DNA of 64,000 bases. It comes from Gemmata massiliana (GTDB lineage Bacteria > Planctomycetota > Planctomycetia > Gemmatales > Gemmataceae). Shown here piece by piece: positions 1 to 64,000 of this stretch. The notes under the pieces were generated by a model. It was given only the letters and a program-made list of their open reading frames with translations, was not told where the DNA came from and made no database searches. A program made the translations under genes and the position numbers. Each line of letters starts with the position of its first letter. Positions within the stretch are counted from its first letter, which is position 1. The stretch spans positions 3,518,843 through 3,582,842 of the forward strand of contig NZ_LR593886.1 of assembly GCF_901538265.1 (NCBI RefSeq), in the 5' to 3' direction.

Positions 1-648
1 GGCGCGGTGTTCCGCCCGAGCGGGCCGCCGCTCGAGTACACTGGCCACCAGTCCTCGCCGCACGGCACCACCGTCGCGGACATCGTTCTGACACTCGCGC
101 CGCGGGTGAAGCTCTACTCCGCCGACGTGTTCGGTCCGACCGGGTCGTGTGAAGTGGAAACGGTGATCGCTGCACTGCACCACGCGATCGACGTGTGGAA
201 AGTGAAGGTGATCAACCTCTCGCTCGGGGTGCCCGAACACAAACTGCAACAACTCCCGCGGCGCCAGCAGTTGCAGCGGGCGATCGAGGAGGCGTACTTT
301 CGCGATGTGCTGGTGTTCGCCGCCGCGCACAACGAGCACCCGCTAACGCGGAGCTACCCGGCCGCGTTCGCCCCGCCGCTCATCTCGGTGGACAAGGGGC
401 TGTTCGACGACCCGTTGCGCTTCGCCTACAAGTTGAGTGAACAGGTCGAGTTCCAGGCGCACAGCCGCGGGTACCTCGGCCCGTTCGCCCGCGAACCGGC
501 CACGAGTTGGGCGACCCCGCACCTGGCCGGGATCGCGGCGCGCATCCTTTCGTTGAAGCCGGACCTGAAGCCGTTCGAGATCAAAACGATCCTGTACTGG
601 CTGTTCCGCAGCGGGGGGAACGGTCACGCACCCGGGGCACCGGTGTAG
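1..648 (+). CDS. Subtilase (S8) family serine peptidase, C-terminal part
   Basis: The frame is open at the left edge, so the N-terminus is missing. What remains carries the catalytic histidine in SPHGTTVADI, the oxyanion-region stretch VINLSLG, and the catalytic serine in ATSWATPHLAG, in the order expected of subtilases. The catalytic aspartate should lie upstream of the window. The protein ends soon after the serine helix, as in minimal subtilases, with no visible C-terminal anchor. The last 25 bases overlap tail to tail with the convergent TIGR02996 gene. Family assignment is firm; substrate and location are unknown because any signal peptide is outside the window. Confidence 0.85.
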   Translation, partial: GAVFRPSGPPLEYTGHQSSPHGTTVADIVLTLAPRVKLYSADVFGPTGSCEVETVIAALHHAIDVWKVKVINLSLGVPEHKLQQLPRRQQLQRAIEEAYFRDVLVFAAAHNEHPLTRSYPAAFAPPLISVDKGLFDDPLRFAYKLSEQVEFQAHSRGYLGPFAREPATSWATPHLAGIAARILSLKPDLKPFEIKTILYWLFRSGGNGHAPGAPV

Positions 649-1415
649 GGATCGTGGAACCTCTGACGGAGTGCCCCCACCGCGACGGCACTGATGGGGT
701 TCGGGTACCAACTGATCTGTGCCAGCTCGTTCAGCGTGATGGAGTCGAGGAGCGCATAGGCGCCACGCTCGGTCACCGCGTTTCCCGCAAAATGGAGTGC
801 GCGCAACCGCTCGAATACAGTGGCGCGAGCGAGTGCTTCCAGCCCCACATCGGTCATCTCCACGCTACTGAGAACCAAAGACGCTACGTTACGAAGGTTC
901 GCGCACTGCGCGACCTGAGACGCCCCCTCGTCGCCGATCGTACCCGCGAGACGGAACCATTCGACCCGGGTGAAATAGGGGCAGGTGAGGATTTTCGGGA
1001 GCGCTTTGGTCGTAACGCGATTCACGTCCAGAATGGTCACGGGAGCGGCGGTGAAGATCTGGTCAGCGCGCTGCTGAATCGCTTTTGCACTGGCACAAAC
1101 GGTGGTCGGGAAGCCGCGCTGCCAGCTCCAGGGCCAACTCACGCCCGGGATCTTGGGTAACTCTTTCAGCCATCGCTCGTGATAACCTGCGAACGTGGTT
1201 GCCAAAAGCTGAGAGTGCGTTCGCACGGCCTCCGGTTCTCGGCGGGCGAAAGCAATTTCGTGCCGGATGTACGAGGCACGAACTGTTGCTTCATACGATT
1301 TACGGCCCTGGTACACGCCACTTTCTTCGAGCCAGTCGGCGTAAGCGAGGCGCGGCGTGTCTTCCTGCGGATGCTCACAGATCGCGCGGAACAGGGCTTC
1401 GCCATCGCCGGTCAT
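624..1415 (-). CDS. TIGR02996 domain protein with leucine-rich repeats
   Basis: The N-terminus (GEALFRAICEHPQEDTPRLAYADWLEESG) is split here as EALFRAICEHP and RLAYADWLEESG; it matches TIGR02996, a short domain expanded in Gemmata and relatives and often joined to repeats. Residues from about 130 on look like ribonuclease-inhibitor-type leucine-rich repeats (for example LRNVASLVLSSVEMTDVGLE). The function of this family is not known; the repeats suggest protein binding. No export signal is seen, so it is probably cytoplasmic. The start ATG has no strong Shine-Dalgarno site. The stop overlaps the convergent subtilase gene by 25 bases. Confidence 0.8.
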   Translation of the reverse strand: MTGDGEALFRAICEHPQEDTPRLAYADWLEESGVYQGRKSYEATVRASYIRHEIAFARREPEAVRTHSQLLATTFAGYHERWLKELPKIPGVSWPWSWQRGFPTTVCASAKAIQQRADQIFTAAPVTILDVNRVTTKALPKILTCPYFTRVEWFRLAGTIGDEGASQVAQCANLRNVASLVLSSVEMTDVGLEALARATVFERLRALHFAGNAVTERGAYALLDSITLNELAQISWYPNPISAVAVGALRQRFHDPYTGAPGA

Positions 1416-1439
1416 GGCCGCACATCGTTTCGTTTGGAC

Positions 1440-2471
1440 TCACTTGGTCTCGCCACGCAGTTCGAGTACCGCGGTGCCGAACGCCCGGCCGATTTTGCAC
1501 ATGGTCTTCGCGCTGCCGAAGTAGTGGTACGGGTAATCGCTGCCCACTTTGTTCCATTCGTCGAGGTTCTCGCGCCAGCCCTTCTTGAACACGGCCTCCG
1601 CATCGGTGTCCCAGAACGCATCCGTTTTCACCAGCGCGACGTCCCCGCGGAACTCGGGCACGTTCATAACGGCAGCCTGGGCGTCCTTGAATTTCTTGAT
1701 ATTCGTGCTCGGGTTTGCACCCTCCACACCCATTTGCCCGACCACGAACGGGAGCTTCGGTGCCTTCAGATCTTTGCGCACATCACGAATGAAGTGCGCG
1801 AGATTGGCCGCGTATTCGGCGGTCGCGTCCGCACTAATCATGTCGTTCCAACCCTGAAACCACACGAATCCGGCGATCTCGTATCCCTGATCCGCGTAAT
1901 CCGGGAAGTGTTTCTTCGGGTTTGTGAGCGTGTCACTCACTTCGCTGAGCATGGCCCGGTACGAGTCCCCGAACGGTTTCTTCACGTCGTCGAGCGTCGC
2001 GTTCTCCTTACCCTTCTGCTTTTTGAGATCGGCGAGCATTTTGTTGAGAGCTGCATCAGGTGGGAGGCCCGCGGACGGCGAGCGGAAGTCGCGGTACAGG
2101 CTGCGCCCGCCCCACGCGGTCTTGATGAGCAGGACGGGTTCGGTGAACCGGTCGCCGACGACCGTACCGAATTCGAGTTCCGGCCCGATGCATTGGGGCG
2201 ACCCGTACCCAATGGTGAGCTTGCCTTTGCGATCGAGGAACTTGATCCATACGTCGTCGCGTTCGATCCACTTACCGTCCTTCTGCCAGTGTTTGAAGAG
2301 GTCGCGCGTGGCCGGTTGTTGGGCCTGATACTCGGCCAGTGAGACTTTCGCTTTGCCCTCCATGTTCGATTGCCCGGCCAGGATGAACACTTTCACCGGT
2401 TTTGGCGGGTCTGCGGCCTTGAGCGCGGGAAGGGGAGCGGACAGGAGCAACAAAACGAGTAGCGTTCGCAC
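1440..2471 (-). CDS. Sialate O-acetylesterase-like (SASA/DUF303) secreted esterase
   Basis: After a signal peptide (RTLLVLLLLSAPLPALKAA) the mature protein opens with VFILAGQSNMEG, the nucleophile block of the SASA family of SGNH carbohydrate esterases. Mid-protein WGGRSLYRDF and FVWFQGWND are also typical, and a histidine in YPYHYFGSA near the C-terminus is a candidate catalytic base. I place the start at the GTG at 2471 because it begins the signal peptide; the frame extends upstream to 2699 but that part is Arg-rich and unlike the family. The likely role is removing acetyl groups from exported or environmental polysaccharide. About 343 residues. Confidence 0.82.
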   Translation of the reverse strand: MRTLLVLLLLSAPLPALKAADPPKPVKVFILAGQSNMEGKAKVSLAEYQAQQPATRDLFKHWQKDGKWIERDDVWIKFLDRKGKLTIGYGSPQCIGPELEFGTVVGDRFTEPVLLIKTAWGGRSLYRDFRSPSAGLPPDAALNKMLADLKKQKGKENATLDDVKKPFGDSYRAMLSEVSDTLTNPKKHFPDYADQGYEIAGFVWFQGWNDMISADATAEYAANLAHFIRDVRKDLKAPKLPFVVGQMGVEGANPSTNIKKFKDAQAAVMNVPEFRGDVALVKTDAFWDTDAEAVFKKGWRENLDEWNKVGSDYPYHYFGSAKTMCKIGRAFGTAVLELRGETK

Positions 2472-2692
2472 GACTGGACCTCGGGCGTGTATTGGGGTGA
2501 GAGCGTCATTGTTCCCGATTGATGCGAGAAGTCGCAACCGAAAACCGCCGCGACCGCATACCGCGCTTCTCCCCTTCAATCCGACGCGCCGTCCCAACGC
2601 GCCCGCCCCGGGCAGGGTTATCCAATAGACGGGGCACCGCGTGGTGCGGTACAAAACAAAACGAGCGTTCTTGGTTCCAGGGGGGCGACGGT

Positions 2693-3541
2693 ATGGCACG
2701 GTACACGGCTTGGGCAGCGTTCGTAGGGGCCGTGGTGCTCGTTGTCGGGTGCGGGCCGGAGAAGGAGCTGCCCACCGTCGGACCGTCGGGTGAAGGCGCG
2801 GGTGCTCAACGCCCGGTGGCGCCCGCGAAATCCGATCCGGAAGCCCAGGCGGTTATCGATCGGGCGGTGAAGGCGCTGACCGGCGGGAAGCCGGAACTGC
2901 TCGCGAAGGGAAAATTCTGCCGCTGCGTGATGAAGGGGCAGATGTTCTCGATCGAGCAGGCGAATCAGGCCAACGACACGACCCGCACGATTGTAACCGC
3001 TTGGCCGGACCGGTTCTTCTCGTCGAATGAGCAATTCCCTCTCGGTAACCGGGCGCTGCTTGAGGTGTGGTTGCGCCGCCCGGACCTGGTCATTACCAAT
3101 AATGGCACCCCAGTTCCGTTATCAAACATCGACTCGTTCGAGCGCTTCTTCGCGGCCGATGTGGTGGGGCAGAGCTGGATGCTGCTGCTGCTGCCGGCCA
3201 CTGATCCGAAAGCAGTGGCTTTCGATCTCGAACAGATCACGGCGGGGAAGCGCGAACTGTCGCGCCTTAAACTCGCGCTGGGTGAGTTCCCGTTCTACCA
3301 GCTCACGTTCGATGCGAAGACCGACTTGCTGCTCCGGGCCGAGTACACCAACAGCCGGGACAACGTGTTGCAGCCCACCACGATGATCTTCTCGGAGCAC
3401 AAGATTGTGGACGGATTGATGCTTCCGCACCAGATCGAGTGCCGGCACAACGGCTCGGTCGTCGAAAAGTGGACCGTCGAGAAGTGGGAGTTCCCGGCGA
3501 CCATCGGCGACCAGGAATTTAGCCCCTCGAAGAAGAAGTAG
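2693..3541 (+). CDS. Exported lipoprotein, DUF2092/LolA-like
   Basis: The start at 2693 is preceded by a run of six G residues at good distance and begins a lipoprotein signal peptide ending in VVGCGPEK, so the frame's upstream extension to 2519 is rejected. The 282-residue product contains DPEAQAVIDRAVKALTGGKP followed by beta-rich sequence with repeated aromatic residues, resembling periplasmic lipoprotein-carrier-like folds (DUF2092/LolA). The function is unknown. It is transcribed divergently from the esterase gene at 2471, with roughly 220 bases between the two starts. The lipobox is clear; the fold comparison is tentative. Confidence 0.7.
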   Translation: MARYTAWAAFVGAVVLVVGCGPEKELPTVGPSGEGAGAQRPVAPAKSDPEAQAVIDRAVKALTGGKPELLAKGKFCRCVMKGQMFSIEQANQANDTTRTIVTAWPDRFFSSNEQFPLGNRALLEVWLRRPDLVITNNGTPVPLSNIDSFERFFAADVVGQSWMLLLLPATDPKAVAFDLEQITAGKRELSRLKLALGEFPFYQLTFDAKTDLLLRAEYTNSRDNVLQPTTMIFSEHKIVDGLMLPHQIECRHNGSVVEKWTVEKWEFPATIGDQEFSPSKKK

Positions 3542-3552
3542 AGGTACCCACA

Positions 3553-5076
3553 TTACGGCGGGTAGCCCTGCACGGCTGGGGGCTTCCCGCTTGAAGAAGA
3601 CGGCGGCTCTAACCAACTCGGTCCGCTGAACGGGCGGGCGGACGAAGCCGGGGGCCAGTCCGGGCGGAAACTCGGGACACCGGGTAAGTCTTTCAGCCCC
3701 CCGCTCGGGCGCAGAGCACCGCCGATGCCGATCAGTTCCGGCCGGCGCGCGACTTTGTCCGCGAACACCTCCAGATCGCGCGTGACCTTTTCAGAGCGCG
3801 CGAGAATGCGTGCCAGCGACCCGGCCGCGGCGTCGAGGTTCTGGTACACACCGGGTTCGGTCATGAGCTTTTGAAGCGTCCCGTTCTCTTTCGCGAACGC
3901 GTTCACGACCCCTCGAATCTCCGCAATCATCTTGCTCAACTGGTCAGCGGCATCGGTCACGTTCTTCACCAGGCTCTCGGACCGCGCCGCGAGCGGTCGG
4001 GTGACCGCACGCACGTCGGCGACGATCTGTCCCACCTCGGTCACGCGGCCGTCGATGTTTTTGATGGTTTTCTCGGCCGTATCGAGGATCGTGCCGAGCG
4101 ACCCGGCGAATTTGATTACGGTTATAGCGACGCTGTTGAGGTTCTTCAGCACCTCCGTGAACTGCTTACGGTTCTCCGGCGAAAGAACGTCGTTCACGCC
4201 GTCGAATGCCTGTCGCGCTCCCTTCACGGCCGCGAGCACTTCGGGTTCGAGGCGCTTCATCGTGGCCCGAAAGTCGTCTACCGCGGGCTTGATCGTCCGG
4301 AGGGCTTCCTGGGCGTCGCGGATGAGAGCCTTGATGTTCGGTTCTTCTGGCCCAGCGGGTTGCGCTGCGACCACGAACCCGATGGGCGCGCCCGCGGTAG
4401 GTGCTCCGTCGCGCGGCGGCGCGGGAGCGTCCAAACCCAGCAAGTTCTGAAGCTTCGAGTTGGTCTTCCGAATTTCAGGGATAAACGCGCGCACGTCCTT
4501 AAACAGCCCCGTGGCCTCGTCCACTGCGAGTTCGAGTTTGGGGGTCAGTTCGCCGAGCTTCTCCACCTTCTCAAAGGCCCTTGTGATTTTGTCCAGCGAC
4601 TGTTGCGCGGTAGCCAGTGCGTTCGAGGCCGGTCCGACGAAGCTCCGCGGTGTGATGGGCGGGACGCCGGGAATGTCGCTATCGGGGGGCCACTCATCTC
4701 CGCGCGGGACGGGCTGGTTGTCTTGTCCGAGTTTGGGCAGGAAGTCGATGGCCGTGTCGCCGCTGAGCAGTCCCCGCGTGATGTGGGCTTCTTCCGAGGT
4801 TCGCGGGAGGTACTTGCGGTCGACGGAGATCCGCACCCGGACCTGACCGCTCACCGGGTCGAGCTCGAGCGCCGTTACCTGGCCGATGCGCACGCCCGAT
4901 TTGCGGATGGGGATGCCGGGACCGATTCCAGGTGCCTCGGGAAACAGAACAGAGTACCGGGTGTCGCTCGAAAACAACCGTGGCGCGCCGCCAAACAGGA
5001 CGACGAGGCCCGCGAGCGCGATCAGTGACGCGCCCATGAACAGCCCCAATCGTAACCGTAGCGCTCGCTCCGCCAT
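3553..5076 (-). CDS. MCE (MlaD-like) domain protein
   Basis: An N-terminal membrane helix (LGLFMGASLIALAGLVVLF) is followed at about residues 38-116 by an MCE domain: YSVLFPEAPGIGPGIPIRKSG is the start of the block and VRISVDRKYLPRTSE its end. The rest is a long, mostly helical region (about 150-450) and a Pro/Ser-rich tail. MCE proteins are the lipid-binding subunits of Mla-type lipid transport systems; this one should sit in the inner membrane facing the periplasm. The partner ATPase and permease are not next to it. It lies 65 bases downstream of a lipoprotein gene on the same strand, which may be its outer-membrane partner. Confidence 0.85.
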   Translation of the reverse strand: MAERALRLRLGLFMGASLIALAGLVVLFGGAPRLFSSDTRYSVLFPEAPGIGPGIPIRKSGVRIGQVTALELDPVSGQVRVRISVDRKYLPRTSEEAHITRGLLSGDTAIDFLPKLGQDNQPVPRGDEWPPDSDIPGVPPITPRSFVGPASNALATAQQSLDKITRAFEKVEKLGELTPKLELAVDEATGLFKDVRAFIPEIRKTNSKLQNLLGLDAPAPPRDGAPTAGAPIGFVVAAQPAGPEEPNIKALIRDAQEALRTIKPAVDDFRATMKRLEPEVLAAVKGARQAFDGVNDVLSPENRKQFTEVLKNLNSVAITVIKFAGSLGTILDTAEKTIKNIDGRVTEVGQIVADVRAVTRPLAARSESLVKNVTDAADQLSKMIAEIRGVVNAFAKENGTLQKLMTEPGVYQNLDAAAGSLARILARSEKVTRDLEVFADKVARRPELIGIGGALRPSGGLKDLPGVPSFRPDWPPASSARPFSGPSWLEPPSSSSGKPPAVQGYPP

Positions 5077-5141
5077 GATGCGCTAATTGTCCCCTTACGT
5101 GGGCGGGCGGTCGAAGTTCTGCGAGCGCCCGCAAGAAGCAT

Positions 5142-5756
5142 TTACTTACAGTTCCGGATTCGCCGCAGAATTTCCTGCTCGAAAGCGAAGTCCCGGCCGA
5201 CCTTGAACCAGGCGCGGGTACTCGCGGTTTCGGGGGTGACGACCTCCAGTTGCCGGTCCACCGTGGGCGATTCCTGGAACACCGCGTTGCCCACCGTCGC
5301 GTGGGCCGGGCGCGGGACGTCCTCGAGTTCCTTATCGACGACGACGTATACAAGATAACCGCCGCGTTCGCCGGCGCGAATCTCCACGGTCGCGACCTGT
5401 CGGACGCTCTGGAACGTTGCGAGCAAGCGCTGTCGGGGGTCCGGGTTCCCGGCCTTCCAGAATTGCTCGTACCCGGGCGCGACGCGCGGCTTCGTAGTGA
5501 TGCGCCCCTCGTAGGCGTTGGGCGTCTGAAGCTCGAAGTAGTCGTCGAGTACCTCAATGACCTTTTCAAAGACTTCGCGGTACGATTCGGCCGTGGGCTG
5601 ACCCGGCGACACGAGGACCGGGTTCTCGACCTCCGCGCGACGAACGGTCAGCGGGTTGTCGAGGGGCGGAGCGGTGGCGCAGCCGGTCTGTCCGAGCGCG
5701 ACGGCGCAAACCGTAATCGCGACGACCCGGAGCGTAACTACTCGCCGCGTGCCCAT
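5142..5756 (-). CDS. Lipoprotein of unknown function upstream of the MCE gene
   Basis: The 204-residue product starts with a lipoprotein signal peptide (VVAITVCAVALGQTGCATAP), with the lipidated cysteine in QTGC. The mature part contains SYREVFEKVIEVLDDYFELQ and a beta-rich centre, and ends with a short charged helix. I do not recognise the family. Its position directly upstream of the MCE gene, same strand, suggests an envelope lipid-transport role, by analogy with MCE operons that encode a lipoprotein. That is inference from context only. Confidence 0.72.
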   Translation of the reverse strand: MGTRRVVTLRVVAITVCAVALGQTGCATAPPLDNPLTVRRAEVENPVLVSPGQPTAESYREVFEKVIEVLDDYFELQTPNAYEGRITTKPRVAPGYEQFWKAGNPDPRQRLLATFQSVRQVATVEIRAGERGGYLVYVVVDKELEDVPRPAHATVGNAVFQESPTVDRQLEVVTPETASTRAWFKVGRDFAFEQEILRRIRNCK

Positions 5757-6384
5757 GCGGGGTGCCTCTCGTCTAGCCGTTGGCGGAAGGGCGCCGGTAT
5801 GCCAGCGCCGCGCGGTCCGGTCAAGGCGGCGTTGACCGGGTACGGGGCTTGCCCACTTTCACATATCCAACGCTTCGGGCTGAGCTTGTCCGGGGGCGCT
5901 ATTGCCCCCAGATTGCCGGCGCGGGGGCTTGGTACGGGTCACGTGTTGCTCGGGGGGCCGGCACGGGGGGCGGGTGGCAGGGCGACGACGTGACGGATCG
6001 AAACTTCGGCACGAAGTTGGCCGAGGCCGTTCGTAAAAGGGGTAAGATCGGATGGAAACTCGTCCACGAGAAACATTAGATTTTGACGCAAATTCATCCC
6101 TGCAATCTGAATGATCTGTATTTGTCGAATGGCGCGCGTCTTCCTTTTGCGGGAAATGCCATTTTACATTACGTGACTTCTGTTGGCTAAAATGTGGCCT
6201 ATTGTGGCTATTTCTTGGCCGGTTGGTTCGGCACGTTCATCGAGAATACTTGATTTCTGCTCGTTTTCTGTTCGGCACGAGCCGTGCTTGTAGTCTGACT
6301 TACCCAAGCCGGCTCGCTCCGCAGCGGATCACTCCCCGCGTCCGTAGGCACGCCGCACCACACGTAACTCTCAGAGGTCTCTCG
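5757..6384. other. Intergenic region between divergent genes
   Basis: About 630 bases separate the lipoprotein gene (leftward) from the prepilin-like gene (rightward). The first half is GC-rich and can be read as low-quality protein in one frame; the second half (about 6070-6260) is AT-richer and probably holds the promoter of the prepilin-like gene. One small possible reading frame, GTG at 5989 to a stop at 6079, would encode about 29 residues ending in GWKLVHEKH behind an AGGG; it has no other support. No RNA gene was recognised. Confidence 0.5.
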
Positions 6385-7449
6385 ATGCGCCGGCGTGCCG
6401 GTTTTACGCTCATTGAACTGTTGGTTGTGATTGCGATCATTGCGATCTTGATCGGCCTACTACTACCCGCGGTACAGAAGGTTCGCGAAGCAGCGGCCCG
6501 GATGAGTTGCTCCAATAACCTCAAACAGATCGGGCTCGCGTTCCACAATCACGAGAGCGCACTGGGTTACTTCCCGGCAATGCGCACGACCGGCGCGGCC
6601 CCGGGGCCGACCGGGGTACTCAACGGTTGGGGGCTGAGTCTGCTCCCGTACCTCGAACAGAACCAAGTTTACACCGGGTTCAACCTGAACCTGCCGTGGT
6701 ACGCAGGCCCACAGGACTCGCCCGCGTCGAATAACCTCACCCTCAGCCAGACCAAGCTGAAAGTGTACCGGTGCCCGTCCGCACCCGAGCGCGACGGGTT
6801 CGCTGCACCGACGCCTGCCGTGGTTGCACTCGACACCGCAACCACCTGGCCTGCGCTCCCGGGCACGACCAACGACTTGGCCACGGCCAACATCCGCCGG
6901 ACGGCTTCATCGGACTACAGCGCTCTGTTCGGCGGCGGCGGGTACGGTCTGCCGCTCCTGGATGGTAGCAACACCATCGTGAGCGCGACGGGCATCGAGT
7001 ACGCCCTCCAGAAGCAGCGGAAGATCCTCGAAATCAGCGACGGCACGTCGAACACGATCCTGATTGCAGAAATGGCCGGGCGCCCGCTCCACTATGTGAA
7101 GGGGAAGGCCCAGAACGGCTCGTCGGTCCTCGGGTCCGGGATCGCGTCCCTAACCGCGGCCTTCGCGGACCGCAAATACTGCCAGCCCCCGTGGTCCGAT
7201 TGGGGGAGCGGCCCGTCGAATGCGTTCTCGTTCTTCGACGGGACCGGGACCGAGGGGCGCGTCACGGTCGGGTCGGTCGCGGCGTGCGCGGTGAACTGCA
7301 ACAACGTCACCGGGATCTACGCCTTCCACTCGGGCGGGGCGAACGTCGTTCTGGCCGACGGGAGCGTGCAGTTCCTGACCGAATCGAAGGCCCCGTTCGT
7401 CGTCAGCCGGATGCTGTTCGCCAACGACGGGAACCCGCTCGGCGAGTAG
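6385..7449 (+). CDS. DUF1559 prepilin-like protein (H-X9-DG type)
   Basis: The ATG at 6385 follows an AGAGG and opens directly on the type IV prepilin cleavage motif [12 protein letters not shown], with the +5 glutamate, then an [17 protein letters not shown] segment typical of DUF1559. The C-terminus carries [18 protein letters not shown], the H-X9-DG signature. Such proteins are processed by prepilin peptidase and are thought to be pseudopilins or surface appendage subunits; they are massively expanded in planctomycetes and their roles are mostly unknown. The frame extends upstream to 6202 but that part is not homologous. It is followed 21 bases later by a small lipoprotein gene, a common pairing. 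Confidence 0.9.
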
Positions 7450-7470
7450 CGTACCAATTAGGAGTTCGTA

Positions 7471-7908
7471 ATGACCGGTCGGTGGATCGTGGTCGGGTTG
7501 GTGCTCGCGCTTCTCACGGGGTGCGGGGGGAACGAGAAAGAGTGGCCGAAGCGGTACCCGGTGTCCGGTCAGGTGCTCGTGGACGGTAAGCCCGCGGTCC
7601 GGGCGACGGTCGCGTTCCACCCGCTCGCGCCGCACTCGGACGGGAAGAGTTACGCTCCGTCCACGTTCACCGACGAAACGGGCGCGTTCAAACTAACGAC
7701 CGTCGAGGCCGGCGACGGCGCGCCGGCCGGCGAGTACACCGTGACTGTTGTGGCCAACTATATCGTGCGGGACGGGCAGGACGTTCCGGTTCCGGATCTG
7801 CTCCGGGGCCAGTTCGCCGACCCGAAGAAATCGCAGCTCAAGGTCACCGTGCGGGAGGGGGACAACGCCCTCCCCGCGTTCGACCTCAAGTCCTCGCCGA
7901 AGCCCTGA
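7471..7908 (+). CDS. Small lipoprotein with carboxypeptidase-regulatory-like fold
   Basis: An AGGAG lies seven bases before the ATG. The 145-residue product has a lipoprotein signal ending LLTGCGGN and a single beta-sandwich unit: YPVSGQVLVDGKPAVRATVAF, then TDETGAFKLTTVEAGDGAPAGEYTVTV. This is the transthyretin/carboxypeptidase regulatory-like layout that accompanies DUF1559 genes. It is in the same operon as the prepilin-like gene upstream and probably anchors or decorates an envelope structure. Compare the relatives at 16623 and 20204, which share the PAGEY/PAGEH VTLYW core. Confidence 0.8.
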   Translation: MTGRWIVVGLVLALLTGCGGNEKEWPKRYPVSGQVLVDGKPAVRATVAFHPLAPHSDGKSYAPSTFTDETGAFKLTTVEAGDGAPAGEYTVTVVANYIVRDGQDVPVPDLLRGQFADPKKSQLKVTVREGDNALPAFDLKSSPKP

Positions 7909-7935
7909 GTATTCTTCCGTAGCGGAGCGATCGTG

Positions 7936-10245
7936 ATGCGCTGGTGTGTCGTGCCTTTCGTGGCGGCTTGTTCTCTCGTGGTTCCGTCGGAATTGATCGC
8001 CGCGCCACCGCAGGCGCGCAAACTCGCTCTGCCCGAAACTCCCTACAAGTACGCCAATCCAAAACTACCCGCGAATTTCGAGGAGCGCTGGGTCAAGGCG
8101 CTCGACACGACCCCGGCCGATAACCCGACCACCGACGCCGGGGCCGCGCTGGGGCGTGCCCTCTTCTACGACACGCGACTCTCGGCAAGCGACACCGTAT
8201 CCTGCGGCACGTGTCACATTCAACAGCATGCGTTTGCCGAGCCGCGCAAAGCCAGTGTCGGGCACGAGGGGCGCAAGGGCGACCGCAACGCGATGAGCCT
8301 CGTGAACCTGCGGTTCGCCCGCGCCGGACTGTTCTGGGACGAGCGCGCCGAGACGCTCGAAGAGGCCGTCGGGCTGCCCGTGCGGAGCCGGATCGAGATG
8401 GCTGGGCGCGACGGCCCCGCGCTGCTCAAAGCACTCGCGGCTGATGCGCGTTACGTGCCACTCTTCAAGGCCGCATTCGGCACCACCGAAGTAACTGATG
8501 AGCGCGTGCGTAAGGCGCTCGCGCAGTTCATTCGGTCAATGGTGTCGTGCGACTCGAAGTACGACCGCAGCGCGTCGAAGGTGGCGTCGGTAAAGGACGA
8601 CTTCCCGAACTTCACCGAGGAAGAAAATCGCGGCAAGGCGGTGTTCCTTCAGCACTGCAACTTGTGCCACCACATTGGGGAGGGGAAACACGTCGCGTTC
8701 TTCGACATGTTCCGCTCCCTCAACAACGGGCTGGACCCGGACGCGAACGTGCCCGACGGCGGGCGCGGGGACGTGACCCTCAACCCGACGGAAGTCGGCC
8801 AGTTCCGGGCCTCGTCGCTGCGGAACGTCGCGGTCACCGGGCCGTACATGCACGACGGCCGGTTCGACACGCTGGAAGCGGTGATCGCGTTCTACAGCAC
8901 CGGCGTGATGCGCCACCCGAACGCGGGCGCCGTCGGCCGGTTCGGGTTCAGCGCGAAGGACCAATCGGCGCTCGTCGCGTTCCTCAAAACGCTCACGGAC
9001 GAAACCTTCCTGACCGACCCGAAATTCTCCGACCCGTGGGCCGGCGACGCAAAACCGAGCGTGAAGTCGCCGCTGCCCACGGTTGCCAAGAGCGCGGAGC
9101 CGAAGAAACGAGAATCGGTCGCGGACCGACTCGCTCGCGGCGTGGGCTTGGAGGCCGGCGAAGCGCTCCCGTGGCTCAAGGGGCTGGACAAGAACGGCGA
9201 CGGGACACTCGATAAGGGTGAACTCGAACCGCTCCTCGAGGTGCTGGTGAAGACGAGGGTGGGGTCACTTTCACTCGAACGCGGACCACGCGGAGGCGGT
9301 GGACCGGCACCAAAGGGGCCGCGCCCGGGAGCGAAGGGCGACGCATCACTTGGTGATTTCGACGGCGACGGTACGGTCGACGAGAACGAATCCCGCGCGT
9401 TTGGAGCGCTGAAGCGACTCACCGAACTCGGTGACGGCGACGGGCTACGCCGACTCGTGCGCACGGACCGATTTCTGGGCGGGTTCGAGTTAACGATCGA
9501 TCAGGCCGAAGCCGCACGAAAAGCCCTCAACGCGGGCCGCACGGACCTCGCGCGCCGGGTTCTGGCTCTGGATCACGAAACGCTCGGCAAAATGGAGAAG
9601 CTCGCGGGGAACGGGGCGGTGGCGCGGTACCAGGAACTCGTGATTGATCAGCAGGTCGCCGCGGTTCGCACCCGGACCGCACGCGACCCCGATCCGCGCC
9701 CCGTGGTTGAGCGCCAGGTCGCGCAATTCGACAAGAACAACGATGGTCAGTTTTCCCCGGACGAGTTGACCGAACTGGCGACCGCACTCGATCGGCTGGC
9801 GGGCGGGTTCGGGTGCGCGGCGCCGGAAGCGATCGACATGGCCCAATTCACGCGCCGGTTCGTCGCCTACGACCCGGCCGGGAAGGGATCGGTCGCGGTC
9901 GCGAAATTGCCCGAGCGACTGGTCGACTTCGCGGTTCGCGGGGACCGCAACCGTGACGGTATCCTTTCACCCGCGGAGATCGACGGGTTCATCCGCACGA
10001 GTGCGTTCGGGCAACTCCTGTCGGAAGGCATCTACGTCGGCGGTGGGTTCGCGGACACGCTCGTGCGCCACGCGGATGTGATTGGCGAACTCCAACTCCC
10101 CGACGAGACGCGCAAGGCCGTGGAGGAGCTGTTTGCGGAACACAACCGCAAGCTCACGGTGATGAAGAACGAAACAGTCGCCGACCAGTTCGCGAAGTTC
10201 CGCGACGCGGTCGGGAAGAAGGCGCCGCTCGCTGCAAAGCGGTAA
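7936..10245 (+). CDS. Di-heme cytochrome c peroxidase with EF-hand C-terminal extension
   Basis: A signal peptide is followed by a MauG/CcpA-type peroxidase with two heme c sites, C90-GT-CH94 and C241-NL-CH245, and the block TGPYMHDGRFDTLEAVIAFY near residue 310. This half (to about residue 380) has the normal length for the family. It continues for another 390 residues with at least four calcium-binding EF-hand loops: DKNGDGTLDKGE, DFDGDGTVDENE, DKNNDGQFSPDE and DRNRDGILSPAE. The protein should be periplasmic and would reduce peroxide or oxidise a partner; calcium may control it. ATG 7936 is chosen over the GTG one codon earlier. It lies 27 bases after the lipoprotein gene and may be co-transcribed. 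Confidence 0.88.
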   Translation: MRWCVVPFVAACSLVVPSELIAAPPQARKLALPETPYKYANPKLPANFEERWVKALDTTPADNPTTDAGAALGRALFYDTRLSASDTVSCGTCHIQQHAFAEPRKASVGHEGRKGDRNAMSLVNLRFARAGLFWDERAETLEEAVGLPVRSRIEMAGRDGPALLKALAADARYVPLFKAAFGTTEVTDERVRKALAQFIRSMVSCDSKYDRSASKVASVKDDFPNFTEEENRGKAVFLQHCNLCHHIGEGKHVAFFDMFRSLNNGLDPDANVPDGGRGDVTLNPTEVGQFRASSLRNVAVTGPYMHDGRFDTLEAVIAFYSTGVMRHPNAGAVGRFGFSAKDQSALVAFLKTLTDETFLTDPKFSDPWAGDAKPSVKSPLPTVAKSAEPKKRESVADRLARGVGLEAGEALPWLKGLDKNGDGTLDKGELEPLLEVLVKTRVGSLSLERGPRGGGGPAPKGPRPGAKGDASLGDFDGDGTVDENESRAFGALKRLTELGDGDGLRRLVRTDRFLGGFELTIDQAEAARKALNAGRTDLARRVLALDHETLGKMEKLAGNGAVARYQELVIDQQVAAVRTRTARDPDPRPVVERQVAQFDKNNDGQFSPDELTELATALDRLAGGFGCAAPEAIDMAQFTRRFVAYDPAGKGSVAVAKLPERLVDFAVRGDRNRDGILSPAEIDGFIRTSAFGQLLSEGIYVGGGFADTLVRHADVIGELQLPDETRKAVEELFAEHNRKLTVMKNETVADQFAKFRDAVGKKAPLAAKR

Positions 10246-10275
10246 GCACGCAAGTCGCTTTCAAACAACTCACCG

Positions 10276-10306
10276 CGCGCCTGTTCGTGACAGCGGCTCA
10301 GGCGCG
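10276..10306 (+). terminator. Hairpin after the peroxidase gene
   Basis: CGCGCCTG pairs with CAGGCGCG across a 15-base loop, 30 bases after the peroxidase stop. There is only a short T stretch after it, so termination is plausible but not certain. Confidence 0.35.
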
Positions 10307-10336
10307 TTCCCCGTTCGCAACCGGAGTCAACACACC

Positions 10337-10700
10337 ATGCGGTTGTCTGGTATCGCCCTGATCGTTCTCGCTTCGATGGCGGTTACAATATTCGCCGCGG
10401 ACCCGACCCCCGTCGTCATTCCGCGCACCGAGCAGTTTGATGTGAAGTCGAAAAATGGCCTCGAATACCGTATCTTCGTCGCCGCCCCCACCGGTAAAGC
10501 CCCGGACGCGGGGTACCCGGTCATTTACTTGTCGGACGGCAACGGGAACTTCCCGACGGTTCATTCCGCGGCCCGGCGCCTGTCGATGAACGACCTGTCC
10601 GCGGTGGTGGTCGGGATCGGGTACCCGACCGACGAGACGAAGGTTCACAACGAGCGCCGGTCGTTCGATCTCACCCCACCCACATCCGCTGAGTGGCTAA
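10337..10700 (+). pseudogene. Esterase gene, 5' fragment, cut by an IS701-family insertion
   Basis: This is the first 121 codons of a secreted alpha/beta-hydrolase of the siderophore/enterochelin esterase type (COG2819 style): a signal peptide ending TIFAAD, then GYPVIYLSDGNGNF and LSAVVVGIGYPTD. The frame is broken after SAEWL by the insertion. Joining base 10700 to base 12172 restores one open frame of 301 codons, which shows that the gene was intact before the insertion. The fragment lacks the catalytic serine and histidine, so any product is inactive. Translation would run into the element and stop at 10750. Confidence 0.88.
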
Positions 10701-12167
10701 CACTACTCCGTTACATCTGGAGCGGGTGCGACCGCCGTGAGCGACAGTAGGCGCAATCTGGTTTGGCCACCGGTCGGAGCAACTGCTGTAACGCTCGGCG
10801 AATGCCCGGCAGTGTCAGCGGCGGCTCGGGCTCCCCTTTTTTCGCGGGCTCGGCCCGTCGGCCGCCCGCTCCCGTTCGACGCGAGCACGCTCCCGCTCCA
10901 AGAGCAGGAACCCGTAAGCCAGCATAACCATCGCGGCGTGGTGGTGGAACCCGCGCCACGAGCGCCCCTCGAAGTGGTCCAGACCCAACTCCTCCTTCAT
11001 CTGCTGGTACCCCTGTTCCACATGCCACCGGCTCTTCCACAGGCGGACGGCCCGCAGGCGGCTCGTCCCCGTCGGCAGGTTCGAGAAGGCGTACTTGACG
11101 CCGTCGGCCTGCTCCTCGATTAGCAACCACACCGGGTCGGAACCGGCGCACGCACCCCGCTTCCACCCGAACCCGGGCCATACCCGCACCCAGGCGAACC
11201 GGCCCGACATCCGCCCCTTCGTCCCCACGCGCCAAGTCACCCGCCGGAGCGGGGTGCGGGCGGCCACGTCTCGCAACCGGACCGGGCGGGGCGAGTCTGG
11301 CCGCAACTGGGGGTTGGACTGCGGCCGCCCGCCGGCTGGTCCGACCCTGCCGCGTCCCGCCGGTCGATCCCAGACCGGCGGGGTGGTGAACACAACGGCC
11401 TCGTCCGTCACCCCGACGATGTAGTGTAGCCCGCGATCGGCCAGGGCTTGACGGAAGTCCCCGGACACACCGTACCCGGCGTCGGCCAGGACCACACGGC
11501 CCGGCAACCCCTCGCCCCGAACCCGGTCCAACAGGTCCAGCGCGATTTGCCCCTTCGTGCGCTCCCGGCGGTGCTCTTGCGGCACCCCGGCCCGCTTCAG
11601 GCGGCCGGCGTCGGCCACCCACGACTCGGGAAGGAACAGCCGCAAGGCGAGTGGGTAGTGCCCCATCGGGGCGGCGTAGTGGATCGAGACCGCGGCCTGG
11701 CAATTGGCCTTCTTCCCGAGCGCCCCGCAGTATTGCCTTTGCACCCCGACCGAGTGCCGCCCTTGCTTCGGGAACGTGGTGTCGTCGATCACGAACACCG
11801 CGTCGGGGTGGGCGAACGTGGCGCCCACTTGGGCGCGGTAGCGGCGCAGGACGGCCTCGTGGTCCCACGGGCTCTGGCTCACGAACTGCTGGAGCGCCTG
11901 TTCGGGGTCCGTGCTGGTCAGCCCGGCGGGCAGCGGTACCCGGTGGGACAGGGGTTCGATGCTTTTCCGATCGCCGTCGGTGAGCAGCCCGTGCAGGTAT
12001 ACCCCGGCCCACCGTGCGGGCTTGGCCTGGGGAAAGTCGGGGGCAAATAGGGCCGCGTACTCGCGCAGGCGCTCGAGAACGGCCGCGTCGAGGTTCGGGG
12101 TGTATGTCTTCATGACCAGTTAGAGACCCGAACCCGACCGCCGGTGCGGGCTTCTAACGGAGTAGTG
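10701..12167 (-). mobile_element. IS701-family insertion sequence, complete
   Basis: The element is 1467 bases long. Its ends are perfect 13-base inverted repeats, CACTACTCCGTTA at 10701-10713 and its complement at 12155-12167. Both sides are flanked by CTAA (10697-10700 and 12168-12171), a 4-base target duplication of the YTNA type known for IS701. It carries one intact transposase gene on the minus strand. The identical ends, the exact duplication and the clean restoration of the host frame point to a recent insertion. Confidence 0.95.
10815..12113 (-). CDS. IS701-family DDE transposase
   Basis: The 432-residue protein has the family hallmark FVIDDTTFPKQG with the first catalytic aspartate at 110 or 111, followed by SVGVQRQYCGALGK, the second aspartate at 211 (VVLADAGYG), and the glutamate at 366 in RWHVEQGYQQMKEELGLD. 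The C-terminus ends in HHHAAMVMLAYGFLLLERE and a charged tail. No frameshift or internal stop is seen, so it should be active. It catalyses cut-and-paste transposition of the surrounding element. The ATG at 12113 lies 54 bases inside the right end. Confidence 0.95.
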   Translation of the reverse strand: MKTYTPNLDAAVLERLREYAALFAPDFPQAKPARWAGVYLHGLLTDGDRKSIEPLSHRVPLPAGLTSTDPEQALQQFVSQSPWDHEAVLRRYRAQVGATFAHPDAVFVIDDTTFPKQGRHSVGVQRQYCGALGKKANCQAAVSIHYAAPMGHYPLALRLFLPESWVADAGRLKRAGVPQEHRRERTKGQIALDLLDRVRGEGLPGRVVLADAGYGVSGDFRQALADRGLHYIVGVTDEAVVFTTPPVWDRPAGRGRVGPAGGRPQSNPQLRPDSPRPVRLRDVAARTPLRRVTWRVGTKGRMSGRFAWVRVWPGFGWKRGACAGSDPVWLLIEEQADGVKYAFSNLPTGTSRLRAVRLWKSRWHVEQGYQQMKEELGLDHFEGRSWRGFHHHAAMVMLAYGFLLLERERARVERERAADGPSPRKKGSPSRR

Positions 12168-12171
12168 CTAA

Positions 12172-12710
12172 AGACGCTCCCAAAAGGCGCACCGATCGGC
12201 AAAACCGGGGGTAGCAATGAGTTTCTCGCATTTATTGAAGGCGAACTCAAGCCGCTGATCGAGCGCAAATATGCGATCGACCGAAAACGCCAAACATTAT
12301 TCGGGCACTCGTTCGGCGGTCTATTTGCGCTGCACGTGCTGTTCTCCAAACCGGAAGCGTTTCAGACCTACGTCGCGTCCAGCCCCTCGATCTGGTGGAA
12401 CGACCGCTCGGTGCTCGCCGAAGAAAAGGCGTTCGCGGAGAAGTTCGCGGGGAAGATAGTGAGCGCGCGGGTACTCGTTACGGTCGGCGGGTGGGAGCAG
12501 CAAGCGGGGGTGAAGGTGTCGAAGGAACGCGCCGAGATGCTCCGGGACCGGCGCGTGGTGGACAACGCGAAGGAACTCGCCGCACGGCTCGAAAAGTCGG
12601 CAGTTAAGGGGCTGACGGTCGCGTTCCGGGAGTTCGCGGAGGAGGACCACGGGTCGGTGGTACTTCCCGCCGCGAGCCGCGGGGTGCGGTTCGCGCTGGA
12701 ATCACCGTGA
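12172..12710 (+). pseudogene. Esterase gene, 3' fragment
   Basis: This part resumes the interrupted esterase with KTLPKGAPIGKTGGSNEFL and carries the nucleophile elbow TLFGHSFGGLFAL and a candidate catalytic histidine in EEDHGSVV. A GTG at 12144, inside the right end of the insertion, could start translation of this fragment with a few element-encoded residues (RASNGVV) fused to it. It would lack the first strands of the hydrolase core and is unlikely to be active. Together the two fragments encode a 300-residue protein. Confidence 0.88.
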
Positions 12711-13202
12711 GCACGGACCCGGGCTTACCGTTTGTTGATGCTAATGCGCATCGACTGGTCATACCGTGCCCAGCCACCTCGTAGGGTTGGGCACGGTATG
12801 ACCAGTCGCGGTCGTTATTTGTGCAGAATCACCTCTCGACGAGTCGGGATCGGTTCCGACAATGACCCAACCCAAGTGTGCCTCGCCGGGAAATTGGCCT
12901 CTGTTTGTTGTGAGCGCTTTTCCCGCTGCTCCCTGAGTGTGCTCAGCTCCGGACGGTTCTCGTCCCGCAATGCAACTCCGGTTCGATGTGATTCTGCTGC
13001 TTCCGCAGTGCGGATCGCATTTCAAGTTGCCTAAATAAACGCGCTCACAAACCAGGATTGGGAACGATTGTTGCCCCATGCGGAGCACTTTGCGCGCTAC
13101 GCATTCAATCGGGTTGCGGTCAACCACCCGTTTAGGGGTTCGCTGACGTACCAGCGCCCGAACGGATTGCTTCACGCATTTGCCCCACCGGAGTACCCAA
13201 CT
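12711..13202. other. Intergenic region with a long hairpin
   Basis: Nearly 490 bases without a convincing gene. It opens with a strong hairpin (listed separately) and continues with unstructured sequence; the last 20 bases contain the GGAG ribosome binding site of the G8 protein gene. An open frame runs into the region upstream of 13203 but shows no protein-like composition. Confidence 0.5.
12753..12807 (+). terminator. 20-bp perfect hairpin after the esterase gene
   Basis: Bases 12753-12772 (starting GACTGGTCATACCG) pair perfectly with 12788-12807 around a 15-base loop. It lies 42 bases after the esterase stop and lacks a T-run. It is most simply a terminator, though the length of the stem is more than termination needs. 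Confidence 0.55.
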
Positions 13203-15311
13203 ATGTCCGTCCGGTTCGCTCTTTTCGCCCTCGTCCCCGCGCTGTGTTTGGTTCCTGGCCGGGGAGCATCGGATCACGTTCTGCCCACGATGCCGGTCCG
13301 CGTGCTGAACGCACCGGCAGTGCTCGTTCGGACGGCCGCGTCGGGTGCGTGGTCGGACGGGAAGACGTGGGAGGGCGGGAAGGTTCCCGGGGCCGGAGCG
13401 CGGGTGCAAATCCGCACCCGGCACACGGTCACGTTCGACGTGAAGGCTGACGCGGTGATCCGGTCGATCCACGTGGCCGGCACGCTCACGTTCGCGCGCG
13501 ACCGGGACACCGCGTTGAACGTCGGGCTTATCAAGATCCAGCCCGGTCACGATGCGAGCGAGAACGGATTCGACTGTGACGCGCACGCTAAGCCTGTGGA
13601 GCCGGGGACCGCGCGCCCGGCGCTGGAGGTCGGCACGCTGGCGGACCCGATCCCGGCCAAGTTCACCGCGACGATCCGGTTGCACCACGTCGAGGGGTTG
13701 GACAAGGAAACGTGCCCGGCGATCGTCTGCTGTGGCGGGCGCCTGGACCTGCACGGCGCGCCGATGGAGCGCACATGGGTGAAGCTCGCGCAGATGGCGC
13801 GGTCCGGCGAAGCGCGGATCGTTCTGCCGTACCCGCTCCCGGGGTGGAAGGTCGGGGACCGTATCGTTGTCGTCGGTACGTCGCGCCAGGTCGGGTACCT
13901 GGGCACCCGCAAGCTCCCGACCGACGATTCGATTCGTGGCAAGCAGTCGAGCGAGGAGCGGGTCATTACGAAGATGGCCTCGTGGGGCGGGAGCGGGTTA
14001 GATGCCGAAACGCAGTGGCAAATCGTCACGTTCGACGCCCCGCTGAAGTACGAGCACCGGGCGAGCGGTAGTTTCCGTGCCGAGGTCGCGAACCTGTCCC
14101 GGAACGTGGTCGTCGAGAGCGCCAACCCGGACGGCATTCGCGGGCACACGATGTACCACCGGAACAGCGCTGGTGGGATCAGCTACGCCGAGTTCCGGCA
14201 CTTGGGTAAGGAGAACGTGCTGGGCAAGTACCCGATTCACTACCACTTGTGCGGCGACACGATGCGCGGCAGTTCGGTGATCGGCGTGAGCGTGTGGGGG
14301 AGCAAGAACCGGTTCGTCACGGTCCACGGCACCCGGCACCTCGTGGTCCGTGATTGCGTGGGGTACGACTCGATCGGGCACGGGTTCTTCCTCGAAGACG
14401 GGACCGAAGCGTTCAACATGTTCGACCGCAACCTCGCGGTACTGGCGTGCCGCGGGAAGCCGCTGCCCGATCAAGTGCTCCCGTTCGACAAGAACCTCGG
14501 GTCCGGGTTCTGGTGGTCGAACAGCCTCAACACGTTCACCCGCAACGTGGCCGCCGAGTGCGACGAGGACGGGTTCCGGTTCGAGGTCGTGAAGACTGCG
14601 AAGTTCGACCCGGTGCTGAACGTTCCGGGGGCAGACGGCGCGCGCCGGAGCGTGGACGTGCGGACGCTGCCCTTTGTGCGGTTCGATGGAAACGAATCGC
14701 ACACCCACCGGCTGTTCGCGTTCAACCTGGGCGGGTTCGCGACGTCGGACTTCGGTAAGCCCGATTCGGACGTGGGTGGAGTGGGGCCGGACGCGAAGCA
14801 CCCGCTCGTGATCCGCAACCTGAAGGTGTGGGACTCGCACTGGGGCTTCCATACTGGGTGCCCGCGTGTTCTGATCGAGGGGGCCGAGTTCTACGACTGC
14901 CTGTACGGAATGTGGCGCTGCGTGTTGGACGGCCACGAGCACAAGCGCGTCACCTACACCGAAGTCGAGAACCCGTTGTTCTTCCCGCGCCACGCGGCGA
15001 GCACCGCCGAGAGCGGCACGCGCCCGTACCCCGAAAGCCCACCAGTCGACGACCTGGCCCCGACTACCGTCATCACGCACACCGAACGTCTCGAAAGCGG
15101 CAACGTCCGCGTTTGCGGTACGACGAGCGATAACTTCACCGTTAAGCGGGTTGTGGTGAACGGTCGCGAGGCGCGGGCCGTGCGCCCGAACTTCGCTGAG
15201 TGGGAGATCGAACTACCGGCCGTCGCGGACGGGAAGGTGTCCGCACGCGGGGAAGACGCGACCGGCAACGTCGAGCCACAACCGCACACGGTGACGGTAC
15301 CGACCAAGTAA
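13203..15311 (+). CDS. G8 domain, right-handed beta-helix secreted protein
   Basis: The ATG at 13203 follows GGAG and starts a signal peptide (FALFALVPALCLVPGRG). Residues about 35-150 form a G8 domain (WSDGKTWEGGKVPGAGARVQI), followed by parallel-beta-helix sequence with many GTRHLVVRDCVGYDSIGHGF-like turns to about 600, and a C-terminal Ig-like segment (TTSDNFTVKRVVVNG). This is the architecture of CEMIP/TMEM2-like hyaluronan-binding proteins and their bacterial relatives. It is probably a secreted polysaccharide-binding or -degrading protein; no catalytic residues can be assigned. The open frame extends upstream to 13068 without homology. About 702 residues, apparently complete. Confidence 0.85.
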   Translation: MSVRFALFALVPALCLVPGRGASDHVLPTMPVRVLNAPAVLVRTAASGAWSDGKTWEGGKVPGAGARVQIRTRHTVTFDVKADAVIRSIHVAGTLTFARDRDTALNVGLIKIQPGHDASENGFDCDAHAKPVEPGTARPALEVGTLADPIPAKFTATIRLHHVEGLDKETCPAIVCCGGRLDLHGAPMERTWVKLAQMARSGEARIVLPYPLPGWKVGDRIVVVGTSRQVGYLGTRKLPTDDSIRGKQSSEERVITKMASWGGSGLDAETQWQIVTFDAPLKYEHRASGSFRAEVANLSRNVVVESANPDGIRGHTMYHRNSAGGISYAEFRHLGKENVLGKYPIHYHLCGDTMRGSSVIGVSVWGSKNRFVTVHGTRHLVVRDCVGYDSIGHGFFLEDGTEAFNMFDRNLAVLACRGKPLPDQVLPFDKNLGSGFWWSNSLNTFTRNVAAECDEDGFRFEVVKTAKFDPVLNVPGADGARRSVDVRTLPFVRFDGNESHTHRLFAFNLGGFATSDFGKPDSDVGGVGPDAKHPLVIRNLKVWDSHWGFHTGCPRVLIEGAEFYDCLYGMWRCVLDGHEHKRVTYTEVENPLFFPRHAASTAESGTRPYPESPPVDDLAPTTVITHTERLESGNVRVCGTTSDNFTVKRVVVNGREARAVRPNFAEWEIELPAVADGKVSARGEDATGNVEPQPHTVTVPTK

Positions 15312-15605
15312 ATTGGCCGCGCGCCGATCACGGCGGTTGTTTTGAAATCACGGCCACCGAAGGGTGTACGAACCGCGGTGGCTAAGCCGTTATCGCGCGG
15401 TGGCATTCGATGCGCAGCCTCGGTCGGCCTTGGATAACCGGGGTTGAAATTAACCCTCAAAATTCAGGCGATTTCGTTCGCGAGATCTCTGGCACGGCGT
15501 TCGCCTGAAGGCCGTGACCCTCTCAGCCAGCTCCGCCACGACGAATTACTCGTCCCGCAACGCGGCTCGGGCGACACCCTGATTCACTCACCGCTTGGGA
15601 GCACC
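15312..15605 (+). promoter_or_regulatory. Leader region of the first prepilin gene, with conserved hairpin
   Basis: The 120 bases before the ATG at 15606 match the leader of the second prepilin gene at 18275. Shared words include GAAGG-CGTGAC, GCCACGACGA and CGCAACGCG. A small hairpin, GACGA-ATTAC-TCGTC at 15540-15554, sits 52 bases before the start. The matching site upstream of 18275 has different loop and stem bases but keeps the pairing. The function is not known; an RNA leader element or inherited duplication are both possible. Confidence 0.45.
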
Positions 15606-16568
15606 ATGCGTCGGTACCGTCGCGGATTTACCCTCATCGAACTGCTGGTTGTGATCGCAATCATCGCGATTCTCATCGGGATGCTATTTCCGGCCGTGCA
15701 AAAAGTGCGCGAAGCGGCCGCGCGCATGAAATGTACGAACAACCTCAAACAAATGGGGCTGGGTTTACACAACGCCGCGCTGGATCGGGACAGCGCGTTT
15801 CCGCCGATCGGGGCGAAGCTCTCTGCGACCGATGTGCAAGCCAGTTCGCTCGGCCGGGTGCTCTTGCCGTACATCGAGCAGGACAACGTGTACAAGTCCT
15901 ACGACGTGTCGGTCACTTTCGCGGACCCGAAGAACGCGACCGCGATCGCCACGCGCATCTCGACGTACCTGTGCCCGACGACCCCGAACAGCAGCCGAAT
16001 GATTACCGGGACGACCGCCGGCGGGCTGGCGTACTCGGCCGCCCCGATCGATTACATCCACGGCAACCAGATCACGAACAACAGCGCGGTCATCTCCGAA
16101 ATGACCGCGTACAACCCGACGCTCTACCCCGGAACGGGCAACATCTTCAACAACGTCGCGGGCGACTGGAACACCGTCATCCTGTACAACACGCCGCGCA
16201 AGTTCGCGGAGGTCACCGACGGGTTGTCGAACTCGTTCATGGGTGTTTACGAAATCGCGGACAAACCGAACGTGTGGCGCGCGGGCAAACTGTTCTCGAC
16301 ACCCACCACGAATACCAGTGGGACCGGGTCATGGGCGGCCGACGGCGGGAACTCGCCGCGGTCTTACACGGCCGACGGTAGCACTGCTCCCGGTCCGTGC
16401 CCGTTCAACTGCTCCAACTCGGCGGCCATCTACAGCTTCCACAGCGGCGGGGCCAACTTCCTGATGGGCGATGGTGCCGTTCGGTTCCTCCCTCAAAGCA
16501 TCGACAAGTGGGTGTTCTACGCGCTCATGACGTGCCACGCGGGTGAAGTCTACGGCACCCTTCCGTAA
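15606..16568 (+). CDS. DUF1559 prepilin-like protein, array copy A1
   Basis: A GGGAG precedes the ATG. The N-terminus [21 protein letters not shown] is given here only as [10 protein letters not shown]; it is a canonical prepilin signal with +5 glutamate. It is followed by [17 protein letters not shown]. The C-terminus has [18 protein letters not shown], the H-X9-DG motif, and ends in GEVYGTLP. The closest relative in the window is the product of 18275 (shared [21 protein letters not shown] and ending). It probably forms a pseudopilin-like surface subunit. The upstream extension of the frame to 15444 overlaps the conserved leader and is rejected. Confidence 0.9.
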
Positions 16569-16622
16569 TGCGCGGAAGCGGCTCGAACACTTAGAAGCTC
16601 ATTTTGGAGGCGGATCTTTAAC

Positions 16623-17093
16623 ATGGCGACGTTGAGTGCTCGGATCGCGACGTTCCTGTTGGTCGTCGGCTCGGTCGCGGGATTGTGTGGGTGCGGTGGT
16701 GGGAGCAAGGAGAAGCCGGTCTTCAAGGTGCATGGGAAGTTGACGTTCGAGGGCAAACCCATGTCCGGGGCGGAGATCGCGTTTCTCCCCGCGGACCCCG
16801 CGCAGCGCGGGCTGCAATCGCGGGCGACGGCGAACGCGAACGGCGAATACACGCTCTACACGTACCGCCAGAACGACGGCGCCCCCGCCGGCGAGTACGT
16901 CGTCACCCTTTACTGGCCCGCCCCACTCTCGAAGAGAGCGGCAGAGAAGTTGGAGAAGGCGGAGACGGTCGAGGAGAAGGACGCCATCATCGCTCCGGAC
17001 CGCCTCAAGGACGTGTACCGCGACCCGCTGAAAACCAAGCTGAAGGCTACCGTTGCCGAGAAGGACAACGAGATCGACTTCACGCTGCCTTAA
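16623..17093 (+). CDS. Small lipoprotein, array copy B1
   Basis: The start follows GGAGG and encodes a lipoprotein signal with cysteine in GLCGCGGGS. The 156-residue product has the carboxypeptidase-regulatory-like core VHGKLTFEGKPMSGAEIAFLP and YRQNDGAPAGEYVVTLYWP, then a Lys/Glu-rich linker and a conserved ending KDNEIDFTLP. The relative at 20204 shares the whole plan including the ending DNEINFKLP. It sits between two prepilin-like genes in one operon and is probably exported with them. The exact role is unknown. Confidence 0.82.
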   Translation: MATLSARIATFLLVVGSVAGLCGCGGGSKEKPVFKVHGKLTFEGKPMSGAEIAFLPADPAQRGLQSRATANANGEYTLYTYRQNDGAPAGEYVVTLYWPAPLSKRAAEKLEKAETVEEKDAIIAPDRLKDVYRDPLKTKLKATVAEKDNEIDFTLP

Positions 17094-17132
17094 ACGACAA
17101 CCCCCTTCCCGCACGAGTCGAGAGGGATCGAG

Positions 17133-18029
17133 ATGATTACCACACGCCGAGCTGGGTTGACGCGACCCGAGGTTCTTTTTCTGCTGACCCTGGGTACGCT
17201 CGGGGCCGGTTTGGTGGCGCCCGCCGTCGCGAAGGTACGGGCCGCATCGAACCGGGAGGTGTGCCAGAACAATTTGAGACTGATTGGGCAGGCGACGCTC
17301 AAGTACACCGACGCGCACAACGGCACCTTGCCGGTGATCGGCGGCGGGCAGACGCCGGGCATCCTCGTTCGGTTGCTGCCCTACACGGATCAGCACAAGG
17401 TTGCCGAGGAACTCGAAGCGTCCGGCAAACCGTGGTACGACCCGGTCAACGCGAAGCTGATAGCGAAGCCTCTTTCGTTCGCTCAGTGCCCAGAAACGCC
17501 CAAGCCGGACCGGATACTGGAGGGGAAGGTGAGCGATGCCGCGTTTAAGGCCGCACCGACCGACTACACCGGCATTTCGCTTATTACAGAGGCGATCCGT
17601 GACATTTTCCCACCGGACCACGATCGTAGCACGCCGCTCGGTGGCTTGATCGGGCGCGGGACGATGAGCGAGATCACCGACGGCCTCTCCATGACCGCTC
17701 TGGGTATCGTGGAGATCGCGGACAAGCCGAACCGGTGGCAGGCCGGCAAACTTACCGCGTCCAGTGACGGGACGAACGCCGAGGGCACCTGGATCGCTAA
17801 CGGGTTCAACGCGCCGCGCGGGTACTCGTGGGACGGTAAAACGGCCCCCGGACCCTGTGCGATGAACTGCTCGAACAGCGCCGCGATTTACAGCTTCCAC
17901 GCGGACGGGTGCAATTTCGTCTTCGCCGACGGTTCGGTCCGGTTTCTCAAGAAGGACATCGACGTGTGGATCTTCTACGCCGTTCTCACCCGGCGCGGCG
18001 GTGAGTTGCTGATGAGTTCCGATTTCTGA
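17133..18029 (+). CDS. DUF1559-like protein with altered prepilin signal, copy C1
   Basis: The GAGGG before the ATG and the 298-residue length fit a normal DUF1559 gene, and the C-terminus holds FHADGCNFVFADGSVRFL (H-X9-DG). The N-terminal signal, however, reads RAGLTRPEVLFLLTLGTLGAG: the cleavage-site glycine and +5 glutamate remain, but Arg-Pro replaces the usual Leu-Ile. The paralogue at 19275 has the same GL-x-RPEV form, so this is a stable variant, not a random mutation. The downstream NREVCQNNLRLIGQA keeps the family pattern. It may be processed differently from the canonical copies. Confidence 0.85.
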   Translation: MITTRRAGLTRPEVLFLLTLGTLGAGLVAPAVAKVRAASNREVCQNNLRLIGQATLKYTDAHNGTLPVIGGGQTPGILVRLLPYTDQHKVAEELEASGKPWYDPVNAKLIAKPLSFAQCPETPKPDRILEGKVSDAAFKAAPTDYTGISLITEAIRDIFPPDHDRSTPLGGLIGRGTMSEITDGLSMTALGIVEIADKPNRWQAGKLTASSDGTNAEGTWIANGFNAPRGYSWDGKTAPGPCAMNCSNSAAIYSFHADGCNFVFADGSVRFLKKDIDVWIFYAVLTRRGGELLMSSDF

Positions 18030-18274
18030 TTCCCTGACGGGCAGAGTCAATCGTATTGTCTGTCATTCGGTGTGCTCCTGAGTGCGTCGCACTCACCGAG
18101 CCGTCGATGGAGTGAAGATTAGGTTGAAATTGAAGGTGAGTTGTTCGGCTTCTTTTCGTCACGTCTTTCGAGTGAAGGTCGTGACAAACCAAGTCGGATT
18201 AGCCACGACGATTCGATCGTCACGCAACGCGACTTTATCGACATCGTGCTCGGCACCAGGACTTGGGAACCACT
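18030..18274 (+). promoter_or_regulatory. Leader region of the second prepilin gene, with conserved hairpin
   Basis: This 245-base gap separates copy C1 from copy A2. Its last 120 bases match the leader of 15606. The hairpin GACGAT-TCG-ATCGTC at 18207-18221 sits 54 bases before the ATG, against 52 bases in the other leader; the stem is kept by paired changes. This may mark the start of a second transcription unit. Confidence 0.45.
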
Positions 18275-19216
18275 ATGAACCGAAATCGCGTTGGCTTTAC
18301 GCTCATCGAGTTACTCGTTGTGATCGCTATTATTGCGATCTTAATTGGCCTGCTTCTGCCCGCCGTCCAGAAGGTGCGCGAGGCCGCAGCACGCATGAAG
18401 TGTGCGAACAACCTGAAACAGATCGGCCTCGCCTGTCACAACTATGCGTCGGCGAACAACGATAACCTGCCCGCGCCCAACGCCGGTGGGGTGAACGACT
18501 CCTGGGGGCGCATCCTGCTCCCCTACATTGAGCAGGACAACGTTTACAAGCAGTACAACATCGCGCTGAGCTTCGCGGACCCGGCCAACGCACAGGCCAT
18601 CGCTACGCGCATCTCGACCTACGTGTGCCCCAGTTCCCCGAACGCGGGCCGGATGATTACTGGTACGACCTCCGGGGGGCTGGCGTTCTCGGCCGCTCCG
18701 ACCGATTACACGTGGGTCAGCCAGATCACCGTTAACGCGGTCATCCTTCAGGAGCTGAACGCTTACAACGCCACAACTTACCCGCTGGATTCCTCCGGGA
18801 ACCCGGCCGGCAACTGGCACTACAACCTGCTGCGGACCGAGGGACGCAAGATCAACCTGTGCCCGGACGGGCTGTCGAACACGTTCCTGAGCATCTACGA
18901 GATCGCCGACAAGCCGAACGTGTGGCGCGCGGGCAAGTTGTTCTCCACCCCGGCCACCAACACGAGTGGCACTGGGTCGTGGGCGACCAACAGCAGCAAC
19001 GCGCTCCGCAGTTACCTCGCGGACGGTTCGGCGTTCCCCGGGCCGTGCGCGTTTAACTGCTCGAACAGCGCCGCGGTGTACAGCTTCCACACCAACGGGG
19101 CGAACTTCCCGATGGGTGACGGAGGTGTGCGCTTCGTGAACCAGTCGATCGACAAGTTCGTGTTCTACGCCATCACCACCGCGTCCGCGGGCGAGGTGTG
19201 GGGCGTCCTTCCGTAA
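18275..19216 (+). CDS. DUF1559 prepilin-like protein, array copy A2
   Basis: The ATG at 18275 begins [15 protein letters not shown], a canonical prepilin signal; a TTG four codons earlier is in frame but unlikely. The middle contains [17 protein letters not shown] and the C-terminus [18 protein letters not shown] followed by GEVWGVLP. It is the paralogue of the 15606 product, with long shared stretches such as [20 protein letters not shown]. The 313-residue product is complete. The gene is the first of the second half of the duplicated array. Confidence 0.9.
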
Positions 19217-19224
19217 CGTGTGAC

Positions 19225-19250
19225 GGCGCGGGCGCAAGAGTGCCCGCGCC
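19225..19250 (+). terminator. Hairpin between copies A2 and C2
   Basis: GGCGCGGGC pairs with GCCCGCGCC around an eight-base loop, eight bases after the stop of 18275. The T content after it is low. It could be a partial terminator that lowers expression of the downstream genes. Confidence 0.45.
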
Positions 19251-19274
19251 ATTTACCCGAACCCGGAGCAATCA

Positions 19275-20186
19275 ATGAACACTCGCTGTAGGCCCGGTCT
19301 TTCGCGCCCCGAAGTTCTGGTCGTACTCGCGCTCGGTGCCCTCGGCGCGGGGTTCGTGCTCCCCGCCATCGGTAAGGCTCGCGCGGTATCGGCCCGCGAG
19401 CAGTGCGCGAACAATTTGAAGCAAATCGGGCTCGCGTCGCTCAAGTACGGCGACGATCACGGGCGCGCCCTTCCGTCGATTCGTGAAGGGCAGGGGGCGT
19501 CGATCCTCGTTTCGCTGCTGCCCTACACGGACGAGAGCAAGGTCGGTGAGGCGCTCGCGGCTTCCGGCAAACCCTGGCACGACCCGGCCAACGCGAAGAT
19601 CGTGGCGAAGCGCCTGTCGTTCGCGCAGTGCCCCGCCGCACCCAAACCGGACCGGGTGCTGGAGGGGAAGATTGGCGACAACCCATTTAGGGCCGCGCCG
19701 ACCGACTACACCGCGGTCCCGCTCATCACCGAGGCGATTCGCGACATCTTCCCGCCGAACCACGATCGCAGTACGCCGCTGGGCGGGCTCGGGGCCGCCA
19801 CCACGGGCGCACGCGCGAACTACAGCGACATCACCGACGGTCTCTCGATGACGTTCCTTGGCGTCCTGGAGATCGCGGACAAACCGAACCGCTGGCAGGC
19901 CGGCAAACTTACCGCGACCGGCGACGCGATGAACGGTTCGGGCACCTGGGTCGCCAACGGGTTGAACGCGCCGCGGGGATATTCGTGGGACGGCAAGAGC
20001 TTCCCCGGGCCGTGTGCGATGAACTGCTCGAACAGCGCCGCGGTGTACAGCTTCCACGAGGACGGGTGCAACTTTGTTTTCGCCGACGGCTCGGTCCGGT
20101 TCCTGAAAAAAGACATCGACGTGTGGGTCTTCTACGCGGGCCTCACGCGCCGCGGGGGCGAGCTCCTCACGACCAACGACTTCTGA
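19275..20186 (+). CDS. DUF1559-like protein with altered prepilin signal, copy C2
   Basis: This 303-residue protein is a close paralogue of the 17133 product: RPGLSRPEVLVVLALGALGAG at the N-terminus has the same Arg-Pro replacement, [21 protein letters not shown] follows, and the C-terminus has FHEDGCNFVFADGSVRFL and KDIDVWVFYAGLTRRGGELL. An insertion of about five residues (ATTGARANY) separates it from copy C1. GGAG lies ahead of the ATG. It is followed 17 bases later by its lipoprotein partner, whereas in the first half of the array the lipoprotein precedes this type. Confidence 0.85.
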   Translation: MNTRCRPGLSRPEVLVVLALGALGAGFVLPAIGKARAVSAREQCANNLKQIGLASLKYGDDHGRALPSIREGQGASILVSLLPYTDESKVGEALAASGKPWHDPANAKIVAKRLSFAQCPAAPKPDRVLEGKIGDNPFRAAPTDYTAVPLITEAIRDIFPPNHDRSTPLGGLGAATTGARANYSDITDGLSMTFLGVLEIADKPNRWQAGKLTATGDAMNGSGTWVANGLNAPRGYSWDGKSFPGPCAMNCSNSAAVYSFHEDGCNFVFADGSVRFLKKDIDVWVFYAGLTRRGGELLTTNDF

Positions 20187-20203
20187 TACCACCGGAGATC
20201 ACT

Positions 20204-20647
20204 TTGAACGTCCGAACGTTTCTTACCGCCGGCGTACTCGTTGCGGTTGTGCTGTCCACCGGCTGCTCCGACGGGAAGAAGGAGAAGCCCGTTTACAAGG
20301 TTCGCGGCCGGGTGACTTTCGACGGGAAGCCGGTCGCGAAGGCCGCCGTGTCCTTCTACCCGGTCGATCCGAACGATCGCGCCACGCCCTCGCACGCCAC
20401 CACGGACGACGACGGGAACTTCGTGATGCACACGTACCGCGACGGCGACGGGGTTCCGGCCGGCGAGCACATTGTGACGCTTTACTGGCCCGGTCCGCGG
20501 GTGAAGAAAGAGAAGGGCGCGGACCCCGACGAAGGGGAATCCGTCGCGCCGGACCGGTTGAAGGGCGAGTACGCCCAGGCCGGGAAGTCGAAGCTCCGCG
20601 CCAACGTGCGCGAGCAGGACAACGAGATCAACTTCAAACTCCCGTAA
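20204..20647 (+). CDS. Small lipoprotein, array copy B2 (TTG start)
   Basis: The best start is the TTG at 20204, eight bases after GGAGATC, because it gives a lipoprotein signal ending VVLSTGCSDG; no ATG fits. The 147-residue product has VRGRVTFDGKPVAKAAVSFYP and YRDGDGVPAGEHIVTLYWPGP and ends DNEINFKLP, making it a paralogue of the 16623 product. The frame extends upstream within the preceding gene but that part is not homologous. Envelope lipoprotein, function unknown. Confidence 0.8.
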   Translation: MNVRTFLTAGVLVAVVLSTGCSDGKKEKPVYKVRGRVTFDGKPVAKAAVSFYPVDPNDRATPSHATTDDDGNFVMHTYRDGDGVPAGEHIVTLYWPGPRVKKEKGADPDEGESVAPDRLKGEYAQAGKSKLRANVREQDNEINFKLP

Positions 20648-20685
20648 GCGGTCGGTGAAGCGAAGCGGATTCCCGGAGGCCCCAA

Positions 20686-22239
20686 ATGGCATTACGTTTC
20701 CCGCTCGTTGCTCTAATTCTCGTGGTCGCTCCGGGGATCACGAGTGCGGCGCCGCCCGACCCGGCGGCGCTGGCCGCGCGCGTTGACAAACACTTGGCCG
20801 TGGGGTGGGTTGGCGCGAACACGAAGCCCGCGGACACGGCCGACGACGCGACGTTCGTGCGCCGCGTGTACCTCGATCTGGTCGGGCGCATCCCGACTGT
20901 GGCCGAAGCACGGGCGTTTATTGATGACAAGGCGATCGATAAGCGCGCGAAGCTGATCGACAAGCTGGTCGCGTCCGGCGGGTACACCCGACACGCGGCG
21001 ACGTTCTGGCGTCGGATCTGGATTCCACAAGCCGACACACCGCAGTTCGCCCGACTCGCCGACGGGTTCGAGGAGTGGCTCGCCGCGCGCCTCGCGGAGG
21101 ACGCGCGGTACGACGTCATCGTGCGCGAGTTGCTCGTCGCCCCGACCGCCCAGCGCCCTCGGCGCGGGTTTCGGCCCGAGGGCGGGCTGGCGGCGCAAAC
21201 GTTCTTCACGGCCAGCGAGTCGAAGCCCGAAAACCTCGCGGCGAACACAGCCCGGGCGTTCCTGGGCGTGAACCTCGATTGTGCCCAGTGCCACGATCAC
21301 CCGTTCGCCAAATGGACCCGCGAGCAGTTCTGGGAAACGGCAGCGTTTTTTACGCCCCCGGTCCCGGCCGCGGACGGTAAACCGATCCGGCTCGAACTCG
21401 CCATTCCGGGCACGAAGCGAAGCGTGACCGCGGCCGTTCTGACCGGCGCGCCCCGCACAATGCCGGCCGAACTCAGTCCGACCAGTGGGTCGAAGGTGCT
21501 GGCCGATTGGGTGACCGAGAAGGACAACCCGTTCTTCGCGAAGAACGCCGTGAACCGGTTGTGGGCCGACCTGTTCGGTACCGGATTGGTGGAACCACTC
21601 GATGACCTCGGCGGTGAGAACGCTCCCAGTCACCCGGAACTGCTCGACGACCTCGGTCGGGCGTTCGCCGACAGCAATTACGACCTGAAGTATCTCACGA
21701 AAGCCCTCGTACTCACGAAGGCGTATCAACTTTCCTCGGTGGCTCCTGTGGGCCGCTCGAGTAGCTCCGATGCGAAACTGTTCGCGCAGATGCCGGTCCG
21801 CGGACTGACGGGCGAGCAACTCTACGACAGCTTGCGGGTCGCGTCGGGGTTACCGGTCGAGCGCGACGATCTCGATCCCCTGAACGCGCTGCGCGAGCGG
21901 AAGGGCTTCGCCGCGCAGTTCCACACCGAGCGCGCTGCGACCGCTCAGCGGTCGATCATTCAGTCGCTCGCGCTGATGAACGGTTCGACCACCCGCGCCC
22001 TGACGGACCCCACGAAGACGCCCGCGCTGGCCGCGACCGCCGACGCGCCGTTCCTCGATACGCGGGGTAAAGTCGAAGCGCTGTTCCTCGCCGCTTTGGG
22101 GCGCAAACCGACCGAGCGCGAACTCGCGGGGTTCGTGAAGCACGTCGAGAGCGGCGGGTCGCACAAGAATTCGTCGAAGGCGCTGGCGGACGTGTTCTGG
22201 GCGCTCCTCAACAGCAGCGAGTTCAACACGAATCATTGA
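20686..22239 (+). CDS. DUF1549/DUF1553 protein (planctomycete PSD1-type)
   Basis: CGGAGG precedes the ATG. After a signal peptide ending TSAAPP, the DUF1549 region has FVRRVYLDLVGRIPTVAEARAF; the DUF1553 region has NPFFAKNAVNRLWADLFGTGLV and a HPELLDDLGRAF block. A single CxxCH, C199-AQ-CH203 inside LDCAQCHDHPFA, may bind heme or metal. These proteins are nearly always encoded just before a DUF1501 gene, as here, and are thought to act together outside the cell membrane, possibly in breakdown of sulfated or complex polysaccharides; the reaction has not been shown. Length 517 residues, shorter than many relatives because the usual N-terminal cytochrome domain is absent. Confidence 0.88.
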   Translation: MALRFPLVALILVVAPGITSAAPPDPAALAARVDKHLAVGWVGANTKPADTADDATFVRRVYLDLVGRIPTVAEARAFIDDKAIDKRAKLIDKLVASGGYTRHAATFWRRIWIPQADTPQFARLADGFEEWLAARLAEDARYDVIVRELLVAPTAQRPRRGFRPEGGLAAQTFFTASESKPENLAANTARAFLGVNLDCAQCHDHPFAKWTREQFWETAAFFTPPVPAADGKPIRLELAIPGTKRSVTAAVLTGAPRTMPAELSPTSGSKVLADWVTEKDNPFFAKNAVNRLWADLFGTGLVEPLDDLGGENAPSHPELLDDLGRAFADSNYDLKYLTKALVLTKAYQLSSVAPVGRSSSSDAKLFAQMPVRGLTGEQLYDSLRVASGLPVERDDLDPLNALRERKGFAAQFHTERAATAQRSIIQSLALMNGSTTRALTDPTKTPALAATADAPFLDTRGKVEALFLAALGRKPTERELAGFVKHVESGGSHKNSSKALADVFWALLNSSEFNTNH

Positions 22240-22290
22240 CGGAAGCAGGCGGACGAACGATCCGATACCCATTCACTTTGGAGAAGTGCG

Positions 22291-23592
22291 ATGCCTTCAC
22301 TTCACGGTCCGAGTTCCGCACTCACGCTCTCGCGCCGCGACTGGTTGCGGGGCGCGGTGGGCGTCGTTGGTGGCTCCATGTCGGGGTGGCTGGCGCCGTT
22401 CGCGGCCCGCGCCGCAGCGAACCCCGCACGCAAGAAGTCCGTCATCGTGCTGTGGATGAACGGTGGGCCAGCGACCATCGATATGTGGGATCTGAAGACC
22501 GGTCACAAGAACGGCGGGCCGTTCAAGGAGATCGAAGCGGCGCCTGGGGTGAAGATCAGTGAGCACCTGCCGAAGCTCGCGAAACTGGGCAAGGAACTCG
22601 CGGTTGTGCGGTCGGTTACGAGCAAGGAGGGGGACCACGGTCGAGCCACGTTCTTCGCACGCACCGGATACAACCCCGTCGGCGCGATTCAGTTTCCCGC
22701 CCTTGGATCTGTAGTAGCGCACGAACTCCCACGCGAAGGAAACGACCTCCCCGGATTCGTGAGCATCGCGCCGCGCCGGTTCGCGGGCGAGATCGGCGGC
22801 GGGTTCCTCGGGCCGAAGTTCGCGCCGCTCGTTGTGGGCGAGGGCGCGGTCGGCCCGGACGGGCTGAAGGTACCGAACCTCGAACGGCTCGCGGGCGTGA
22901 CCGACGCCGCGGCAACTGATCGACTGAAACTCCTCGAAGGGCTGGAAGAGAAGTACGGCGAGGGGCGCGGAGGGGCGGTCGTTGAGAACATTCAGGCGTC
23001 CACCGCGAGTGCGGTGCGCCTCATGCGCCCGGAAGCCGCGGCCGCGTTCAAACTCGACGAAGAAAAAGACAAGACGCGCGAAACCTACGGCCGCAACCTA
23101 TTCGGCCAGGGCTGTTTGCTCGCGCGGCGCCTGGTCGAGCGCGGGGTCGCGTGCGTCGAGGTCACGCTCGACGGGTGGGACACGCACACCAACAACTTCG
23201 AGCAAGTGAAGGGGCTGTCGGGCACTCTGGACGCCGCGTTCGGAACGCTGATCGCCGACCTGAAGGACCGCGGGTTACTCGATAGCACGATCGTCGTGTG
23301 CATGGGCGAGTTCGGGCGCACGCCGAAGATCAACGGCGGGAACGGTCGCGACCACTGGCCCGCATCATGGGCCGCGGTGATGGCTGGGGGCGGGATTAAG
23401 GGTGGGCAAGTGATCGGTAAGACGAACGCGGACGGCACGGCCGTCGAGGGGAATGAGGTCAAAGTGCCGGACCTGATCGCGACCGTGTGCAAAGCAACCG
23501 GGCTCGATCCGACCAAGCAGAACATGTCGAACGTCGGGCGCCCGATCCGGCTCGCCGACCCGTCCGCCAAGCCGATCGAGGGACTGCTGTGA
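22291..23592 (+). CDS. DUF1501 protein, Tat-exported
   Basis: A twin-arginine signal (LSRRDWLRGAVGVVGGSMSG) leads into VIVLWMNGGPATIDMWDLK, SKEGDHGRATFF, and the C-terminal block VVCMGEFGRTPKINGGNGRDHWP, all typical of DUF1501, a relative of the alkaline-phosphatase/sulfatase fold. It is exported folded, probably with bound metal. It follows the DUF1549/DUF1553 gene by 51 bases and overlaps the next gene by four bases (GTGA), so the three are one operon. A second set of the same three genes lies at 37159-42084. Confidence 0.9.
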   Translation: MPSLHGPSSALTLSRRDWLRGAVGVVGGSMSGWLAPFAARAAANPARKKSVIVLWMNGGPATIDMWDLKTGHKNGGPFKEIEAAPGVKISEHLPKLAKLGKELAVVRSVTSKEGDHGRATFFARTGYNPVGAIQFPALGSVVAHELPREGNDLPGFVSIAPRRFAGEIGGGFLGPKFAPLVVGEGAVGPDGLKVPNLERLAGVTDAAATDRLKLLEGLEEKYGEGRGGAVVENIQASTASAVRLMRPEAAAAFKLDEEKDKTRETYGRNLFGQGCLLARRLVERGVACVEVTLDGWDTHTNNFEQVKGLSGTLDAAFGTLIADLKDRGLLDSTIVVCMGEFGRTPKINGGNGRDHWPASWAAVMAGGGIKGGQVIGKTNADGTAVEGNEVKVPDLIATVCKATGLDPTKQNMSNVGRPIRLADPSAKPIEGLL

Positions 23593-25208
23593 GAACTACG
23601 CTGATTGCAGGGTGCGTTCTCGTGGTCACGTGCGGGTTCGCGCCCTTTGTGATGGGTGCGGACCCCGCGCCGAAATCGCCCGCCCGCTCGGAGTCGCTGG
23701 AACTCGTCGTCGTGAGCGAAGCCCGGCTCACGCGGATCGAACTGCGCATTGATTTGGACGGGCGCTCCGCTCCCGCCATCTGGAACGAAACGTTCGACAA
23801 ACTCTTCGCGTACTACGACCGCAACGGCGACGGCGCGCTCGACGAGAAAGAGGCCGCGCAACTCCCGTCGCCGTTCGCGCTCCGGCAACTCCTTTGGGGG
23901 CAGTCTACACCGTACTCCGGGCGCCCGGCGGTGCTCAAGGAACTCGACACGGACGGTGACAACCGGGTGTCAAAAGCCGAACTCGTTGGCTATTACCAGC
24001 GCGGCGGGATCGGGCACCCGCTCGTCGGCGTGGGTCGGCCCCAATCGACGGCCGCTCTGACAGCCGCGCTGCTCAAGGGGATCGACACGGACAACAACGG
24101 CACCGTCAGCGAGGCCGAGTGGAAGGCGGCAGCCGACGCGCTGCGCAAGCTCGACCGCAACGACGACGAGCTGATCGGCCCCGGCGAACTTGTGCCGAAG
24201 ATCGGGTACCCGGGTACCCTCGGGGCGATTCTTCTGGCACCGCCGACCGCGAGCGAAAAGCCGGTTTCCGAACTCGACGGGCTACCGGTCATCGTTCTGC
24301 CGGCGGACTTGGCGGACACGCACTGGGCGAGCGTCGTAGTGGGCCGACGCGACCGCGACAAGGACGGCAAACTCGACTCGAAAGAAGCGGGACTGCCGGT
24401 CGACGTGTTCGCCACACTGGACGCCAAACGTAGCAGGAAACTTACCCCCGCGGAACTCGCGGCGTGGCGCAAGGAGGAGCCGACCGCGCGCCACACGATC
24501 CGGCTCGGTAAACTGGAACAGGGGCGGCCCGCGGTAGAGCGGACCGGCGCGTCGTTCGAGATGGGGCTGTTGCGAATCGACGTGCGCCCCGATCCGGGAA
24601 AGATGCCGGAACTGGTCGCGGTTACCCGCAAGCGGTACCTCGATCGCTTTACCGACGCGGATGCCAACGCCGACGGATTCGTTGAAGAGAGCGAGATCGC
24701 GAAGCGGAACCAGTCGGAATTGCGGCAACTCCTGCCTGCGGCCGACCGCGACGGGGACGGCAAATTGAGCCGGGCGGAACTCGTTGCGTGGCTCGATTTG
24801 CAGGACCAGATCACGGCGGGTCACGCGCTCCTCACGGTTCTCGATCACGGCGCGGGGCTGTTCGAGCTACTCGACGTCGACCACGACGGCTCGCTATCGG
24901 TTCCCGAATTGCGAGGCGCATGGGACCGCGTGAAGGGGGCCGGTTGCATCGCCTCGGATGGTCGATTCGATGTCGGAAAGCTCCCGCGCCAGCTCATTTT
25001 GACCGTGAGCCGCGGGCACCCGGTCAACCCGCTGGGATCGACCCGGCGCGATGGCCCGGCATGGTTCAAGGCGATGGACCGCAACGGCGACGGCTTCGTG
25101 TCGCGCCGCGAGTTCACCGGAACGGCCGAACTGTTCGAGAAGCTCGATCTGGACAAGGACGGGTTACTCAGCCCCGAAGAGGCTAAGCGAGCCGAGATGA
25201 AGAAATGA
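23589..25208 (+). CDS. EF-hand repeat protein, exported
   Basis: The GTG at 23589 overlaps the DUF1501 stop (GTGA) and starts a signal peptide, so translational coupling is likely. The 539-residue product carries about nine or ten EF-hand loops, among them DRNGDGALDEKE, DTDGDNRVSKAE, DTDNNGTVSEAE, DRDKDGKLDSKE, DRDGDGKLSRAE, DVDHDGSLSVPE and DRNGDGFVSRRE. They occur in pairs separated by beta-rich segments. It should be a calcium-binding periplasmic partner of the two upstream proteins. The same position in the second cassette is held by a 627-residue EF-hand protein with a shared ending (LDKDGLLSPEEA against IDADHDDLISLAEAEA). Confidence 0.87.
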   Translation: MRTTLIAGCVLVVTCGFAPFVMGADPAPKSPARSESLELVVVSEARLTRIELRIDLDGRSAPAIWNETFDKLFAYYDRNGDGALDEKEAAQLPSPFALRQLLWGQSTPYSGRPAVLKELDTDGDNRVSKAELVGYYQRGGIGHPLVGVGRPQSTAALTAALLKGIDTDNNGTVSEAEWKAAADALRKLDRNDDELIGPGELVPKIGYPGTLGAILLAPPTASEKPVSELDGLPVIVLPADLADTHWASVVVGRRDRDKDGKLDSKEAGLPVDVFATLDAKRSRKLTPAELAAWRKEEPTARHTIRLGKLEQGRPAVERTGASFEMGLLRIDVRPDPGKMPELVAVTRKRYLDRFTDADANADGFVEESEIAKRNQSELRQLLPAADRDGDGKLSRAELVAWLDLQDQITAGHALLTVLDHGAGLFELLDVDHDGSLSVPELRGAWDRVKGAGCIASDGRFDVGKLPRQLILTVSRGHPVNPLGSTRRDGPAWFKAMDRNGDGFVSRREFTGTAELFEKLDLDKDGLLSPEEAKRAEMKK

Positions 25209-25238
25209 TTCTTCGGGCAACGTGATATCGAAAAACGC

Positions 25239-26624
25239 TTAACCCCGTGGGTAGGGCACCGTAAGGACGCGATTACCTCCGGGGTTGAGCACTACAACAC
25301 CGGTGCCGTCGGGCCACGTCACGGTTACGCGATCGACGGAACTGGCTGTACCTAGGCCGAAGTGTGCGACCGGTTCCATCTGGCACAGGTAGCCGCTTCC
25401 GCCGCAAATACCCTTCACCCGCACACGCCCACCATATTCAGCCCGAACGACGGCTCCGCGTGCCGGCGCGCCGAACCGCGTGAGGGGACGCACACGCAGC
25501 CAATTCGGATGCGCCGCGCGCGCTTTGAACACGGCGAGTGGTTGAGCCGCTTTCTCACCTCGGGCGACCAGGAGTTCCAGCACCCCGTCACCGTCGATAT
25601 CGCAAATCGCAGCGCCGGTACCGAGCCCCTCTGCGTCTATTGCCGCGCCCGCATCGAGCATGGTGAGTGAGAGCTTCGTTTCCTCGTGTACGAGAGTGGG
25701 TTCCACGCGGAAGAGGCGGTTCGGTTCGCCCACGTGGTTGAGGAACAGTTCGTCGTTGCCGTCGTTGTCGAAGTCGGCCGCGATCAGCGTGCGCACGCTG
25801 GAGGGGAACGCGAACCCCGGCGTTGCTTCGTCCTTCCAGGTGCCGTTCTTACCGCGTGTCATCAGTCGGTGCGGGCCGTCCCAGTTCACCCACGCCAGAC
25901 CGAACTCGCCGTTCCAATCGAAGGTCGTGACCCCGCGTGCGTGCTCCTCGCAGTCCCGCAAGTGAAGTTGGGTCGCGACTTCTTCAAAGGTGCCGTCGCC
26001 GCGGTTTCGGTACGCGAAGTTTTGGCCCCGTTCGTTCGCGCAGAAGATGTCGGGGTGCCCGGAGAAGACGGGAAGGGTGAGCACCCCGCGTCCACCGCCC
26101 GTGCGTGCCAGTTCGAGAGGGGGCGCGAGGTCCGCGAGCGCGCCGCCGGGCGCGAGTTCGTACAGGCGCATGGGGCGCCCGTGGTTGGCCACGAAGAACC
26201 CGTACCGCCCCACGCCGCGCCGGTCGATAACGGCAACGCTGCGGCCGGCCGACAGGTTCCGCACGCCCCGGTTCACCGGGCGCTCGAAGAGGTCTTCCCA
26301 GCCGCCGTCCGGTCGGCGCCGGAAAAGCCGATCGGCAAATTGTTTCGGTCCGCTGAACGTGTCCGCGTTGAGGACGTAAAGTTCTTCCCGGCCGTCGCCA
26401 TCGACGTCGCCCGCGGCCACGCCGACCGCTCGACGCTCGTCGTCGGCCAACTCGGGCGGGGCCACGTCTCGCAGCGCCCCGTTGGACCACACAAATATGC
26501 GGTTCGGTCCACCGAACCCGGCCACTACGAACGAGTAGCGCCCGCGGTCGAGGTCCGCCACGGCGACGCCGTAGTGCAATCCGGGCGGGTTGTCTGCGAT
26601 GAGGTCGGATGCGTCCTCGAACAT
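25239..26624 (-). CDS. CRTAC1-like FG-GAP/ASPIC-UnbV protein
   Basis: The 461-residue product has FG-GAP/VCBS-type repeats (AAGDVDGDGREELYVLNAD, AADFDNDGNDELFLNHVG, ICDIDGDGVLELLVARG), which fold as a beta-propeller with calcium sites, and ends in an ASPIC/UnbV domain (HFGLGTASSVDRVTVTWPDG). No signal peptide is evident at the ATG chosen, MFEDASDLIADNPPG, so export is uncertain. The protein resembles cartilage-acidic-protein-like CRTAC1 proteins common in planctomycetes, whose function is unknown. It is convergent with the EF-hand gene, with only 30 bases between stops. Confidence 0.83.
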   Translation of the reverse strand: MFEDASDLIADNPPGLHYGVAVADLDRGRYSFVVAGFGGPNRIFVWSNGALRDVAPPELADDERRAVGVAAGDVDGDGREELYVLNADTFSGPKQFADRLFRRRPDGGWEDLFERPVNRGVRNLSAGRSVAVIDRRGVGRYGFFVANHGRPMRLYELAPGGALADLAPPLELARTGGGRGVLTLPVFSGHPDIFCANERGQNFAYRNRGDGTFEEVATQLHLRDCEEHARGVTTFDWNGEFGLAWVNWDGPHRLMTRGKNGTWKDEATPGFAFPSSVRTLIAADFDNDGNDELFLNHVGEPNRLFRVEPTLVHEETKLSLTMLDAGAAIDAEGLGTGAAICDIDGDGVLELLVARGEKAAQPLAVFKARAAHPNWLRVRPLTRFGAPARGAVVRAEYGGRVRVKGICGGSGYLCQMEPVAHFGLGTASSVDRVTVTWPDGTGVVVLNPGGNRVLTVPYPRG

Positions 26625-26793
26625 ATGCGGCCCGTCGGCACGGAGTGCGGGACGCTAGTTACCGTATCTCACGAACCGGAAAGCGCAAGGAGAAATGACC
26701 GGCACACGCTGAAAAAGTAGGAAATTCGTGCGCCGGGTTGAACTGCCGCACTCGGATCAGACAGATTTTGCCCGTGGCTGGGTTGCCTTCACT

Positions 26794-26913
26794 TCAGTCG
26801 CAGTTGATCCACTTCCAGATCGTAGGAGCCAAATTGGTGCGTTCACGGCGCAATATCGGTCGGTATTCAGTATCGAAATTTAACTGTTCAAATTTCCACA
26901 AATCGTGTTGCAT
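26794..26913 (-). CDS. Possible 39-residue small protein or leader peptide
   Basis: On the minus strand an ATG at 26913 follows CAGGAGAGATACGC, a near-ideal ribosome binding site. It opens a 39-codon frame starting MQHDLWKFEQLNFD and ending IWKWINCD before TGA. Past the TGA the same frame stays open to a TAA about 45 codons later. It lies on the same strand as, and upstream of, the CRTAC1-like gene. Its codon use is less GC-biased than the neighbours. It could be a real small protein, a leader peptide, or chance; no homologue was recognised. Confidence 0.3.
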   Translation of the reverse strand: MQHDLWKFEQLNFDTEYRPILRRERTNLAPTIWKWINCD

Positions 26914-27029
26914 GCGTATCTCTCCTGTGGTATTTTTGAACGAGTGAATAGTAGTTGTGTAATGTGCGCGAAGGCGGGCGCCATTTTGTTGCTGAAACGC
27001 TTTCTAAATGCTTCAAAATGGGAGAAAAA

Positions 27030-27163
27030 TAGCGAAATGTTAGCCGTTTGTGGTGCGGGATTTTGCACGCGATCGCGTTAAGTATTTGAATTTTCGGTGC
27101 TTAGCTCGTTTGGAGGCGTGGCACAGGTGCCCATCCTCGGGAAACGTTAGCAAATGTTAGCCG
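27030..27163 (+). promoter_or_regulatory. Two TTAGC-type elements upstream of the fusion gene
   Basis: TAGCGAAATGTTAGCCG ends at 27046 and GTTAGCAAATGTTAGCCG ends at 27163, 117 bases apart and reading toward the gene at 27356. The second is itself a tandem of GTTAGC. Two similar elements, 119 bases apart, lie upstream of 42613 in the same relation to that gene. They look like binding sites for one regulator, but no regulator is known. Confidence 0.4.
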
Positions 27164-27355
27164 CGTGCCCGAGGGGAGCGGTTTCGGTCTGTGGCTCACG
27201 ACGCAACAGCGGTGTCGTGAGCAGAGTATTTCCGCTGATGATCTTGGTAGTACGGTAAGCGTATCTCCGATTTTTGTGCGTGCGGCGATACGGGCGCGTT
27301 TAAAGCCCGGGCGCCTCACTGCATTCTTCCGAACCTGCGTGTCCGGAGATTCACT

Positions 27356-30300
27356 GTGCTTCGTACTGCTGCCGCGTTCCTGCTGGTCGCACTGCCGTCG
27401 TTGGCGACGGCCCAATCGCTTCAAACGGTCGCGGAGAAGAGCGACTACAAATCGACTTCTCGGGGCGCGGACGTCGTCCAGTTTTGTGAGGCCATCGCCC
27501 GGCGCGGGCCGGTCGCGCGCCTCGACTACTTCGGCACGTCCCACGAGGGGCGGAAGTTGCCGTTGCTCGTGATCTCGAAAGACCCCGTTGCCACGCCCGA
27601 AGACGCGAAGAAAAGCGGTAAACTCGTGGTTCTGGCGTTCGCCAATATCCACGCCGGTGAAGTTGACGGCAAGGAAACTCTGCTCGCGTTCGCACGCGAC
27701 CTGACCGACAAGAAGGATCACCCGCTACTCAAGGATCTCGTTATTCTGCTCGTGCCGAATCTGAACGCAGACGGCAACGAGAAGATCGATCCGAAGAACC
27801 GCCCCGGTGACAACGGCCCTCCGAACGGTGCCGGGACGCGGGCCAACGCCCAAGGACTCGACCTCAACCGCGACTTCGTGAAGCTGGAATCGCCGGAAAT
27901 TCGTGCCCTGGTGAAGCTGATTGACGTCTGGAACCCGGCGATGGTGATCGACTGCCACACGACCAACGGCAGCAAGCACCGGTACACGCTCACCTACGAC
28001 GGTCCGCGGTACCCGGCGACCGATACCGATGCCGCGACCTGGGTTCGCGCCACTCTGTTCCCCGCGGTCACGAAACACGTCAAGGACGCGACTGGGTTCG
28101 ATCTCGCGCCCTACGGCAATTTCAACAGGGATCGCACCAAGTGGGAGACGTACCCCGCGACTCCGCGGTACAGCATCCAGTATTTCGCGTTGTGCGGGCG
28201 CGTCGGGATTCTGAGCGAATCGTACAGTTACGCCACCTTCAAGGACCGCATCGACGGTACGAAGGCGTTCGTGACTGCGTGTTTCACTGTTGCTGCGGAA
28301 AAGCGCCAGGAACTGGTGAAACTCGCGCAGCCCATCAAGAGCACGCGGATTGCTTTGCGGACCAAGACCGAGATGTTCCCGGAGACCACGGACATCCTGG
28401 GTTTCGAGGAGATCGAGAAGGACGGGAAGCGCGTTGCCACGGATAAACCGAAGACCTACCCCCTTCACTTCGTCGGGCGAGTAACGCCGACCGAGTTCAC
28501 GGAACAGCCGTTCTCGTACCTGATTCCTGCAACTGAAACTGTGGTAATCGAAACGCTTCAACGGCATGGGATCAAGGTCGAGGAGCTGCGCGAAGACATC
28601 GATCTCGACACGGAATCGCTCCTCGTTTCTCGCGTGGAGACGCAACCGAGCGGAAGCCCGAACCGGCGCTTCGTGGTCGAGGTTGGCGGGGAGTGGAAGA
28701 AAACGAAACGCCGGGTACCGGCCGGAACGGTGGTGGTGAAGACGGGACAGTCGCTCGGTGTACTCGCGAGTTACCTGCTCGAACCACGAAGCGAGGACGG
28801 ATTTACGACGTGGGCCTTTTTCGGCGACAAACTGGCTGCCGGGGCGGACTTCACCGTTCAGCGCCTCGCGAAACCGTACCCGATGGCACTTGGTAGCGTG
28901 CGCGCGTTGCCCGAAACACGTCGAGCGGATCAGCCGGTCACAGAAGCGTTACTGATGGGCACCGGGGGAACGTTCACGTTCGGGTTCGCGGGTACACCGC
29001 TCACGACGGGCGCCTGGGTGGATGCCGAGCACTTCCTGCAAGTCAAAGAAGGCAAGCTCCTGAAGGTCGAAGCACGAACGGGACGAGCGGAGCCGTTTGC
29101 CGATCCCGCGCTCATCAAGAAGTCGCTCGCGGCGATCAAGGATCTGGACACCAAAATCGTCGAGAGCACAGCGAAGAGTACGTCGTTCCGAACCAACCCC
29201 GACCGAACCGCGTTCCTGTTCGACATCGGTCCGGACATCGGCATCGTGTATTTCGACGGGCGCCCCGGCGCTCGCCTCACCAAGAGCAGTGGGGCCAAGG
29301 AACATGTCAGCTTCGCACCCAACGGGAAGACGGTCGCGTTCGTTCGTGGGAACAACTTGTTTGTCGTGGATGTGGAGAAGCCGGAGGAGAAGCAACTGAC
29401 CACCGACGGCGGGGGAGACGTCTTCAACGCGAAGGGTGATTGGGTGTACGAAGAGGAGATTTTCAATCGCGACGGGAAAGCGTACTGGTGGTCGCCGGAC
29501 GGGGCACAGCTTGCGTTCCTGCGCTTCGACGATGCGCCCGTGCGCAAATTCAATCTCGTTGATCTCCAACCAGTTCGCGGGAACCTGGAGAGCTACGCCT
29601 ACCCGAAACCGGGCGACCCGAATCCGCTCGTGAAGATCGGCATCGTGAGTGTGAGCGGCGGGAACCCCGTGTTCGTGGACATGGGCACGTACAAGCCGGA
29701 AGACACCGTGATTTCGCGCGTGGGGTGGGTGGCCGAATCGAAAACGGTGTTCGCGTTCGTGCAGAACCGGACCCAGACGTGGCTCGACTTCGTGACGTGG
29801 ACTGCGCCCGACGCGAAGCCCAAAACGCTGTTCCGCGAGACGACGATGGCTTGGGTGGATGATCCCGGCGAACCGCGGTTCCTGCCGGACGGTTCCTTCC
29901 TGTTTCTCAGCGAGCGCACCGGATGGAAGCACCTCTACCACTACTCTGCCGGGGGGAAGTTGATCACCCCGATCACGAAGGGCGATTGGGAGGTGCGCGA
30001 CGTGCTTCGCATCGACGGGAAGGAAAAGACGGTGTATTTCACCGCGGGCCTCACCAGTCCGACCGGAACGGACTTTTGCCGCGTGCAATTTGGTGGAGAT
30101 ACCGAACTACTCAGCGAAAAGGGCCGGACGCATCGCGTTTCGCTTGCGCCGAGTGGCGGGTTGTTCGTGGACCGGTTCGGCGACGCGATGACGCCGACGC
30201 GCTCGAACGTGTGCGAGGTGGGGAAGGGGGCCGTGCGCAAGCTCGACACGAACCCGGTGCGCGAGCGCGAAGAGTTCCGGTTTGGGAAGTACGAGCGCGT

Positions 30301-31042
30301 GAAGATCGAACTTAAGGACAGGTTCGTACTTGAAGGTGCGATTACGTACCCGCCGAACTTCGACCGGACCAAGAAATATCCCGTGTGGCTGTTCACTTAC
30401 GCCGGTCCGCACAGCCCAACTCTGCGCGACGAGTGGGGTGGCGGGCGCATCATGGAACAGTCGCTCGCGACCAGCGGCGTGATCTGTTTTCGGGTGGACC
30501 CGCGGAGCGCGAGCGGGAAGGGGGCGCAGTCCGCGTGGACGTGTTACAAGCAACTCGGTGTTCAGGAACTTAAGGATCTGGAAGAAGCGGTCGCGTGGCT
30601 GGCGAAGAACCCGTACATTGATGCGACGCGCGTGGGCATCAGCGGGCACAGTTACGGCGGGTTCATGGCCGCATTCGCGCTGACGCACTCCAAGACTTTC
30701 AGCGCGGGGATCGCGTCCGGTCCTGTTACGGACTGGGCGCTCTACGACACGATCTACACCGAGCGCTATATGCTCACGCCGAAGGAAAACCCGGACGGGT
30801 ACGCGAAATCGAGTTGCGTGGCCGCGGCGAAGGAGCTGAACGGTAAACTGCTCATCGTTCACGGCATGATGGACGACAACGTCCACATGCAGAACAGTGT
30901 GCAACTCGCCGACGCGCTTCAGAAGACCGGCAAGGACTTTGAGATGATGCTCTACCCCCGAGCGCGACACGGTATCGGGGGCGGGCACTACTTGAAACTG
31001 CAACTCGACTTCATCCGCCGCACGATGGGCGCGAACGAGTAA
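27356..31042 (+). CDS. M14 carboxypeptidase fused to DPP-IV-type S9B peptidase
   Basis: The GTG start follows GGAG and begins a signal peptide ending LATAQS. Residues about 30-330 are a zinc carboxypeptidase of the M14 type: zinc ligands H99 and E102 in NIHAGEVDGKE, R172 in LDLNRDF, H201 in IDCHTTNG and the catalytic glutamate at 288 in LSESYSY. Residues about 600-940 match the DPP-IV beta-propeller, with D695-WVYEEE-701 carrying the Glu pair that binds a substrate's free N-terminus. The S9 hydrolase domain closes the protein with S1099 in SGHSYGGF, D1173 in MMDDNVH and H1205 in RARHGIGG. All catalytic residues of both enzymes are present in one 1228-residue chain with no frameshift, so this is a genuine fusion of two peptidases, probably periplasmic. 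Confidence 0.9.
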   Translation: MLRTAAAFLLVALPSLATAQSLQTVAEKSDYKSTSRGADVVQFCEAIARRGPVARLDYFGTSHEGRKLPLLVISKDPVATPEDAKKSGKLVVLAFANIHAGEVDGKETLLAFARDLTDKKDHPLLKDLVILLVPNLNADGNEKIDPKNRPGDNGPPNGAGTRANAQGLDLNRDFVKLESPEIRALVKLIDVWNPAMVIDCHTTNGSKHRYTLTYDGPRYPATDTDAATWVRATLFPAVTKHVKDATGFDLAPYGNFNRDRTKWETYPATPRYSIQYFALCGRVGILSESYSYATFKDRIDGTKAFVTACFTVAAEKRQELVKLAQPIKSTRIALRTKTEMFPETTDILGFEEIEKDGKRVATDKPKTYPLHFVGRVTPTEFTEQPFSYLIPATETVVIETLQRHGIKVEELREDIDLDTESLLVSRVETQPSGSPNRRFVVEVGGEWKKTKRRVPAGTVVVKTGQSLGVLASYLLEPRSEDGFTTWAFFGDKLAAGADFTVQRLAKPYPMALGSVRALPETRRADQPVTEALLMGTGGTFTFGFAGTPLTTGAWVDAEHFLQVKEGKLLKVEARTGRAEPFADPALIKKSLAAIKDLDTKIVESTAKSTSFRTNPDRTAFLFDIGPDIGIVYFDGRPGARLTKSSGAKEHVSFAPNGKTVAFVRGNNLFVVDVEKPEEKQLTTDGGGDVFNAKGDWVYEEEIFNRDGKAYWWSPDGAQLAFLRFDDAPVRKFNLVDLQPVRGNLESYAYPKPGDPNPLVKIGIVSVSGGNPVFVDMGTYKPEDTVISRVGWVAESKTVFAFVQNRTQTWLDFVTWTAPDAKPKTLFRETTMAWVDDPGEPRFLPDGSFLFLSERTGWKHLYHYSAGGKLITPITKGDWEVRDVLRIDGKEKTVYFTAGLTSPTGTDFCRVQFGGDTELLSEKGRTHRVSLAPSGGLFVDRFGDAMTPTRSNVCEVGKGAVRKLDTNPVREREEFRFGKYERVKIELKDRFVLEGAITYPPNFDRTKKYPVWLFTYAGPHSPTLRDEWGGGRIMEQSLATSGVICFRVDPRSASGKGAQSAWTCYKQLGVQELKDLEEAVAWLAKNPYIDATRVGISGHSYGGFMAAFALTHSKTFSAGIASGPVTDWALYDTIYTERYMLTPKENPDGYAKSSCVAAAKELNGKLLIVHGMMDDNVHMQNSVQLADALQKTGKDFEMMLYPRARHGIGGGHYLKLQLDFIRRTMGANE

Positions 31043-31054
31043 GGGCAGGAACCG

Positions 31055-31086
31055 CGCTGTGGAGCAACAACTGGTGTCCCACAGCG
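31055..31086. terminator. Weak hairpin between convergent genes
   Basis: CGCTGTGG pairs with CCACAGCG across a 16-base loop in the 44-base gap between the fusion gene and the SDR gene. It may terminate transcripts from both sides; no T-run is present. Confidence 0.3.
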
Positions 31087-31896
31087 TTAGATCGTGACCG
31101 ACGAGAACCCGCCGTCCACGACGATGTTCTGGCCGGTCACGAAGCCGGACGCGCGCTGAGACGCGAGCCAGATCACCGCACCGGCGAGTTCCTCCGCGCT
31201 CCCGAACCGGCCCATCGGCGTGTGGCCCACGATGGCCTGCCCGCGCTCGGTGTACGTGCCATCGTCTTTGAGCAGCATGCGGCGGTTCTGCTCGGCCGGG
31301 AAGAACCCCGGGCTGATCGCGTTCACTCGCACGCCTTTAGTGGCCCACTCGCGCGCGAGCCAGAGGGTCAGATTCAGCACCGCGGCCTTCGACGCAGAGT
31401 ACGCGACCACGCGCGAGAGCGGGGTGATGCTCGCCATCGACGCGATGTTGATGATGCTCCCGCGCCCGGCCGCGACCATTTTTTCGCCGAAAATCTGGCA
31501 CGGCAAAAGTGTTCCGCCGACGAGGTTCAGATCAAACACCGCGCTCCAACCTTCGAGCCCCATCTTGCAAAAGTCGCCGCCGGGCGCGACGGTCGCTTCC
31601 GGCTTGTTCCCGCCGGCACCGTTAATCAGGACCGTCACGTTGCCGAGCTTCGCAGTAATCGCGTCGCGTGCGGCAACCAGCGATTCACGGCTCATCGCGT
31701 CGGCGCTCTGAAAGATCGCCTTCCCACCGGCCTTTTCAATGGCGCGGACGCGCTCCATTCCGCGCTCTTCGCTGCGGCCCACAACCGCAACGATCGCACC
31801 GGCCGCGGCCAGGGCATCGGCCATCGCCCCGCCGAGAACGCCCGTGCCGCCGAGAACCGCAGCCACTTCGCCTTGGAGACTGAAAAGATCGGTCAT
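31087..31896 (-). CDS. SDR oxidoreductase, probable D-mannonate/fructuronate reductase
   Basis: A classical short-chain dehydrogenase of 269 residues: GGTGVLGG (16-23) for the dinucleotide, INGAGG (91-96), catalytic serine near 153, and Y166-SAS-K170. The C-terminus GFVTGQNIVVDGGFSSVTI is standard. Start sequence LFSLQGEVAAVLGGTGVLGG resembles SDRs annotated as D-mannonate oxidoreductases (fructuronate reductases). The next gene upstream on the same strand encodes a tagaturonate epimerase, which makes fructuronate, so the pairing supports NAD(P)H-dependent reduction of fructuronate to mannonate. The SDR family is certain; the substrate is inferred from context. Confidence 0.8.
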   Translation of the reverse strand: MTDLFSLQGEVAAVLGGTGVLGGAMADALAAAGAIVAVVGRSEERGMERVRAIEKAGGKAIFQSADAMSRESLVAARDAITAKLGNVTVLINGAGGNKPEATVAPGGDFCKMGLEGWSAVFDLNLVGGTLLPCQIFGEKMVAAGRGSIINIASMASITPLSRVVAYSASKAAVLNLTLWLAREWATKGVRVNAISPGFFPAEQNRRMLLKDDGTYTERGQAIVGHTPMGRFGSAEELAGAVIWLASQRASGFVTGQNIVVDGGFSSVTI

Positions 31897-32016
31897 GATT
31901 TGTTCCGCAGGTGGGAGTGAAGAGGGGCCGCAGACGAACGCAAAAAGGCGCAGAGCCGATATCGCGCTCGATTGCGTCTTTCACCCGCGTTCATCTGCGG
32001 TGATCGTGTTAGTCAA

Positions 32017-33267
32017 TTACCCGATGAACAGCGGTTTCAGGTGCCGGTCGAACAGGTTCCCGGTTACGTTGCGCGCGACAGCGGTTTCGCACATCCTCAG
32101 CATGCCGAGGTACTGTTCGCCCAACTGCGCCGCGATCTTGAACCCGACGTGGACCAGTTGACGGAGCGACGAGTTGAACTGCGGGTTCTTGGGGTCGTGA
32201 CGCAGGGCGTCCACGAACTGTTCCGAGGTCCATTGTTGTACCTCGTCCGCGGGCGGCAATTTCGAGGCGTCGATGTCGATTACGGTGGCGTAGGGGGCAC
32301 AGAGTTCGTCTTTTTTCGCAAGTGCCTTGGCGTAGATTGTTTTTGCCAGAGCCAGCCCCTCGCCCCCGGATTCCGCGAGGCCGATTACCTCTTCCAGCCA
32401 GGTCGTACCAGCGGTCTTCAGGTGCAAACCGGCGCCGGTGTCGCGAATCGCGCGGTGCATCGGAGCGTACAGCGAGAACTTGTCGCTTCCCGAGTGAACG
32501 CTCAGCTTCAAATTGGCTGGGAGCCGGAACTTCTTCACCGCGTAGGCGATCACCGCGAGGTCGTCGCGGAACTCGCGCTCGAATTGGGCCACGTTACCGA
32601 CGTAGTCCACGCCCTTGTTGAACCGCCCGGTAAACTTCGGTGCGATGGTCTGAACCGGCACGCCTTCGTCGGCGAGGGCGCCGAGGATCAGCAACAGTTC
32701 TTGTGGCGACTGTGGCTCGTCGGTTTCGTCCATCGACACTTCAGTGATGAAGTTGTCGGAGCCCTTCGCCCACGCGATCTTGTGGTAGATCGCTCCCGCG
32801 TCCTTGACCGCCTTGAGGTACTTCCCGATGACGCGCTCGATGTCGGCTTGAGTCGTTGTGAACGGTTCGGACACCCCGGGGATCGCCAGCGTACCGAGCA
32901 GTTCGGGGTGCCGGGTCGTGAAGATCTTGACCGCGTTCGTGTTCGTCGGCTGGCCGATGGAGTCGGCCACGTCGATCGTGTAGAAATCGCAGGCCGGGAG
33001 GAAACGCTCGACCGTATCGAGCCGGATGTGGTCGGCGTCAACGTAGTAGGGCTTGGCCCATTTCAGGTCGCGCACCGCGGCATCTGCGGCGGCGCGCACG
33101 CTCGCGGGTTCGGACCCGATGATGGTGTGCTCGCGGTTCGACTTGTTCCACACCGGGATGACTTCGATGCCGCTTTTGGCCGCGAGGACGCACGCTTGGA
33201 GTTGGGCTTTTGCCTGGTGCGCGAACCGGTCGCCGACCCCGATCGAGTATTTACCGAGCGTGAGCAT
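32017..33267 (-). CDS. uxaE: Tagaturonate epimerase
   Basis: The protein carries the characteristic blocks of the UxaE family: ADHIRLD, a VSMDETDEPQSPQELL segment, APKFTGRFNKGVDYVG, LSVHSGSDKFSLYAP and HLKTAGTTWLEEVIGLA. These match the Thermotoga-type enzyme as I remember it. UxaE interconverts D-tagaturonate and D-fructuronate, linking galacturonate breakdown to the mannonate route. The start is placed at 33267 (MLTLGKYSIGVGDRFAHQ), with AAGG ahead of it; the frame upstream to 33384 runs through a hairpin and is not homologous. About 416 residues, complete. The SDR gene lies 120 bases downstream. Confidence 0.85.
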   Translation of the reverse strand: MLTLGKYSIGVGDRFAHQAKAQLQACVLAAKSGIEVIPVWNKSNREHTIIGSEPASVRAAADAAVRDLKWAKPYYVDADHIRLDTVERFLPACDFYTIDVADSIGQPTNTNAVKIFTTRHPELLGTLAIPGVSEPFTTTQADIERVIGKYLKAVKDAGAIYHKIAWAKGSDNFITEVSMDETDEPQSPQELLLILGALADEGVPVQTIAPKFTGRFNKGVDYVGNVAQFEREFRDDLAVIAYAVKKFRLPANLKLSVHSGSDKFSLYAPMHRAIRDTGAGLHLKTAGTTWLEEVIGLAESGGEGLALAKTIYAKALAKKDELCAPYATVIDIDASKLPPADEVQQWTSEQFVDALRHDPKNPQFNSSLRQLVHVGFKIAAQLGEQYLGMLRMCETAVARNVTGNLFDRHLKPLFIG

Positions 33268-33366
33268 GGGGTCAGAACCTTGCAATGTGGTGGGAAGGTC
33301 TGGTTGTTGTAGCAGAGGAGGTGAAGATTGCGATCCTGTGTCACGTGGCGTGAATTTGAGACCGAG

Positions 33367-33436
33367 ATCGAAAGGCCGAGGCACGTTTGGGTTAGCTCTT
33401 GATGGGGTTAACCCAAACGTGCCTCGGCCTTTCGAT
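33367..33436 (-). terminator. 28-bp perfect hairpin between two minus-strand genes
   Basis: Bases 33367-33394 (starting ATCGAAAGGCCGAGGCACG) pair without mismatch to 33409-33436 around a 14-base loop. It lies 15 bases after the stop of the ceramidase-like gene and 100 bases before the uxaE start. It is probably the terminator of the former, but the stem is exceptionally long and lacks a T-run. Confidence 0.6.
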
Positions 33437-33451
33437 CCGTGCTTTAGGTAC

Positions 33452-34231
33452 TCATCCCGGGCGCATTTCGATTTCTCTGTGCGCCGCGCTGTCGCCTTCG
33501 ACCTTGTAAAAGAACTGGATTACCAGTGTCGTGCTGATCGCCCCGAACGTGTGCCACAACCAGTGGCTCCCCATCGGGAGCGTGGCGCCGATCTCGCGGT
33601 CCACGAGCCGGAAGAACCACGCGATCGCGAAGCTGATGACGCCCGCAACCACCCATCCGCCGTGGCGGAACCGCGTGCGCCACAAAATGAGCACAATCGG
33701 CGAAAGGACGACCAGTGCGAGCGAGGCGTAAGACAGGTTGACGCTCCACTGCATGTTGACGGGGCCGACCGCCCGGAACAGCACCCGGTTCACGGTGACG
33801 TAGAACACGCAGATGCCGGGCAGGAAGTACCTCCACGATCCGCGGCCCCACAACCGGTAAGCCATGAACAGTGAACCGGCGAGGCCCAACAGAGAGATCG
33901 GAACCACATCGAGCAGAAAATAGGTGACTCGAGTGCGGGTGCCGTGGAACAGGACTCCGCCGATTGCGCCGGTGAAGAGGATCGGCATGCACGCGGTCAA
34001 AAACGGGAAATCGTGATACCGCCCGCGGACCCTCCAGACGAACCACAGCGCGATAAATACGAAGAAGGTCGCGGTGACCGTGTTCCACGGCTCGGCGACC
34101 GGCGGCGCGTCCGGGTCGAACGGGTTGGGCGGGGTTTCGGTGTACACCGGCCCCCAATCCGGCATCCGGCCGTTTTGGATCAGGAGCCAATCGGGTTGAG
34201 GCGCGGGGGCGCCCTCATCGGGTGCGGGCAT
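33452..34231 (-). CDS. Ceramidase-like (CREST superfamily) integral membrane protein
   Basis: The ATG at 34231 follows GGAG; the frame extends 22 codons further up without support. After a Pro/Asp-rich N-terminus come about seven membrane helices. The spaced motifs AEPWNTVTATFF, GGVLFHGT, LLDVVPI and GSHWLWHTFGA put an Asn, two His, an Asp and an H-x3-H at the positions used for the metal site in alkaline ceramidase/CREST hydrolases. It may therefore hydrolyse a lipid amide in the membrane. The substrate is unknown; sphingolipids are not established for this group. 259 residues. Confidence 0.6.
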   Translation of the reverse strand: MPAPDEGAPAPQPDWLLIQNGRMPDWGPVYTETPPNPFDPDAPPVAEPWNTVTATFFVFIALWFVWRVRGRYHDFPFLTACMPILFTGAIGGVLFHGTRTRVTYFLLDVVPISLLGLAGSLFMAYRLWGRGSWRYFLPGICVFYVTVNRVLFRAVGPVNMQWSVNLSYASLALVVLSPIVLILWRTRFRHGGWVVAGVISFAIAWFFRLVDREIGATLPMGSHWLWHTFGAISTTLVIQFFYKVEGDSAAHREIEMRPG

Positions 34232-34610
34232 CGGATCTCCGGGTTCCCTCTTGGAGCGGGCAGAAAAGATTGTAAGAAATGTCGCGGGCCGTGCCACAAA
34301 GCCGCATTTTCTAGGACTTTATCCGACTTTGGAAACTTGCGAATGAATGCTTGACACCCTCAGAACGAGTCCCTAAGAAGCGCCTACCTTTGACCGCACT
34401 TGAGGGTTCGCCGGCGCAATCCCGGTGCTCGATAGTGCGGCGTGAAGCTGTGCGAGTTTTGACCACTCTACCGACCGAAGCACTAACACCGCCGCGGGAC
34501 GCGACACCCGCCCGCGAACGGGTTCGGAAATTGGATTTCGGGTCGATGAACGCCGATAGCAGTGGGCTATCCGGTTCAACGATCCTCACCCGTACATGAG
34601 GTTTGATCGC
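34232..34610. other. Intergenic region between divergent genes with a possible promoter
   Basis: 379 bases without a convincing gene, between the ceramidase-like gene (leftward) and the acidic protein gene (rightward). TTGACA at 34351-34356 and TAAGAA at 34374-34379 are 17 bases apart and could be a sigma-70-type promoter for the acidic protein, about 230 bases upstream of its start. Support is by motif only. Confidence 0.35.
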
Positions 34611-34982
34611 ATGGCTGCTTGCGCCCTGTTACCCGTGGGATTCGCTGCACCGGAGGAGCTGCTGTCGTGGCTCGATCGGCTGCTCGCCCCAGTACTCTCA
34701 GCCGACGACGAAGACGAGTTTGAAGACGACGAAGACGACGATGACGACGATGACGACGACCTGGAAGACGACGACCTGGAAGACGATTTAGACGACGACC
34801 TCGACGACGACGAGTTCGACGACGACGAGTTCGACGACGACGACGAGTTCGACGACGACGACGAGTTCGACGACGACCTCGACGACGACGAGGATGACGA
34901 AGACGACGAAGAAGATGAGGATGAAGGGGGCGATGAAGACGATGAAGACAAGCCTCAGCCGCCGAAGAAGGGTAAGAAGTAG
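34611..34982 (+). CDS. Highly acidic low-complexity protein
   Basis: The ATG at 34611 has GAGG nine bases upstream; an in-frame ATG at 34596 is the alternative. The first 32 residues (MAACALLPVGFAAPEELLSW and a short helix) are ordinary, then about 80 residues are almost only Asp and Glu with occasional Phe or Leu, in repeats such as DDDEFDDD, ending in a basic KPQPPKKGKK tail. At DNA level the repeats are GACGACGAGTTC units. The N-terminus could be a signal or membrane segment, but this is weak. The protein would be disordered and could bind cations or basic partners. No family recognised. Confidence 0.6.
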   Translation: MAACALLPVGFAAPEELLSWLDRLLAPVLSADDEDEFEDDEDDDDDDDDDLEDDDLEDDLDDDLDDDEFDDDEFDDDDEFDDDDEFDDDLDDDEDDEDDEEDEDEGGDEDDEDKPQPPKKGKK

Positions 34983-35009
34983 TCCCGTTGAGAGTTAGCG
35001 CTTTTCGTC

Positions 35010-35032
35010 GCGGGACGGAATAGCCGTCCCGC
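35010..35032 (+). terminator. Hairpin after the acidic protein gene
   Basis: GCGGGACGG pairs with CCGTCCCGC around a five-base loop, 28 bases after the acidic protein stop. The following sequence AATCATTT is T-rich only in part. A terminator is likely. Confidence 0.55.
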
Positions 35033-35129
35033 AATCATTTCTGGAAGATGTGGAATCTTCGAGTTGCGCGTGCCCTCAAAGTTTGGCCTAGAATCGTCTG
35101 GGCCGACTTGTTTCCGAGGGGCGTACCTA

Positions 35130-36044
35130 ATGCTTCCTTCCCTCGCTCAACCACCCTCTCGCGGACACCGCGGTTTAAACCTGCCGCCGGGACCGCGCGG
35201 GGCGCTCGGCGGGCGCCTAGCGCGTTTCGTGGGCCGGAACTGGGCGCGATTAGGGTACGCCTACCACGTCGAACCGACTTGGCTCGCAGTGAATCGCGTG
35301 ACGCTGCCGGTTCGCGGGCTCCCGAACGCTCTCGCCGGCACGCGGATCGCACATCTCAGCGATTTTCACTGCGGCGCACACATTCCCGCAGGGTATCTCG
35401 AAGGGGCCGTCGAGCGTACCGCCGAGGAACGGGCGGATCTGATCGCTTTGACCGGTGATTTCATTGACCGCGGCCCACACCACGCTCCGGCCGCAGCGAA
35501 GCTGTTTCGGCACTTGAAAGCACCGCTCGGTGTGTTCGCTGTGTTGGGGAACCACGATTTTTCGGTTCACACTGCTCGTGGCGCCCGGCGCCATCCGGGT
35601 TTGGACCGGGTCATTTCGGACGCGCTCGGTTCCGAAGGCGTGAACGTGCTGCGGAACCGGTCCGTGCGCGTCGAACGCGACGGGGCCGGGTTGCTCGTTG
35701 CGGGGGTCGACGACCTCTGGAGCGGTGAGACAGATTTGGGAGCCGCGTTCGGGGGCACGTGCGAGAATACGCCCCGTGTGCTCCTGGCGCATAATCCACA
35801 CACGGTCGAGCATCTCGGTGAGCACAGGGCAGACGTGATCCTCAGCGGTCATACGCACGGCGGGCAAATCAACTGGCCCGGAGTCGGGCGCCTCTTGCTG
35901 AACAAGAACGCGCGGCGCCTGGCGGCCGGGCTGTACCCGGTTCGCGACGGGCACCTGTACGTGAACACCGGAGTGGGCTTCGGGTGGCGGTTCCGATTCG
36001 GGGTGCGGCCCGAACTCGCGGTCTTCACACTTCAGCCAGCGTAG
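35130..36044 (+). CDS. Metallophosphoesterase (YkuE-like)
   Basis: The ATG at 35130 follows GAGGGG; the longer frame from 35064 is rejected. All calcineurin-like metal motifs are present: DFHCG, GDFIDRG, GNHD, a histidine in LLAHNPH and SGHTHGGQ. The last is followed by INWPGVGRLLLNKNARR, seen in YkuE-type enzymes that hydrolyse lipid-linked or nucleotide phosphates at the membrane. An Arg-rich start without a clear signal peptide leaves its location open. 304 residues. It shares direction with the epimerase gene 87 bases downstream. Confidence 0.85.
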   Translation: MLPSLAQPPSRGHRGLNLPPGPRGALGGRLARFVGRNWARLGYAYHVEPTWLAVNRVTLPVRGLPNALAGTRIAHLSDFHCGAHIPAGYLEGAVERTAEERADLIALTGDFIDRGPHHAPAAAKLFRHLKAPLGVFAVLGNHDFSVHTARGARRHPGLDRVISDALGSEGVNVLRNRSVRVERDGAGLLVAGVDDLWSGETDLGAAFGGTCENTPRVLLAHNPHTVEHLGEHRADVILSGHTHGGQINWPGVGRLLLNKNARRLAAGLYPVRDGHLYVNTGVGFGWRFRFGVRPELAVFTLQPA

Positions 36045-36131
36045 ACGGTGGCCGTGGTGTTGATTAGGGTGAGGGAGTCGGTACCGGCCGGCGCGGTGCT
36101 TCAATGATTCCTTCCTCACGCGCAGCACACT

Positions 36132-37094
36132 ATGTCAGAGCTTTCACTCGTAACCGGCGGGGCCGGGTTCATCGGTTCACACCTCGTTGAAGAACTCGTT
36201 CGGCGCGGTTCTCCTGTGCGCGTGCTCGACGACTTCAGTACCGGCTTGCGGAGCAACATTTCTCAGCACACGAACGTCGAAGTGGTCGAGGGCAGTTTGA
36301 CCGATGTGGACGCGGTCATGCGCGCGGTGCAAGGTGCCGGGGTGATCTATCACCTCGGCGCGCTCGCGTCGGTCGCGCGTAGCGTCGAATCGCCCGCGGT
36401 CACACACGCGGCATGCGCCACCGGAACGCTGAACCTGCTCGACGCGGCCCGGAAGTCGGGCATTCGGCGCGTCGTGTTCGCGGCCAGTTCCAGTGCTTAC
36501 GGCGGGAACTCTTCCGCGGCTGGGCAAACGGAAGACCTGCCGATGGTGGCGAAGTCGCCCTACGCGGCGGCGAAACTCGCGGGCGAACTGTACATGCAGG
36601 CGTTCGCACACACTTACGGCTTGGAAACCGTGCGTCTGCGGTTCTTCAACATCTTCGGCCCGCGCCAGCGCTCCGACAGCCCGTACTCGGGAGTCATCGC
36701 GCTGTTCACCGCAGCGATGGCAGCGGGACGTACCCCGAGCATCCAGGGCGATGGCACTCAATCACGCGACTTCACGTTCGTGGCGAACGCGGTGCAAGCG
36801 CTCACGCGGGCTGCGGCGGCTCCGAACGTCTCGGGCAACGTCTACAACGTGGGCACCGGGCGGAGCGTGACGCTACTGCAACTGGTTGAGGCACTGAACC
36901 GCATCTTCAAAACGAATCTCGCTCCGACGTTTGCTTCGCCGCGAGCGGGTGACGTGAAGTTCTCGCAGGCCGACATCAGTCGCACGCGGGCCGATTTGGG
37001 TTACGACCCGGCGGTGACCTTCGAGGATGGACTTCGAGCCACGGTGGATGCCTTTCTTGCGACCACCGGCCGGACTTCTACCGAATCTCGCTAA
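36132..37094 (+). CDS. NAD-dependent sugar-nucleotide epimerase (GalE-like)
   Basis: An extended SDR of 320 residues with the nucleotide-binding GGAGFIGSH at 9-17, FAASSSAYGG with the catalytic serine near 120, and Y144-AAA-K148. FNIFGPRQRSDSPYSGVI and the C-terminal substrate region resemble UDP-glucose or UDP-N-acetylglucosamine 4-epimerases. It probably supplies a sugar nucleotide for envelope polysaccharide. The precise sugar cannot be read from the sequence. Confidence 0.85.
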   Translation: MSELSLVTGGAGFIGSHLVEELVRRGSPVRVLDDFSTGLRSNISQHTNVEVVEGSLTDVDAVMRAVQGAGVIYHLGALASVARSVESPAVTHAACATGTLNLLDAARKSGIRRVVFAASSSAYGGNSSAAGQTEDLPMVAKSPYAAAKLAGELYMQAFAHTYGLETVRLRFFNIFGPRQRSDSPYSGVIALFTAAMAAGRTPSIQGDGTQSRDFTFVANAVQALTRAAAAPNVSGNVYNVGTGRSVTLLQLVEALNRIFKTNLAPTFASPRAGDVKFSQADISRTRADLGYDPAVTFEDGLRATVDAFLATTGRTSTESR

Positions 37095-37108
37095 CTGAGG
37101 AACGGCGC

Positions 37109-37143
37109 ACGAGCAGCGCGGGCCAATGACCCGCGCTGCTCGT
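37109..37143. terminator. Bidirectional terminator between convergent genes
   Basis: ACGAGCAGCGCGGG (37109-37122) pairs perfectly with CCCGCGCTGCTCGT (37130-37143) around a seven-base loop, between the epimerase stop at 37094 and the EF-hand gene stop at 37159. A TTT follows on the plus strand. Confidence 0.75.
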
Positions 37144-37158
37144 TTCGGAATGGCTCGG

Positions 37159-39042
37159 TCATTTCTCCAACGGCTTCAAGTACGACTTGGCGTTCGGTTG
37201 TGGTGCGTTGGGCTTATCCTTTTCGCTGGGTTCTCGCATCTTCTTGTCGAAGGCTTCTGCCTCGGCCAAACTGATGAGATCGTCGTGATCGGCGTCGATC
37301 GCGTCGAACTCTTCCTTGGTGCCCACGTACTCTGTTCGAGACACGTCACCGTCGCCGTTGCGGTCCATCTTGCGGAACCACAGTGGCCCCTTTGTGGGGA
37401 TGACCACCTGGTTCTGGTTGACGTTGAACACCTGGGACGCCTGTTGAACATAAACCCGGTCGAAGGTACGCGCGAGCCGCAGCGCGACCGAGGGCTGAAT
37501 GATGTTCTTGGTGAGCACTTCGGCCCCCGGTTCTTCCAGCACAACGAGTCGCGTCCAGGCCGTGCGCAGCTCGCGCACGCTCAGGCGCCCGTCGCGGTTC
37601 TCGTCGAGCAGTTGGAACAGTGTGGGCGTTTGTATCGTCGGCGTCAGGCTCAGGCTGAGGTTGCGGAAGCTGTCCTGAAGGTCGAAGTACGCATCGAACT
37701 CTTCTTTGGTCATCTTCCCGTCACCGTTGCGGTCGGCGGCGTCGAAGAGAACGCGGACGAACTGGAACTGAACCGCGTTCGGGCCGGTCAGATCCTTGTC
37801 TTCAACATACTTTTTTGTGCCCGCGGCTTGCGTGAAGAGGTAGGCGTACTGCTGTTTCAGCGTGCCCTGTGAATACTGGGCGACGGGTGCGAAGGCCCAG
37901 AAGTCGATCGGCTGTTTGCCGACGTGGAGCACGATGCGCCCGTTTTCCACTTGCTTCATGACGAATCCGTGAGCCGCTGCCTCCTTTTCGTTGACCAGCT
38001 TCGCAACGCAATCGACGGCCCGCGGTGCCAGCGAGAGGGTGATGGCGAGGTCCGGTTCGCCGGTCCGCCACACGTCCAGTTCTTCACCGTCGAGGGAGCC
38101 GTTCCCGTCCTTGTCCAGCGTCCGGAACGTCAGATCGTCGAAGCCGACTTCGGCCTGTGTCAACTCAAAGTCGCCGTTCTTGTCGTAGCGCTTGATGCCC
38201 TGCTGTGTGATTGCCCCCGGACCCCGCCCGGCACGGTACACGACGACCTTTTGCGACCTCGCGCCGGTCGGGTCCCCGCCGTTGGGTGGTTGCGCGACTT
38301 GTCCCCGGAACCCGCCGAAGTTCGGGTCGAACAGTTCCGGCGAGAGTTCCTGCATGCTCAGGCACTCGTCCTCATCCGAGTCGCGGGTGGCGAGCAGTTT
38401 CTCGACGGCCTTGACCTCATCCTTCGTCAGTTTCCCGTCGCCGTTGGCGTCGAGCATTTTGAAGATGGCTTCGGTCACTGACACGTTCTGGGCGTTGTCC
38501 GGTTGAACCGGTTGCTCGCGCAGGAGTTGCTCGGCGGTGCGCTTGTAGTACGCGACGAACTCGTCGAACGAAACCTTGCCGTCTCCGTCTTTATCAAGGG
38601 TACCGAGAGTGGGGGCGCCGGTCGCGCCCGGCTGGTAGAAACCGTTCGCGAGTAACTGCACCATTCCCTGATCGGAGAAAACGAACCGCGTTTCCTTTTC
38701 GTTGAGGAACCCGTCGCCGTCGCGGTCGCAAAAATCGAACGCCTTCTGCAACCGGTCGAGCCACAGTTCGCTCATCAGCTTGCCCTCTTGGAAGATGGAC
38801 ACGCGGACGCGAACCGGGCGCTGGTTGGTGAACGTCAACACCTCGAAGGTATCGCTCACCGCCGTCGTTTTAGGCGCTTTTCCCCGTGGAGCGGGGGCGA
38901 GCGCCGGTGCGTCTGGCTTCAACGCACCAACTTGGGACGCCTTCCCCCGCGGGGCGGGGGCGAGGGTGGGGGCGTCCGGCACGGCGAGAACCGAGCCGGT
39001 TAGCCCCGCGACCGCCACAGCGGACAGGAGGAGGCGCTTCAC
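37159..39042 (-). CDS. EF-hand repeat protein, exported (second cassette)
   Basis: A signal peptide ending VLAVPDAP is followed by a duplicated segment, PDAPTLAPAPRGKA and PDAPALAPAPRGKA, and then a 627-residue body with EF-hand loops: DRDGDGFLNEKE, DKDGDGKVSFDE, DANGDGKLTKDE, DKDGNGSLDGEE, DRNGDGKMTKEE, DENRDGRLSVRE, DRNGDGDVSRTE and IDADHDDLISLAE. It is the last gene of a three-gene operon and overlaps the DUF1501 gene by four bases (ATGA). It corresponds in position and form to the 23589 product of the first cassette and should bind calcium outside the cytoplasm. Confidence 0.87.
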   Translation of the reverse strand: MKRLLLSAVAVAGLTGSVLAVPDAPTLAPAPRGKASQVGALKPDAPALAPAPRGKAPKTTAVSDTFEVLTFTNQRPVRVRVSIFQEGKLMSELWLDRLQKAFDFCDRDGDGFLNEKETRFVFSDQGMVQLLANGFYQPGATGAPTLGTLDKDGDGKVSFDEFVAYYKRTAEQLLREQPVQPDNAQNVSVTEAIFKMLDANGDGKLTKDEVKAVEKLLATRDSDEDECLSMQELSPELFDPNFGGFRGQVAQPPNGGDPTGARSQKVVVYRAGRGPGAITQQGIKRYDKNGDFELTQAEVGFDDLTFRTLDKDGNGSLDGEELDVWRTGEPDLAITLSLAPRAVDCVAKLVNEKEAAAHGFVMKQVENGRIVLHVGKQPIDFWAFAPVAQYSQGTLKQQYAYLFTQAAGTKKYVEDKDLTGPNAVQFQFVRVLFDAADRNGDGKMTKEEFDAYFDLQDSFRNLSLSLTPTIQTPTLFQLLDENRDGRLSVRELRTAWTRLVVLEEPGAEVLTKNIIQPSVALRLARTFDRVYVQQASQVFNVNQNQVVIPTKGPLWFRKMDRNGDGDVSRTEYVGTKEEFDAIDADHDDLISLAEAEAFDKKMREPSEKDKPNAPQPNAKSYLKPLEK

Positions 39043-40355
39043 GCGAGCACCTCCGTGACGGGCTTGGCGCCCTTGTCGACGATCCGGATCGGGCGCCCGA
39101 CGTTCGACATGTTCTGCTTCTCGAAGTCGATGCCCAGAGCCGAGCAGACCGTCGCGAGGAAGTCCACCGCGGGGGTGACGCGCTCTTCGACCGTGGTGCC
39201 GTCCTTACTCGTCTTGCCAACGGCCTGGCCGCCCTTGACGCCGCCGCCCGCGATGACCGTGCTCCAGGCGTTCGGGTAGTGGTCGCGGCCCTTGCCCTGA
39301 TTGATCTTCGGCGTGCGCCCGAACTCACCGGCCCACACGATGGTGGTGGTTTCGAGCAGCCCGCGGTCCTTGAGATCGTCCATCAGCGCGGCCCAGGCCG
39401 CATCGAGCGTGCCGGACAAGCCCTTCACGAGATCGAAATTCTGGCCGTGTGTGTCCCAGTTACCGAGCGTGACCTCGATGAACGGCACGCCTTTTTCGAC
39501 CAACCGACGGGCCAACAGGCACCCCTGGCCGAACAGGTTTCGACCGTACTTGTCGCGCGTCGCGTTCTTCTCTTGCGTCAGGTCGAACACCTTACCGCCT
39601 TCGGACTGCATAAGGCGGATGGCCCGGTCGTAGGCGGCGGCGTGGCTCTTGGCCATCGAACCGGGCCGCGTGGTGGCGAACTCTTCTTGCATGTCGCGGA
39701 GCATGTCGAGCCGGGCCGCGCTCGTGGGTTCATCAATGTTTTTCGGGCGGTCCAGGTCGGCGACCTTCAGGATTTGGTCGATGTTCCCGCCCTGACCGTT
39801 GTTGAACTGGCCGTCGCCGACGATGAGCGGCGCGTGAACCGGCCCGAGGAAGCCGGGACCGAAGGCGTCCATCGCGAAGAACCGCTGCGGCGCGATGCTG
39901 ATGAAATTCGGCAGTTCGGACTTTGGGTCGCCGAGTTCCTTCGAGACCAGCGAGCCGATGCTGGGGTACTGGATGCCCGCGAAGCCGGGCAATTGGCCCG
40001 TGCGGAGCAAGTACGTACCGCGGGCGTGGTCGCCTTCTTTCGTGGACATCCCGCGGAGGACGGCGAGGTTCTTCCCGTGCTTCGCGAGCTTCGGCAGGTG
40101 CTCGCTGATCTTCAGTGCCGGTGCCGCTTCGATCTCCTTGTACGGCCCGCCGTTCTCGTGACCCGGCTTCAAGTCCCAGAGGTCGATCGTGCTCGGCCCG
40201 CCGTTCATCCACAACAGAATGCACGAGCGCTTCGGCTTGGTGTTCTTTTCCTCAGCTGCCCGCGCGAGTTGGCCCATCCACCCGGACATGGATACTGCGG
40301 TGCTCACCGCACCGACGCGGAGCAGATGACGACGGTCGAGGTTCATCTGGGACAT
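39039..40355 (-). CDS. DUF1501 protein, exported (second cassette)
   Basis: GAGGAG precedes the ATG. The N-terminus has LDRRHLLRVGAVSTAVSMSGW, a probable Tat signal, then CILLWMNGGPSTIDLWDLKPG, TKEGDHARGTYLLR and IVWAGEFGRTPKINQGKGRDHYP, the DUF1501 hallmarks. It is highly similar to the 22291 product, including the ending KQNMSNVGRPIRIVDKGAKP. Middle gene of the operon with the DUF1549/DUF1553 protein upstream (85 bases) and the EF-hand protein downstream (four-base overlap). Confidence 0.9.
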   Translation of the reverse strand: MSQMNLDRRHLLRVGAVSTAVSMSGWMGQLARAAEEKNTKPKRSCILLWMNGGPSTIDLWDLKPGHENGGPYKEIEAAPALKISEHLPKLAKHGKNLAVLRGMSTKEGDHARGTYLLRTGQLPGFAGIQYPSIGSLVSKELGDPKSELPNFISIAPQRFFAMDAFGPGFLGPVHAPLIVGDGQFNNGQGGNIDQILKVADLDRPKNIDEPTSAARLDMLRDMQEEFATTRPGSMAKSHAAAYDRAIRLMQSEGGKVFDLTQEKNATRDKYGRNLFGQGCLLARRLVEKGVPFIEVTLGNWDTHGQNFDLVKGLSGTLDAAWAALMDDLKDRGLLETTTIVWAGEFGRTPKINQGKGRDHYPNAWSTVIAGGGVKGGQAVGKTSKDGTTVEERVTPAVDFLATVCSALGIDFEKQNMSNVGRPIRIVDKGAKPVTEVLA

Positions 40356-40440
40356 GGGTCGGCTCCTCGGAAGTGGATCAGGTATTTGGCACTTGGTATT
40401 TCATTCAGCGCCGCGCCCATGTGGGCACGGCGCTAAGAGA

Positions 40441-42084
40441 TCAATGGTTGAAAAGAAATTCGGAGCTGTTGAGCAGAACCCAGAACACGTCGGCGAGAGC
40501 TTGTTTCTTGTCGTTCTTCGCGCCGCCGCGGTCCACGTAGCTAGCGTATTTCTCTAATTCTTCCGGCGTCGGGTTGCGGGCGAACGCGGTCAGGAACAGG
40601 TTGCTCACGCGCTGGTTCGTGTCCCAGCCCGGCATGTCCACGATCGCGGCGAGTAACTCGCTCCGGGCGAGATCGGTCTGGTCGCCGATGAACCGACCGT
40701 TCATCAGCATCAGTGCTTGAAGGATCGTGGTGTTGGTTTCCGTCGCCCGCTCGGTGTTGGCGAACTGGGCGAGGAACTGGCTGCGCGGGTTGTTGGGCTG
40801 CACGAACCCGAAGTTCTGCTGGTTCCGCATGAAGGCCGGTTCGCGGAAGCCGGTCGCGGACACGAGCGTGTCGAACAGTTGCGACGGCGTGAGCCCTTTC
40901 AGATTCATCTTGGCGAATCGGCGCGGGTCGGCCTGGCCCGGGTGCGTCATCTTGCTCGACAGTTGGTAGGCCTTTGTGCGGGTGATGGCCCGGATCAGGA
41001 GTTGGTTGTCGAACCCGTTTTCGGCGAACGCCGCGCCGAGATCCTTGAGCAGTTCCGGGTGGCTCGCGGGGTTGTTTTCGCCCGGTTCATCAACCGGGTC
41101 CACGATGCCGATCCCGAAGAAGTGCGCCCACACCCGGTTCGCCATGTTTTTCGCGAAGAACGGATTCTTCGTGCTAACAAGCCAGTTCGCTAGTTCCTGG
41201 CGCGGGGACTTTTCCAGCGACCACTGGGGACTGGTACCGTCGAAGAAGGTCGCGGTGACCTTGCGGTCCGTGCCCATGACGCCGATCCGGTTGCGATCGG
41301 CTTGCGGTTGAAGCGGCCCAATGAACCCGGGGCGCTGGCCGGTGAGCGGGTTCATTTCCGCGAAGAATGCGGCGAACTGCCAGAACTGGTCGCGGGTATA
41401 CGGTGCGAACGGGTGGTCGTGGCACTGGGCGCATTCGAGCTTCATCCCGAGGAACAGCCGGCTCACGGCGGAGCCGACGTTTTCGGGCTTGCCCTCGTTC
41501 GCGGAATAGAACCCCACGATGTTGTTCGCGTCCTGGTCGTTGCCCGTGGCCTGCACGAAGCGGAAGTCCGGGTTCTGTGCGTTAACTGTCAGCCCGACGG
41601 TCATGATCCGCTTCACGACCTGATCGACGGGCGTGTTCTCGCGGTACTGCTTCCGGAGCCACGTCTCGAACTGGATGCCGAACTGCGTGAGCTGGAAGTT
41701 GGTCGCGGCTTGTGGGAGCCACTGTGCCCGCGCGACGGACGCGAAGTGGCTCGCGTGGCCCGGCATGCGGAGCAGGTGGTCAACGAGCCTTTGGCGCTTG
41801 TCCGGCGCCGTGCTCTCGATGAACTCGCGCGCCTCGGACGCCTTCGGCGCGCGCCCGACGACATCGAGGTACACGCGGCGCACGAACTCGGCGTCGTCGG
41901 TCTGTTCGGCGGGGATCAGCCCGCGGGCCTCCCAGTCTTTGGCGAGGTGCCGGTCGATCATGGCGGCCAGAACGTCGGCCGGGTCTTTCACCAACTTCGG
42001 TGTGGGCGCGACTTCGGCACCGTAACTGAAAGTCGGGAAAACGAGTGCGGCGAGGGCCGCCGCGACTCGAAGGCGCGCAGGCAT
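40441..42084 (-). CDS. DUF1549/DUF1553 protein (second cassette)
   Basis: The ATG at 42084 follows GAGG and starts a signal peptide ending FSYGAE; the frame extends 12 codons further without support. DUF1549 is seen in FVRRVYLDVVGRAPKASEAREF and DUF1553 in NPFFAKNMANRVWAHFFGIGIV and HPELLKDLGAAF. A CxxCH lies in LECAQCHDHPFA as in the first cassette. The 547-residue product is about 30 residues longer than its relative, mainly at the N-terminus and in the PGFIGPLQPQADRNRIG insert. First gene of the minus-strand operon. Confidence 0.88.
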   Translation of the reverse strand: MPARLRVAAALAALVFPTFSYGAEVAPTPKLVKDPADVLAAMIDRHLAKDWEARGLIPAEQTDDAEFVRRVYLDVVGRAPKASEAREFIESTAPDKRQRLVDHLLRMPGHASHFASVARAQWLPQAATNFQLTQFGIQFETWLRKQYRENTPVDQVVKRIMTVGLTVNAQNPDFRFVQATGNDQDANNIVGFYSANEGKPENVGSAVSRLFLGMKLECAQCHDHPFAPYTRDQFWQFAAFFAEMNPLTGQRPGFIGPLQPQADRNRIGVMGTDRKVTATFFDGTSPQWSLEKSPRQELANWLVSTKNPFFAKNMANRVWAHFFGIGIVDPVDEPGENNPASHPELLKDLGAAFAENGFDNQLLIRAITRTKAYQLSSKMTHPGQADPRRFAKMNLKGLTPSQLFDTLVSATGFREPAFMRNQQNFGFVQPNNPRSQFLAQFANTERATETNTTILQALMLMNGRFIGDQTDLARSELLAAIVDMPGWDTNQRVSNLFLTAFARNPTPEELEKYASYVDRGGAKNDKKQALADVFWVLLNSSEFLFNH

Positions 42085-42178
42085 GTTGTCCTCACTTCTG
42101 CGAGACAAACGCTCTAGCAATCTGGAGAGGAAGACGGTCGGTTTCTCCGAAACTAACCCCGTTTTCGCGTGTTACAAA

Positions 42179-42613
42179 TCACTTCTTGACACGCTTCAGA
42201 ACGAACTTGGCGGTCTGAGACTCTTTCTCCGTGGCCGCGTCGAAGTTCGCCGGGCGCCGACTGCCCTCGCCCAGATAGACGACGACCGTGAGCGCATCTT
42301 TCTCGACTTTGAAAATGGCTTCGTTGGTCACCCCGGATTCGGGCTTCCGGAGCATCTTGAAATCGACGATCTTGGGAGAGGTGGAGGGATCGAGGGCAGT
42401 GATTTCGCCGTCGCCGAGCTTACCGAACGTGAACTTCGTGCCGGTCACGGTGACCGCGATCCGCTCGTCTTCGGACAGGTCACGCTCGATACCGTTGGCG
42501 GCGGTGGACACGAGAACCCAGTCGCCTTCGAGCGCTTTCAGTTCCTTCCGCGCGGCCTCGTTCAGATCGGCCGCGGGCGCGAACAGCGACGCAACTAGCA
42601 CTGCGCTGAACAT
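42179..42613 (-). CDS. TIGR03067 domain protein, exported
   Basis: The start at 42613 has GAGG ahead and begins a short signal peptide (FSAVLVASLFAPAA). The mature part LKALEGDWVLVSTAANG is the TIGR03067 signature, a planctomycete family of unknown function that resembles lipocalin-like barrels. The remainder is beta-rich and ends KESQTAKFVLKRVKK. 144 residues, typical for the family. Paired TTAGC elements lie upstream. Confidence 0.8.
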   Translation of the reverse strand: MFSAVLVASLFAPAADLNEAARKELKALEGDWVLVSTAANGIERDLSEDERIAVTVTGTKFTFGKLGDGEITALDPSTSPKIVDFKMLRKPESGVTNEAIFKVEKDALTVVVYLGEGSRRPANFDAATEKESQTAKFVLKRVKK

Positions 42614-43152
42614 GATGTTCCTCGCGGCTTCGTTTTGAGTTGAACCAAGTCTACCCTGGTGGACAGACCGAAACAATAACACAACCGTAACAACCGCCCG
42701 CCTCGACACGCGACCCCGTTCGACCCACGCGCTGGGCCGGCTAACAATTGCTAACACTTCGGGCCACTGATCAATCTCCCGGGCTAGAACGCCGCACGAA
42801 GTGCTGTCATTTCAAGAAATTGAGCGCGATTGCCTCGTCTTCGTTGTCGCACGCGACGGCTAACATTGACTAATATTTTCGTGCGTTCGACCCGGAATCG
42901 GGTTGTTGCCGAATCGCTCGCCCCAAGTGCCTCTCGTGAAATTGTACACTAGTGAACAAATACTTCAAGCGATTTCGCCGATTCGGATAGATTTGCAGTC
43001 GAGAACCTCGTTACTTCTCCCCGGTGATCTGTCGGACGGTCCTACACAGAACAAAAGTAAAACGGCGCATTGATTCAGACGTTGGTCGTGAAATGGTTTG
43101 GTTCCTGTGATTACACAATCGGTCGAATGCGTGCTGAGGCGGGCGTGATCGA
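42614..43152. other. Intergenic region upstream of the TIGR03067 gene
   Basis: About 540 bases, AT-richer than the flanking genes, with no convincing coding frame on either strand. It is the 5' region of the TIGR03067 gene and the 3' region of the kinase gene. It contains two TTAGC elements, listed separately. The centre (42880-43080) has several poly-A/T patches but no recognised RNA. Confidence 0.5.
42738..42874 (-). promoter_or_regulatory. Two TTAGC-type elements upstream of the TIGR03067 gene
   Basis: Read on the minus strand, ATTAGTCAATGTTAGCCG (42874-42857) and GTTAGCAATTGTTAGCCG (42755-42738) lie 119 bases apart, the nearer one 125 bases from the ATG. Their sequence, order and spacing match the pair at 27030-27163. 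Confidence 0.4.
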
Positions 43153-45177
43153 TTAGTTTCGGTTCGGGCGTCGGAGGGCGAGTAAATTTTCGCCGGCTTC
43201 GCGCCAGTTGGTCACGGCTTCTTTCAACTCTGGGGTGAGGGTGCTGAGTTCTTTGCGGATTCTCGGTTCCAGCCCTTCCAGCGTTGCGAGTGACTGTTCG
43301 ATGTCCCGGCAGAGGGTTTCGTGCTGCTTACGGTATTTGGCCGCAAGCCCCCTCAAGTCAGATTCCGGAACTCCCTTCGATTTGTCGAAACGAAATAGAC
43401 TGGTCATCTGTTCGCGCCACGCGACGAGGTTGCCGGCCAGTTTCGGCCCGAACCCCTTGATCTGCGTCACAAAGTGATAGTCGATGTCGAATGCAGTGAG
43501 CACGTTGTACGCGGTCAGCACCTGTTTGCGGCCCTCGCCGATGTTCGGGATGTCGGCGTCCGAGATGAAGCACGATCGGAGGTGCTGGGTCCGGGCCAGA
43601 TCCTCGCGCCTTAGTTCGAGTGAGTTTCGCTCGTTTTGGTGCTGTTGTTGAAGCCGCCGGCACTGCGTCGCGGTGTCTTGAACGCGCCGGACCAGGGAAC
43701 CGTGCTGGTGCGCGTATCGCGCAGCGCGCTGGTCCCATTCGTCTTCGAGTTGTTCGAGCGCGTGAACAGCGGAATGCAGTCGCGTTCGTCGGCGCGTGAG
43801 TTCGCGGCGGTACGGTGAATTCGTAACGCTTAGTCCCAACCAGATCCCGAACACGAGCGTGACGAGTATCCCGATGAGAAGGGCGGGGCGGCTCAAACAG
43901 CCGAGAAACACCAACAACACACCAAGACCCGTCGCGACTGCGAGAATGGTCGTGACGGACTTGTGGGTATCGAGGTTTTCCGGCAGCGGGTCCGGCTCCG
44001 GTAAGCTCGCAGGCTCGTAGCTTTCTCGATCGTATGGGAAGTCCAACAGGCGCGACTTTTTGAGCCGTGCGAGATACACCCCGATCCGCACCTCGTCCAC
44101 CGTGAACGTTGTGGGGCGGTCGCCGACATCGAAGAAGTAGTCCGGACCGCGCCCGTTCGCGATCCGGCACCACACGCATGTTCCTGCCCCACCCCAATAT
44201 TCGTGCCCGGAATCGTTCGAGCAGGTAAGAATTTGCGGTGCAAGGCGCCCTAAAGCGTCGTACCACTCGATGGCTTTTGGTCTGGCGTTCAGTCCGTCCG
44301 ATCCTTTCTCGAAAGCCCTGCAGAATAGTGTGGCCAGTTCGGGCGGGAGATCGCTGAGGGTCGGCGTAAATGGTGGTGGGTCCATTTGCACCGCGCGCGA
44401 CCGCGGACCGTATGCGAACCGGAACTCGCGGATCGCGTCCTCGAAGGCCAAATCGCCCGGGCCAAGATAGACGCCGGCATACGGGTGGCGCCCGACGAGC
44501 AAGAACTGGAACATCAACACGGCCAGCCCGAAACAATCGTGGTTGATCGTGCGCGATACGGTTCGGAGGTTCTGGCCCTGAAGTTCCGGTGGGGTGTAGT
44601 GCGCGACTCCAACTTCGCAAAGGTACTGTCGTCCGGCCGAAGTGACTTGGAACGAATCGCAGTCGATCAGCCTGATCTCCGTATTGGCGCTCACCAAAAC
44701 GTTGCTCTGGTTAACGTCCCCGACTAAGCATCCAGTTTTGTGAACTTCGTCGAACGCGCCCGCACAGTTGCGAGCGGCGTTGACGACGAAGCGCCACCCG
44801 GCACGCGGGAAATACTTCAATCGCTGTGCTGGGTTGTACAGGTGCTGGACCGGCTCGAAGCCCACCAACCGGGGCATGAGAAAGCCGGCGACGGTTCCGT
44901 TTCGCAGGAGGAGATCGGAGGGCCAAGCCGCGATCGATCGGACCCCGGGCGTTGCTAGCGTCGACAGCATGAGCCGGAGTTTTTCGGTGGTTTGCTGCGA
45001 GGCCGGTTTCTTGTAAACCTTGGCGAGTCGGTGCGGATCGCCGGCGACGGTATGGACCGAACCCTCGCCGCCGGAGGCGATCTCCGGACCGAGGGCGACG
45101 GCTCGACCGCGTTCATCAGTGAGTGCGTGGTGGGCAGACACGGGGCAACCGGGTGGCGAGGACGAGGGTTTTGTCAT
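43153..45177 (-). CDS. TerY-P triad protein kinase with helix-hairpin-helix C-terminus
   Basis: The start at 45177 gives a kinase-like domain: glycine loop GGEGS (37-40), K53 in LAKVYKK, catalytic D154 and N159 in VGDVNQSNVLV, and a divergent metal motif IDCDSFQV (171-178) in place of DFG. A Cys/His cluster follows (C319, C334, C337), then two membrane helices (408-427, 431-450), a coiled coil (455-535) and a double helix-hairpin-helix (IPNIGEGRKQ, IKGFGPKLAG; 541-590). This is the kinase of the TerY-P triad, with the PP2C and vWA genes just upstream; the triad was described with Ter stress systems. The gene overlaps the PP2C gene by about 60 bases. 674 residues. Confidence 0.85.
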   Translation of the reverse strand: MTKPSSSPPGCPVSAHHALTDERGRAVALGPEIASGGEGSVHTVAGDPHRLAKVYKKPASQQTTEKLRLMLSTLATPGVRSIAAWPSDLLLRNGTVAGFLMPRLVGFEPVQHLYNPAQRLKYFPRAGWRFVVNAARNCAGAFDEVHKTGCLVGDVNQSNVLVSANTEIRLIDCDSFQVTSAGRQYLCEVGVAHYTPPELQGQNLRTVSRTINHDCFGLAVLMFQFLLVGRHPYAGVYLGPGDLAFEDAIREFRFAYGPRSRAVQMDPPPFTPTLSDLPPELATLFCRAFEKGSDGLNARPKAIEWYDALGRLAPQILTCSNDSGHEYWGGAGTCVWCRIANGRGPDYFFDVGDRPTTFTVDEVRIGVYLARLKKSRLLDFPYDRESYEPASLPEPDPLPENLDTHKSVTTILAVATGLGVLLVFLGCLSRPALLIGILVTLVFGIWLGLSVTNSPYRRELTRRRTRLHSAVHALEQLEDEWDQRAARYAHQHGSLVRRVQDTATQCRRLQQQHQNERNSLELRREDLARTQHLRSCFISDADIPNIGEGRKQVLTAYNVLTAFDIDYHFVTQIKGFGPKLAGNLVAWREQMTSLFRFDKSKGVPESDLRGLAAKYRKQHETLCRDIEQSLATLEGLEPRIRKELSTLTPELKEAVTNWREAGENLLALRRPNRN

Positions 45178-45895
45178 CATCGGTCCGGGCGTTGACCTGC
45201 GATGACGCGAGAAACTGTCGCAATGAATCCGCGAGTTCCGCTGGGGCGGGGTGGTCGCGAAGAGTGGCAAAGAGGGGGCCGAAAAAACCAGCGTGCCCGC
45301 GCCGACTGGAGTAATCGAGCGCGAGCCTCTGGAGGCCATCGGAGAGTACCGCGAATTCGTCAACGCGCCCGGCAATGGTCTCGACGACGATCCGATCCTC
45401 GGCGCCGTCGTCGGTGAGGAAGTCGGTTACGTTGGCGTATTCCGCGGGCGCCGGCCAAAAGACGGGGGCGTAGCTCCCGTTATTCGACACAACGATTGCC
45501 CCGTCCCCGATCTGCGCGAACGCCGCGGAGTTTTCACCAATCACCGCGAGGATAGCAGTGCACGCTAATTCTCGCAGCCGAACCTGACGCTCCTCCGCTT
45601 GCCGAACGATTTCCGCCCGAGCCGTCAGCATCCATTTCACGAGTGCGTCGCGCGAGATTTGCGCGACGCTTGTTCCCGCGAGCAGGTCCGCACGGGTCTC
45701 AGCGAGCAGGGTATTGCAAGCCACGGTCGCGCCCACTTCCGCGAACTTGGCACTCCCGGCGCCGTCCGCGACCGCGACAATGAGTACGGTGCCCCCGACC
45801 GACTCAATGGTGCCCAATCGGTGCGCGTCTTGGCACGGCACACTTCGAGCGAGGTGCGAGGTTCCGGTGGAACTTTCGGCAAGTGTTCGCCACAT
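45116..45895 (-). CDS. PP2C-type protein phosphatase of the TerY-P triad
   Basis: The ATG at 45895 comes two bases after the vWA stop. A TTG at 45913 is in frame but less likely. Metal-binding PP2C motifs are all visible: D23 in PCQDAH, ADGAGSA (D44), QIGDGAI (D131), LSDGLQ (D186) and DDDKT (239-243). The 259-residue protein has no other domain. It should reverse phosphorylation by the adjacent kinase. Its tight spacing and overlap with both neighbours show a single operon. Confidence 0.9.
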   Translation of the reverse strand: MWRTLAESSTGTSHLARSVPCQDAHRLGTIESVGGTVLIVAVADGAGSAKFAEVGATVACNTLLAETRADLLAGTSVAQISRDALVKWMLTARAEIVRQAEERQVRLRELACTAILAVIGENSAAFAQIGDGAIVVSNNGSYAPVFWPAPAEYANVTDFLTDDGAEDRIVVETIAGRVDEFAVLSDGLQRLALDYSSRRGHAGFFGPLFATLRDHPAPAELADSLRQFLASSQVNARTDDDKTLVLATRLPRVCPPRTH

Positions 45896-45897
45896 GG

Positions 45898-46572
45898 TTA
45901 CAGGCTCGCCCAACCGGACGGATTGGGGAGCGCGACTTTGTTCTCTTCGCCCGGCTTGGAGTGGGAAACACTGCGCTGAGACTGGGACAGCCAGACAAAC
46001 AGCTCACGAAATTTGAGACCATCGAGTTTTAGTGGGGCGCGCACAGAAAGTTGTCGAAGCAGGTCAAAATTCGCCGCCCCGATGCCAACTGCAAAGAAAG
46101 CAAAAGCCTTTGCGGTTTCGCCTTGTTTCACGAGATTTACAGCGGTCTGCCACTCATCGGTTGGTTCTCCGTCAGTTATGAGGAATATCCACGGTCGAAA
46201 ATAGTGCAGGCCCACTTGCTTGTATGATGCTTTGCGCTGGTTCACCATCTCAATCGCGCGGCACACGGCTTCGCCCATCGGCGTTTCGCCGCCCGCGACC
46301 AGTGTCGGTGCTTGAAAGTTCTGCGCTCCGTGGAACTCACAAGCAGTCTCGACGCGCCCGCCGAAAGTCACGATGCCTACTTCGACCCGTTGGGCTGCTA
46401 GGGAATCGGCCAGGATGTCAGATTGGAACGCCTGAAGGCCTGAGTTGAGGGCGGCGATGGGAGCACCAGCCATTGATCCTGATACATCCAGCACAAGCAC
46501 GCACGGGCACCGGGGTTCCGGGTTCGAGGCGAGTTCGACGATAGCGCTTCCGAATGGCACTTGCTCGGCCAT
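45898..46572 (-). CDS. TerY-like vWA domain protein
   Basis: GAGG precedes the ATG at 46572; the frame extends 32 codons further but without homology. The 224-residue protein has the complete metal-ion-dependent adhesion site: D29-VS-G-S33 in LVLDVSGSM, T97 in GGETPMG and D134 in LITDGEP. The stretch RVEVGIVTFGGRV and the short C-terminal tail match the TerY family. First gene of the three-gene operon. It probably scaffolds the kinase and phosphatase or binds their substrate. Confidence 0.9.
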   Translation of the reverse strand: MAEQVPFGSAIVELASNPEPRCPCVLVLDVSGSMAGAPIAALNSGLQAFQSDILADSLAAQRVEVGIVTFGGRVETACEFHGAQNFQAPTLVAGGETPMGEAVCRAIEMVNQRKASYKQVGLHYFRPWIFLITDGEPTDEWQTAVNLVKQGETAKAFAFFAVGIGAANFDLLRQLSVRAPLKLDGLKFRELFVWLSQSQRSVSHSKPGEENKVALPNPSGWASL

Positions 46573-46705
46573 GACCGATCCTCTCGCGGAGTCGTCCAGA
46601 CGCGGTATGTTGTGAAAGGTCGGAGTATAACACGACCTTGTTGCGGGTGAGAGTTGTTTGTTCAACATTCCTGGTCAAAAGCCAGAGGGCGCGGAGAAGC
46701 GGATC

Positions 46706-47254
46706 ATGGGTCAGTGGACCAAGCGCCCGCAGAACTATTGCCGGGGGTGTAATTACTCGTGGTACCCGCGTGGGAAGAACATCTCTTACTGCTGCCCCCG
46801 GTGCGGGAGCCAGGACGTTGAAACCGCGCTGATGGCCTTTATGCGTGGGCTGGCCGCGTTGATGGCCGCACTTGTGGCCGTAATTCAAACTCTTTTCGAC
46901 ATTGTGGGGAAGTTGGGCAGGTGGGCGTTCGGGCAATTGATTCGGGTTCGCGCGTGGTGGGTGGCGCGCAACCGCCACGCACCTGCTCCCGGATTTCGAC
47001 CGGCGCCACGAGGTGGGGCGCATCGCCTACCTGTGAAGACCGGCTCGGTCGGTGGCGTGTGGGCTAGGATTTGCAGTTCGGTTGGCCGGTTTTTCGGATG
47101 GGTTGCTTCGATCAATGACGACATCACCGGTGGGAACGAAAATCCACATCCGCTCAGTATTCTGGCGAAGCTATTCGTGATTCTTGTGTTTGCTGCCGTT
47201 CTCTTTGCAACAGCCGTGCTCATGTTTCGCGGTTTGGGACTCCTGAGTCGGTAG
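46706..47254 (+). CDS. Zinc-ribbon membrane protein next to the TerY-P triad
   Basis: GGAG lies before the ATG at 46706; the frame extends upstream to 46658. A zinc ribbon (C12, C15, C29/C30, C33 in YCRGC and YCCPRCG) is followed by a hydrophobic segment (about 41-70), a basic linker and a C-terminal membrane helix (HPLSILAKLFVILVFAAVLF). It is transcribed away from the vWA gene, 133 bases apart. The family is not recognised; by position it may be part of the same pathway. 182 residues. Confidence 0.6.
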   Translation: MGQWTKRPQNYCRGCNYSWYPRGKNISYCCPRCGSQDVETALMAFMRGLAALMAALVAVIQTLFDIVGKLGRWAFGQLIRVRAWWVARNRHAPAPGFRPAPRGGAHRLPVKTGSVGGVWARICSSVGRFFGWVASINDDITGGNENPHPLSILAKLFVILVFAAVLFATAVLMFRGLGLLSR

Positions 47255-47815
47255 CTCGATTGCAGTGATCCATTCTCGACGAGCGCATCGAGTTGGTGCC
47301 GTGGGCCACCCGTTGGCGAAGATCACGTCGCGTCTCGCTCTTAGCCGTGTTGCGTTTTGGTTGGTAGATGGCGCCTCGGTGCTCGCTCCTCTCGTGACCG
47401 AACACTTCTGTGCCCGCGCTCGCGGGTATTTGTGCCACACACGGGATCGGAATCGCACTTTCAGCTCGTGTGCGGACCATAAAGATAAAGAAGCAATGAA
47501 GAAATGGTGAACGATGTGGTAGCTGCTCGGCGGGCAGATGTGGTCGCGATCTGTCCAAAAAGCGTCGAACGAGTGATCAGGGATGAAAGCGAAATGAAAT
47601 TGAATCCGGAGTGCAGTGGACCCGGGAAATGGATCGGGTATGCTCGACGAATACTGAATTTCCGAATCATTTTAGCCTCTCCCACCGTCTTTGATCTGGC
47701 TGGCTTCTGGTCAGCCATCAAAGATTCGCCGGTCGCTGTCTCCGACCGGATCTGGAGTCCGTTTCAACATCAATGCTCGCTTCTTTCGTAAAGAACGAGT
47801 GAAGGAGAAGTGAGG
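47255..47815. other. Intergenic region before the polyphosphate polymerase gene
   Basis: About 560 bases. One plus-strand frame (47265-47510, GTG start) ends in a Cys/His-containing tail FSSCADHKDKEAMKKW and might be a remnant of a zinc-finger protein, but codon use and the lack of a ribosome binding site argue against a working gene. Near the right end TTTGATCTGGCTGG and CCAGCCATCAAAG form an imperfect inverted repeat. The last bases hold the AGGAG of the next gene. Confidence 0.4.
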
Positions 47816-48610
47816 ATGGCGGAGGCGGCGGATTCGGCTCTCGGTTCTGCGGTAGCGGCGAGCACGTTGCAATCTCCTTCGCTCTTCGGCCTCGGGACGG
47901 AAGCCGACGGCGCGACCGCCTACGAGGTGAAGTACCTGCTGACCGAAGAGCAGGTGTCGGAGGTGGTGACGCGGGTGACCGGGAAGCTGGACCTGGACCC
48001 GTTCGCGGACCCCGCGATGGGGAATGCGTACCTGACCACGAGCGTGTACACGGACACCCCGAACTTCGACGTGTTCTACCGGACCGAGGGGTACGACCTG
48101 GACAAGTTTCGGGTCCGGCGCTACGGGCACACCGGCCCCGTGTTCGTGGAGCGCAAGACCAAGAACGGGGACAAAGTTCGCAAGCACCGCGTGCGCATCA
48201 GTCCGGGCGAAGTACCGGATTTGGCGGCTCCGGCGCTGAACGGGGAGTGGGCCGGGGAGTGGTTCCACAGTCAGTTGCTCCAGAAGCAACTTCAGCCCGT
48301 GTGCCGGGTGGCCTACGAGCGCGTCGCGTATCTGGGCACCGCGGACGGTGGAACCGTGCGCCTCACGTTCGACCGCAACATCCGCGGGGTACTCGTGCGC
48401 GAGTGGAAACTGGAACCCGTGAGTGCGGTTCCGGCGCTGCTGGATAAGGTCGTGTGCGAGTTCAAGTTCCGGACCGCGATGCCGGCTTTGTTTAAGGGGA
48501 TTGTGGCGGACTTGGGGCTCACACCCACGCCTGTCTCCAAGTACCGCACGTTCGTTCAAGCTGCGGGACTCGCAGGCGCGAGGACCGAGAATATTTCCGC
48601 GTGTGGGTGA
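47816..48610 (+). CDS. VTC-domain polyphosphate polymerase
   Basis: The ATG at 47816 follows AAGGAGAAGTGAGG. The CYTH-like tunnel fold of VTC polymerases is shown by YEVKYLLTEEQ, FRVRRYG, FVERKTKNGDKVRKHR, VAYERVAYLG, VRLTFDRNIRG and a closing CEFKFRTAMPALFK, with the basic and acidic residues that bind ATP/polyphosphate and metal. It should make polyphosphate or a related polymer in the cytoplasm. The 106-base spacing to the CotH gene and the same direction suggest one operon, a pairing seen in many bacteria. 264 residues, without an SPX domain. Confidence 0.88.
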   Translation: MAEAADSALGSAVAASTLQSPSLFGLGTEADGATAYEVKYLLTEEQVSEVVTRVTGKLDLDPFADPAMGNAYLTTSVYTDTPNFDVFYRTEGYDLDKFRVRRYGHTGPVFVERKTKNGDKVRKHRVRISPGEVPDLAAPALNGEWAGEWFHSQLLQKQLQPVCRVAYERVAYLGTADGGTVRLTFDRNIRGVLVREWKLEPVSAVPALLDKVVCEFKFRTAMPALFKGIVADLGLTPTPVSKYRTFVQAAGLAGARTENISACG

Positions 48611-48715
48611 AGACTCGCTGTTTGGTGCGTTCGACCGTGTTGAAACGGTCGGTCGAGAGGTTGGGTTGTAACGCGGAGCGGGGTGCCGCTCGCATTTCAT
48701 CACGAAAGGTCCACA

Positions 48716-50605
48716 ATGCACCGACGATTATTCGCGTTGCCCGCGGCGTGCCTCGCCGCGGCGCTGGTGGCGCTTTGCGCGCCGAGCGGGTTCACCCAAC
48801 CCGACAAGGGCGGGAAGGGGGGCTTCGGCAAGGGCGGCGGGTTCGGTGGCCCCCCGGGTGGGGGGGAGCGCAAGATCCTTTCGGAGTTCGACAAGAATAA
48901 AGACGGTTGGCTGAACGCCGAAGAGCGAAAGCCGGCGCGCGAGTCCGCGAAGCGCGGGGGCGGTTTCGGCGGGTTCGGTGGACCGAAGGGCGGATTCGGG
49001 CGCGGGGAAGCCGGGAAGCCCGGACCGAAGGTCACGCCGGGCGAGGTCAAGAACTTCCCGGACGCGAAGCTCTACGACGCCACCGTGCTCCGCACGATCT
49101 TCCTGGAGTTCGAGAACTCCGACTGGGAGGCCGAACTCCAGGACTTCCACGGCACCGATGTGGACGTCCCCGCGACCGTCACCATCGACGGCAAGAAGTA
49201 CGCGAACGTCGGCATCCACTTCCGCGGGATGTCGTCGTACATGGGGGTCGGGGCCGGCTCGAAGCGGTCGCTGAACCTCTCCTTCGACATGGCCGACGAG
49301 AAACAGCGCGTTTACGGCGCCAAGACACTGAACCTGCTCAACAGCCACGAAGACCCGACGATGATGAGCACCGTGCTGTACTCGCACATCGCGGGGCAGT
49401 ACATCCCAACGCCGAAAGCGAACTTCGTGAAGGTCGTTATCAACGGCGAGAGCTGGGGCATTTATGGCAGCGTGCAGCAGTTCGATAAGCCGTTCCTTAA
49501 AGAGAACTTCAACAGCACGAAGGGCACGCGCTGGAAGGTTCGCGGTAGCCCCGGTGGGCGCGGCGGGCTGGAATACTTCGGCGAGGACGTGGCCGCGTAC
49601 AAGCGCGTTTTCGAGATGAAGGGTGGTGAGAACGAGGCCGCGTGGAAGGCGCTCATCAACTTGTGCAAGGTGCTGAACCAGACGCCCGCGGACAAGCTCG
49701 AAGAGGCGCTCAAGCCGATCCTCGACATCGACGGCGTGCTGTGGTTCCTCGCACTGGACAACGCACTCATCAACTGCGACGGCTACTGGATTCGGTCCAG
49801 CGACTACAGCATCTGCCTCGACGATAAGGGCAAGTTCCACATCGTCCCGCACGACATGAACGAAGCGTTCCGTCCCGCGGGCGGTCCCGGTATGGGTGGG
49901 CCGGGGGGCATGATGTTGCGGTTGCCCCCGCCCGGTGTGATCCTACCACAACCGGTTCAGGACACGCTCCAACTCACCGAGGAGCAAAAGAAGAAGCTGG
50001 CCGAGATGCAAAAGAGCGTGGATGAGCAAATCGAGAAACTGCTGACCGAAGACCAGCGCAAAGCGTTCAAGGAGATGAAGGACCGCGCCACCGTGGTCGG
50101 TGGGCCGGGCGGCGGGTTCCCCGGTGGTCCCGGAGGGGGCTTCCCGGGTGGCCCCGGCGGTGGGTTCGGTGGCCCCGGCGGTCCGGGCGGCGGAATGGGT
50201 GGCGGGCGCCCGGGCGGTGGGGTCGAACTCGATCCGCTCGTCGGGCTAACCGACGCTAGCAAGCCGCTCCGCAGCAAACTGCTCGCGGTTCCCGCGTTCA
50301 AGACAAAGTATCTGGCGAACGTGAAGAAGATCGCCGAAGAATCGCTCGACTGGAAGAAGCTCGGTCCGGTCGTGGCGGGGTACCGCAAGCTGATCGAGAA
50401 GGAAGTGGAACTCGATACGCGGAAGCTCGACTCGTTCGAGGCGTTCAAGCGCAACACCGACCCTGCGGCTCCCACGGCCAGCGCCGGCGGTCCGGGCGGT
50501 GGCGGTCGCGGCCCTGGCGGTCAGGGGATGAATATCCGGGCCTTCGCAGAACAGCGGCAGAAGTACCTGCTCAGCAACGCGGACGTGAAGAAAGCCGGGC
50601 AGTGA
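48716..50605 (+). CDS. CotH kinase family protein with Gly-rich and LTxxQ inserts
   Basis: The ATG at 48716 follows AAAGG and starts a signal peptide ending SGFTQPD. A Gly-rich stretch with one EF-hand-like loop (DKNKDGWLNAEE) precedes the CotH kinase body (about 110-410: YANVGIHFRGMSS, RWKVRGSPGG, ALDNALINCDGYWIRSSDY, FHIVPHDMNEAF). The C-terminal third holds a Spy-like LTxxQ helix pair (LQLTEEQKKKLAEMQ, LTEDQRKAFKEMKD), a GGPGGGF repeat and another helical segment. CotH proteins phosphorylate secreted proteins using ATP. Exported location is likely. 629 residues. Confidence 0.85.
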   Translation: MHRRLFALPAACLAAALVALCAPSGFTQPDKGGKGGFGKGGGFGGPPGGGERKILSEFDKNKDGWLNAEERKPARESAKRGGGFGGFGGPKGGFGRGEAGKPGPKVTPGEVKNFPDAKLYDATVLRTIFLEFENSDWEAELQDFHGTDVDVPATVTIDGKKYANVGIHFRGMSSYMGVGAGSKRSLNLSFDMADEKQRVYGAKTLNLLNSHEDPTMMSTVLYSHIAGQYIPTPKANFVKVVINGESWGIYGSVQQFDKPFLKENFNSTKGTRWKVRGSPGGRGGLEYFGEDVAAYKRVFEMKGGENEAAWKALINLCKVLNQTPADKLEEALKPILDIDGVLWFLALDNALINCDGYWIRSSDYSICLDDKGKFHIVPHDMNEAFRPAGGPGMGGPGGMMLRLPPPGVILPQPVQDTLQLTEEQKKKLAEMQKSVDEQIEKLLTEDQRKAFKEMKDRATVVGGPGGGFPGGPGGGFPGGPGGGFGGPGGPGGGMGGGRPGGGVELDPLVGLTDASKPLRSKLLAVPAFKTKYLANVKKIAEESLDWKKLGPVVAGYRKLIEKEVELDTRKLDSFEAFKRNTDPAAPTASAGGPGGGGRGPGGQGMNIRAFAEQRQKYLLSNADVKKAGQ

Positions 50606-50628
50606 TACGAGTTGGGAATCGTTCGTTG

Positions 50629-50660
50629 CGCTCGGGGCTTCAAGAGGCCCCGAGCGTTTT
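50629..50660 (+). terminator. Rho-independent terminator after the CotH gene
   Basis: CGCTCGGGGC (50629-50638) pairs with GCCCCGAGCG (50647-50656), the loop closed by two further weak pairs, followed by TTTTT. It ends the polyphosphate polymerase-CotH unit 24 bases after the stop. Confidence 0.85.
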
Positions 50661-50704
50661 TGCTTCCGTGCTCGGTTGAACGCCAGGCATGCCGTATCCT
50701 CCGA

Positions 50705-51385
50705 TTACCAACGCGACGCGAGGGCTTCGGTGCCCGTCGCGATTCGGGTCGCAGAGCCAGAGCCGCGGTTTTCTACCACAGAAAGCGCTTCCGCCAGTCG
50801 GGTTGTGTGATTCGCCATTGCTTGAAGGTTGCGAACCACGGCGAACAGGCTCAGGCCCGGTTCCACGGCCGCGGAATCCACTTTCATGACCCCAGTTAGC
50901 CATTCGATGACGGATTCTGTGGCGTCGGCTACATCAGTCCGAATCTGGGCCATTTGGCGCGCCGGGATGGTGTTGTGGGTGCTGTAAGCGTCCACAACGG
51001 TGTGAACCATGTTCGACACCGAATCGGCCAGTTGTGGCAGCTTCTCGGTTGCCTCGGGTAAGGAAGCCAAGGGCGACGTTTGCTCGGTGATTTCGGCCGC
51101 CAGGTGCCCGATCTGTTCCAGTTCGGACGCCACACGGAGGACCGCGGTCAGATTCTGGAAGTCGCGTGCGACCGGCTGGTACAGCAGTGTAATCCGCTGG
51201 CATCGTTCCACAACCCGTTCGTGACGCATGGTTAACGCCGCGCCCCAGACAGGTTCCGGGACGAAGCTGTGTAAATCGTGCAACCAGCCGGTCGATTCCG
51301 CTACCGCATCGGCTACGCCGGTTCCGAACGCGAACAGGTCGCGTTGGAGTTCGTGGAGTTCGTCGAGCATCTTTTTAACGGGCAT
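50705..51385 (-). CDS. PhoU-like phosphate regulatory protein
   Basis: The ATG at 51385 follows AGGAG; the frame upstream to 51487 is not used. The 226-residue protein is all helical, with MRHERVVERCQRITLLYQPVARDFQNLTAVLRVASELEQIGHLAAEI as two PhoU-type helices (quoted in part: VLRVASELEQIGHLAAEI). It contains the E-x4-H pattern common to PhoU metal-binding bundles. It is encoded divergently from the DUF47-Pit operon and probably regulates phosphate uptake. Only one of the two usual PhoU repeats is easy to see. Confidence 0.75.
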   Translation of the reverse strand: MPVKKMLDELHELQRDLFAFGTGVADAVAESTGWLHDLHSFVPEPVWGAALTMRHERVVERCQRITLLYQPVARDFQNLTAVLRVASELEQIGHLAAEITEQTSPLASLPEATEKLPQLADSVSNMVHTVVDAYSTHNTIPARQMAQIRTDVADATESVIEWLTGVMKVDSAAVEPGLSLFAVVRNLQAMANHTTRLAEALSVVENRGSGSATRIATGTEALASRW

Positions 51386-51528
51386 TTTTGTATCTCCTAA
51401 ATAAGCAGCTTGTGTTACTAAACTCGATTTCTGGCGAGAGTTGCGCCCAATGTCTGGGATCGCCCATCTCCCCGAGTTCACGGCCAAACCGTAGGATCAC
51501 CCCACCTCCCGTGGGTTCGGAGACGTCC

Positions 51529-52176
51529 ATGTTGATCGACCGGTTGGTTCGGTTCTTACTTCCGCGCCCCGACCAGTTCTTCGCCATGCTCGAAGAACTG
51601 GCCGACAAGATCGAGGCGACGGCGGCGGTCTTTGCCGAACTGGAATCCGCCACCGGCCACAGCCAGATCGAGGCGATTGCGGCCCGGCTCAAGCCCATTG
51701 AGTCCGATGCGGACAACGTGTGTCAGCGGCTCTACGAGGAGATCGACCGCACGTTCGTGACCCCCATCGACCGCGAGGATCTGGCCCGGCTGACGAAGGT
51801 GCTGGACAACGTGGTGGACGGGATGGAGCATACCGCCGCGTTCGCCGCCCTGTTCCGCTTCGCCGCGCTGACCGAACCGATGCGGCACTTGGTTCGGCTC
51901 ACTGTGGGCTGCGCTCGCGAACTGGCCGGGGCCGCGCGCCGGCTGCGCCAGTTCGCCAACCCCGATTCCGTGAAGGGCGCGACCATCGCCGTTCACGCGC
52001 TGGAAAACGAGGCCGACGCCGTTTACCGCAAGGCCATCGCCGCGCTCTTCGATAACGGCATCAACCCTGTCGAACTGGTCCGCCAGAAGGACATGCTCTT
52101 CAGTCTCGAAGAGGGCATCGACCAGTGTGACGACGCGATGGACGCCATTCGTTCGGTGGTGGTCAAGAATGGCTAG
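51529..52176 (+). CDS. DUF47 family protein, Pit accessory
   Basis: The start at 51529 follows GGAG. The 215-residue helical protein matches the TIGR00153/DUF47 family: FFAMLEELADKIEATAAVF, IESDADNVCQRLYEEIDRTFVTPIDREDLARL and HALENEADAVYRKAIAALF. Relatives partner with PiT phosphate transporters and resemble PhoU. It overlaps the transporter gene by eight bases (ATG inside the final codons), so the two are translationally coupled. Divergent from the PhoU-like gene, with 143 bases between the start codons. Confidence 0.9.
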   Translation: MLIDRLVRFLLPRPDQFFAMLEELADKIEATAAVFAELESATGHSQIEAIAARLKPIESDADNVCQRLYEEIDRTFVTPIDREDLARLTKVLDNVVDGMEHTAAFAALFRFAALTEPMRHLVRLTVGCARELAGAARRLRQFANPDSVKGATIAVHALENEADAVYRKAIAALFDNGINPVELVRQKDMLFSLEEGIDQCDDAMDAIRSVVVKNG

Positions 52177-53206
52177 TGCGTTCATCATCCTCGTTCTGGT
52201 CGTGGTCCTGGCCCTGGTGTTCGATTACATCAACGGATTCCACGACACCGCCAACGCGGTCGCCACGGTCGTCTCCACGAACGTCCTGCCCGGGCGCACC
52301 GCGGTGCTGCTCGCGGCGGTGTGCAACTTCGTCGGCGCGTTCATCGGCGTCGGCGTGGCCAAAACCATCGGCGGCGACATTGCTGATCCGAAATCGATCA
52401 CGCAACTGGTGGTCGCGGCGGCGCTGCTCGGCGCGATCGTCTGGAACTTGCTCACGTGGTACTACGGCATCCCGTCCAGTTCGTCGCACGCGCTCATCGG
52501 CGGGTTGGTCGGTGCAGTGTGGTGCTACCGGGTGCTCCACGACGAAGCGCCACTGGACGCCTTGTGGGGGTTGCTCACGTCGAAGGGCGTCTTGTTGACG
52601 CTCAAAGCGCTCGTTATTTCGCCGCTGTGCGGGTTGCTCGGCGGGTTCCTGTTGATGGTGCTCCTGCTGTGGGTCGTGCGCCGCGCTCGCCCGGCGACTG
52701 TGAGCCGCAACTTCCGCGTACTGCAACTCGTTTCGGCCGGGTTCATGGCGTTCGCCCACGGGTCCAACGACGCCCAGAAGTCGATGGGCATCATCACCCT
52801 CGCGCTCGTGGCCTACGCCGCCTCGCTGGGACAGACGGCCGATCTCGTTGTGCCGGGCTGGGTGATCGTGTCGTGTGCGACCGCGATGGCCCTGGGAACC
52901 GCGTCCGGTGGGTGGCGCATCATGAAGACGATGGGCCACCGGATCATCAAGTTGCGCCCGATCAACGGGTTCGCGGCCGAAACCGCGGCGTCGCTCGTGA
53001 TTCTGGGTGCGACGTGGTTGAAGGCCCCAGTCAGCACCACGCACGTCATCTCATCGAGCATCATGGGCGTCGGCGCTTCCAAGCGGGTCTCAGCCGTGCG
53101 CTGGGGCGTCGCCCAGAACATGCTGATTGCGTGGGTGCTGACGATTCCCATTTCCGCGGCCGTGTCCGCGCTCACGTACCTTGTTCTGCACTGGCTGCTG
53201 GGGTAA
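52169..53206 (+). CDS. pit: Pit family inorganic phosphate transporter
   Basis: An integral membrane protein of 345 residues with about ten helices. The two Pit signature repeats are present: FDYINGFHDTANAVATVVSTNVL with GIPSSSSHALIGGLVGAV in the first half, and FAHGSNDAQKSMGIITLAL with APVSTTHVISSSIMGVG in the second. It imports phosphate, probably as a metal-phosphate complex, with protons or sodium. The start overlaps the DUF47 stop. Confidence 0.93.
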   Translation: MASAFIILVLVVVLALVFDYINGFHDTANAVATVVSTNVLPGRTAVLLAAVCNFVGAFIGVGVAKTIGGDIADPKSITQLVVAAALLGAIVWNLLTWYYGIPSSSSHALIGGLVGAVWCYRVLHDEAPLDALWGLLTSKGVLLTLKALVISPLCGLLGGFLLMVLLLWVVRRARPATVSRNFRVLQLVSAGFMAFAHGSNDAQKSMGIITLALVAYAASLGQTADLVVPGWVIVSCATAMALGTASGGWRIMKTMGHRIIKLRPINGFAAETAASLVILGATWLKAPVSTTHVISSSIMGVGASKRVSAVRWGVAQNMLIAWVLTIPISAAVSALTYLVLHWLLG

Positions 53207-53549
53207 AGGTCATATGCGGGCCGCGTCACGTTTCTCGTGACCGACCCACAGATCTCGCTTGTGTGCAATTGTTTGGGGCTCCGGCCTCTTAGCTCGTCGC
53301 GCAACCGCGATTATCACTTTTACCACCCTCTCAAATTCTGATTCGCGGCGCTCTTGTAGTGTCAAGTAGCGTGTTCGGTGACCGAGTTGCCAGAGAACTC
53401 TCGTGTACCATAACTGGCACTATGGTACTATACGACATTTCCACGCCGTTGTTTCACAAAATCTACATATTTCGTTTGGTGGCGTAAGCCGCGTGCCCAA
53501 AACTGAGTTCGTGGCCCTTTTCGGAACGAACTGTTGATGGGAGTGTCCG
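53207..53549. other. Intergenic region upstream of the phosphatase gene
   Basis: 343 bases. It contains the dyad GTACCATA-ACTGGCAC-TATGGTAC at 53405-53428 (listed separately) and an AT-rich stretch at 53430-53480 that may be the promoter of the phosphatase gene. No coding frame of note. Confidence 0.45.
53405..53428 (+). promoter_or_regulatory. Inverted repeat, possible operator
   Basis: GTACCATA and TATGGTAC are perfect inverted repeats separated by eight bases, about 120 bases before the phosphatase start. The spacing fits a dimeric regulator. No known binding site was recognised. Confidence 0.35.
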
Positions 53550-54806
53550 ATGGCGCGGTTTACCCGACGGGCGTTTTTGGGTTCCGCGCTCACGGGGTTC
53601 GCCGCTGTTTCCAGCGGGCACACGCCCCCATTCGCGCGGTCCGTTTTGGACCCGCCCTTGTCGTCTTGGGCGCCCACGGGTGCTCCCGACGGGCTGTTTC
53701 TGACATGGCAGCGCGATCCGACCACGACCGTTACGGTGCAGTGGGTCGGGCCTCGTTGGTCAGGTGAGGCAACCGTGAGTTGCGCGCCGTTCCCGGTGGC
53801 TGGAACGTGGCAGATCGCGCAAGTGGCGTCGAAACTATTTCCCGGAACGAGCCTCAGCGTGTACCGCGCCGAGATCACCGGATTGATGCCGGGGAGCGAG
53901 TACCAGTTCCGTGTCGGGAGCCGGCCGTTCACGCATCGATTTCGCACGATGCCGGCGCGGGCGACCGACGCGATCACGTTCGTATCCGGCGGCGATTGTG
54001 GGGTGAACCCGCATGCGGTCGCGACCAATATGCTTGCTGCCAAACAGGAGCCGCACTTCGTTCTTCTGGGTGGTGATCTGGCCTACGACAATGGACGGTC
54101 GCCGGAGACGTTCCTCGCGTTCTTGCGGAACTACAGCACGCAAATGATCGACCCTGTGGGTCGGCTCATTCCGCTGGTCGCGTGCATCGGGAACCACGAG
54201 GTTAATGGAGTTGTCGGCGCCAAACGCGAAGGCGCGCCGGCGTTCCTGAGCGTGTTCGACGGACTGTTTCGAGATACTACCTTCGGCACGCTTGATTTCG
54301 GCGATTATCTGAGCCTTGTGTTGTTGGACTCTGGACACGTCGCGCCGGTTGGAGGTGGGCAATCCGAATGGTTGGAGAAGACGCTCCGTGAGCGGGAAGG
54401 GTACCCGCACCTGTTCGCGGCGAATCACGTCCCAGCCTACCCGTCGGCGCGTGATCCGGGCGAAGCGGGTGCCGAGAACCGAAAGCACTGGTGCCCGCTG
54501 TTCGAGCGGTACGGTGTGGACGCAGTTCTAGAGCACCACGACCACACATTCAAGCGCACGCACCCGTTGAAGGGTGGGCTGAAGGACAAGTACGGCGTTC
54601 CCTACCTGGGTGACGGCTCCTGGGGGCAGTTGCGTGCCCCAGCGCCGCTCGCGAAGCGCCCGTACCTCGTGGCTGCGAGTCACGCGTATCACCTGACGCT
54701 TCACCGACTGGAGGGCGCGAGCCGGTTCCACGTCGCGCTTGAAGCAAGCGGCGCGGTAGCGGACGTGTACGGCACTAAGGGTAAACACCCTGCGCGCCGA
54801 GGGTAG
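53550..54806 (+). CDS. Tat-exported purple-acid-phosphatase-like metallophosphatase
   Basis: GGGAG precedes the ATG. The signal RFTRRAFLGSALTGFAAV is twin-arginine type. An N-terminal Fn3-like domain (LTWQRDPTTTVTVQWVG, VYRAEITGLMPGSEYQFRVG) is followed by the metallophosphatase domain: SGGDCGVN, LLGGDLAYDNG, CIGNHEVNG, AANHVPAY and EHHDHTFKRTHP. This is the purple-acid-phosphatase arrangement. It would release phosphate outside the cytoplasm, fitting the phosphate transporter genes just upstream. 418 residues. Confidence 0.87.
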   Translation: MARFTRRAFLGSALTGFAAVSSGHTPPFARSVLDPPLSSWAPTGAPDGLFLTWQRDPTTTVTVQWVGPRWSGEATVSCAPFPVAGTWQIAQVASKLFPGTSLSVYRAEITGLMPGSEYQFRVGSRPFTHRFRTMPARATDAITFVSGGDCGVNPHAVATNMLAAKQEPHFVLLGGDLAYDNGRSPETFLAFLRNYSTQMIDPVGRLIPLVACIGNHEVNGVVGAKREGAPAFLSVFDGLFRDTTFGTLDFGDYLSLVLLDSGHVAPVGGGQSEWLEKTLREREGYPHLFAANHVPAYPSARDPGEAGAENRKHWCPLFERYGVDAVLEHHDHTFKRTHPLKGGLKDKYGVPYLGDGSWGQLRAPAPLAKRPYLVAASHAYHLTLHRLEGASRFHVALEASGAVADVYGTKGKHPARRG

Positions 54807-55175
54807 ATGCGGACTACCTCGCGAACATTTCTTCACATTCCGGCGTCACTGAAACGGAGTTCAAGCACCGAATCTGTTTAGGCCGTACTTGTTTGGGTTA
54901 CACTTTTGGTTTGTTTGCGACTGCACCAATTCCTGTCTCTGCTCCATTTCGGGGCGACGCTAAATCCTTTTCGTATCAGGAATTGCTGTTGATTTAATGT
55001 TATTTAATCTAACATCGTATTTTTAATTATTCGAGGTGAATTGCTTGAGATATTCATGTGGGACCAATACTGGATTGGCAGATCGATAGATCGCGCTACT
55101 GATCTTGTGCCTGAAGAGGTCTATCTATACAGTAATTTTCCTTCCATTCCTCAGTTTTGCACAAGTGAGATCGCC
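54807..55175. other. AT-rich intergenic and leader region
   Basis: 369 bases with a marked AT-rich stretch at 54960-55040, the probable promoter of the FG-GAP gene. The frame of that gene is open upstream to 55041, but the sequence there (WDQYWIGRSIDRATD) has no relation to its paralogue, while AAGTGAGATCGCC just before the TTG at 55176 does match the paralogue's leader. Confidence 0.5.
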
Positions 55176-57920
55176 TTGCCCAAGCCCACCCGATCCCGCC
55201 CACAAACACGCCTCGGAATCGAACTCCTCGAAGACCGCCTGACGCCCGCGAATCCGCTGGCCAGCGCCGATGCCTACACGATCACCAGAGATCAAACACT
55301 AACTGCTGCCGTAACGCAAGGCGTTTTGGCGAACGACACGTCGGCCGGGGCGCCGATGCGGGCGGGTGTGTTCCAGGGACCGGCTCACGGGTCGCTCAGC
55401 TTGGCGGTCGACGGGAGTTTCGTCTACACCCCCGACCCGGGGTTCACCGGGACCGACGAGTTTTACTACCACGTGACGGACACGGCCGGGGGCGGGCGCA
55501 CCCTGTACACCGTGGACGCGGCGACCGACCAACTCGTCGCGCTCGACCGCGACACCGGGAACTTTCGGATCGTCGGTGACATCGGGTACGACATGTACGC
55601 TACGGACATCGCGGCCCTCAACGGCGTGATCTACGCCGTGACCGCGAACCACTCGGCGTCGAACCCGTCGGGGTTCGCGCTGGTCGGGATCGACGTCCGG
55701 ACCGGTGCGAAGGTTTCTGTCGTCCAACTCAGCACCAGTAACCCGGACACCCTCGCCGATGTGGACGGGCTGGCGGTCGTCAAGGGCGAACTGCTGATCG
55801 CCTACATCGCGAACGACCTCTCGACGAGCAACATCGGGAAGATCAACTTGCAGACGGGCCACATCACGCTCGTGCAGGGGTTCGGTGGGGGCCAGGACTT
55901 CGACGGGATCGGGGCGAACGAGAACGGGATCTTGTACGCCGTGAACACCGAAGCGTACTCGGCCCCGCTCAAACAGATCATCTTCCAGCAGTTCACGTTC
56001 CAACCGTCCCCGAACGTGTTCAACATCAGAGACGACGTGCTGTCTAACGCCATCATCAGTGACCTCGCGTTCACACCGTTCGGGATGTACGCGATCGACA
56101 ACGGGGAGCGCCTGATCCACCGCTACAACAGCACGACGTTTGTCCGCGAGGACACGTTCGCGATGGGTTTTGGGGCGGCCAGTTTCATCGGCATCGATTG
56201 GGCCGCGGACGGCGCGAGTGTCGGGAAGGTGACCATTACGGTCGGTTCGGGGCCGGGCGCCCCGGCCGTGACCGACGTCACCACGAACGAAGACACTCAG
56301 ACGGGGAGCATCGTCGTCACGCGGGGCGCGACGAACGGTCCCGAGGTGACGCACTTTAAGATCACGAACGTGCGCAACGGAACGCTGTACAAGCACGACG
56401 GCGCGACGGTTATCAACAACGGCGACTTTATTACCGTGGCGGAAGGGACCGCGGGGCTGAAGTTCACGCCCGCGCCCAATCTCAACTCGGGCGCATCGAT
56501 GTTCTCGTTCGATGTGCAGGCTTCCACGAGCGCGTCGGGCGCCGGGGTGGGCGACTCTGTCGCCACCGCGACGGTAACCGTTACCCCGGTGAACGATGCC
56601 CCGGCGTTTACGAGGGGGGCAGACCAGACCGTTCCCGTGAACAGCGGGCCGCAGGTGGTGACCGGGTGGGCTGCGGGTTTCAGTGCCGGTCCCGGGAACG
56701 AGTCGGGCCAGTCGGTTCTGGCGTATGAGGTGATCGGGAACACGAACCCGGCGCTGTTCGCGGTCGCCCCGACGATCGCTCCGGACGGGACGCTCTCGTA
56801 CACCCCGGCTACGGGGGCATTGGGTAGCGCGGAGATCACGATCGTCGTTCGGGATGACGGCGGAATTTCTGGTGGAGGGGCCAACCAGTCCACTCCGCAG
56901 CGGTTCACCATCGCTGTGACGCAGGTCGTTGTGGTCGATCCTCCGGGGAATCCACTCCCGTCCACGCCCGTTTCGCCCGTAGCCGCACGAACGGTGATCG
57001 CCGTGGGCAGTCCCGTGGGCACCCCGTCACAGGCCCGACTCATTGATTCGCGCACGGGCGCGGAGCTGTTGCGCGTCATTCCGTTTGCTGGTTTCAGTGG
57101 CGGTATCTCGGTCGCGGCGGGTGACTTGAACGGCGACGGAAAAGCCGACCTGGTTGTGGGGGCCGGTGCCGGAGGCAACACACACGTGCGTGCGTTCGAC
57201 GGGGCCACGGGTGCGGAACTCGCGAGTTTCCTGGCTTACCGGGGTTTCAGTGGCGGGATCTCGGTCGCAGTCGGTGACGTGAACGGTGACGGGTTCGGGG
57301 ACATCGTGACCGGAGTCGGAGCTGGGGCGCCGGGCGGTCACGTTAAGGCGTTCAACGTGGTCGCGCACACGTTCGGCGGGTTGAGTGTCGTATCCGGGGA
57401 CGCGATCGCGAGCTTCTTCGCTTACGACGGTGCGTTCCGCGGGGGTGTCTCGGTCGCGACCGGGGACGTGAACGGGGACGGGATCGCGGACATCATTACC
57501 GGTTCCGGTCCGGGTGCACCCAACGGTCACGTCAAGGCGTTCAGTGGCTCGACGCGCACGGAACTCGCGAGCTTTTACGCATTCAGCGGGTTCACCGGGG
57601 GCTTGCGCGTTTCGGCCGCGGACCTGGACGGGGACGGTGCCGCTGAGGTCGTGGTGCTCGCTTCCGGAACACCGCACGTCAAGGTGTTCGGAAAAGACGG
57701 CTCAACCCGCTCGAGCTACCTGGCTTACCCGCGCCCGGGATACTCGGCGTTTGGTGTTACGACGGCGGACGTGAACCGCGACGGTATCGCCGAGGTCGTG
57801 ACGAGCGCCCTGACCGGGGCTGCGCCGCAACTGAGAGCATTCCGAGGGGCCGGGGCCGCTCAAATCGAAGTCCCGTTCGTGCTCCCGGACGATATTCTGG
57901 GCGGGATCGAGGTGGGGTAA
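55176..57920 (+). CDS. LEDRLTP-type surface protein with cadherin-like and FG-GAP repeats
   Basis: The TTG start at 55176 is chosen because both this gene and its paralogue at 58445 share AAGTGAG-TCGCCTTG and begin with a basic stretch and RLGIELLEDRLTPA, an N-terminal motif of large planctomycete exported proteins. The body has a cadherin-like domain (ANDTSAGAPMRAGVFQGPAHG), an inserted propeller-like section (about 110-345, TLYTVDAATDQLVALDRDTG), more Ig-like units (NDAPAFTRGADQ) and, from about 610, seven FG-GAP repeats such as AAGDLNGDGKADLVVGAGAGG. It is probably a calcium-binding cell-surface or adhesion protein. 914 residues. Confidence 0.85.
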   Translation: MPKPTRSRPQTRLGIELLEDRLTPANPLASADAYTITRDQTLTAAVTQGVLANDTSAGAPMRAGVFQGPAHGSLSLAVDGSFVYTPDPGFTGTDEFYYHVTDTAGGGRTLYTVDAATDQLVALDRDTGNFRIVGDIGYDMYATDIAALNGVIYAVTANHSASNPSGFALVGIDVRTGAKVSVVQLSTSNPDTLADVDGLAVVKGELLIAYIANDLSTSNIGKINLQTGHITLVQGFGGGQDFDGIGANENGILYAVNTEAYSAPLKQIIFQQFTFQPSPNVFNIRDDVLSNAIISDLAFTPFGMYAIDNGERLIHRYNSTTFVREDTFAMGFGAASFIGIDWAADGASVGKVTITVGSGPGAPAVTDVTTNEDTQTGSIVVTRGATNGPEVTHFKITNVRNGTLYKHDGATVINNGDFITVAEGTAGLKFTPAPNLNSGASMFSFDVQASTSASGAGVGDSVATATVTVTPVNDAPAFTRGADQTVPVNSGPQVVTGWAAGFSAGPGNESGQSVLAYEVIGNTNPALFAVAPTIAPDGTLSYTPATGALGSAEITIVVRDDGGISGGGANQSTPQRFTIAVTQVVVVDPPGNPLPSTPVSPVAARTVIAVGSPVGTPSQARLIDSRTGAELLRVIPFAGFSGGISVAAGDLNGDGKADLVVGAGAGGNTHVRAFDGATGAELASFLAYRGFSGGISVAVGDVNGDGFGDIVTGVGAGAPGGHVKAFNVVAHTFGGLSVVSGDAIASFFAYDGAFRGGVSVATGDVNGDGIADIITGSGPGAPNGHVKAFSGSTRTELASFYAFSGFTGGLRVSAADLDGDGAAEVVVLASGTPHVKVFGKDGSTRSSYLAYPRPGYSAFGVTTADVNRDGIAEVVTSALTGAAPQLRAFRGAGAAQIEVPFVLPDDILGGIEVG

Positions 57921-58444
57921 CAGGCGCTGGCCCGTGGTCGACGGCGCGTCTGCAGACCGAGTAGACACGCCGCACAAAGCTCGTCACAACCATGCGACGA
58001 GCAATCTCGGTATCGAACGCCCGGGTGGTTCGTTTTTTGAACTACTCGGGCGTTTCATTTTTGATGGTTCTGCGTTGTGCTTGGTGGAAGTGGTGGAGTG
58101 CGCCACCCAGGGCACGCGCCTCGTGGGTGATTCCGACAGCACCTTTTGCGCCGGTTCGATGCAACGATTGTCAGTGAAACGGTGCCCCTATCTATTTCGC
58201 ACTCGCGCAAGTTCTCGGCTGTTGAGCATCCCTTCAGGTCACGGGCACACGGGATAACTACAAGTGCAATGAGGACGTCTTGTTTTTATTTGAGTGTGCA
58301 TCGTCTGTTTTAAATTCACCAAATTCGAGCGTCAGAAGTGGCGAGATAATGGACAGGCTGACGCGCGACTGACATTGCGCTGGGCGTGCGTTCGCTATTA
58401 AGGTGCCTTTCCGTCCAGACCTTAGTTAGTCAAGTGAGGTCGCC
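57921..58444. other. Intergenic region between the two FG-GAP genes
   Basis: About 520 bases. It opens with a terminator hairpin at 58016-58060 and closes with AAGTGAGGTCGCC before the TTG of the next gene. An AT-rich stretch at 58280-58340 may contain the promoter. No coding frame of note. Confidence 0.5.
58016..58060 (+). terminator. Terminator after the first FG-GAP gene
   Basis: AACGCCCGGGTGGTTC pairs with GAACTACTCGGGCGTT (two G-U pairs) around a T-rich loop, followed by TCATTTTT. Its foot TCGAACGCCCGG is the same as in the hairpin after the second FG-GAP gene. Confidence 0.75.
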
Positions 58445-60181
58445 TTGTCTCGTTTCAACTCAACACCGCAGAAGACGCGCCTCGGGGTCGAGTCTCTCGA
58501 AGACCGCCTGACGCCCGCGGTTCCGGTCGCCGTTGCTGATACTTACACCGCGACCGAGGACCGAGTTCTAGCTGTCGCCGTCGCGCAAGGTGTGCTGTCG
58601 AACGACACACCGGCCGGTGCACCGATACGAGCGAACGCGGTTCGGGTACCGATCCACGGCGTGCTCAACCTGGCGCTCGACGGTAGCTTCGGTTACACGC
58701 CAATTTCGGATTTTGCGGGAATCGACACGTTTTCGTATCAGGTGGCTGATACGAACGGGGTGGTGGGGAACATCGTCACGGTCACGATCAATGTCGTCCC
58801 AGTGAACGACGCGCCGACGTTCACGAAAGGGGAGGATCAGGCGATTGCCATGAACGCCGGACCGCAGTCGGTGAGCGGGTGGGCTAAGGGATTTAGCGCC
58901 GGCCCTGGGAACGAGTCGGGTCAGTCGGTTTTGGCGTATGAGGTGGTCGGGAATACGAACCCGGCGCTGTTTACGGTCGCCCCGACGATCGCACCGGACG
59001 GGACGCTCACGTACACCGCCACAGGGGTACCGGGTACCGCGACCATCACTGTTGTGGTTCGGGATAGTGGTGGGACCGCGAACGGGGGAACCGACACATC
59101 CGTTCCGCAACAGTTCTCGATCACAGTTGAGAACGCAGTACTGATTGAAGGCCCAAATTGGCATCCTGAAATTCCAACAGCCGTGATTTTTCAGCCCCCG
59201 CGGACGGTGATCGCGGTCGGTAGCCCGGCGGGGAGCCTGGCCCTGGCCCGTCTCATTGACTCGCGCACCGGCGCGGAGGTACTGCGTGTCGAACCGTTCG
59301 CGGGGTTCCGCGGGGGGATCTCGGTTGCCGCGGGTGACGTGAACGGTGACGGGACCGCGGACCTCGTCGTGGGGGCGGGGGCCGGTGGTAACACTCATGT
59401 GCGGGCGTTCGACGGGACGACAGGCGCGGAACTCGCGAACTTCCTGGCGTACCGGGGTTTCAACGGGGCCGTTTCGGTCGCGGTCGGTGACGTAAATGGT
59501 GACGGGTTCGGGGATATCGTGACCGGGGCCGGAGCTGGGGCGCCGGGCGGTCACGTCAAGGCGTTCAACGTGGTCGCGCACGCTTATCTAACCCCGGCTT
59601 ACGTCGAAGGCTATGTCCCTTCGGACGGTGATTACCGCCCGAACTTTGTTGTGGGTGGCGAAGAGATTGCATCGTTCTTGGCCTTCGACAGTACGTTCCG
59701 GGGAGGCGTATCTGTTGCAGCCGGGGACGTGAATCGCGACGGGTTCGCGGACATCATTACGGGCGCTGGGGCCGGGGCATCGAATGGCCACGTGAAGGCG
59801 TTCTCCGGTCGAACGCGGGAGCAGTTGGCGAGCTTCTCAGCGTACAACGGGTTTACCGGGGGCGTGCGAGTCTCGGCGGCAGATGTGAACGGGGACGGTG
59901 TGTCCGAGATCGTGACGCAAGCAGTCGGAACATCGCACGTGAAAGTGTTCGGTGCGGACGGTTCGACCCGCGTGAGCTTCCAGACGTACCCGTCGTCGGG
60001 ATATTCGGGCTTCGGGCTTGCAACGGCAGATGTGAACCGGGATGGAATCGCGGACATCGTGACAACTGGGCTGACCAGCGGAGCGCCGCAACTGCGCGCG
60101 TTCCGTGGAACCGACGTGACCCCGATCGAACTCGCTTACGCGCTGCCCGGGGACATTCTGGGCGGGATCGCAGTCGGGTAA
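58445..60181 (+). CDS. LEDRLTP-type surface protein with FG-GAP repeats, paralogue
   Basis: A TTG start preceded by GTGAGGTCGCC begins SRFNSTPQKTRLGVESLEDRLTPA. It is followed by a cadherin-like unit (SNDTPAGAPIRANAVRVPIHG), an Ig-like unit with NDAPTFTKGEDQ, and the same run of FG-GAP repeats as the 55176 product (AAGDVNGDGTADLVVGAGAGG, VGDVNGDGFGDIVTGAGAGAPGG, ADVNRDGIADIVTTG), ending DILGGIAVG. At 578 residues it lacks the inserted 235-residue section of its neighbour. The two arose by tandem duplication. Confidence 0.85.
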   Translation: MSRFNSTPQKTRLGVESLEDRLTPAVPVAVADTYTATEDRVLAVAVAQGVLSNDTPAGAPIRANAVRVPIHGVLNLALDGSFGYTPISDFAGIDTFSYQVADTNGVVGNIVTVTINVVPVNDAPTFTKGEDQAIAMNAGPQSVSGWAKGFSAGPGNESGQSVLAYEVVGNTNPALFTVAPTIAPDGTLTYTATGVPGTATITVVVRDSGGTANGGTDTSVPQQFSITVENAVLIEGPNWHPEIPTAVIFQPPRTVIAVGSPAGSLALARLIDSRTGAEVLRVEPFAGFRGGISVAAGDVNGDGTADLVVGAGAGGNTHVRAFDGTTGAELANFLAYRGFNGAVSVAVGDVNGDGFGDIVTGAGAGAPGGHVKAFNVVAHAYLTPAYVEGYVPSDGDYRPNFVVGGEEIASFLAFDSTFRGGVSVAAGDVNRDGFADIITGAGAGASNGHVKAFSGRTREQLASFSAYNGFTGGVRVSAADVNGDGVSEIVTQAVGTSHVKVFGADGSTRVSFQTYPSSGYSGFGLATADVNRDGIADIVTTGLTSGAPQLRAFRGTDVTPIELAYALPGDILGGIAVG

Positions 60182-60219
60182 AGGTTTGAGTACCGTCGAG
60201 GGCTGAGCGGTACAAAATC

Positions 60220-60273
60220 GAACGCCCGGTTAGTTTGGGAAGCATTATTGTTTCCCAAACTAACCGGGCGTTC
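60220..60273. terminator. 22-bp perfect hairpin between convergent genes
   Basis: Bases 60220-60241 (starting GAACGCCCGGTTAG) pair without mismatch to 60252-60273 around a ten-base AT-rich loop, midway between the FG-GAP stop and the aldolase stop. It can serve both directions. Confidence 0.8.
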
Positions 60274-60313
60274 TTACGTTACTGCGCTCGCGTTATTTCT
60301 GGCGCGGTCGAGA

Positions 60314-61420
60314 TCAATACACCGCGTTGGGGTCGGACGGGCCGCCCGCGCCCTTGGTGGCCGTGCCGCCGCCGTAGCGGGCGTGCCAGCCGTCCGTCGT
60401 GCGGATGCCGTGCAGGTCTTCCATCGTGAGGCCGTACTTCGCGAACCACGGCGTGCCGCTCTTCACGATCGCGTCCGTTTCCTGAACGCGCTTCACACAC
60501 TCGGTCTCGGCGAACTTCTGGCGATCGGCCGGGGAAGCGTAGGTGAAGAACTCTTTCCAGAACGCCCGGCCGCCGAGGATGCCGCTGGCCCCGGCCTTCA
60601 TCGCCATGTCCACCTGCTTCTTGTACTTGTCGTAATCGACGCCCGCGGACAGCAGCACCCACGGCTTCACGCAGGCGTCGTTGAGGCGCTTCAGGTTGTC
60701 CACCAGTTGCGCGTCCGACTCGACGCCGAACGTGCCGGGGAACTCGGCTTTGTAGATGTCGCAGTAGCGGCTGAGGTACTTCGCGGTGTCGATGACGGTC
60801 TTGGCCTTCCGCGCCGCGACCTTGTCCTTCGCTTCCTCGACGCCGTTGATCTTGTACGCGAAGTGCAGCGGTTCGAGCAGGAACAGGATGTCGTGCTTGA
60901 TGCACTCGTCGTAGATCTGCTGCGTGAACGCGAAGTTGCGCTCGGCCGAGTCGAGTTCGTCGGGCTCGAACTGCGCGAGCAGTTTCACCGCATCGGCCCC
61001 GCAGCGCTTGATCTTCCCGACGCTCCAGCCCGGTTCGACCTCGCCGCACGGCGCGCCGGCCGCGTTCTTGTCGGCCCCGGACTTCTCGACGCGGATGAGC
61101 AGCCCCGTGCTGGGCGGCACCGCGAACGCGGAGACGGTGCTGGCGTAGCCGTAGAACCCGTCCACGAGCAGGCCCGAGCAGTGCGGCGCGAGCGCACGCG
61201 ACAGCATCACCTTCGCGTCCGCGATCTCGGCGTAGGTCGGCTCGCGGTCGGCGCCGGTGGCCTCCTTCGTCGCCTTCTTCATCATCGAGATCATGGAGCT
61301 GTTCTGGTCGGTGGCGACCATCGTCAGCGTGCCGTTCGCGTTGCTGATGCGCTGCAGCCCGCGCAGTTTACCGGGGGTGAGACCGAGTCCGTAGAGTCGC
61401 GTAATCGAAGTGGTGGCCAT
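60314..61420 (-). CDS. Tagatose-bisphosphate aldolase family (LacD-like)
   Basis: AAAGGGGA precedes the ATG at 61420. The 368-residue class I aldolase has VATDQNSSM at the strand-1 position, SGLLVDGFYGY, KRCGADAVKLLAQF, ILFLLEPLHF and the Schiff-base lysine at 224 in IYKAEFPG. LacD enzymes cleave tagatose 1,6-bisphosphate to two triose phosphates. The C-terminal 40 residues (DLHGIRTTDGWHARYGG) extend beyond the classical enzyme. The substrate may differ. Single gene, closed by the hairpin. Confidence 0.82.
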   Translation of the reverse strand: MATTSITRLYGLGLTPGKLRGLQRISNANGTLTMVATDQNSSMISMMKKATKEATGADREPTYAEIADAKVMLSRALAPHCSGLLVDGFYGYASTVSAFAVPPSTGLLIRVEKSGADKNAAGAPCGEVEPGWSVGKIKRCGADAVKLLAQFEPDELDSAERNFAFTQQIYDECIKHDILFLLEPLHFAYKINGVEEAKDKVAARKAKTVIDTAKYLSRYCDIYKAEFPGTFGVESDAQLVDNLKRLNDACVKPWVLLSAGVDYDKYKKQVDMAMKAGASGILGGRAFWKEFFTYASPADRQKFAETECVKRVQETDAIVKSGTPWFAKYGLTMEDLHGIRTTDGWHARYGGGTATKGAGGPSDPNAVY

Positions 61421-61500
61421 CGAAGCGAATCCCCTTTGCAAAATTTGAGTAATCGCTTGACATCTTAGTGGTGAGGCGTTCTACGGACAGGTTGCGCCCC

Positions 61501-62292
61501 TCAATGCGCACCGATCCAGCGCGCGGCAAAATCGAGATAAGCGGCACGAATTTCCGGGAATTGCGTCACGTTGGGGACATGGTTCAGTTCGAGAAGGTTT
61601 GGTGTACCGTCGGGGGAAATGATGTAGTCGGCCGCGCACACCGCGAGGTCGAAATGATCTCGAAGTGAGCACACATCCGCGGCAAGTGCCTCATCCAATG
61701 GCATGAACGCTGCGGTTGTGTGGTGAATGGATTTCTTCCAGTCGTCCCCGCCGAGTCGGAGCTGGAACAGGGTGTCGCCGATGGCCGTCACGCGCACGGC
61801 CTCACCGTCCAAAAATGGCTCGATGAGCGACGGTTCGCTCGCGGTCCACGTCTCGGCAAAGCACTCTTTCCCCTCACCACAGTGCCATTCGCCCCATTTT
61901 GCGACGGACCGCGTATCCGTGCTGAAAGTTGTTCCGGCGTCGGTGTACGAACGGGGCAGGGTGGCGAACCGCGACACCTTCCGAACGCGGGCCAGATTCG
62001 CGATGCGCGGGCGGCAATCGAGTAACCCGGACGCGCTCGGCAAGCACGGCCCGACCCACAGCGCCAGCGCTGTGATTCCCGGCAAATCGTTCTCGAAGAT
62101 CCCGTGGAACACAACCTTATCGACCGGCCCGGTCCAGTCCCAGGTGCCGAACCGAGCGAGGTAGAGTTGTTGGTCGCGGATCTGTACTTTCGGCATCATG
62201 TCGAAGGAAACGATGCGGCACGCGACGCGCGACTTGAGTTCGTTCACTTCTTCGCGATCGAGTCCGATCAGAGCAACGGTTTCGGTGGACAT
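61501..62292 (-). CDS. RimK-like ATP-grasp protein
   Basis: The start at 62292 follows AAGGA; the open frame upstream is a shadow of the preceding gene. The 263-residue product has a pre-ATP-grasp domain (TVALIGLDREEVNELKSRV) and a C-terminal catalytic half with SLIEPFLDGEAVRVTAIGD, CAADYIISPDGTPNLLELNHVPN and FAARWIGAH. This is the RimK/glutathione synthetase pattern, in which an acyl-phosphate is formed and joined to an amine. The glycine-rich loop is degenerate. The product is unknown. It overlaps the membrane protein gene upstream by 25 bases. Confidence 0.78.
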   Translation of the reverse strand: MSTETVALIGLDREEVNELKSRVACRIVSFDMMPKVQIRDQQLYLARFGTWDWTGPVDKVVFHGIFENDLPGITALALWVGPCLPSASGLLDCRPRIANLARVRKVSRFATLPRSYTDAGTTFSTDTRSVAKWGEWHCGEGKECFAETWTASEPSLIEPFLDGEAVRVTAIGDTLFQLRLGGDDWKKSIHHTTAAFMPLDEALAADVCSLRDHFDLAVCAADYIISPDGTPNLLELNHVPNVTQFPEIRAAYLDFAARWIGAH

Positions 62293-62888
62293 GAGCCGGT
62301 TCCTTGGTGCCCGCGTTTTCGGCGCTTGGTCCCGATCCAGACGCACACCGCCACGCCGCCAATTGCGGCGCTGCCGTAGGCGACGAAGTGGTAACACGCG
62401 ACCACGAGTAGCGCCTTGTGCCGTTCCACCGGGACCAGTTCCGCCGTGCTCGGGTCGAGCGCTACGCCGAGCGTGTCCGCGTGCCGCCAGACGCTCGCGC
62501 CCGTGAGGGCCGTTGCGCCGGCGACCACAGCAACAAGGACGGCTAGCGGGAGCACGAGTTCGCGCGGGTGGAGTTGCGGGCGCGGCCCAACGGTCGCGAC
62601 TAGCCCGGCAACGTACCCGAGCAATATGCCACCCCACCAACCGCCCAGGAACCCCCAACAGACACCAAGTAGCGTTGGGTCGGCTACGCCCGGAATGGGG
62701 TTGTGGAACACCGTGAAGTATTCCGGACACAGTCGCGCGGAGACCTGATCTTGCAGGATCGCGTACCCCACGATCGCGCCGAACCCGAGTAGTGCGAACC
62801 TGTAGCGCACGCCCTGCGTCGCGAGTACCGCCACGACGAGGCACATCACTATAGGCAAGACGAGTTGGTACGTTTCGAGGGGCCGCAT
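62268..62888 (-). CDS. Integral membrane protein of unknown function
   Basis: The ATG at 62888 (MRPLETYQLVLPIVMCLVV) is preferred over 62951 because it starts directly on a membrane helix. There are about six hydrophobic segments, a conserved-looking GGWWGGILLGYVAGLV and a basic C-terminal tail. I do not recognise the family. The 3' end overlaps the ATP-grasp start by 25 bases, so they are likely co-expressed and may act together. 206 residues. Confidence 0.65.
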   Translation of the reverse strand: MRPLETYQLVLPIVMCLVVAVLATQGVRYRFALLGFGAIVGYAILQDQVSARLCPEYFTVFHNPIPGVADPTLLGVCWGFLGGWWGGILLGYVAGLVATVGPRPQLHPRELVLPLAVLVAVVAGATALTGASVWRHADTLGVALDPSTAELVPVERHKALLVVACYHFVAYGSAAIGGVAVCVWIGTKRRKRGHQGTGSCPPKPLL

Positions 62889-62966
62889 TCGTGAATTCCG
62901 CTGCTGACTTTGTGTCTCGCTGACTGCGCCGCGATCATTCACAAATTTCACACGGAGGGCGCGACC

Positions 62967-63434
62967 GTGCCAATCGAATTTGTGACCGGCGATCTGTTTG
63001 TGAACCGCGTGAACGCGGATGCACTAGCACACGGCTGCAACTGTGCCGGATCGATGGGTGCAGGGATCGCAGTCGGGTTCAAGGAACGTTATCCGGGGAT
63101 GTTCGAGGAGTTCCGCCGGCGGTGCAAAGCCAAACCCGCGGAGTTCGCGCTCGGGGACGTGTTCTTGTGGCGTGAACCCGGCAAACCAGCGGTGTTCAAC
63201 CTGGGTACGCAACCGAGCCCCGGGCGCGGTGCGACCTATCCTGTTGTGGAAACTGCCCTCAACGCGCTCCGCACGGCCGCCGACCAAGCCGGCATTCTCA
63301 CCCTGGCGATGCCCCGAATCGCGGCCGGTTACGGCGGGCTGTCGTGGAAGAAAGTGCGCGTGCTAATCGAATCCGCGTTCGTGGACTGGCCGGGCACACT
63401 GTACGTTTATGAGGAATTCAAAGCGGGCGAATGA
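62967..63434 (+). CDS. Macro-domain protein (ADP-ribose binding)
   Basis: A GTG at 62967 follows GGAGGG. The 155-residue product is a single macro domain: EFVTGDLF, HGCNCAGSMGAGIAVGFKERYP, PAVFNLGTQPSPGRGATY and IAAGYGGLSWKKV, with the asparagine and glycine loops that hold ADP-ribose. It could remove ADP-ribose from a macromolecule or bind its derivatives. No ADP-ribosyltransferase lies next to it, so a toxin-antitoxin pair is not supported. Divergent from the membrane protein gene, 79 bases apart. Confidence 0.88.
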   Translation: MPIEFVTGDLFVNRVNADALAHGCNCAGSMGAGIAVGFKERYPGMFEEFRRRCKAKPAEFALGDVFLWREPGKPAVFNLGTQPSPGRGATYPVVETALNALRTAADQAGILTLAMPRIAAGYGGLSWKKVRVLIESAFVDWPGTLYVYEEFKAGE

Positions 63435-63443
63435 GGTGCTCCC

Positions 63444-63503
63444 GTGTTGGACGAACGGGCGCTACTGGCTGCGATCCGCGACAACCCGGACACGGGGAGC
63501 AGA
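63444..63503 (+). pseudogene. Remnant of a TIGR02996 gene start
   Basis: A GTG with GAGG eight bases upstream starts LDERALLAAIRDNPDTG, the beginning of a TIGR02996 domain. After 18 codons the homology stops (no RLxYADWL) and the frame enters the antisense of the neighbouring FG-GAP gene. The gene was probably cut off by a rearrangement between 63490 and 63504. Confidence 0.55.
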
Positions 63504-64000
63504 TCAACCCACTTCGACGCCGCCGAGGAAGCCGCCGAACGCGAGGAACGAGTTGCTCGCGTTCAGGCTGGTTCCGTCGACCGACGTGATGCTCGATGTT
63601 CCGGTCTTCGAGCTGGCGACGATGTCGAGGACACCGTCGCCGTTCACATCGGCAACCGCGACCGAGAGGTTGCCGGTGATGCCCGGCACTGCCAGGAAGC
63701 TCCGTAGCTCGGATTGGTCGCGCCCGCTGAACACCTTCACGTGCGAGCTGCCTGTTGCGGCCCCGACAACGACATCGGCGCGGCCGTCGCCGTTCAGGTC
63801 GCCCGCGGCAACCGTCACCCCGCCCAGGTAGCCCGGGAACGCGAAAAAGCTCTGGAGCAACGACCCGTCGCGCCCGCTAAACACCTTCACGTGCGAGCTG
63901 CGGCCTGCGGCACCGACGATCACGTCAGCGAACCCGTCGCCGTCGATGTCGCCGCTGGCCACCGAGACCCCGCTCAGTGAGCCCGAGAACGCGAGCAGGC
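63504..64000 (-). CDS. FG-GAP repeat protein, C-terminal part
   Basis: The frame is open to the right edge, so the N-terminus lies outside the window. Three to four FG-GAP repeats are visible, such as ASGDIDGDGFADVIVGAAG, AAGDLNGDGRADVVVGAATG and AVADVNGDGVLDIVASSKTG, ending FLGGVEVG. The ending resembles those of the 55176 and 58445 products (ILGGIEVG), so this is a third member of the group on the other strand. Probably a surface protein. Confidence 0.85.
   Translation of the reverse strand, partial: LLAFSGSLSGVSVASGDIDGDGFADVIVGAAGRSSHVKVFSGRDGSLLQSFFAFPGYLGGVTVAAGDLNGDGRADVVVGAATGSSHVKVFSGRDQSELRSFLAVPGITGNLSVAVADVNGDGVLDIVASSKTGTSSITSVDGTSLNASNSFLAFGGFLGGVEVG

What the first reader, a model, noticed from the sequence alone, without database searches (positions are those of the whole stretch)
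27356..31042. One polypeptide joining a complete M14 carboxypeptidase and a complete DPP-IV peptidase
The 1228-residue frame has all M14 residues (H99, E102, R172, H201, E288), the DPP-IV Glu pair motif (D695-WVYEEE) and the S9 triad (S1099, D1173, H1205). The two enzymes would attack a peptide from opposite ends: one takes C-terminal residues, the other N-terminal dipeptides. I know each family separately but not a standard fusion of the two. The middle segment (about 340-590) is not assigned.
Basis: partly seen in the sequence, partly recalled or inferred. Interest (0 to 1): 0.65.

Follow-up and report, generated by a model that had tools for sequence, protein, structure and literature searches.

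The report
Two-ended peptidase: fused M14 and DPP4
Planctomycete bacteria make one protein that carries two complete-looking protein-trimming enzymes, one expected to cut from each end of a peptide; the pairing is real and conserved, relatives exist with only one of the two halves, and its activity has not been tested.

Summary
Window 27356-31042 is one 1228-aa frame with an M14 module and a DPP4-type S9B module; every quoted catalytic residue is where stated. It is no sequencing artefact: 13 of 19 genomes of the genus carry it full length in one open frame, 34 of 95 of the family (one split over two contigs and one frame-broken included), at least 12 of 392 sampled across the phylum, and 58 of the 80 best loci of a wide genome scan are fused. 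Key residues of both active sites are invariant in 49 of 49 aligned fusions, and both halves are under purifying selection. The 'unassigned' middle belongs mostly to the M14 module: a long beta-arm (about 331-383) and an alpha/beta subdomain (about 385-510) also present in free-standing M14 relatives; 511-605 leads into the DPP4 propeller. Relatives lack the M14 half (7 family genomes, 4 tree positions, match always starting at residue 378-390) or the DPP4 half (5 family genomes inside the fused group); the remaining half keeps its catalytic residues where examined. I read it as an exported two-headed exopeptidase with independent sites; obligate channelling is unlikely. No description was found in the searched papers. 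New variant of a known kind.

The parts
27356..31042 (+). whole gene, 1228 aa plus stop, M14-DPP4 fusion
   Evidence: single open frame; GGAG at 27345-27348 before the GTG start
27356..27415 (+). probable Sec signal peptide, residues 1-20 (by eye, no predictor run)
   Evidence: sequence: hydrophobic N-terminus ending ...ATAQ; inference
27416..28330 (+). M14 metallocarboxypeptidase domain, residues 21 to about 325
   Evidence: Pfam PF00246 41-177; residue invariance; model
27650..27661 (+). Zn ligands H99 and E102 (HxxE)
   Evidence: 49 of 49 invariant
27839..27871 (+). R162 and N171-R172, counterparts of the substrate-carboxylate binding residues of carboxypeptidase A (R127, N144-R145; numbering recalled)
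   Evidence: aligned to the R...DLNR stretch of solved carboxypeptidases D, N and M; 49 of 49
27956..27958 (+). third Zn ligand H201
   Evidence: 49 of 49
28217..28219 (+). catalytic Glu E288
   Evidence: 49 of 49
28346..28504 (+). long beta-hairpin arm, residues about 331-383
   Evidence: AlphaFold models
28508..28885 (+). alpha/beta subdomain, weakly ferredoxin-like, residues about 385-510; kept in free-standing M14 relatives and, shortened or diverged, in M14-less DPP4 relatives
   Evidence: VIA Z at most 3.6, over model residues 57-184 at the widest
28886..28990 (+). inter-module linker, residues about 511-545, lowest confidence about 532-541
   Evidence: pLDDT dip; module boundary
28991..30250 (+). 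DPP4-type beta-propeller, residues about 546-965
   Evidence: Pfam DPPIV_N 639-947; Foldseek to DPP4 structures
29453..29458 (+). DPP4 double-Glu E700-E701 (recognises the free N-terminus in DPP4; recalled)
   Evidence: 49 of 49 invariant
30251..31039 (+). S9 alpha/beta-hydrolase domain, residues 966-1228
   Evidence: Pfam PF00326
30650..30652 (+). catalytic S1099 (GHSYGG)
   Evidence: 49 of 49
30872..30874 (+). catalytic D1173
   Evidence: 49 of 49
30968..30970 (+). catalytic H1205
   Evidence: 49 of 49

Best explanation
It is an exported bifunctional exopeptidase. An N-terminal zinc M14 carboxypeptidase removes residues from the C-terminus of peptides, and a C-terminal DPP4-type serine peptidase removes X-Pro (or X-Ala) dipeptides from the N-terminus. 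The beta-arm and the alpha/beta subdomain belong to the M14 module and tether it to the DPP4 propeller. The two sites most likely work side by side on the same pool of peptides, speeding breakdown of scavenged, proline-rich peptides outside the cytoplasm, not by obligate hand-over of one substrate. Shown: fusion, intact residues, conservation, relatives with either half alone. Inferred: export, zinc, both activities, specificity, substrate, direction of loss.
For: Domains over Pfam cut-offs. Fusion in 13 of 19 genus genomes, 34 of 95 family genomes, at least 12 of 392 phylum genomes, 58 of 80 scan loci. Both active sites invariant in 49 of 49. dN/dS against the nearest relative L139: M14 0.041, S9 0.021. 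AlphaFold pLDDT 92.1, pTM 0.85 on residues 22-1221. The DPP4 half aligns with solved bacterial DPP4 chains at TM-score 0.83-0.88 by target and keeps the YD..YTER motif of the DPP4s printed. Halves occur alone with intact residues: 6 of 6 M14-less DPP4s and 6 of 6 M14-only proteins examined.
Against: No activity, zinc content or localisation was tested; the signal peptide was judged by eye. The C-terminal half of M14 is not covered by the Pfam match. The residue before the catalytic Ser is His in 37 of 49 fusions (Trp in the five solved DPP4 sequences, three proteins, printed), so S9 specificity may differ. Neither half is strictly kept: 7 family genomes have an M14-less gene and 5 an M14-only gene inside the fused group, so any benefit of joining is not essential.
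Confidence: 0.75

Rival explanations
1. A coupled machine: the M14 site sits at an opening of the DPP4 cavity so that one peptide is trimmed at both ends without leaving, or the M14 module gates or extends the DPP4 entrance.
For: One rigid-looking model with pTM 0.85. The 7 of 7 M14-less family genes keep part of the C-terminal subdomain of the M14 module next to the propeller; their match starts at residue 378-390 in four tree positions, as if the DPP4 half had come to depend on it.
Against: Either half is found without the other inside the fused group, with its catalytic residues kept, which obligate coupling would not allow. Active-site distance and facing could not be measured.
Confidence: 0.12
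2. The M14 half acts on cell-wall peptides or another amide rather than on ordinary peptide C-termini, and the DPP4 half only handles the released fragments.
For: Bacterial M14 enzymes include murein peptide amidases (recalled); a very weak NCBIfam match to MpaA (15.5 bits, cut-off 157) exists.
Against: The counterparts of R127 and N144-R145 are invariant; the nearest solved sequences are carboxypeptidases D, N, M and B.
Confidence: 0.1
3. The S9 half is a prolyl tripeptidyl peptidase or a specialised maturation enzyme (such as a lasso-peptide isopeptidase) and not a DPP4-like dipeptidase.
For: P. gingivalis prolyl tripeptidyl aminopeptidase is also a close fold match (TM 0.89-0.90 by target); the lasso isopeptidase model matches at 68.9 bits.
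Against: The lasso model's cut-off is 400 bits; the best sequence and Foldseek E-value matches are DPP4s; D1131 (DPP4-like; Glu in the tripeptidyl enzyme by recall) is 49 of 49. No lasso-peptide cluster search was done beyond the neighbours scanned.
Confidence: 0.1
4. Artefact: a frameshift or assembly error joined two neighbouring genes.
For: In L183 the M14 frame is directly followed by the DPP4 part in other frames, and G027 is frame-broken.
Against: The same join without stops is found in many independent genomes; the window genome is one 10.1 Mb contig.
Confidence: 0.01

Closest known systems
Dipeptidyl peptidase IV, MEROPS S9B (Stenotrophomonas 2ecf, Pseudoxanthomonas 5yp1, btDPP4 7y4f)
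   Same: Residues about 546-1228: propeller, hydrolase, triad, double Glu, YD..YTER; Foldseek 28-30% identity to these chains
   Different: Extra 500-residue N-terminal M14 module; His instead of Trp before the catalytic Ser
M14 metallocarboxypeptidases (carboxypeptidases D, N, M)
   Same: HxxE...R...NR stretch aligned; H and E by motif and invariance
   Different: Distant (phmmer best E 8.5e-6); followed by a beta-arm and alpha/beta subdomain without a Pfam match; joined to a DPP4
Free-standing M14 proteins of Planctomycetota, about 510-650 aa (e.g. L126, L127, L128, L130)
   Same: Whole residues 21-510 module, 37-66% identical by part in these four
   Different: No DPP4 half

Membership tests
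M14 (zinc carboxypeptidase) | Pfam PF00246 over the gathering score | tested here: met
   75.2 bits against 21.6
M14 (zinc carboxypeptidase) | HxxE + His zinc ligands and catalytic Glu | tested here: met
   H99, E102, H201, E288 in 49 of 49; second half by motif, invariance and model only
M14 (zinc carboxypeptidase) | Substrate-carboxylate Arg/Asn-Arg | tested here: met
   R162, N171, R172 in 49 of 49; alignment
M14 (zinc carboxypeptidase) | Zn content and carboxypeptidase activity | not testable with these tools
   needs purified protein
S9B dipeptidyl peptidase IV | DPPIV_N propeller plus Peptidase_S9 domain | tested here: met
   268 and 165 bits
S9B dipeptidyl peptidase IV | Ser-Asp-His triad and propeller double Glu | tested here: met
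   S1099, D1173, H1205, E700, E701 in 49 of 49
S9B dipeptidyl peptidase IV | DPP4 overall fold | tested here: met
   Foldseek E 1.4e-63, TM 0.86 by target to 2ecf
S9B dipeptidyl peptidase IV | Release of X-Pro dipeptides | not testable with these tools
   needs assay
Dpp5 equivalog NF053518 | NCBIfam cut-off 900 bits | tested here: not met
   72.5 bits
Lasso peptide isopeptidase NF033523 | NCBIfam cut-off 400 bits | tested here: not met
   68.9 bits
Prolyl tripeptidyl peptidase | Glu in place of the DPP4 Asp beside the S1 Tyr (recalled) | tested here: inconclusive
   D1131 in 49 of 49; the reference residue is recalled, no alignment with 2d5l was printed
Ferredoxin-like fold (middle subdomain) | Clear structural match | tested here: inconclusive
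   Foldseek best E 0.51; VIA Z at most 3.6, among others to PII, CutA and ribosomal chains

The most novel reading that the evidence does not exclude
A two-ended exopeptidase in which the M14 module, through its beta-arm and alpha/beta subdomain, feeds or gates the DPP4 cavity, so that one bound peptide is shortened from both ends: a processive peptide-degrading device assembled once or twice in Planctomycetota.
Probability: 0.12. Interest if true: 0.65.

Novelty: new variant of a known kind. Interest (0 to 1): 0.42.

Why it matters
Two exopeptidases of opposite polarity and unrelated chemistry (zinc and serine) in one chain, conserved across much of a phylum, are a natural test of what joining enzymes gains: genomes with the fusion, with only the M14 half and with only the DPP4 half exist side by side in one family. 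It also draws attention to an M14-associated subdomain for which no Pfam match was found.

Tried and rejected
N-terminal extensions of 200-800 aa before M14 (L108, L111, L113, L115-L118, L132, L134, L216) or before DPP4 (L225, L228, L230, L247) looked like further fusion partners. Pfam on all 14 found no partner domain outside the peptidase domains; I take the extensions as over-long first-start reading frames in GC-rich DNA and dropped the idea. L123 is different, see Noticed in passing.

Two origins of the fusion: the DPP4-half tree puts 6 fusions (L110, L205, L211, L212, L217, L218) apart from the other 72, but an AU test does not reject one clade of all fusions and M14-less rows (p 0.45; 8 long-branch free-standing rows of 121 dropped), so one or two origins stay open. 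Minimum label changes: 7 on the DPP4 tree, 6 without L246; on the M14 tree 14, or 12 without L147 and L183, which are frame-broken fusions labelled 'alone' by my script. These are quick LG+G4 trees; one search warns of long branches meeting, and and 48 of odd letter make-up in some rows. Direction of change (loss rather than gain) is parsimony, not shown.

Fission into two co-existing genes: G024 has an M14-only and an M14-less gene, but its M14-only protein (L131) falls in a distant branch, so I take it as an old paralogue, not the missing half. For the five M14-only Gemmataceae genomes the only DPP4-half matches at E 1e-80 or better are 32-36% identical paralogues, so the DPP4 half seems gone, not moved (G088, G022, G028 and G042 are assembled in 60-600 contigs, so absence is not certain there).

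Spread outside Planctomycetota: fusions sit in records titled Verrucomicrobiales (L181), Verrucomicrobiaceae (L182), Opitutaceae (L176) and Cyanobacteria (L186); in 288 genomes of the phylum of L181 only the centre itself matched at E 1e-120, so this is rare transfer or mis-binning and was not resolved. L186 is a near-twin of a Phycisphaerales row in the tree.

No coordinates are given out, so active-site distances were not measured. Promoter-like sites: 0 found, 0.7 expected; terminator-like 4 found, 5.6 expected.

Papers: searches gave no description of the fusion (one search failed, a term too short). PMC1560137 (passages), PMC2605481 (passages, abstract and outline; its five families do not include S9) and PMC8841776 (passages) do not describe it in what I saw; all others were seen in search listings only. 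Most subscription journals and all bioRxiv preprints are outside the library.
Full report
CHECK. Pfam finds Peptidase_M14 at 41-177 (E 9e-21), DPPIV_N at 639-947 (1.2e-79) and Peptidase_S9 at 1035-1225 (1.8e-48). The gene has a plausible ribosome-binding site (GGAG), a hydrophobic N-terminus like a signal peptide (by eye), and lies between an opposite-strand FG-GAP/ASPIC protein and an opposite-strand short-chain dehydrogenase. The longest stop-free run in 60 Markov-random windows was 670 codons against 1263 here. The window lies in a 10.1 Mb single-contig genome; the nearest named relative is Gemmata sp. IIL30 (L139, 96% over the M14 module).

NOT AN ARTEFACT. In the genus, 13 of 19 genomes have the full-length fusion in one frame without stops; G010 has it cut over two contigs, G007 and G014 have it without M14, and G009, G013 and G015 have none. 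In the family, 47 of 95 genomes match the M14-plus-middle query at E 1e-5; mapping the reading frames gives 32 fusions in one frame plus G010 (two contigs) and G027 (frame-broken), 34 in all; 6 genomes with a free-standing M14 module (G088, G022, G028, G042, G071, G024), 7 with an M14-less gene (G007, G014, G037, G036, G073, G072, G024; G024 has both) and one contig-end fragment (G020, not fetched). In a phylum sample of 392 genomes, 102 have the M14 module at E 1e-10 and at least 12 have the fusion (window included; the matches with open frames of about 970 aa or more, and some shorter ones, were fetched and mapped, so fusions cut by contig ends would be missed). They are titled Gemmata, Gemmataceae, Fimbriiglobus, Tautonia, Phycisphaerae, Pirellulaceae and others, with three records titled as Verrucomicrobiota and one Cyanobacteria. 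The other 22 are M14-only (18, one of them, L183, followed by the DPP4 part in other frames), cut by a contig end before it can be told (2) or M14 with an over-long frame (2).

BOTH SITES KEPT. In 49 aligned fusions H99, E102, R162, N171, R172, H201, Y253, E288 and E700, E701, Y1015, S1099, Y1130, D1131, Y1134, R1137, D1173, D1174, N1175, H1205 are invariant. E699 varies (E in 11 of 49) and the residue before the catalytic serine is H in 37, W in 5, Y in 4 and F in 3. Pairwise dN/dS against L139: M14 0.041, middle 0.092, linker part 0.028, propeller 0.096, S9 0.021; against three further relatives all modules lie between 0.066 and 0.243, with the middle highest in two and the short linker part in the third.

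THE MIDDLE. Free-standing M14 relatives of about 510-650 aa match up to about residue 505-526 of the window protein, so residues up to about 510 belong to the M14 module. AlphaFold of residues 22-1221 with 49 fusions gives pLDDT 92.1 and pTM 0.85, with a dip at about 532-541. Residues 328-548 alone give pLDDT 91.3, pTM 0.80: two strands of about 25 residues (331-355, 358-383) and then an alpha/beta part. Foldseek finds no PDB match better than E 0.51; a second look by VIA gives at most Z 3.6, among others to PII, CutA and ribosomal chains over about residues 385-509, a weak hint of a ferredoxin-like fold and no proof of one. No Pfam match covers it in the proteins scanned.

HISTORY. On the DPP4-half tree (121 rows) 72 fusions, the 7 M14-less rows and one free-standing row form one group (SH-aLRT 100); the M14-less rows sit in four places inside it, so M14 was lost at least four times if the fusion is ancestral there. 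Their match to the window protein starts at residue 378-390 in 7 of 7, the start of the alpha/beta subdomain. A signal-peptide-like start lies just before it in L119, L120, L121 and L125; L122 and L124 have a longer unmatched N-terminus; in L123 (G036, cut at both contig ends) the subdomain follows, in the same open frame, another complete-looking S9 domain with its own propeller, as if a second DPP4-type enzyme stood in the place of M14. On the M14 tree (120 rows) fused and free-standing rows are interleaved (14 changes, 12 without two frame-broken genes); five Gemmataceae M14-only genomes lie inside the fused group and have only 32-36% identical DPP4 paralogues at E 1e-80. In both kinds of half-gene the catalytic residues are kept: 6 of 6 M14-less genes (the seventh, L123, was not examined) and 6 of 6 M14-only genes. 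Six fusions form a second group among free-standing DPP4s, but a single origin is not rejected (p-AU 0.45).

MECHANISM. Established knowledge of the families (recalled): M14 enzymes of this residue set remove C-terminal residues; DPP4s remove N-terminal X-Pro/X-Ala dipeptides inside a cavity between propeller and hydrolase, held by the double Glu. The window protein keeps both sets. The simplest working model is an exported protein that trims peptides from both ends. Because either half is found without the other inside the fused group, with the rest intact, I think the sites work independently, joined for equal dose and co-location. The retained alpha/beta subdomain in M14-less genes suggests that the DPP4 half has come to need this piece, structurally or for partner contact; this is the most interesting loose end.

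COMPARISON AND NOVELTY. The DPP4 half is a member of S9B by every feature that could be tested, and the M14 half a distant member of M14. It does not reach the NCBIfam cut-offs of Dpp5 or of lasso-peptide isopeptidase. The genome has six DPPIV_N matches and two M14 matches, and only this locus has both. No paper describing the combination was found in nine completed searches of the open library, which lacks most subscription journals. I therefore rate it a new variant of a known kind: a conserved domain combination of known enzymes for which I found no description.

Noticed in passing
L123 1-3678 (G036): One open frame, cut at both contig ends, holds a propeller-plus-S9 (DPPIV_N twice, S9 at 398-587), then the M14-associated subdomain, then a second DPP4 propeller: a possible double DPP4 in a close relative of M14-DPP4 fusions.
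   Followed up: partly
L079 789-3878, L080 389-3748, L119 5542-8481, L120 2657-5812, L133 280-3855: In some relatives a second S9-family peptidase gene (about 980-1190 aa; Pfam S9 confirmed in L079, L080 and L119) lies directly upstream of the fusion or M14-less gene, in L119 overlapping it by 17 bases; the window lacks it.
   Followed up: partly
window 30647-30649 (residue H1098): His replaces the Trp that precedes the catalytic Ser in the solved DPP4s printed; His in 37 of 49 fusions, so specificity may be shifted.
   Followed up: partly
window 23487-25208 and 37159-39042: Two proteins rich in EF-hand repeats, each next to a DUF1501 gene (22291-23592 and 39039-40355).
   Followed up: no
L181, L182, L176: Fusions in contigs titled as Verrucomicrobiota, otherwise not seen in 288 genomes of the phylum of L181: rare transfer or mis-binned contigs.
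   Followed up: partly
L183 911-4975; L085 4616-8283: Frame-broken copies in which the M14 and DPP4 parts, or parts of S9, lie in successive frames; pseudogene or sequencing error.
   Followed up: no
window 28508-28885: Conserved alpha/beta subdomain (AYLIPA...HGI.VEELRED...YLLEP.S.DGL..W) without a Pfam match, found with M14 across the phylum and retained, shortened or diverged, in M14-less DPP4 genes.
   Followed up: partly
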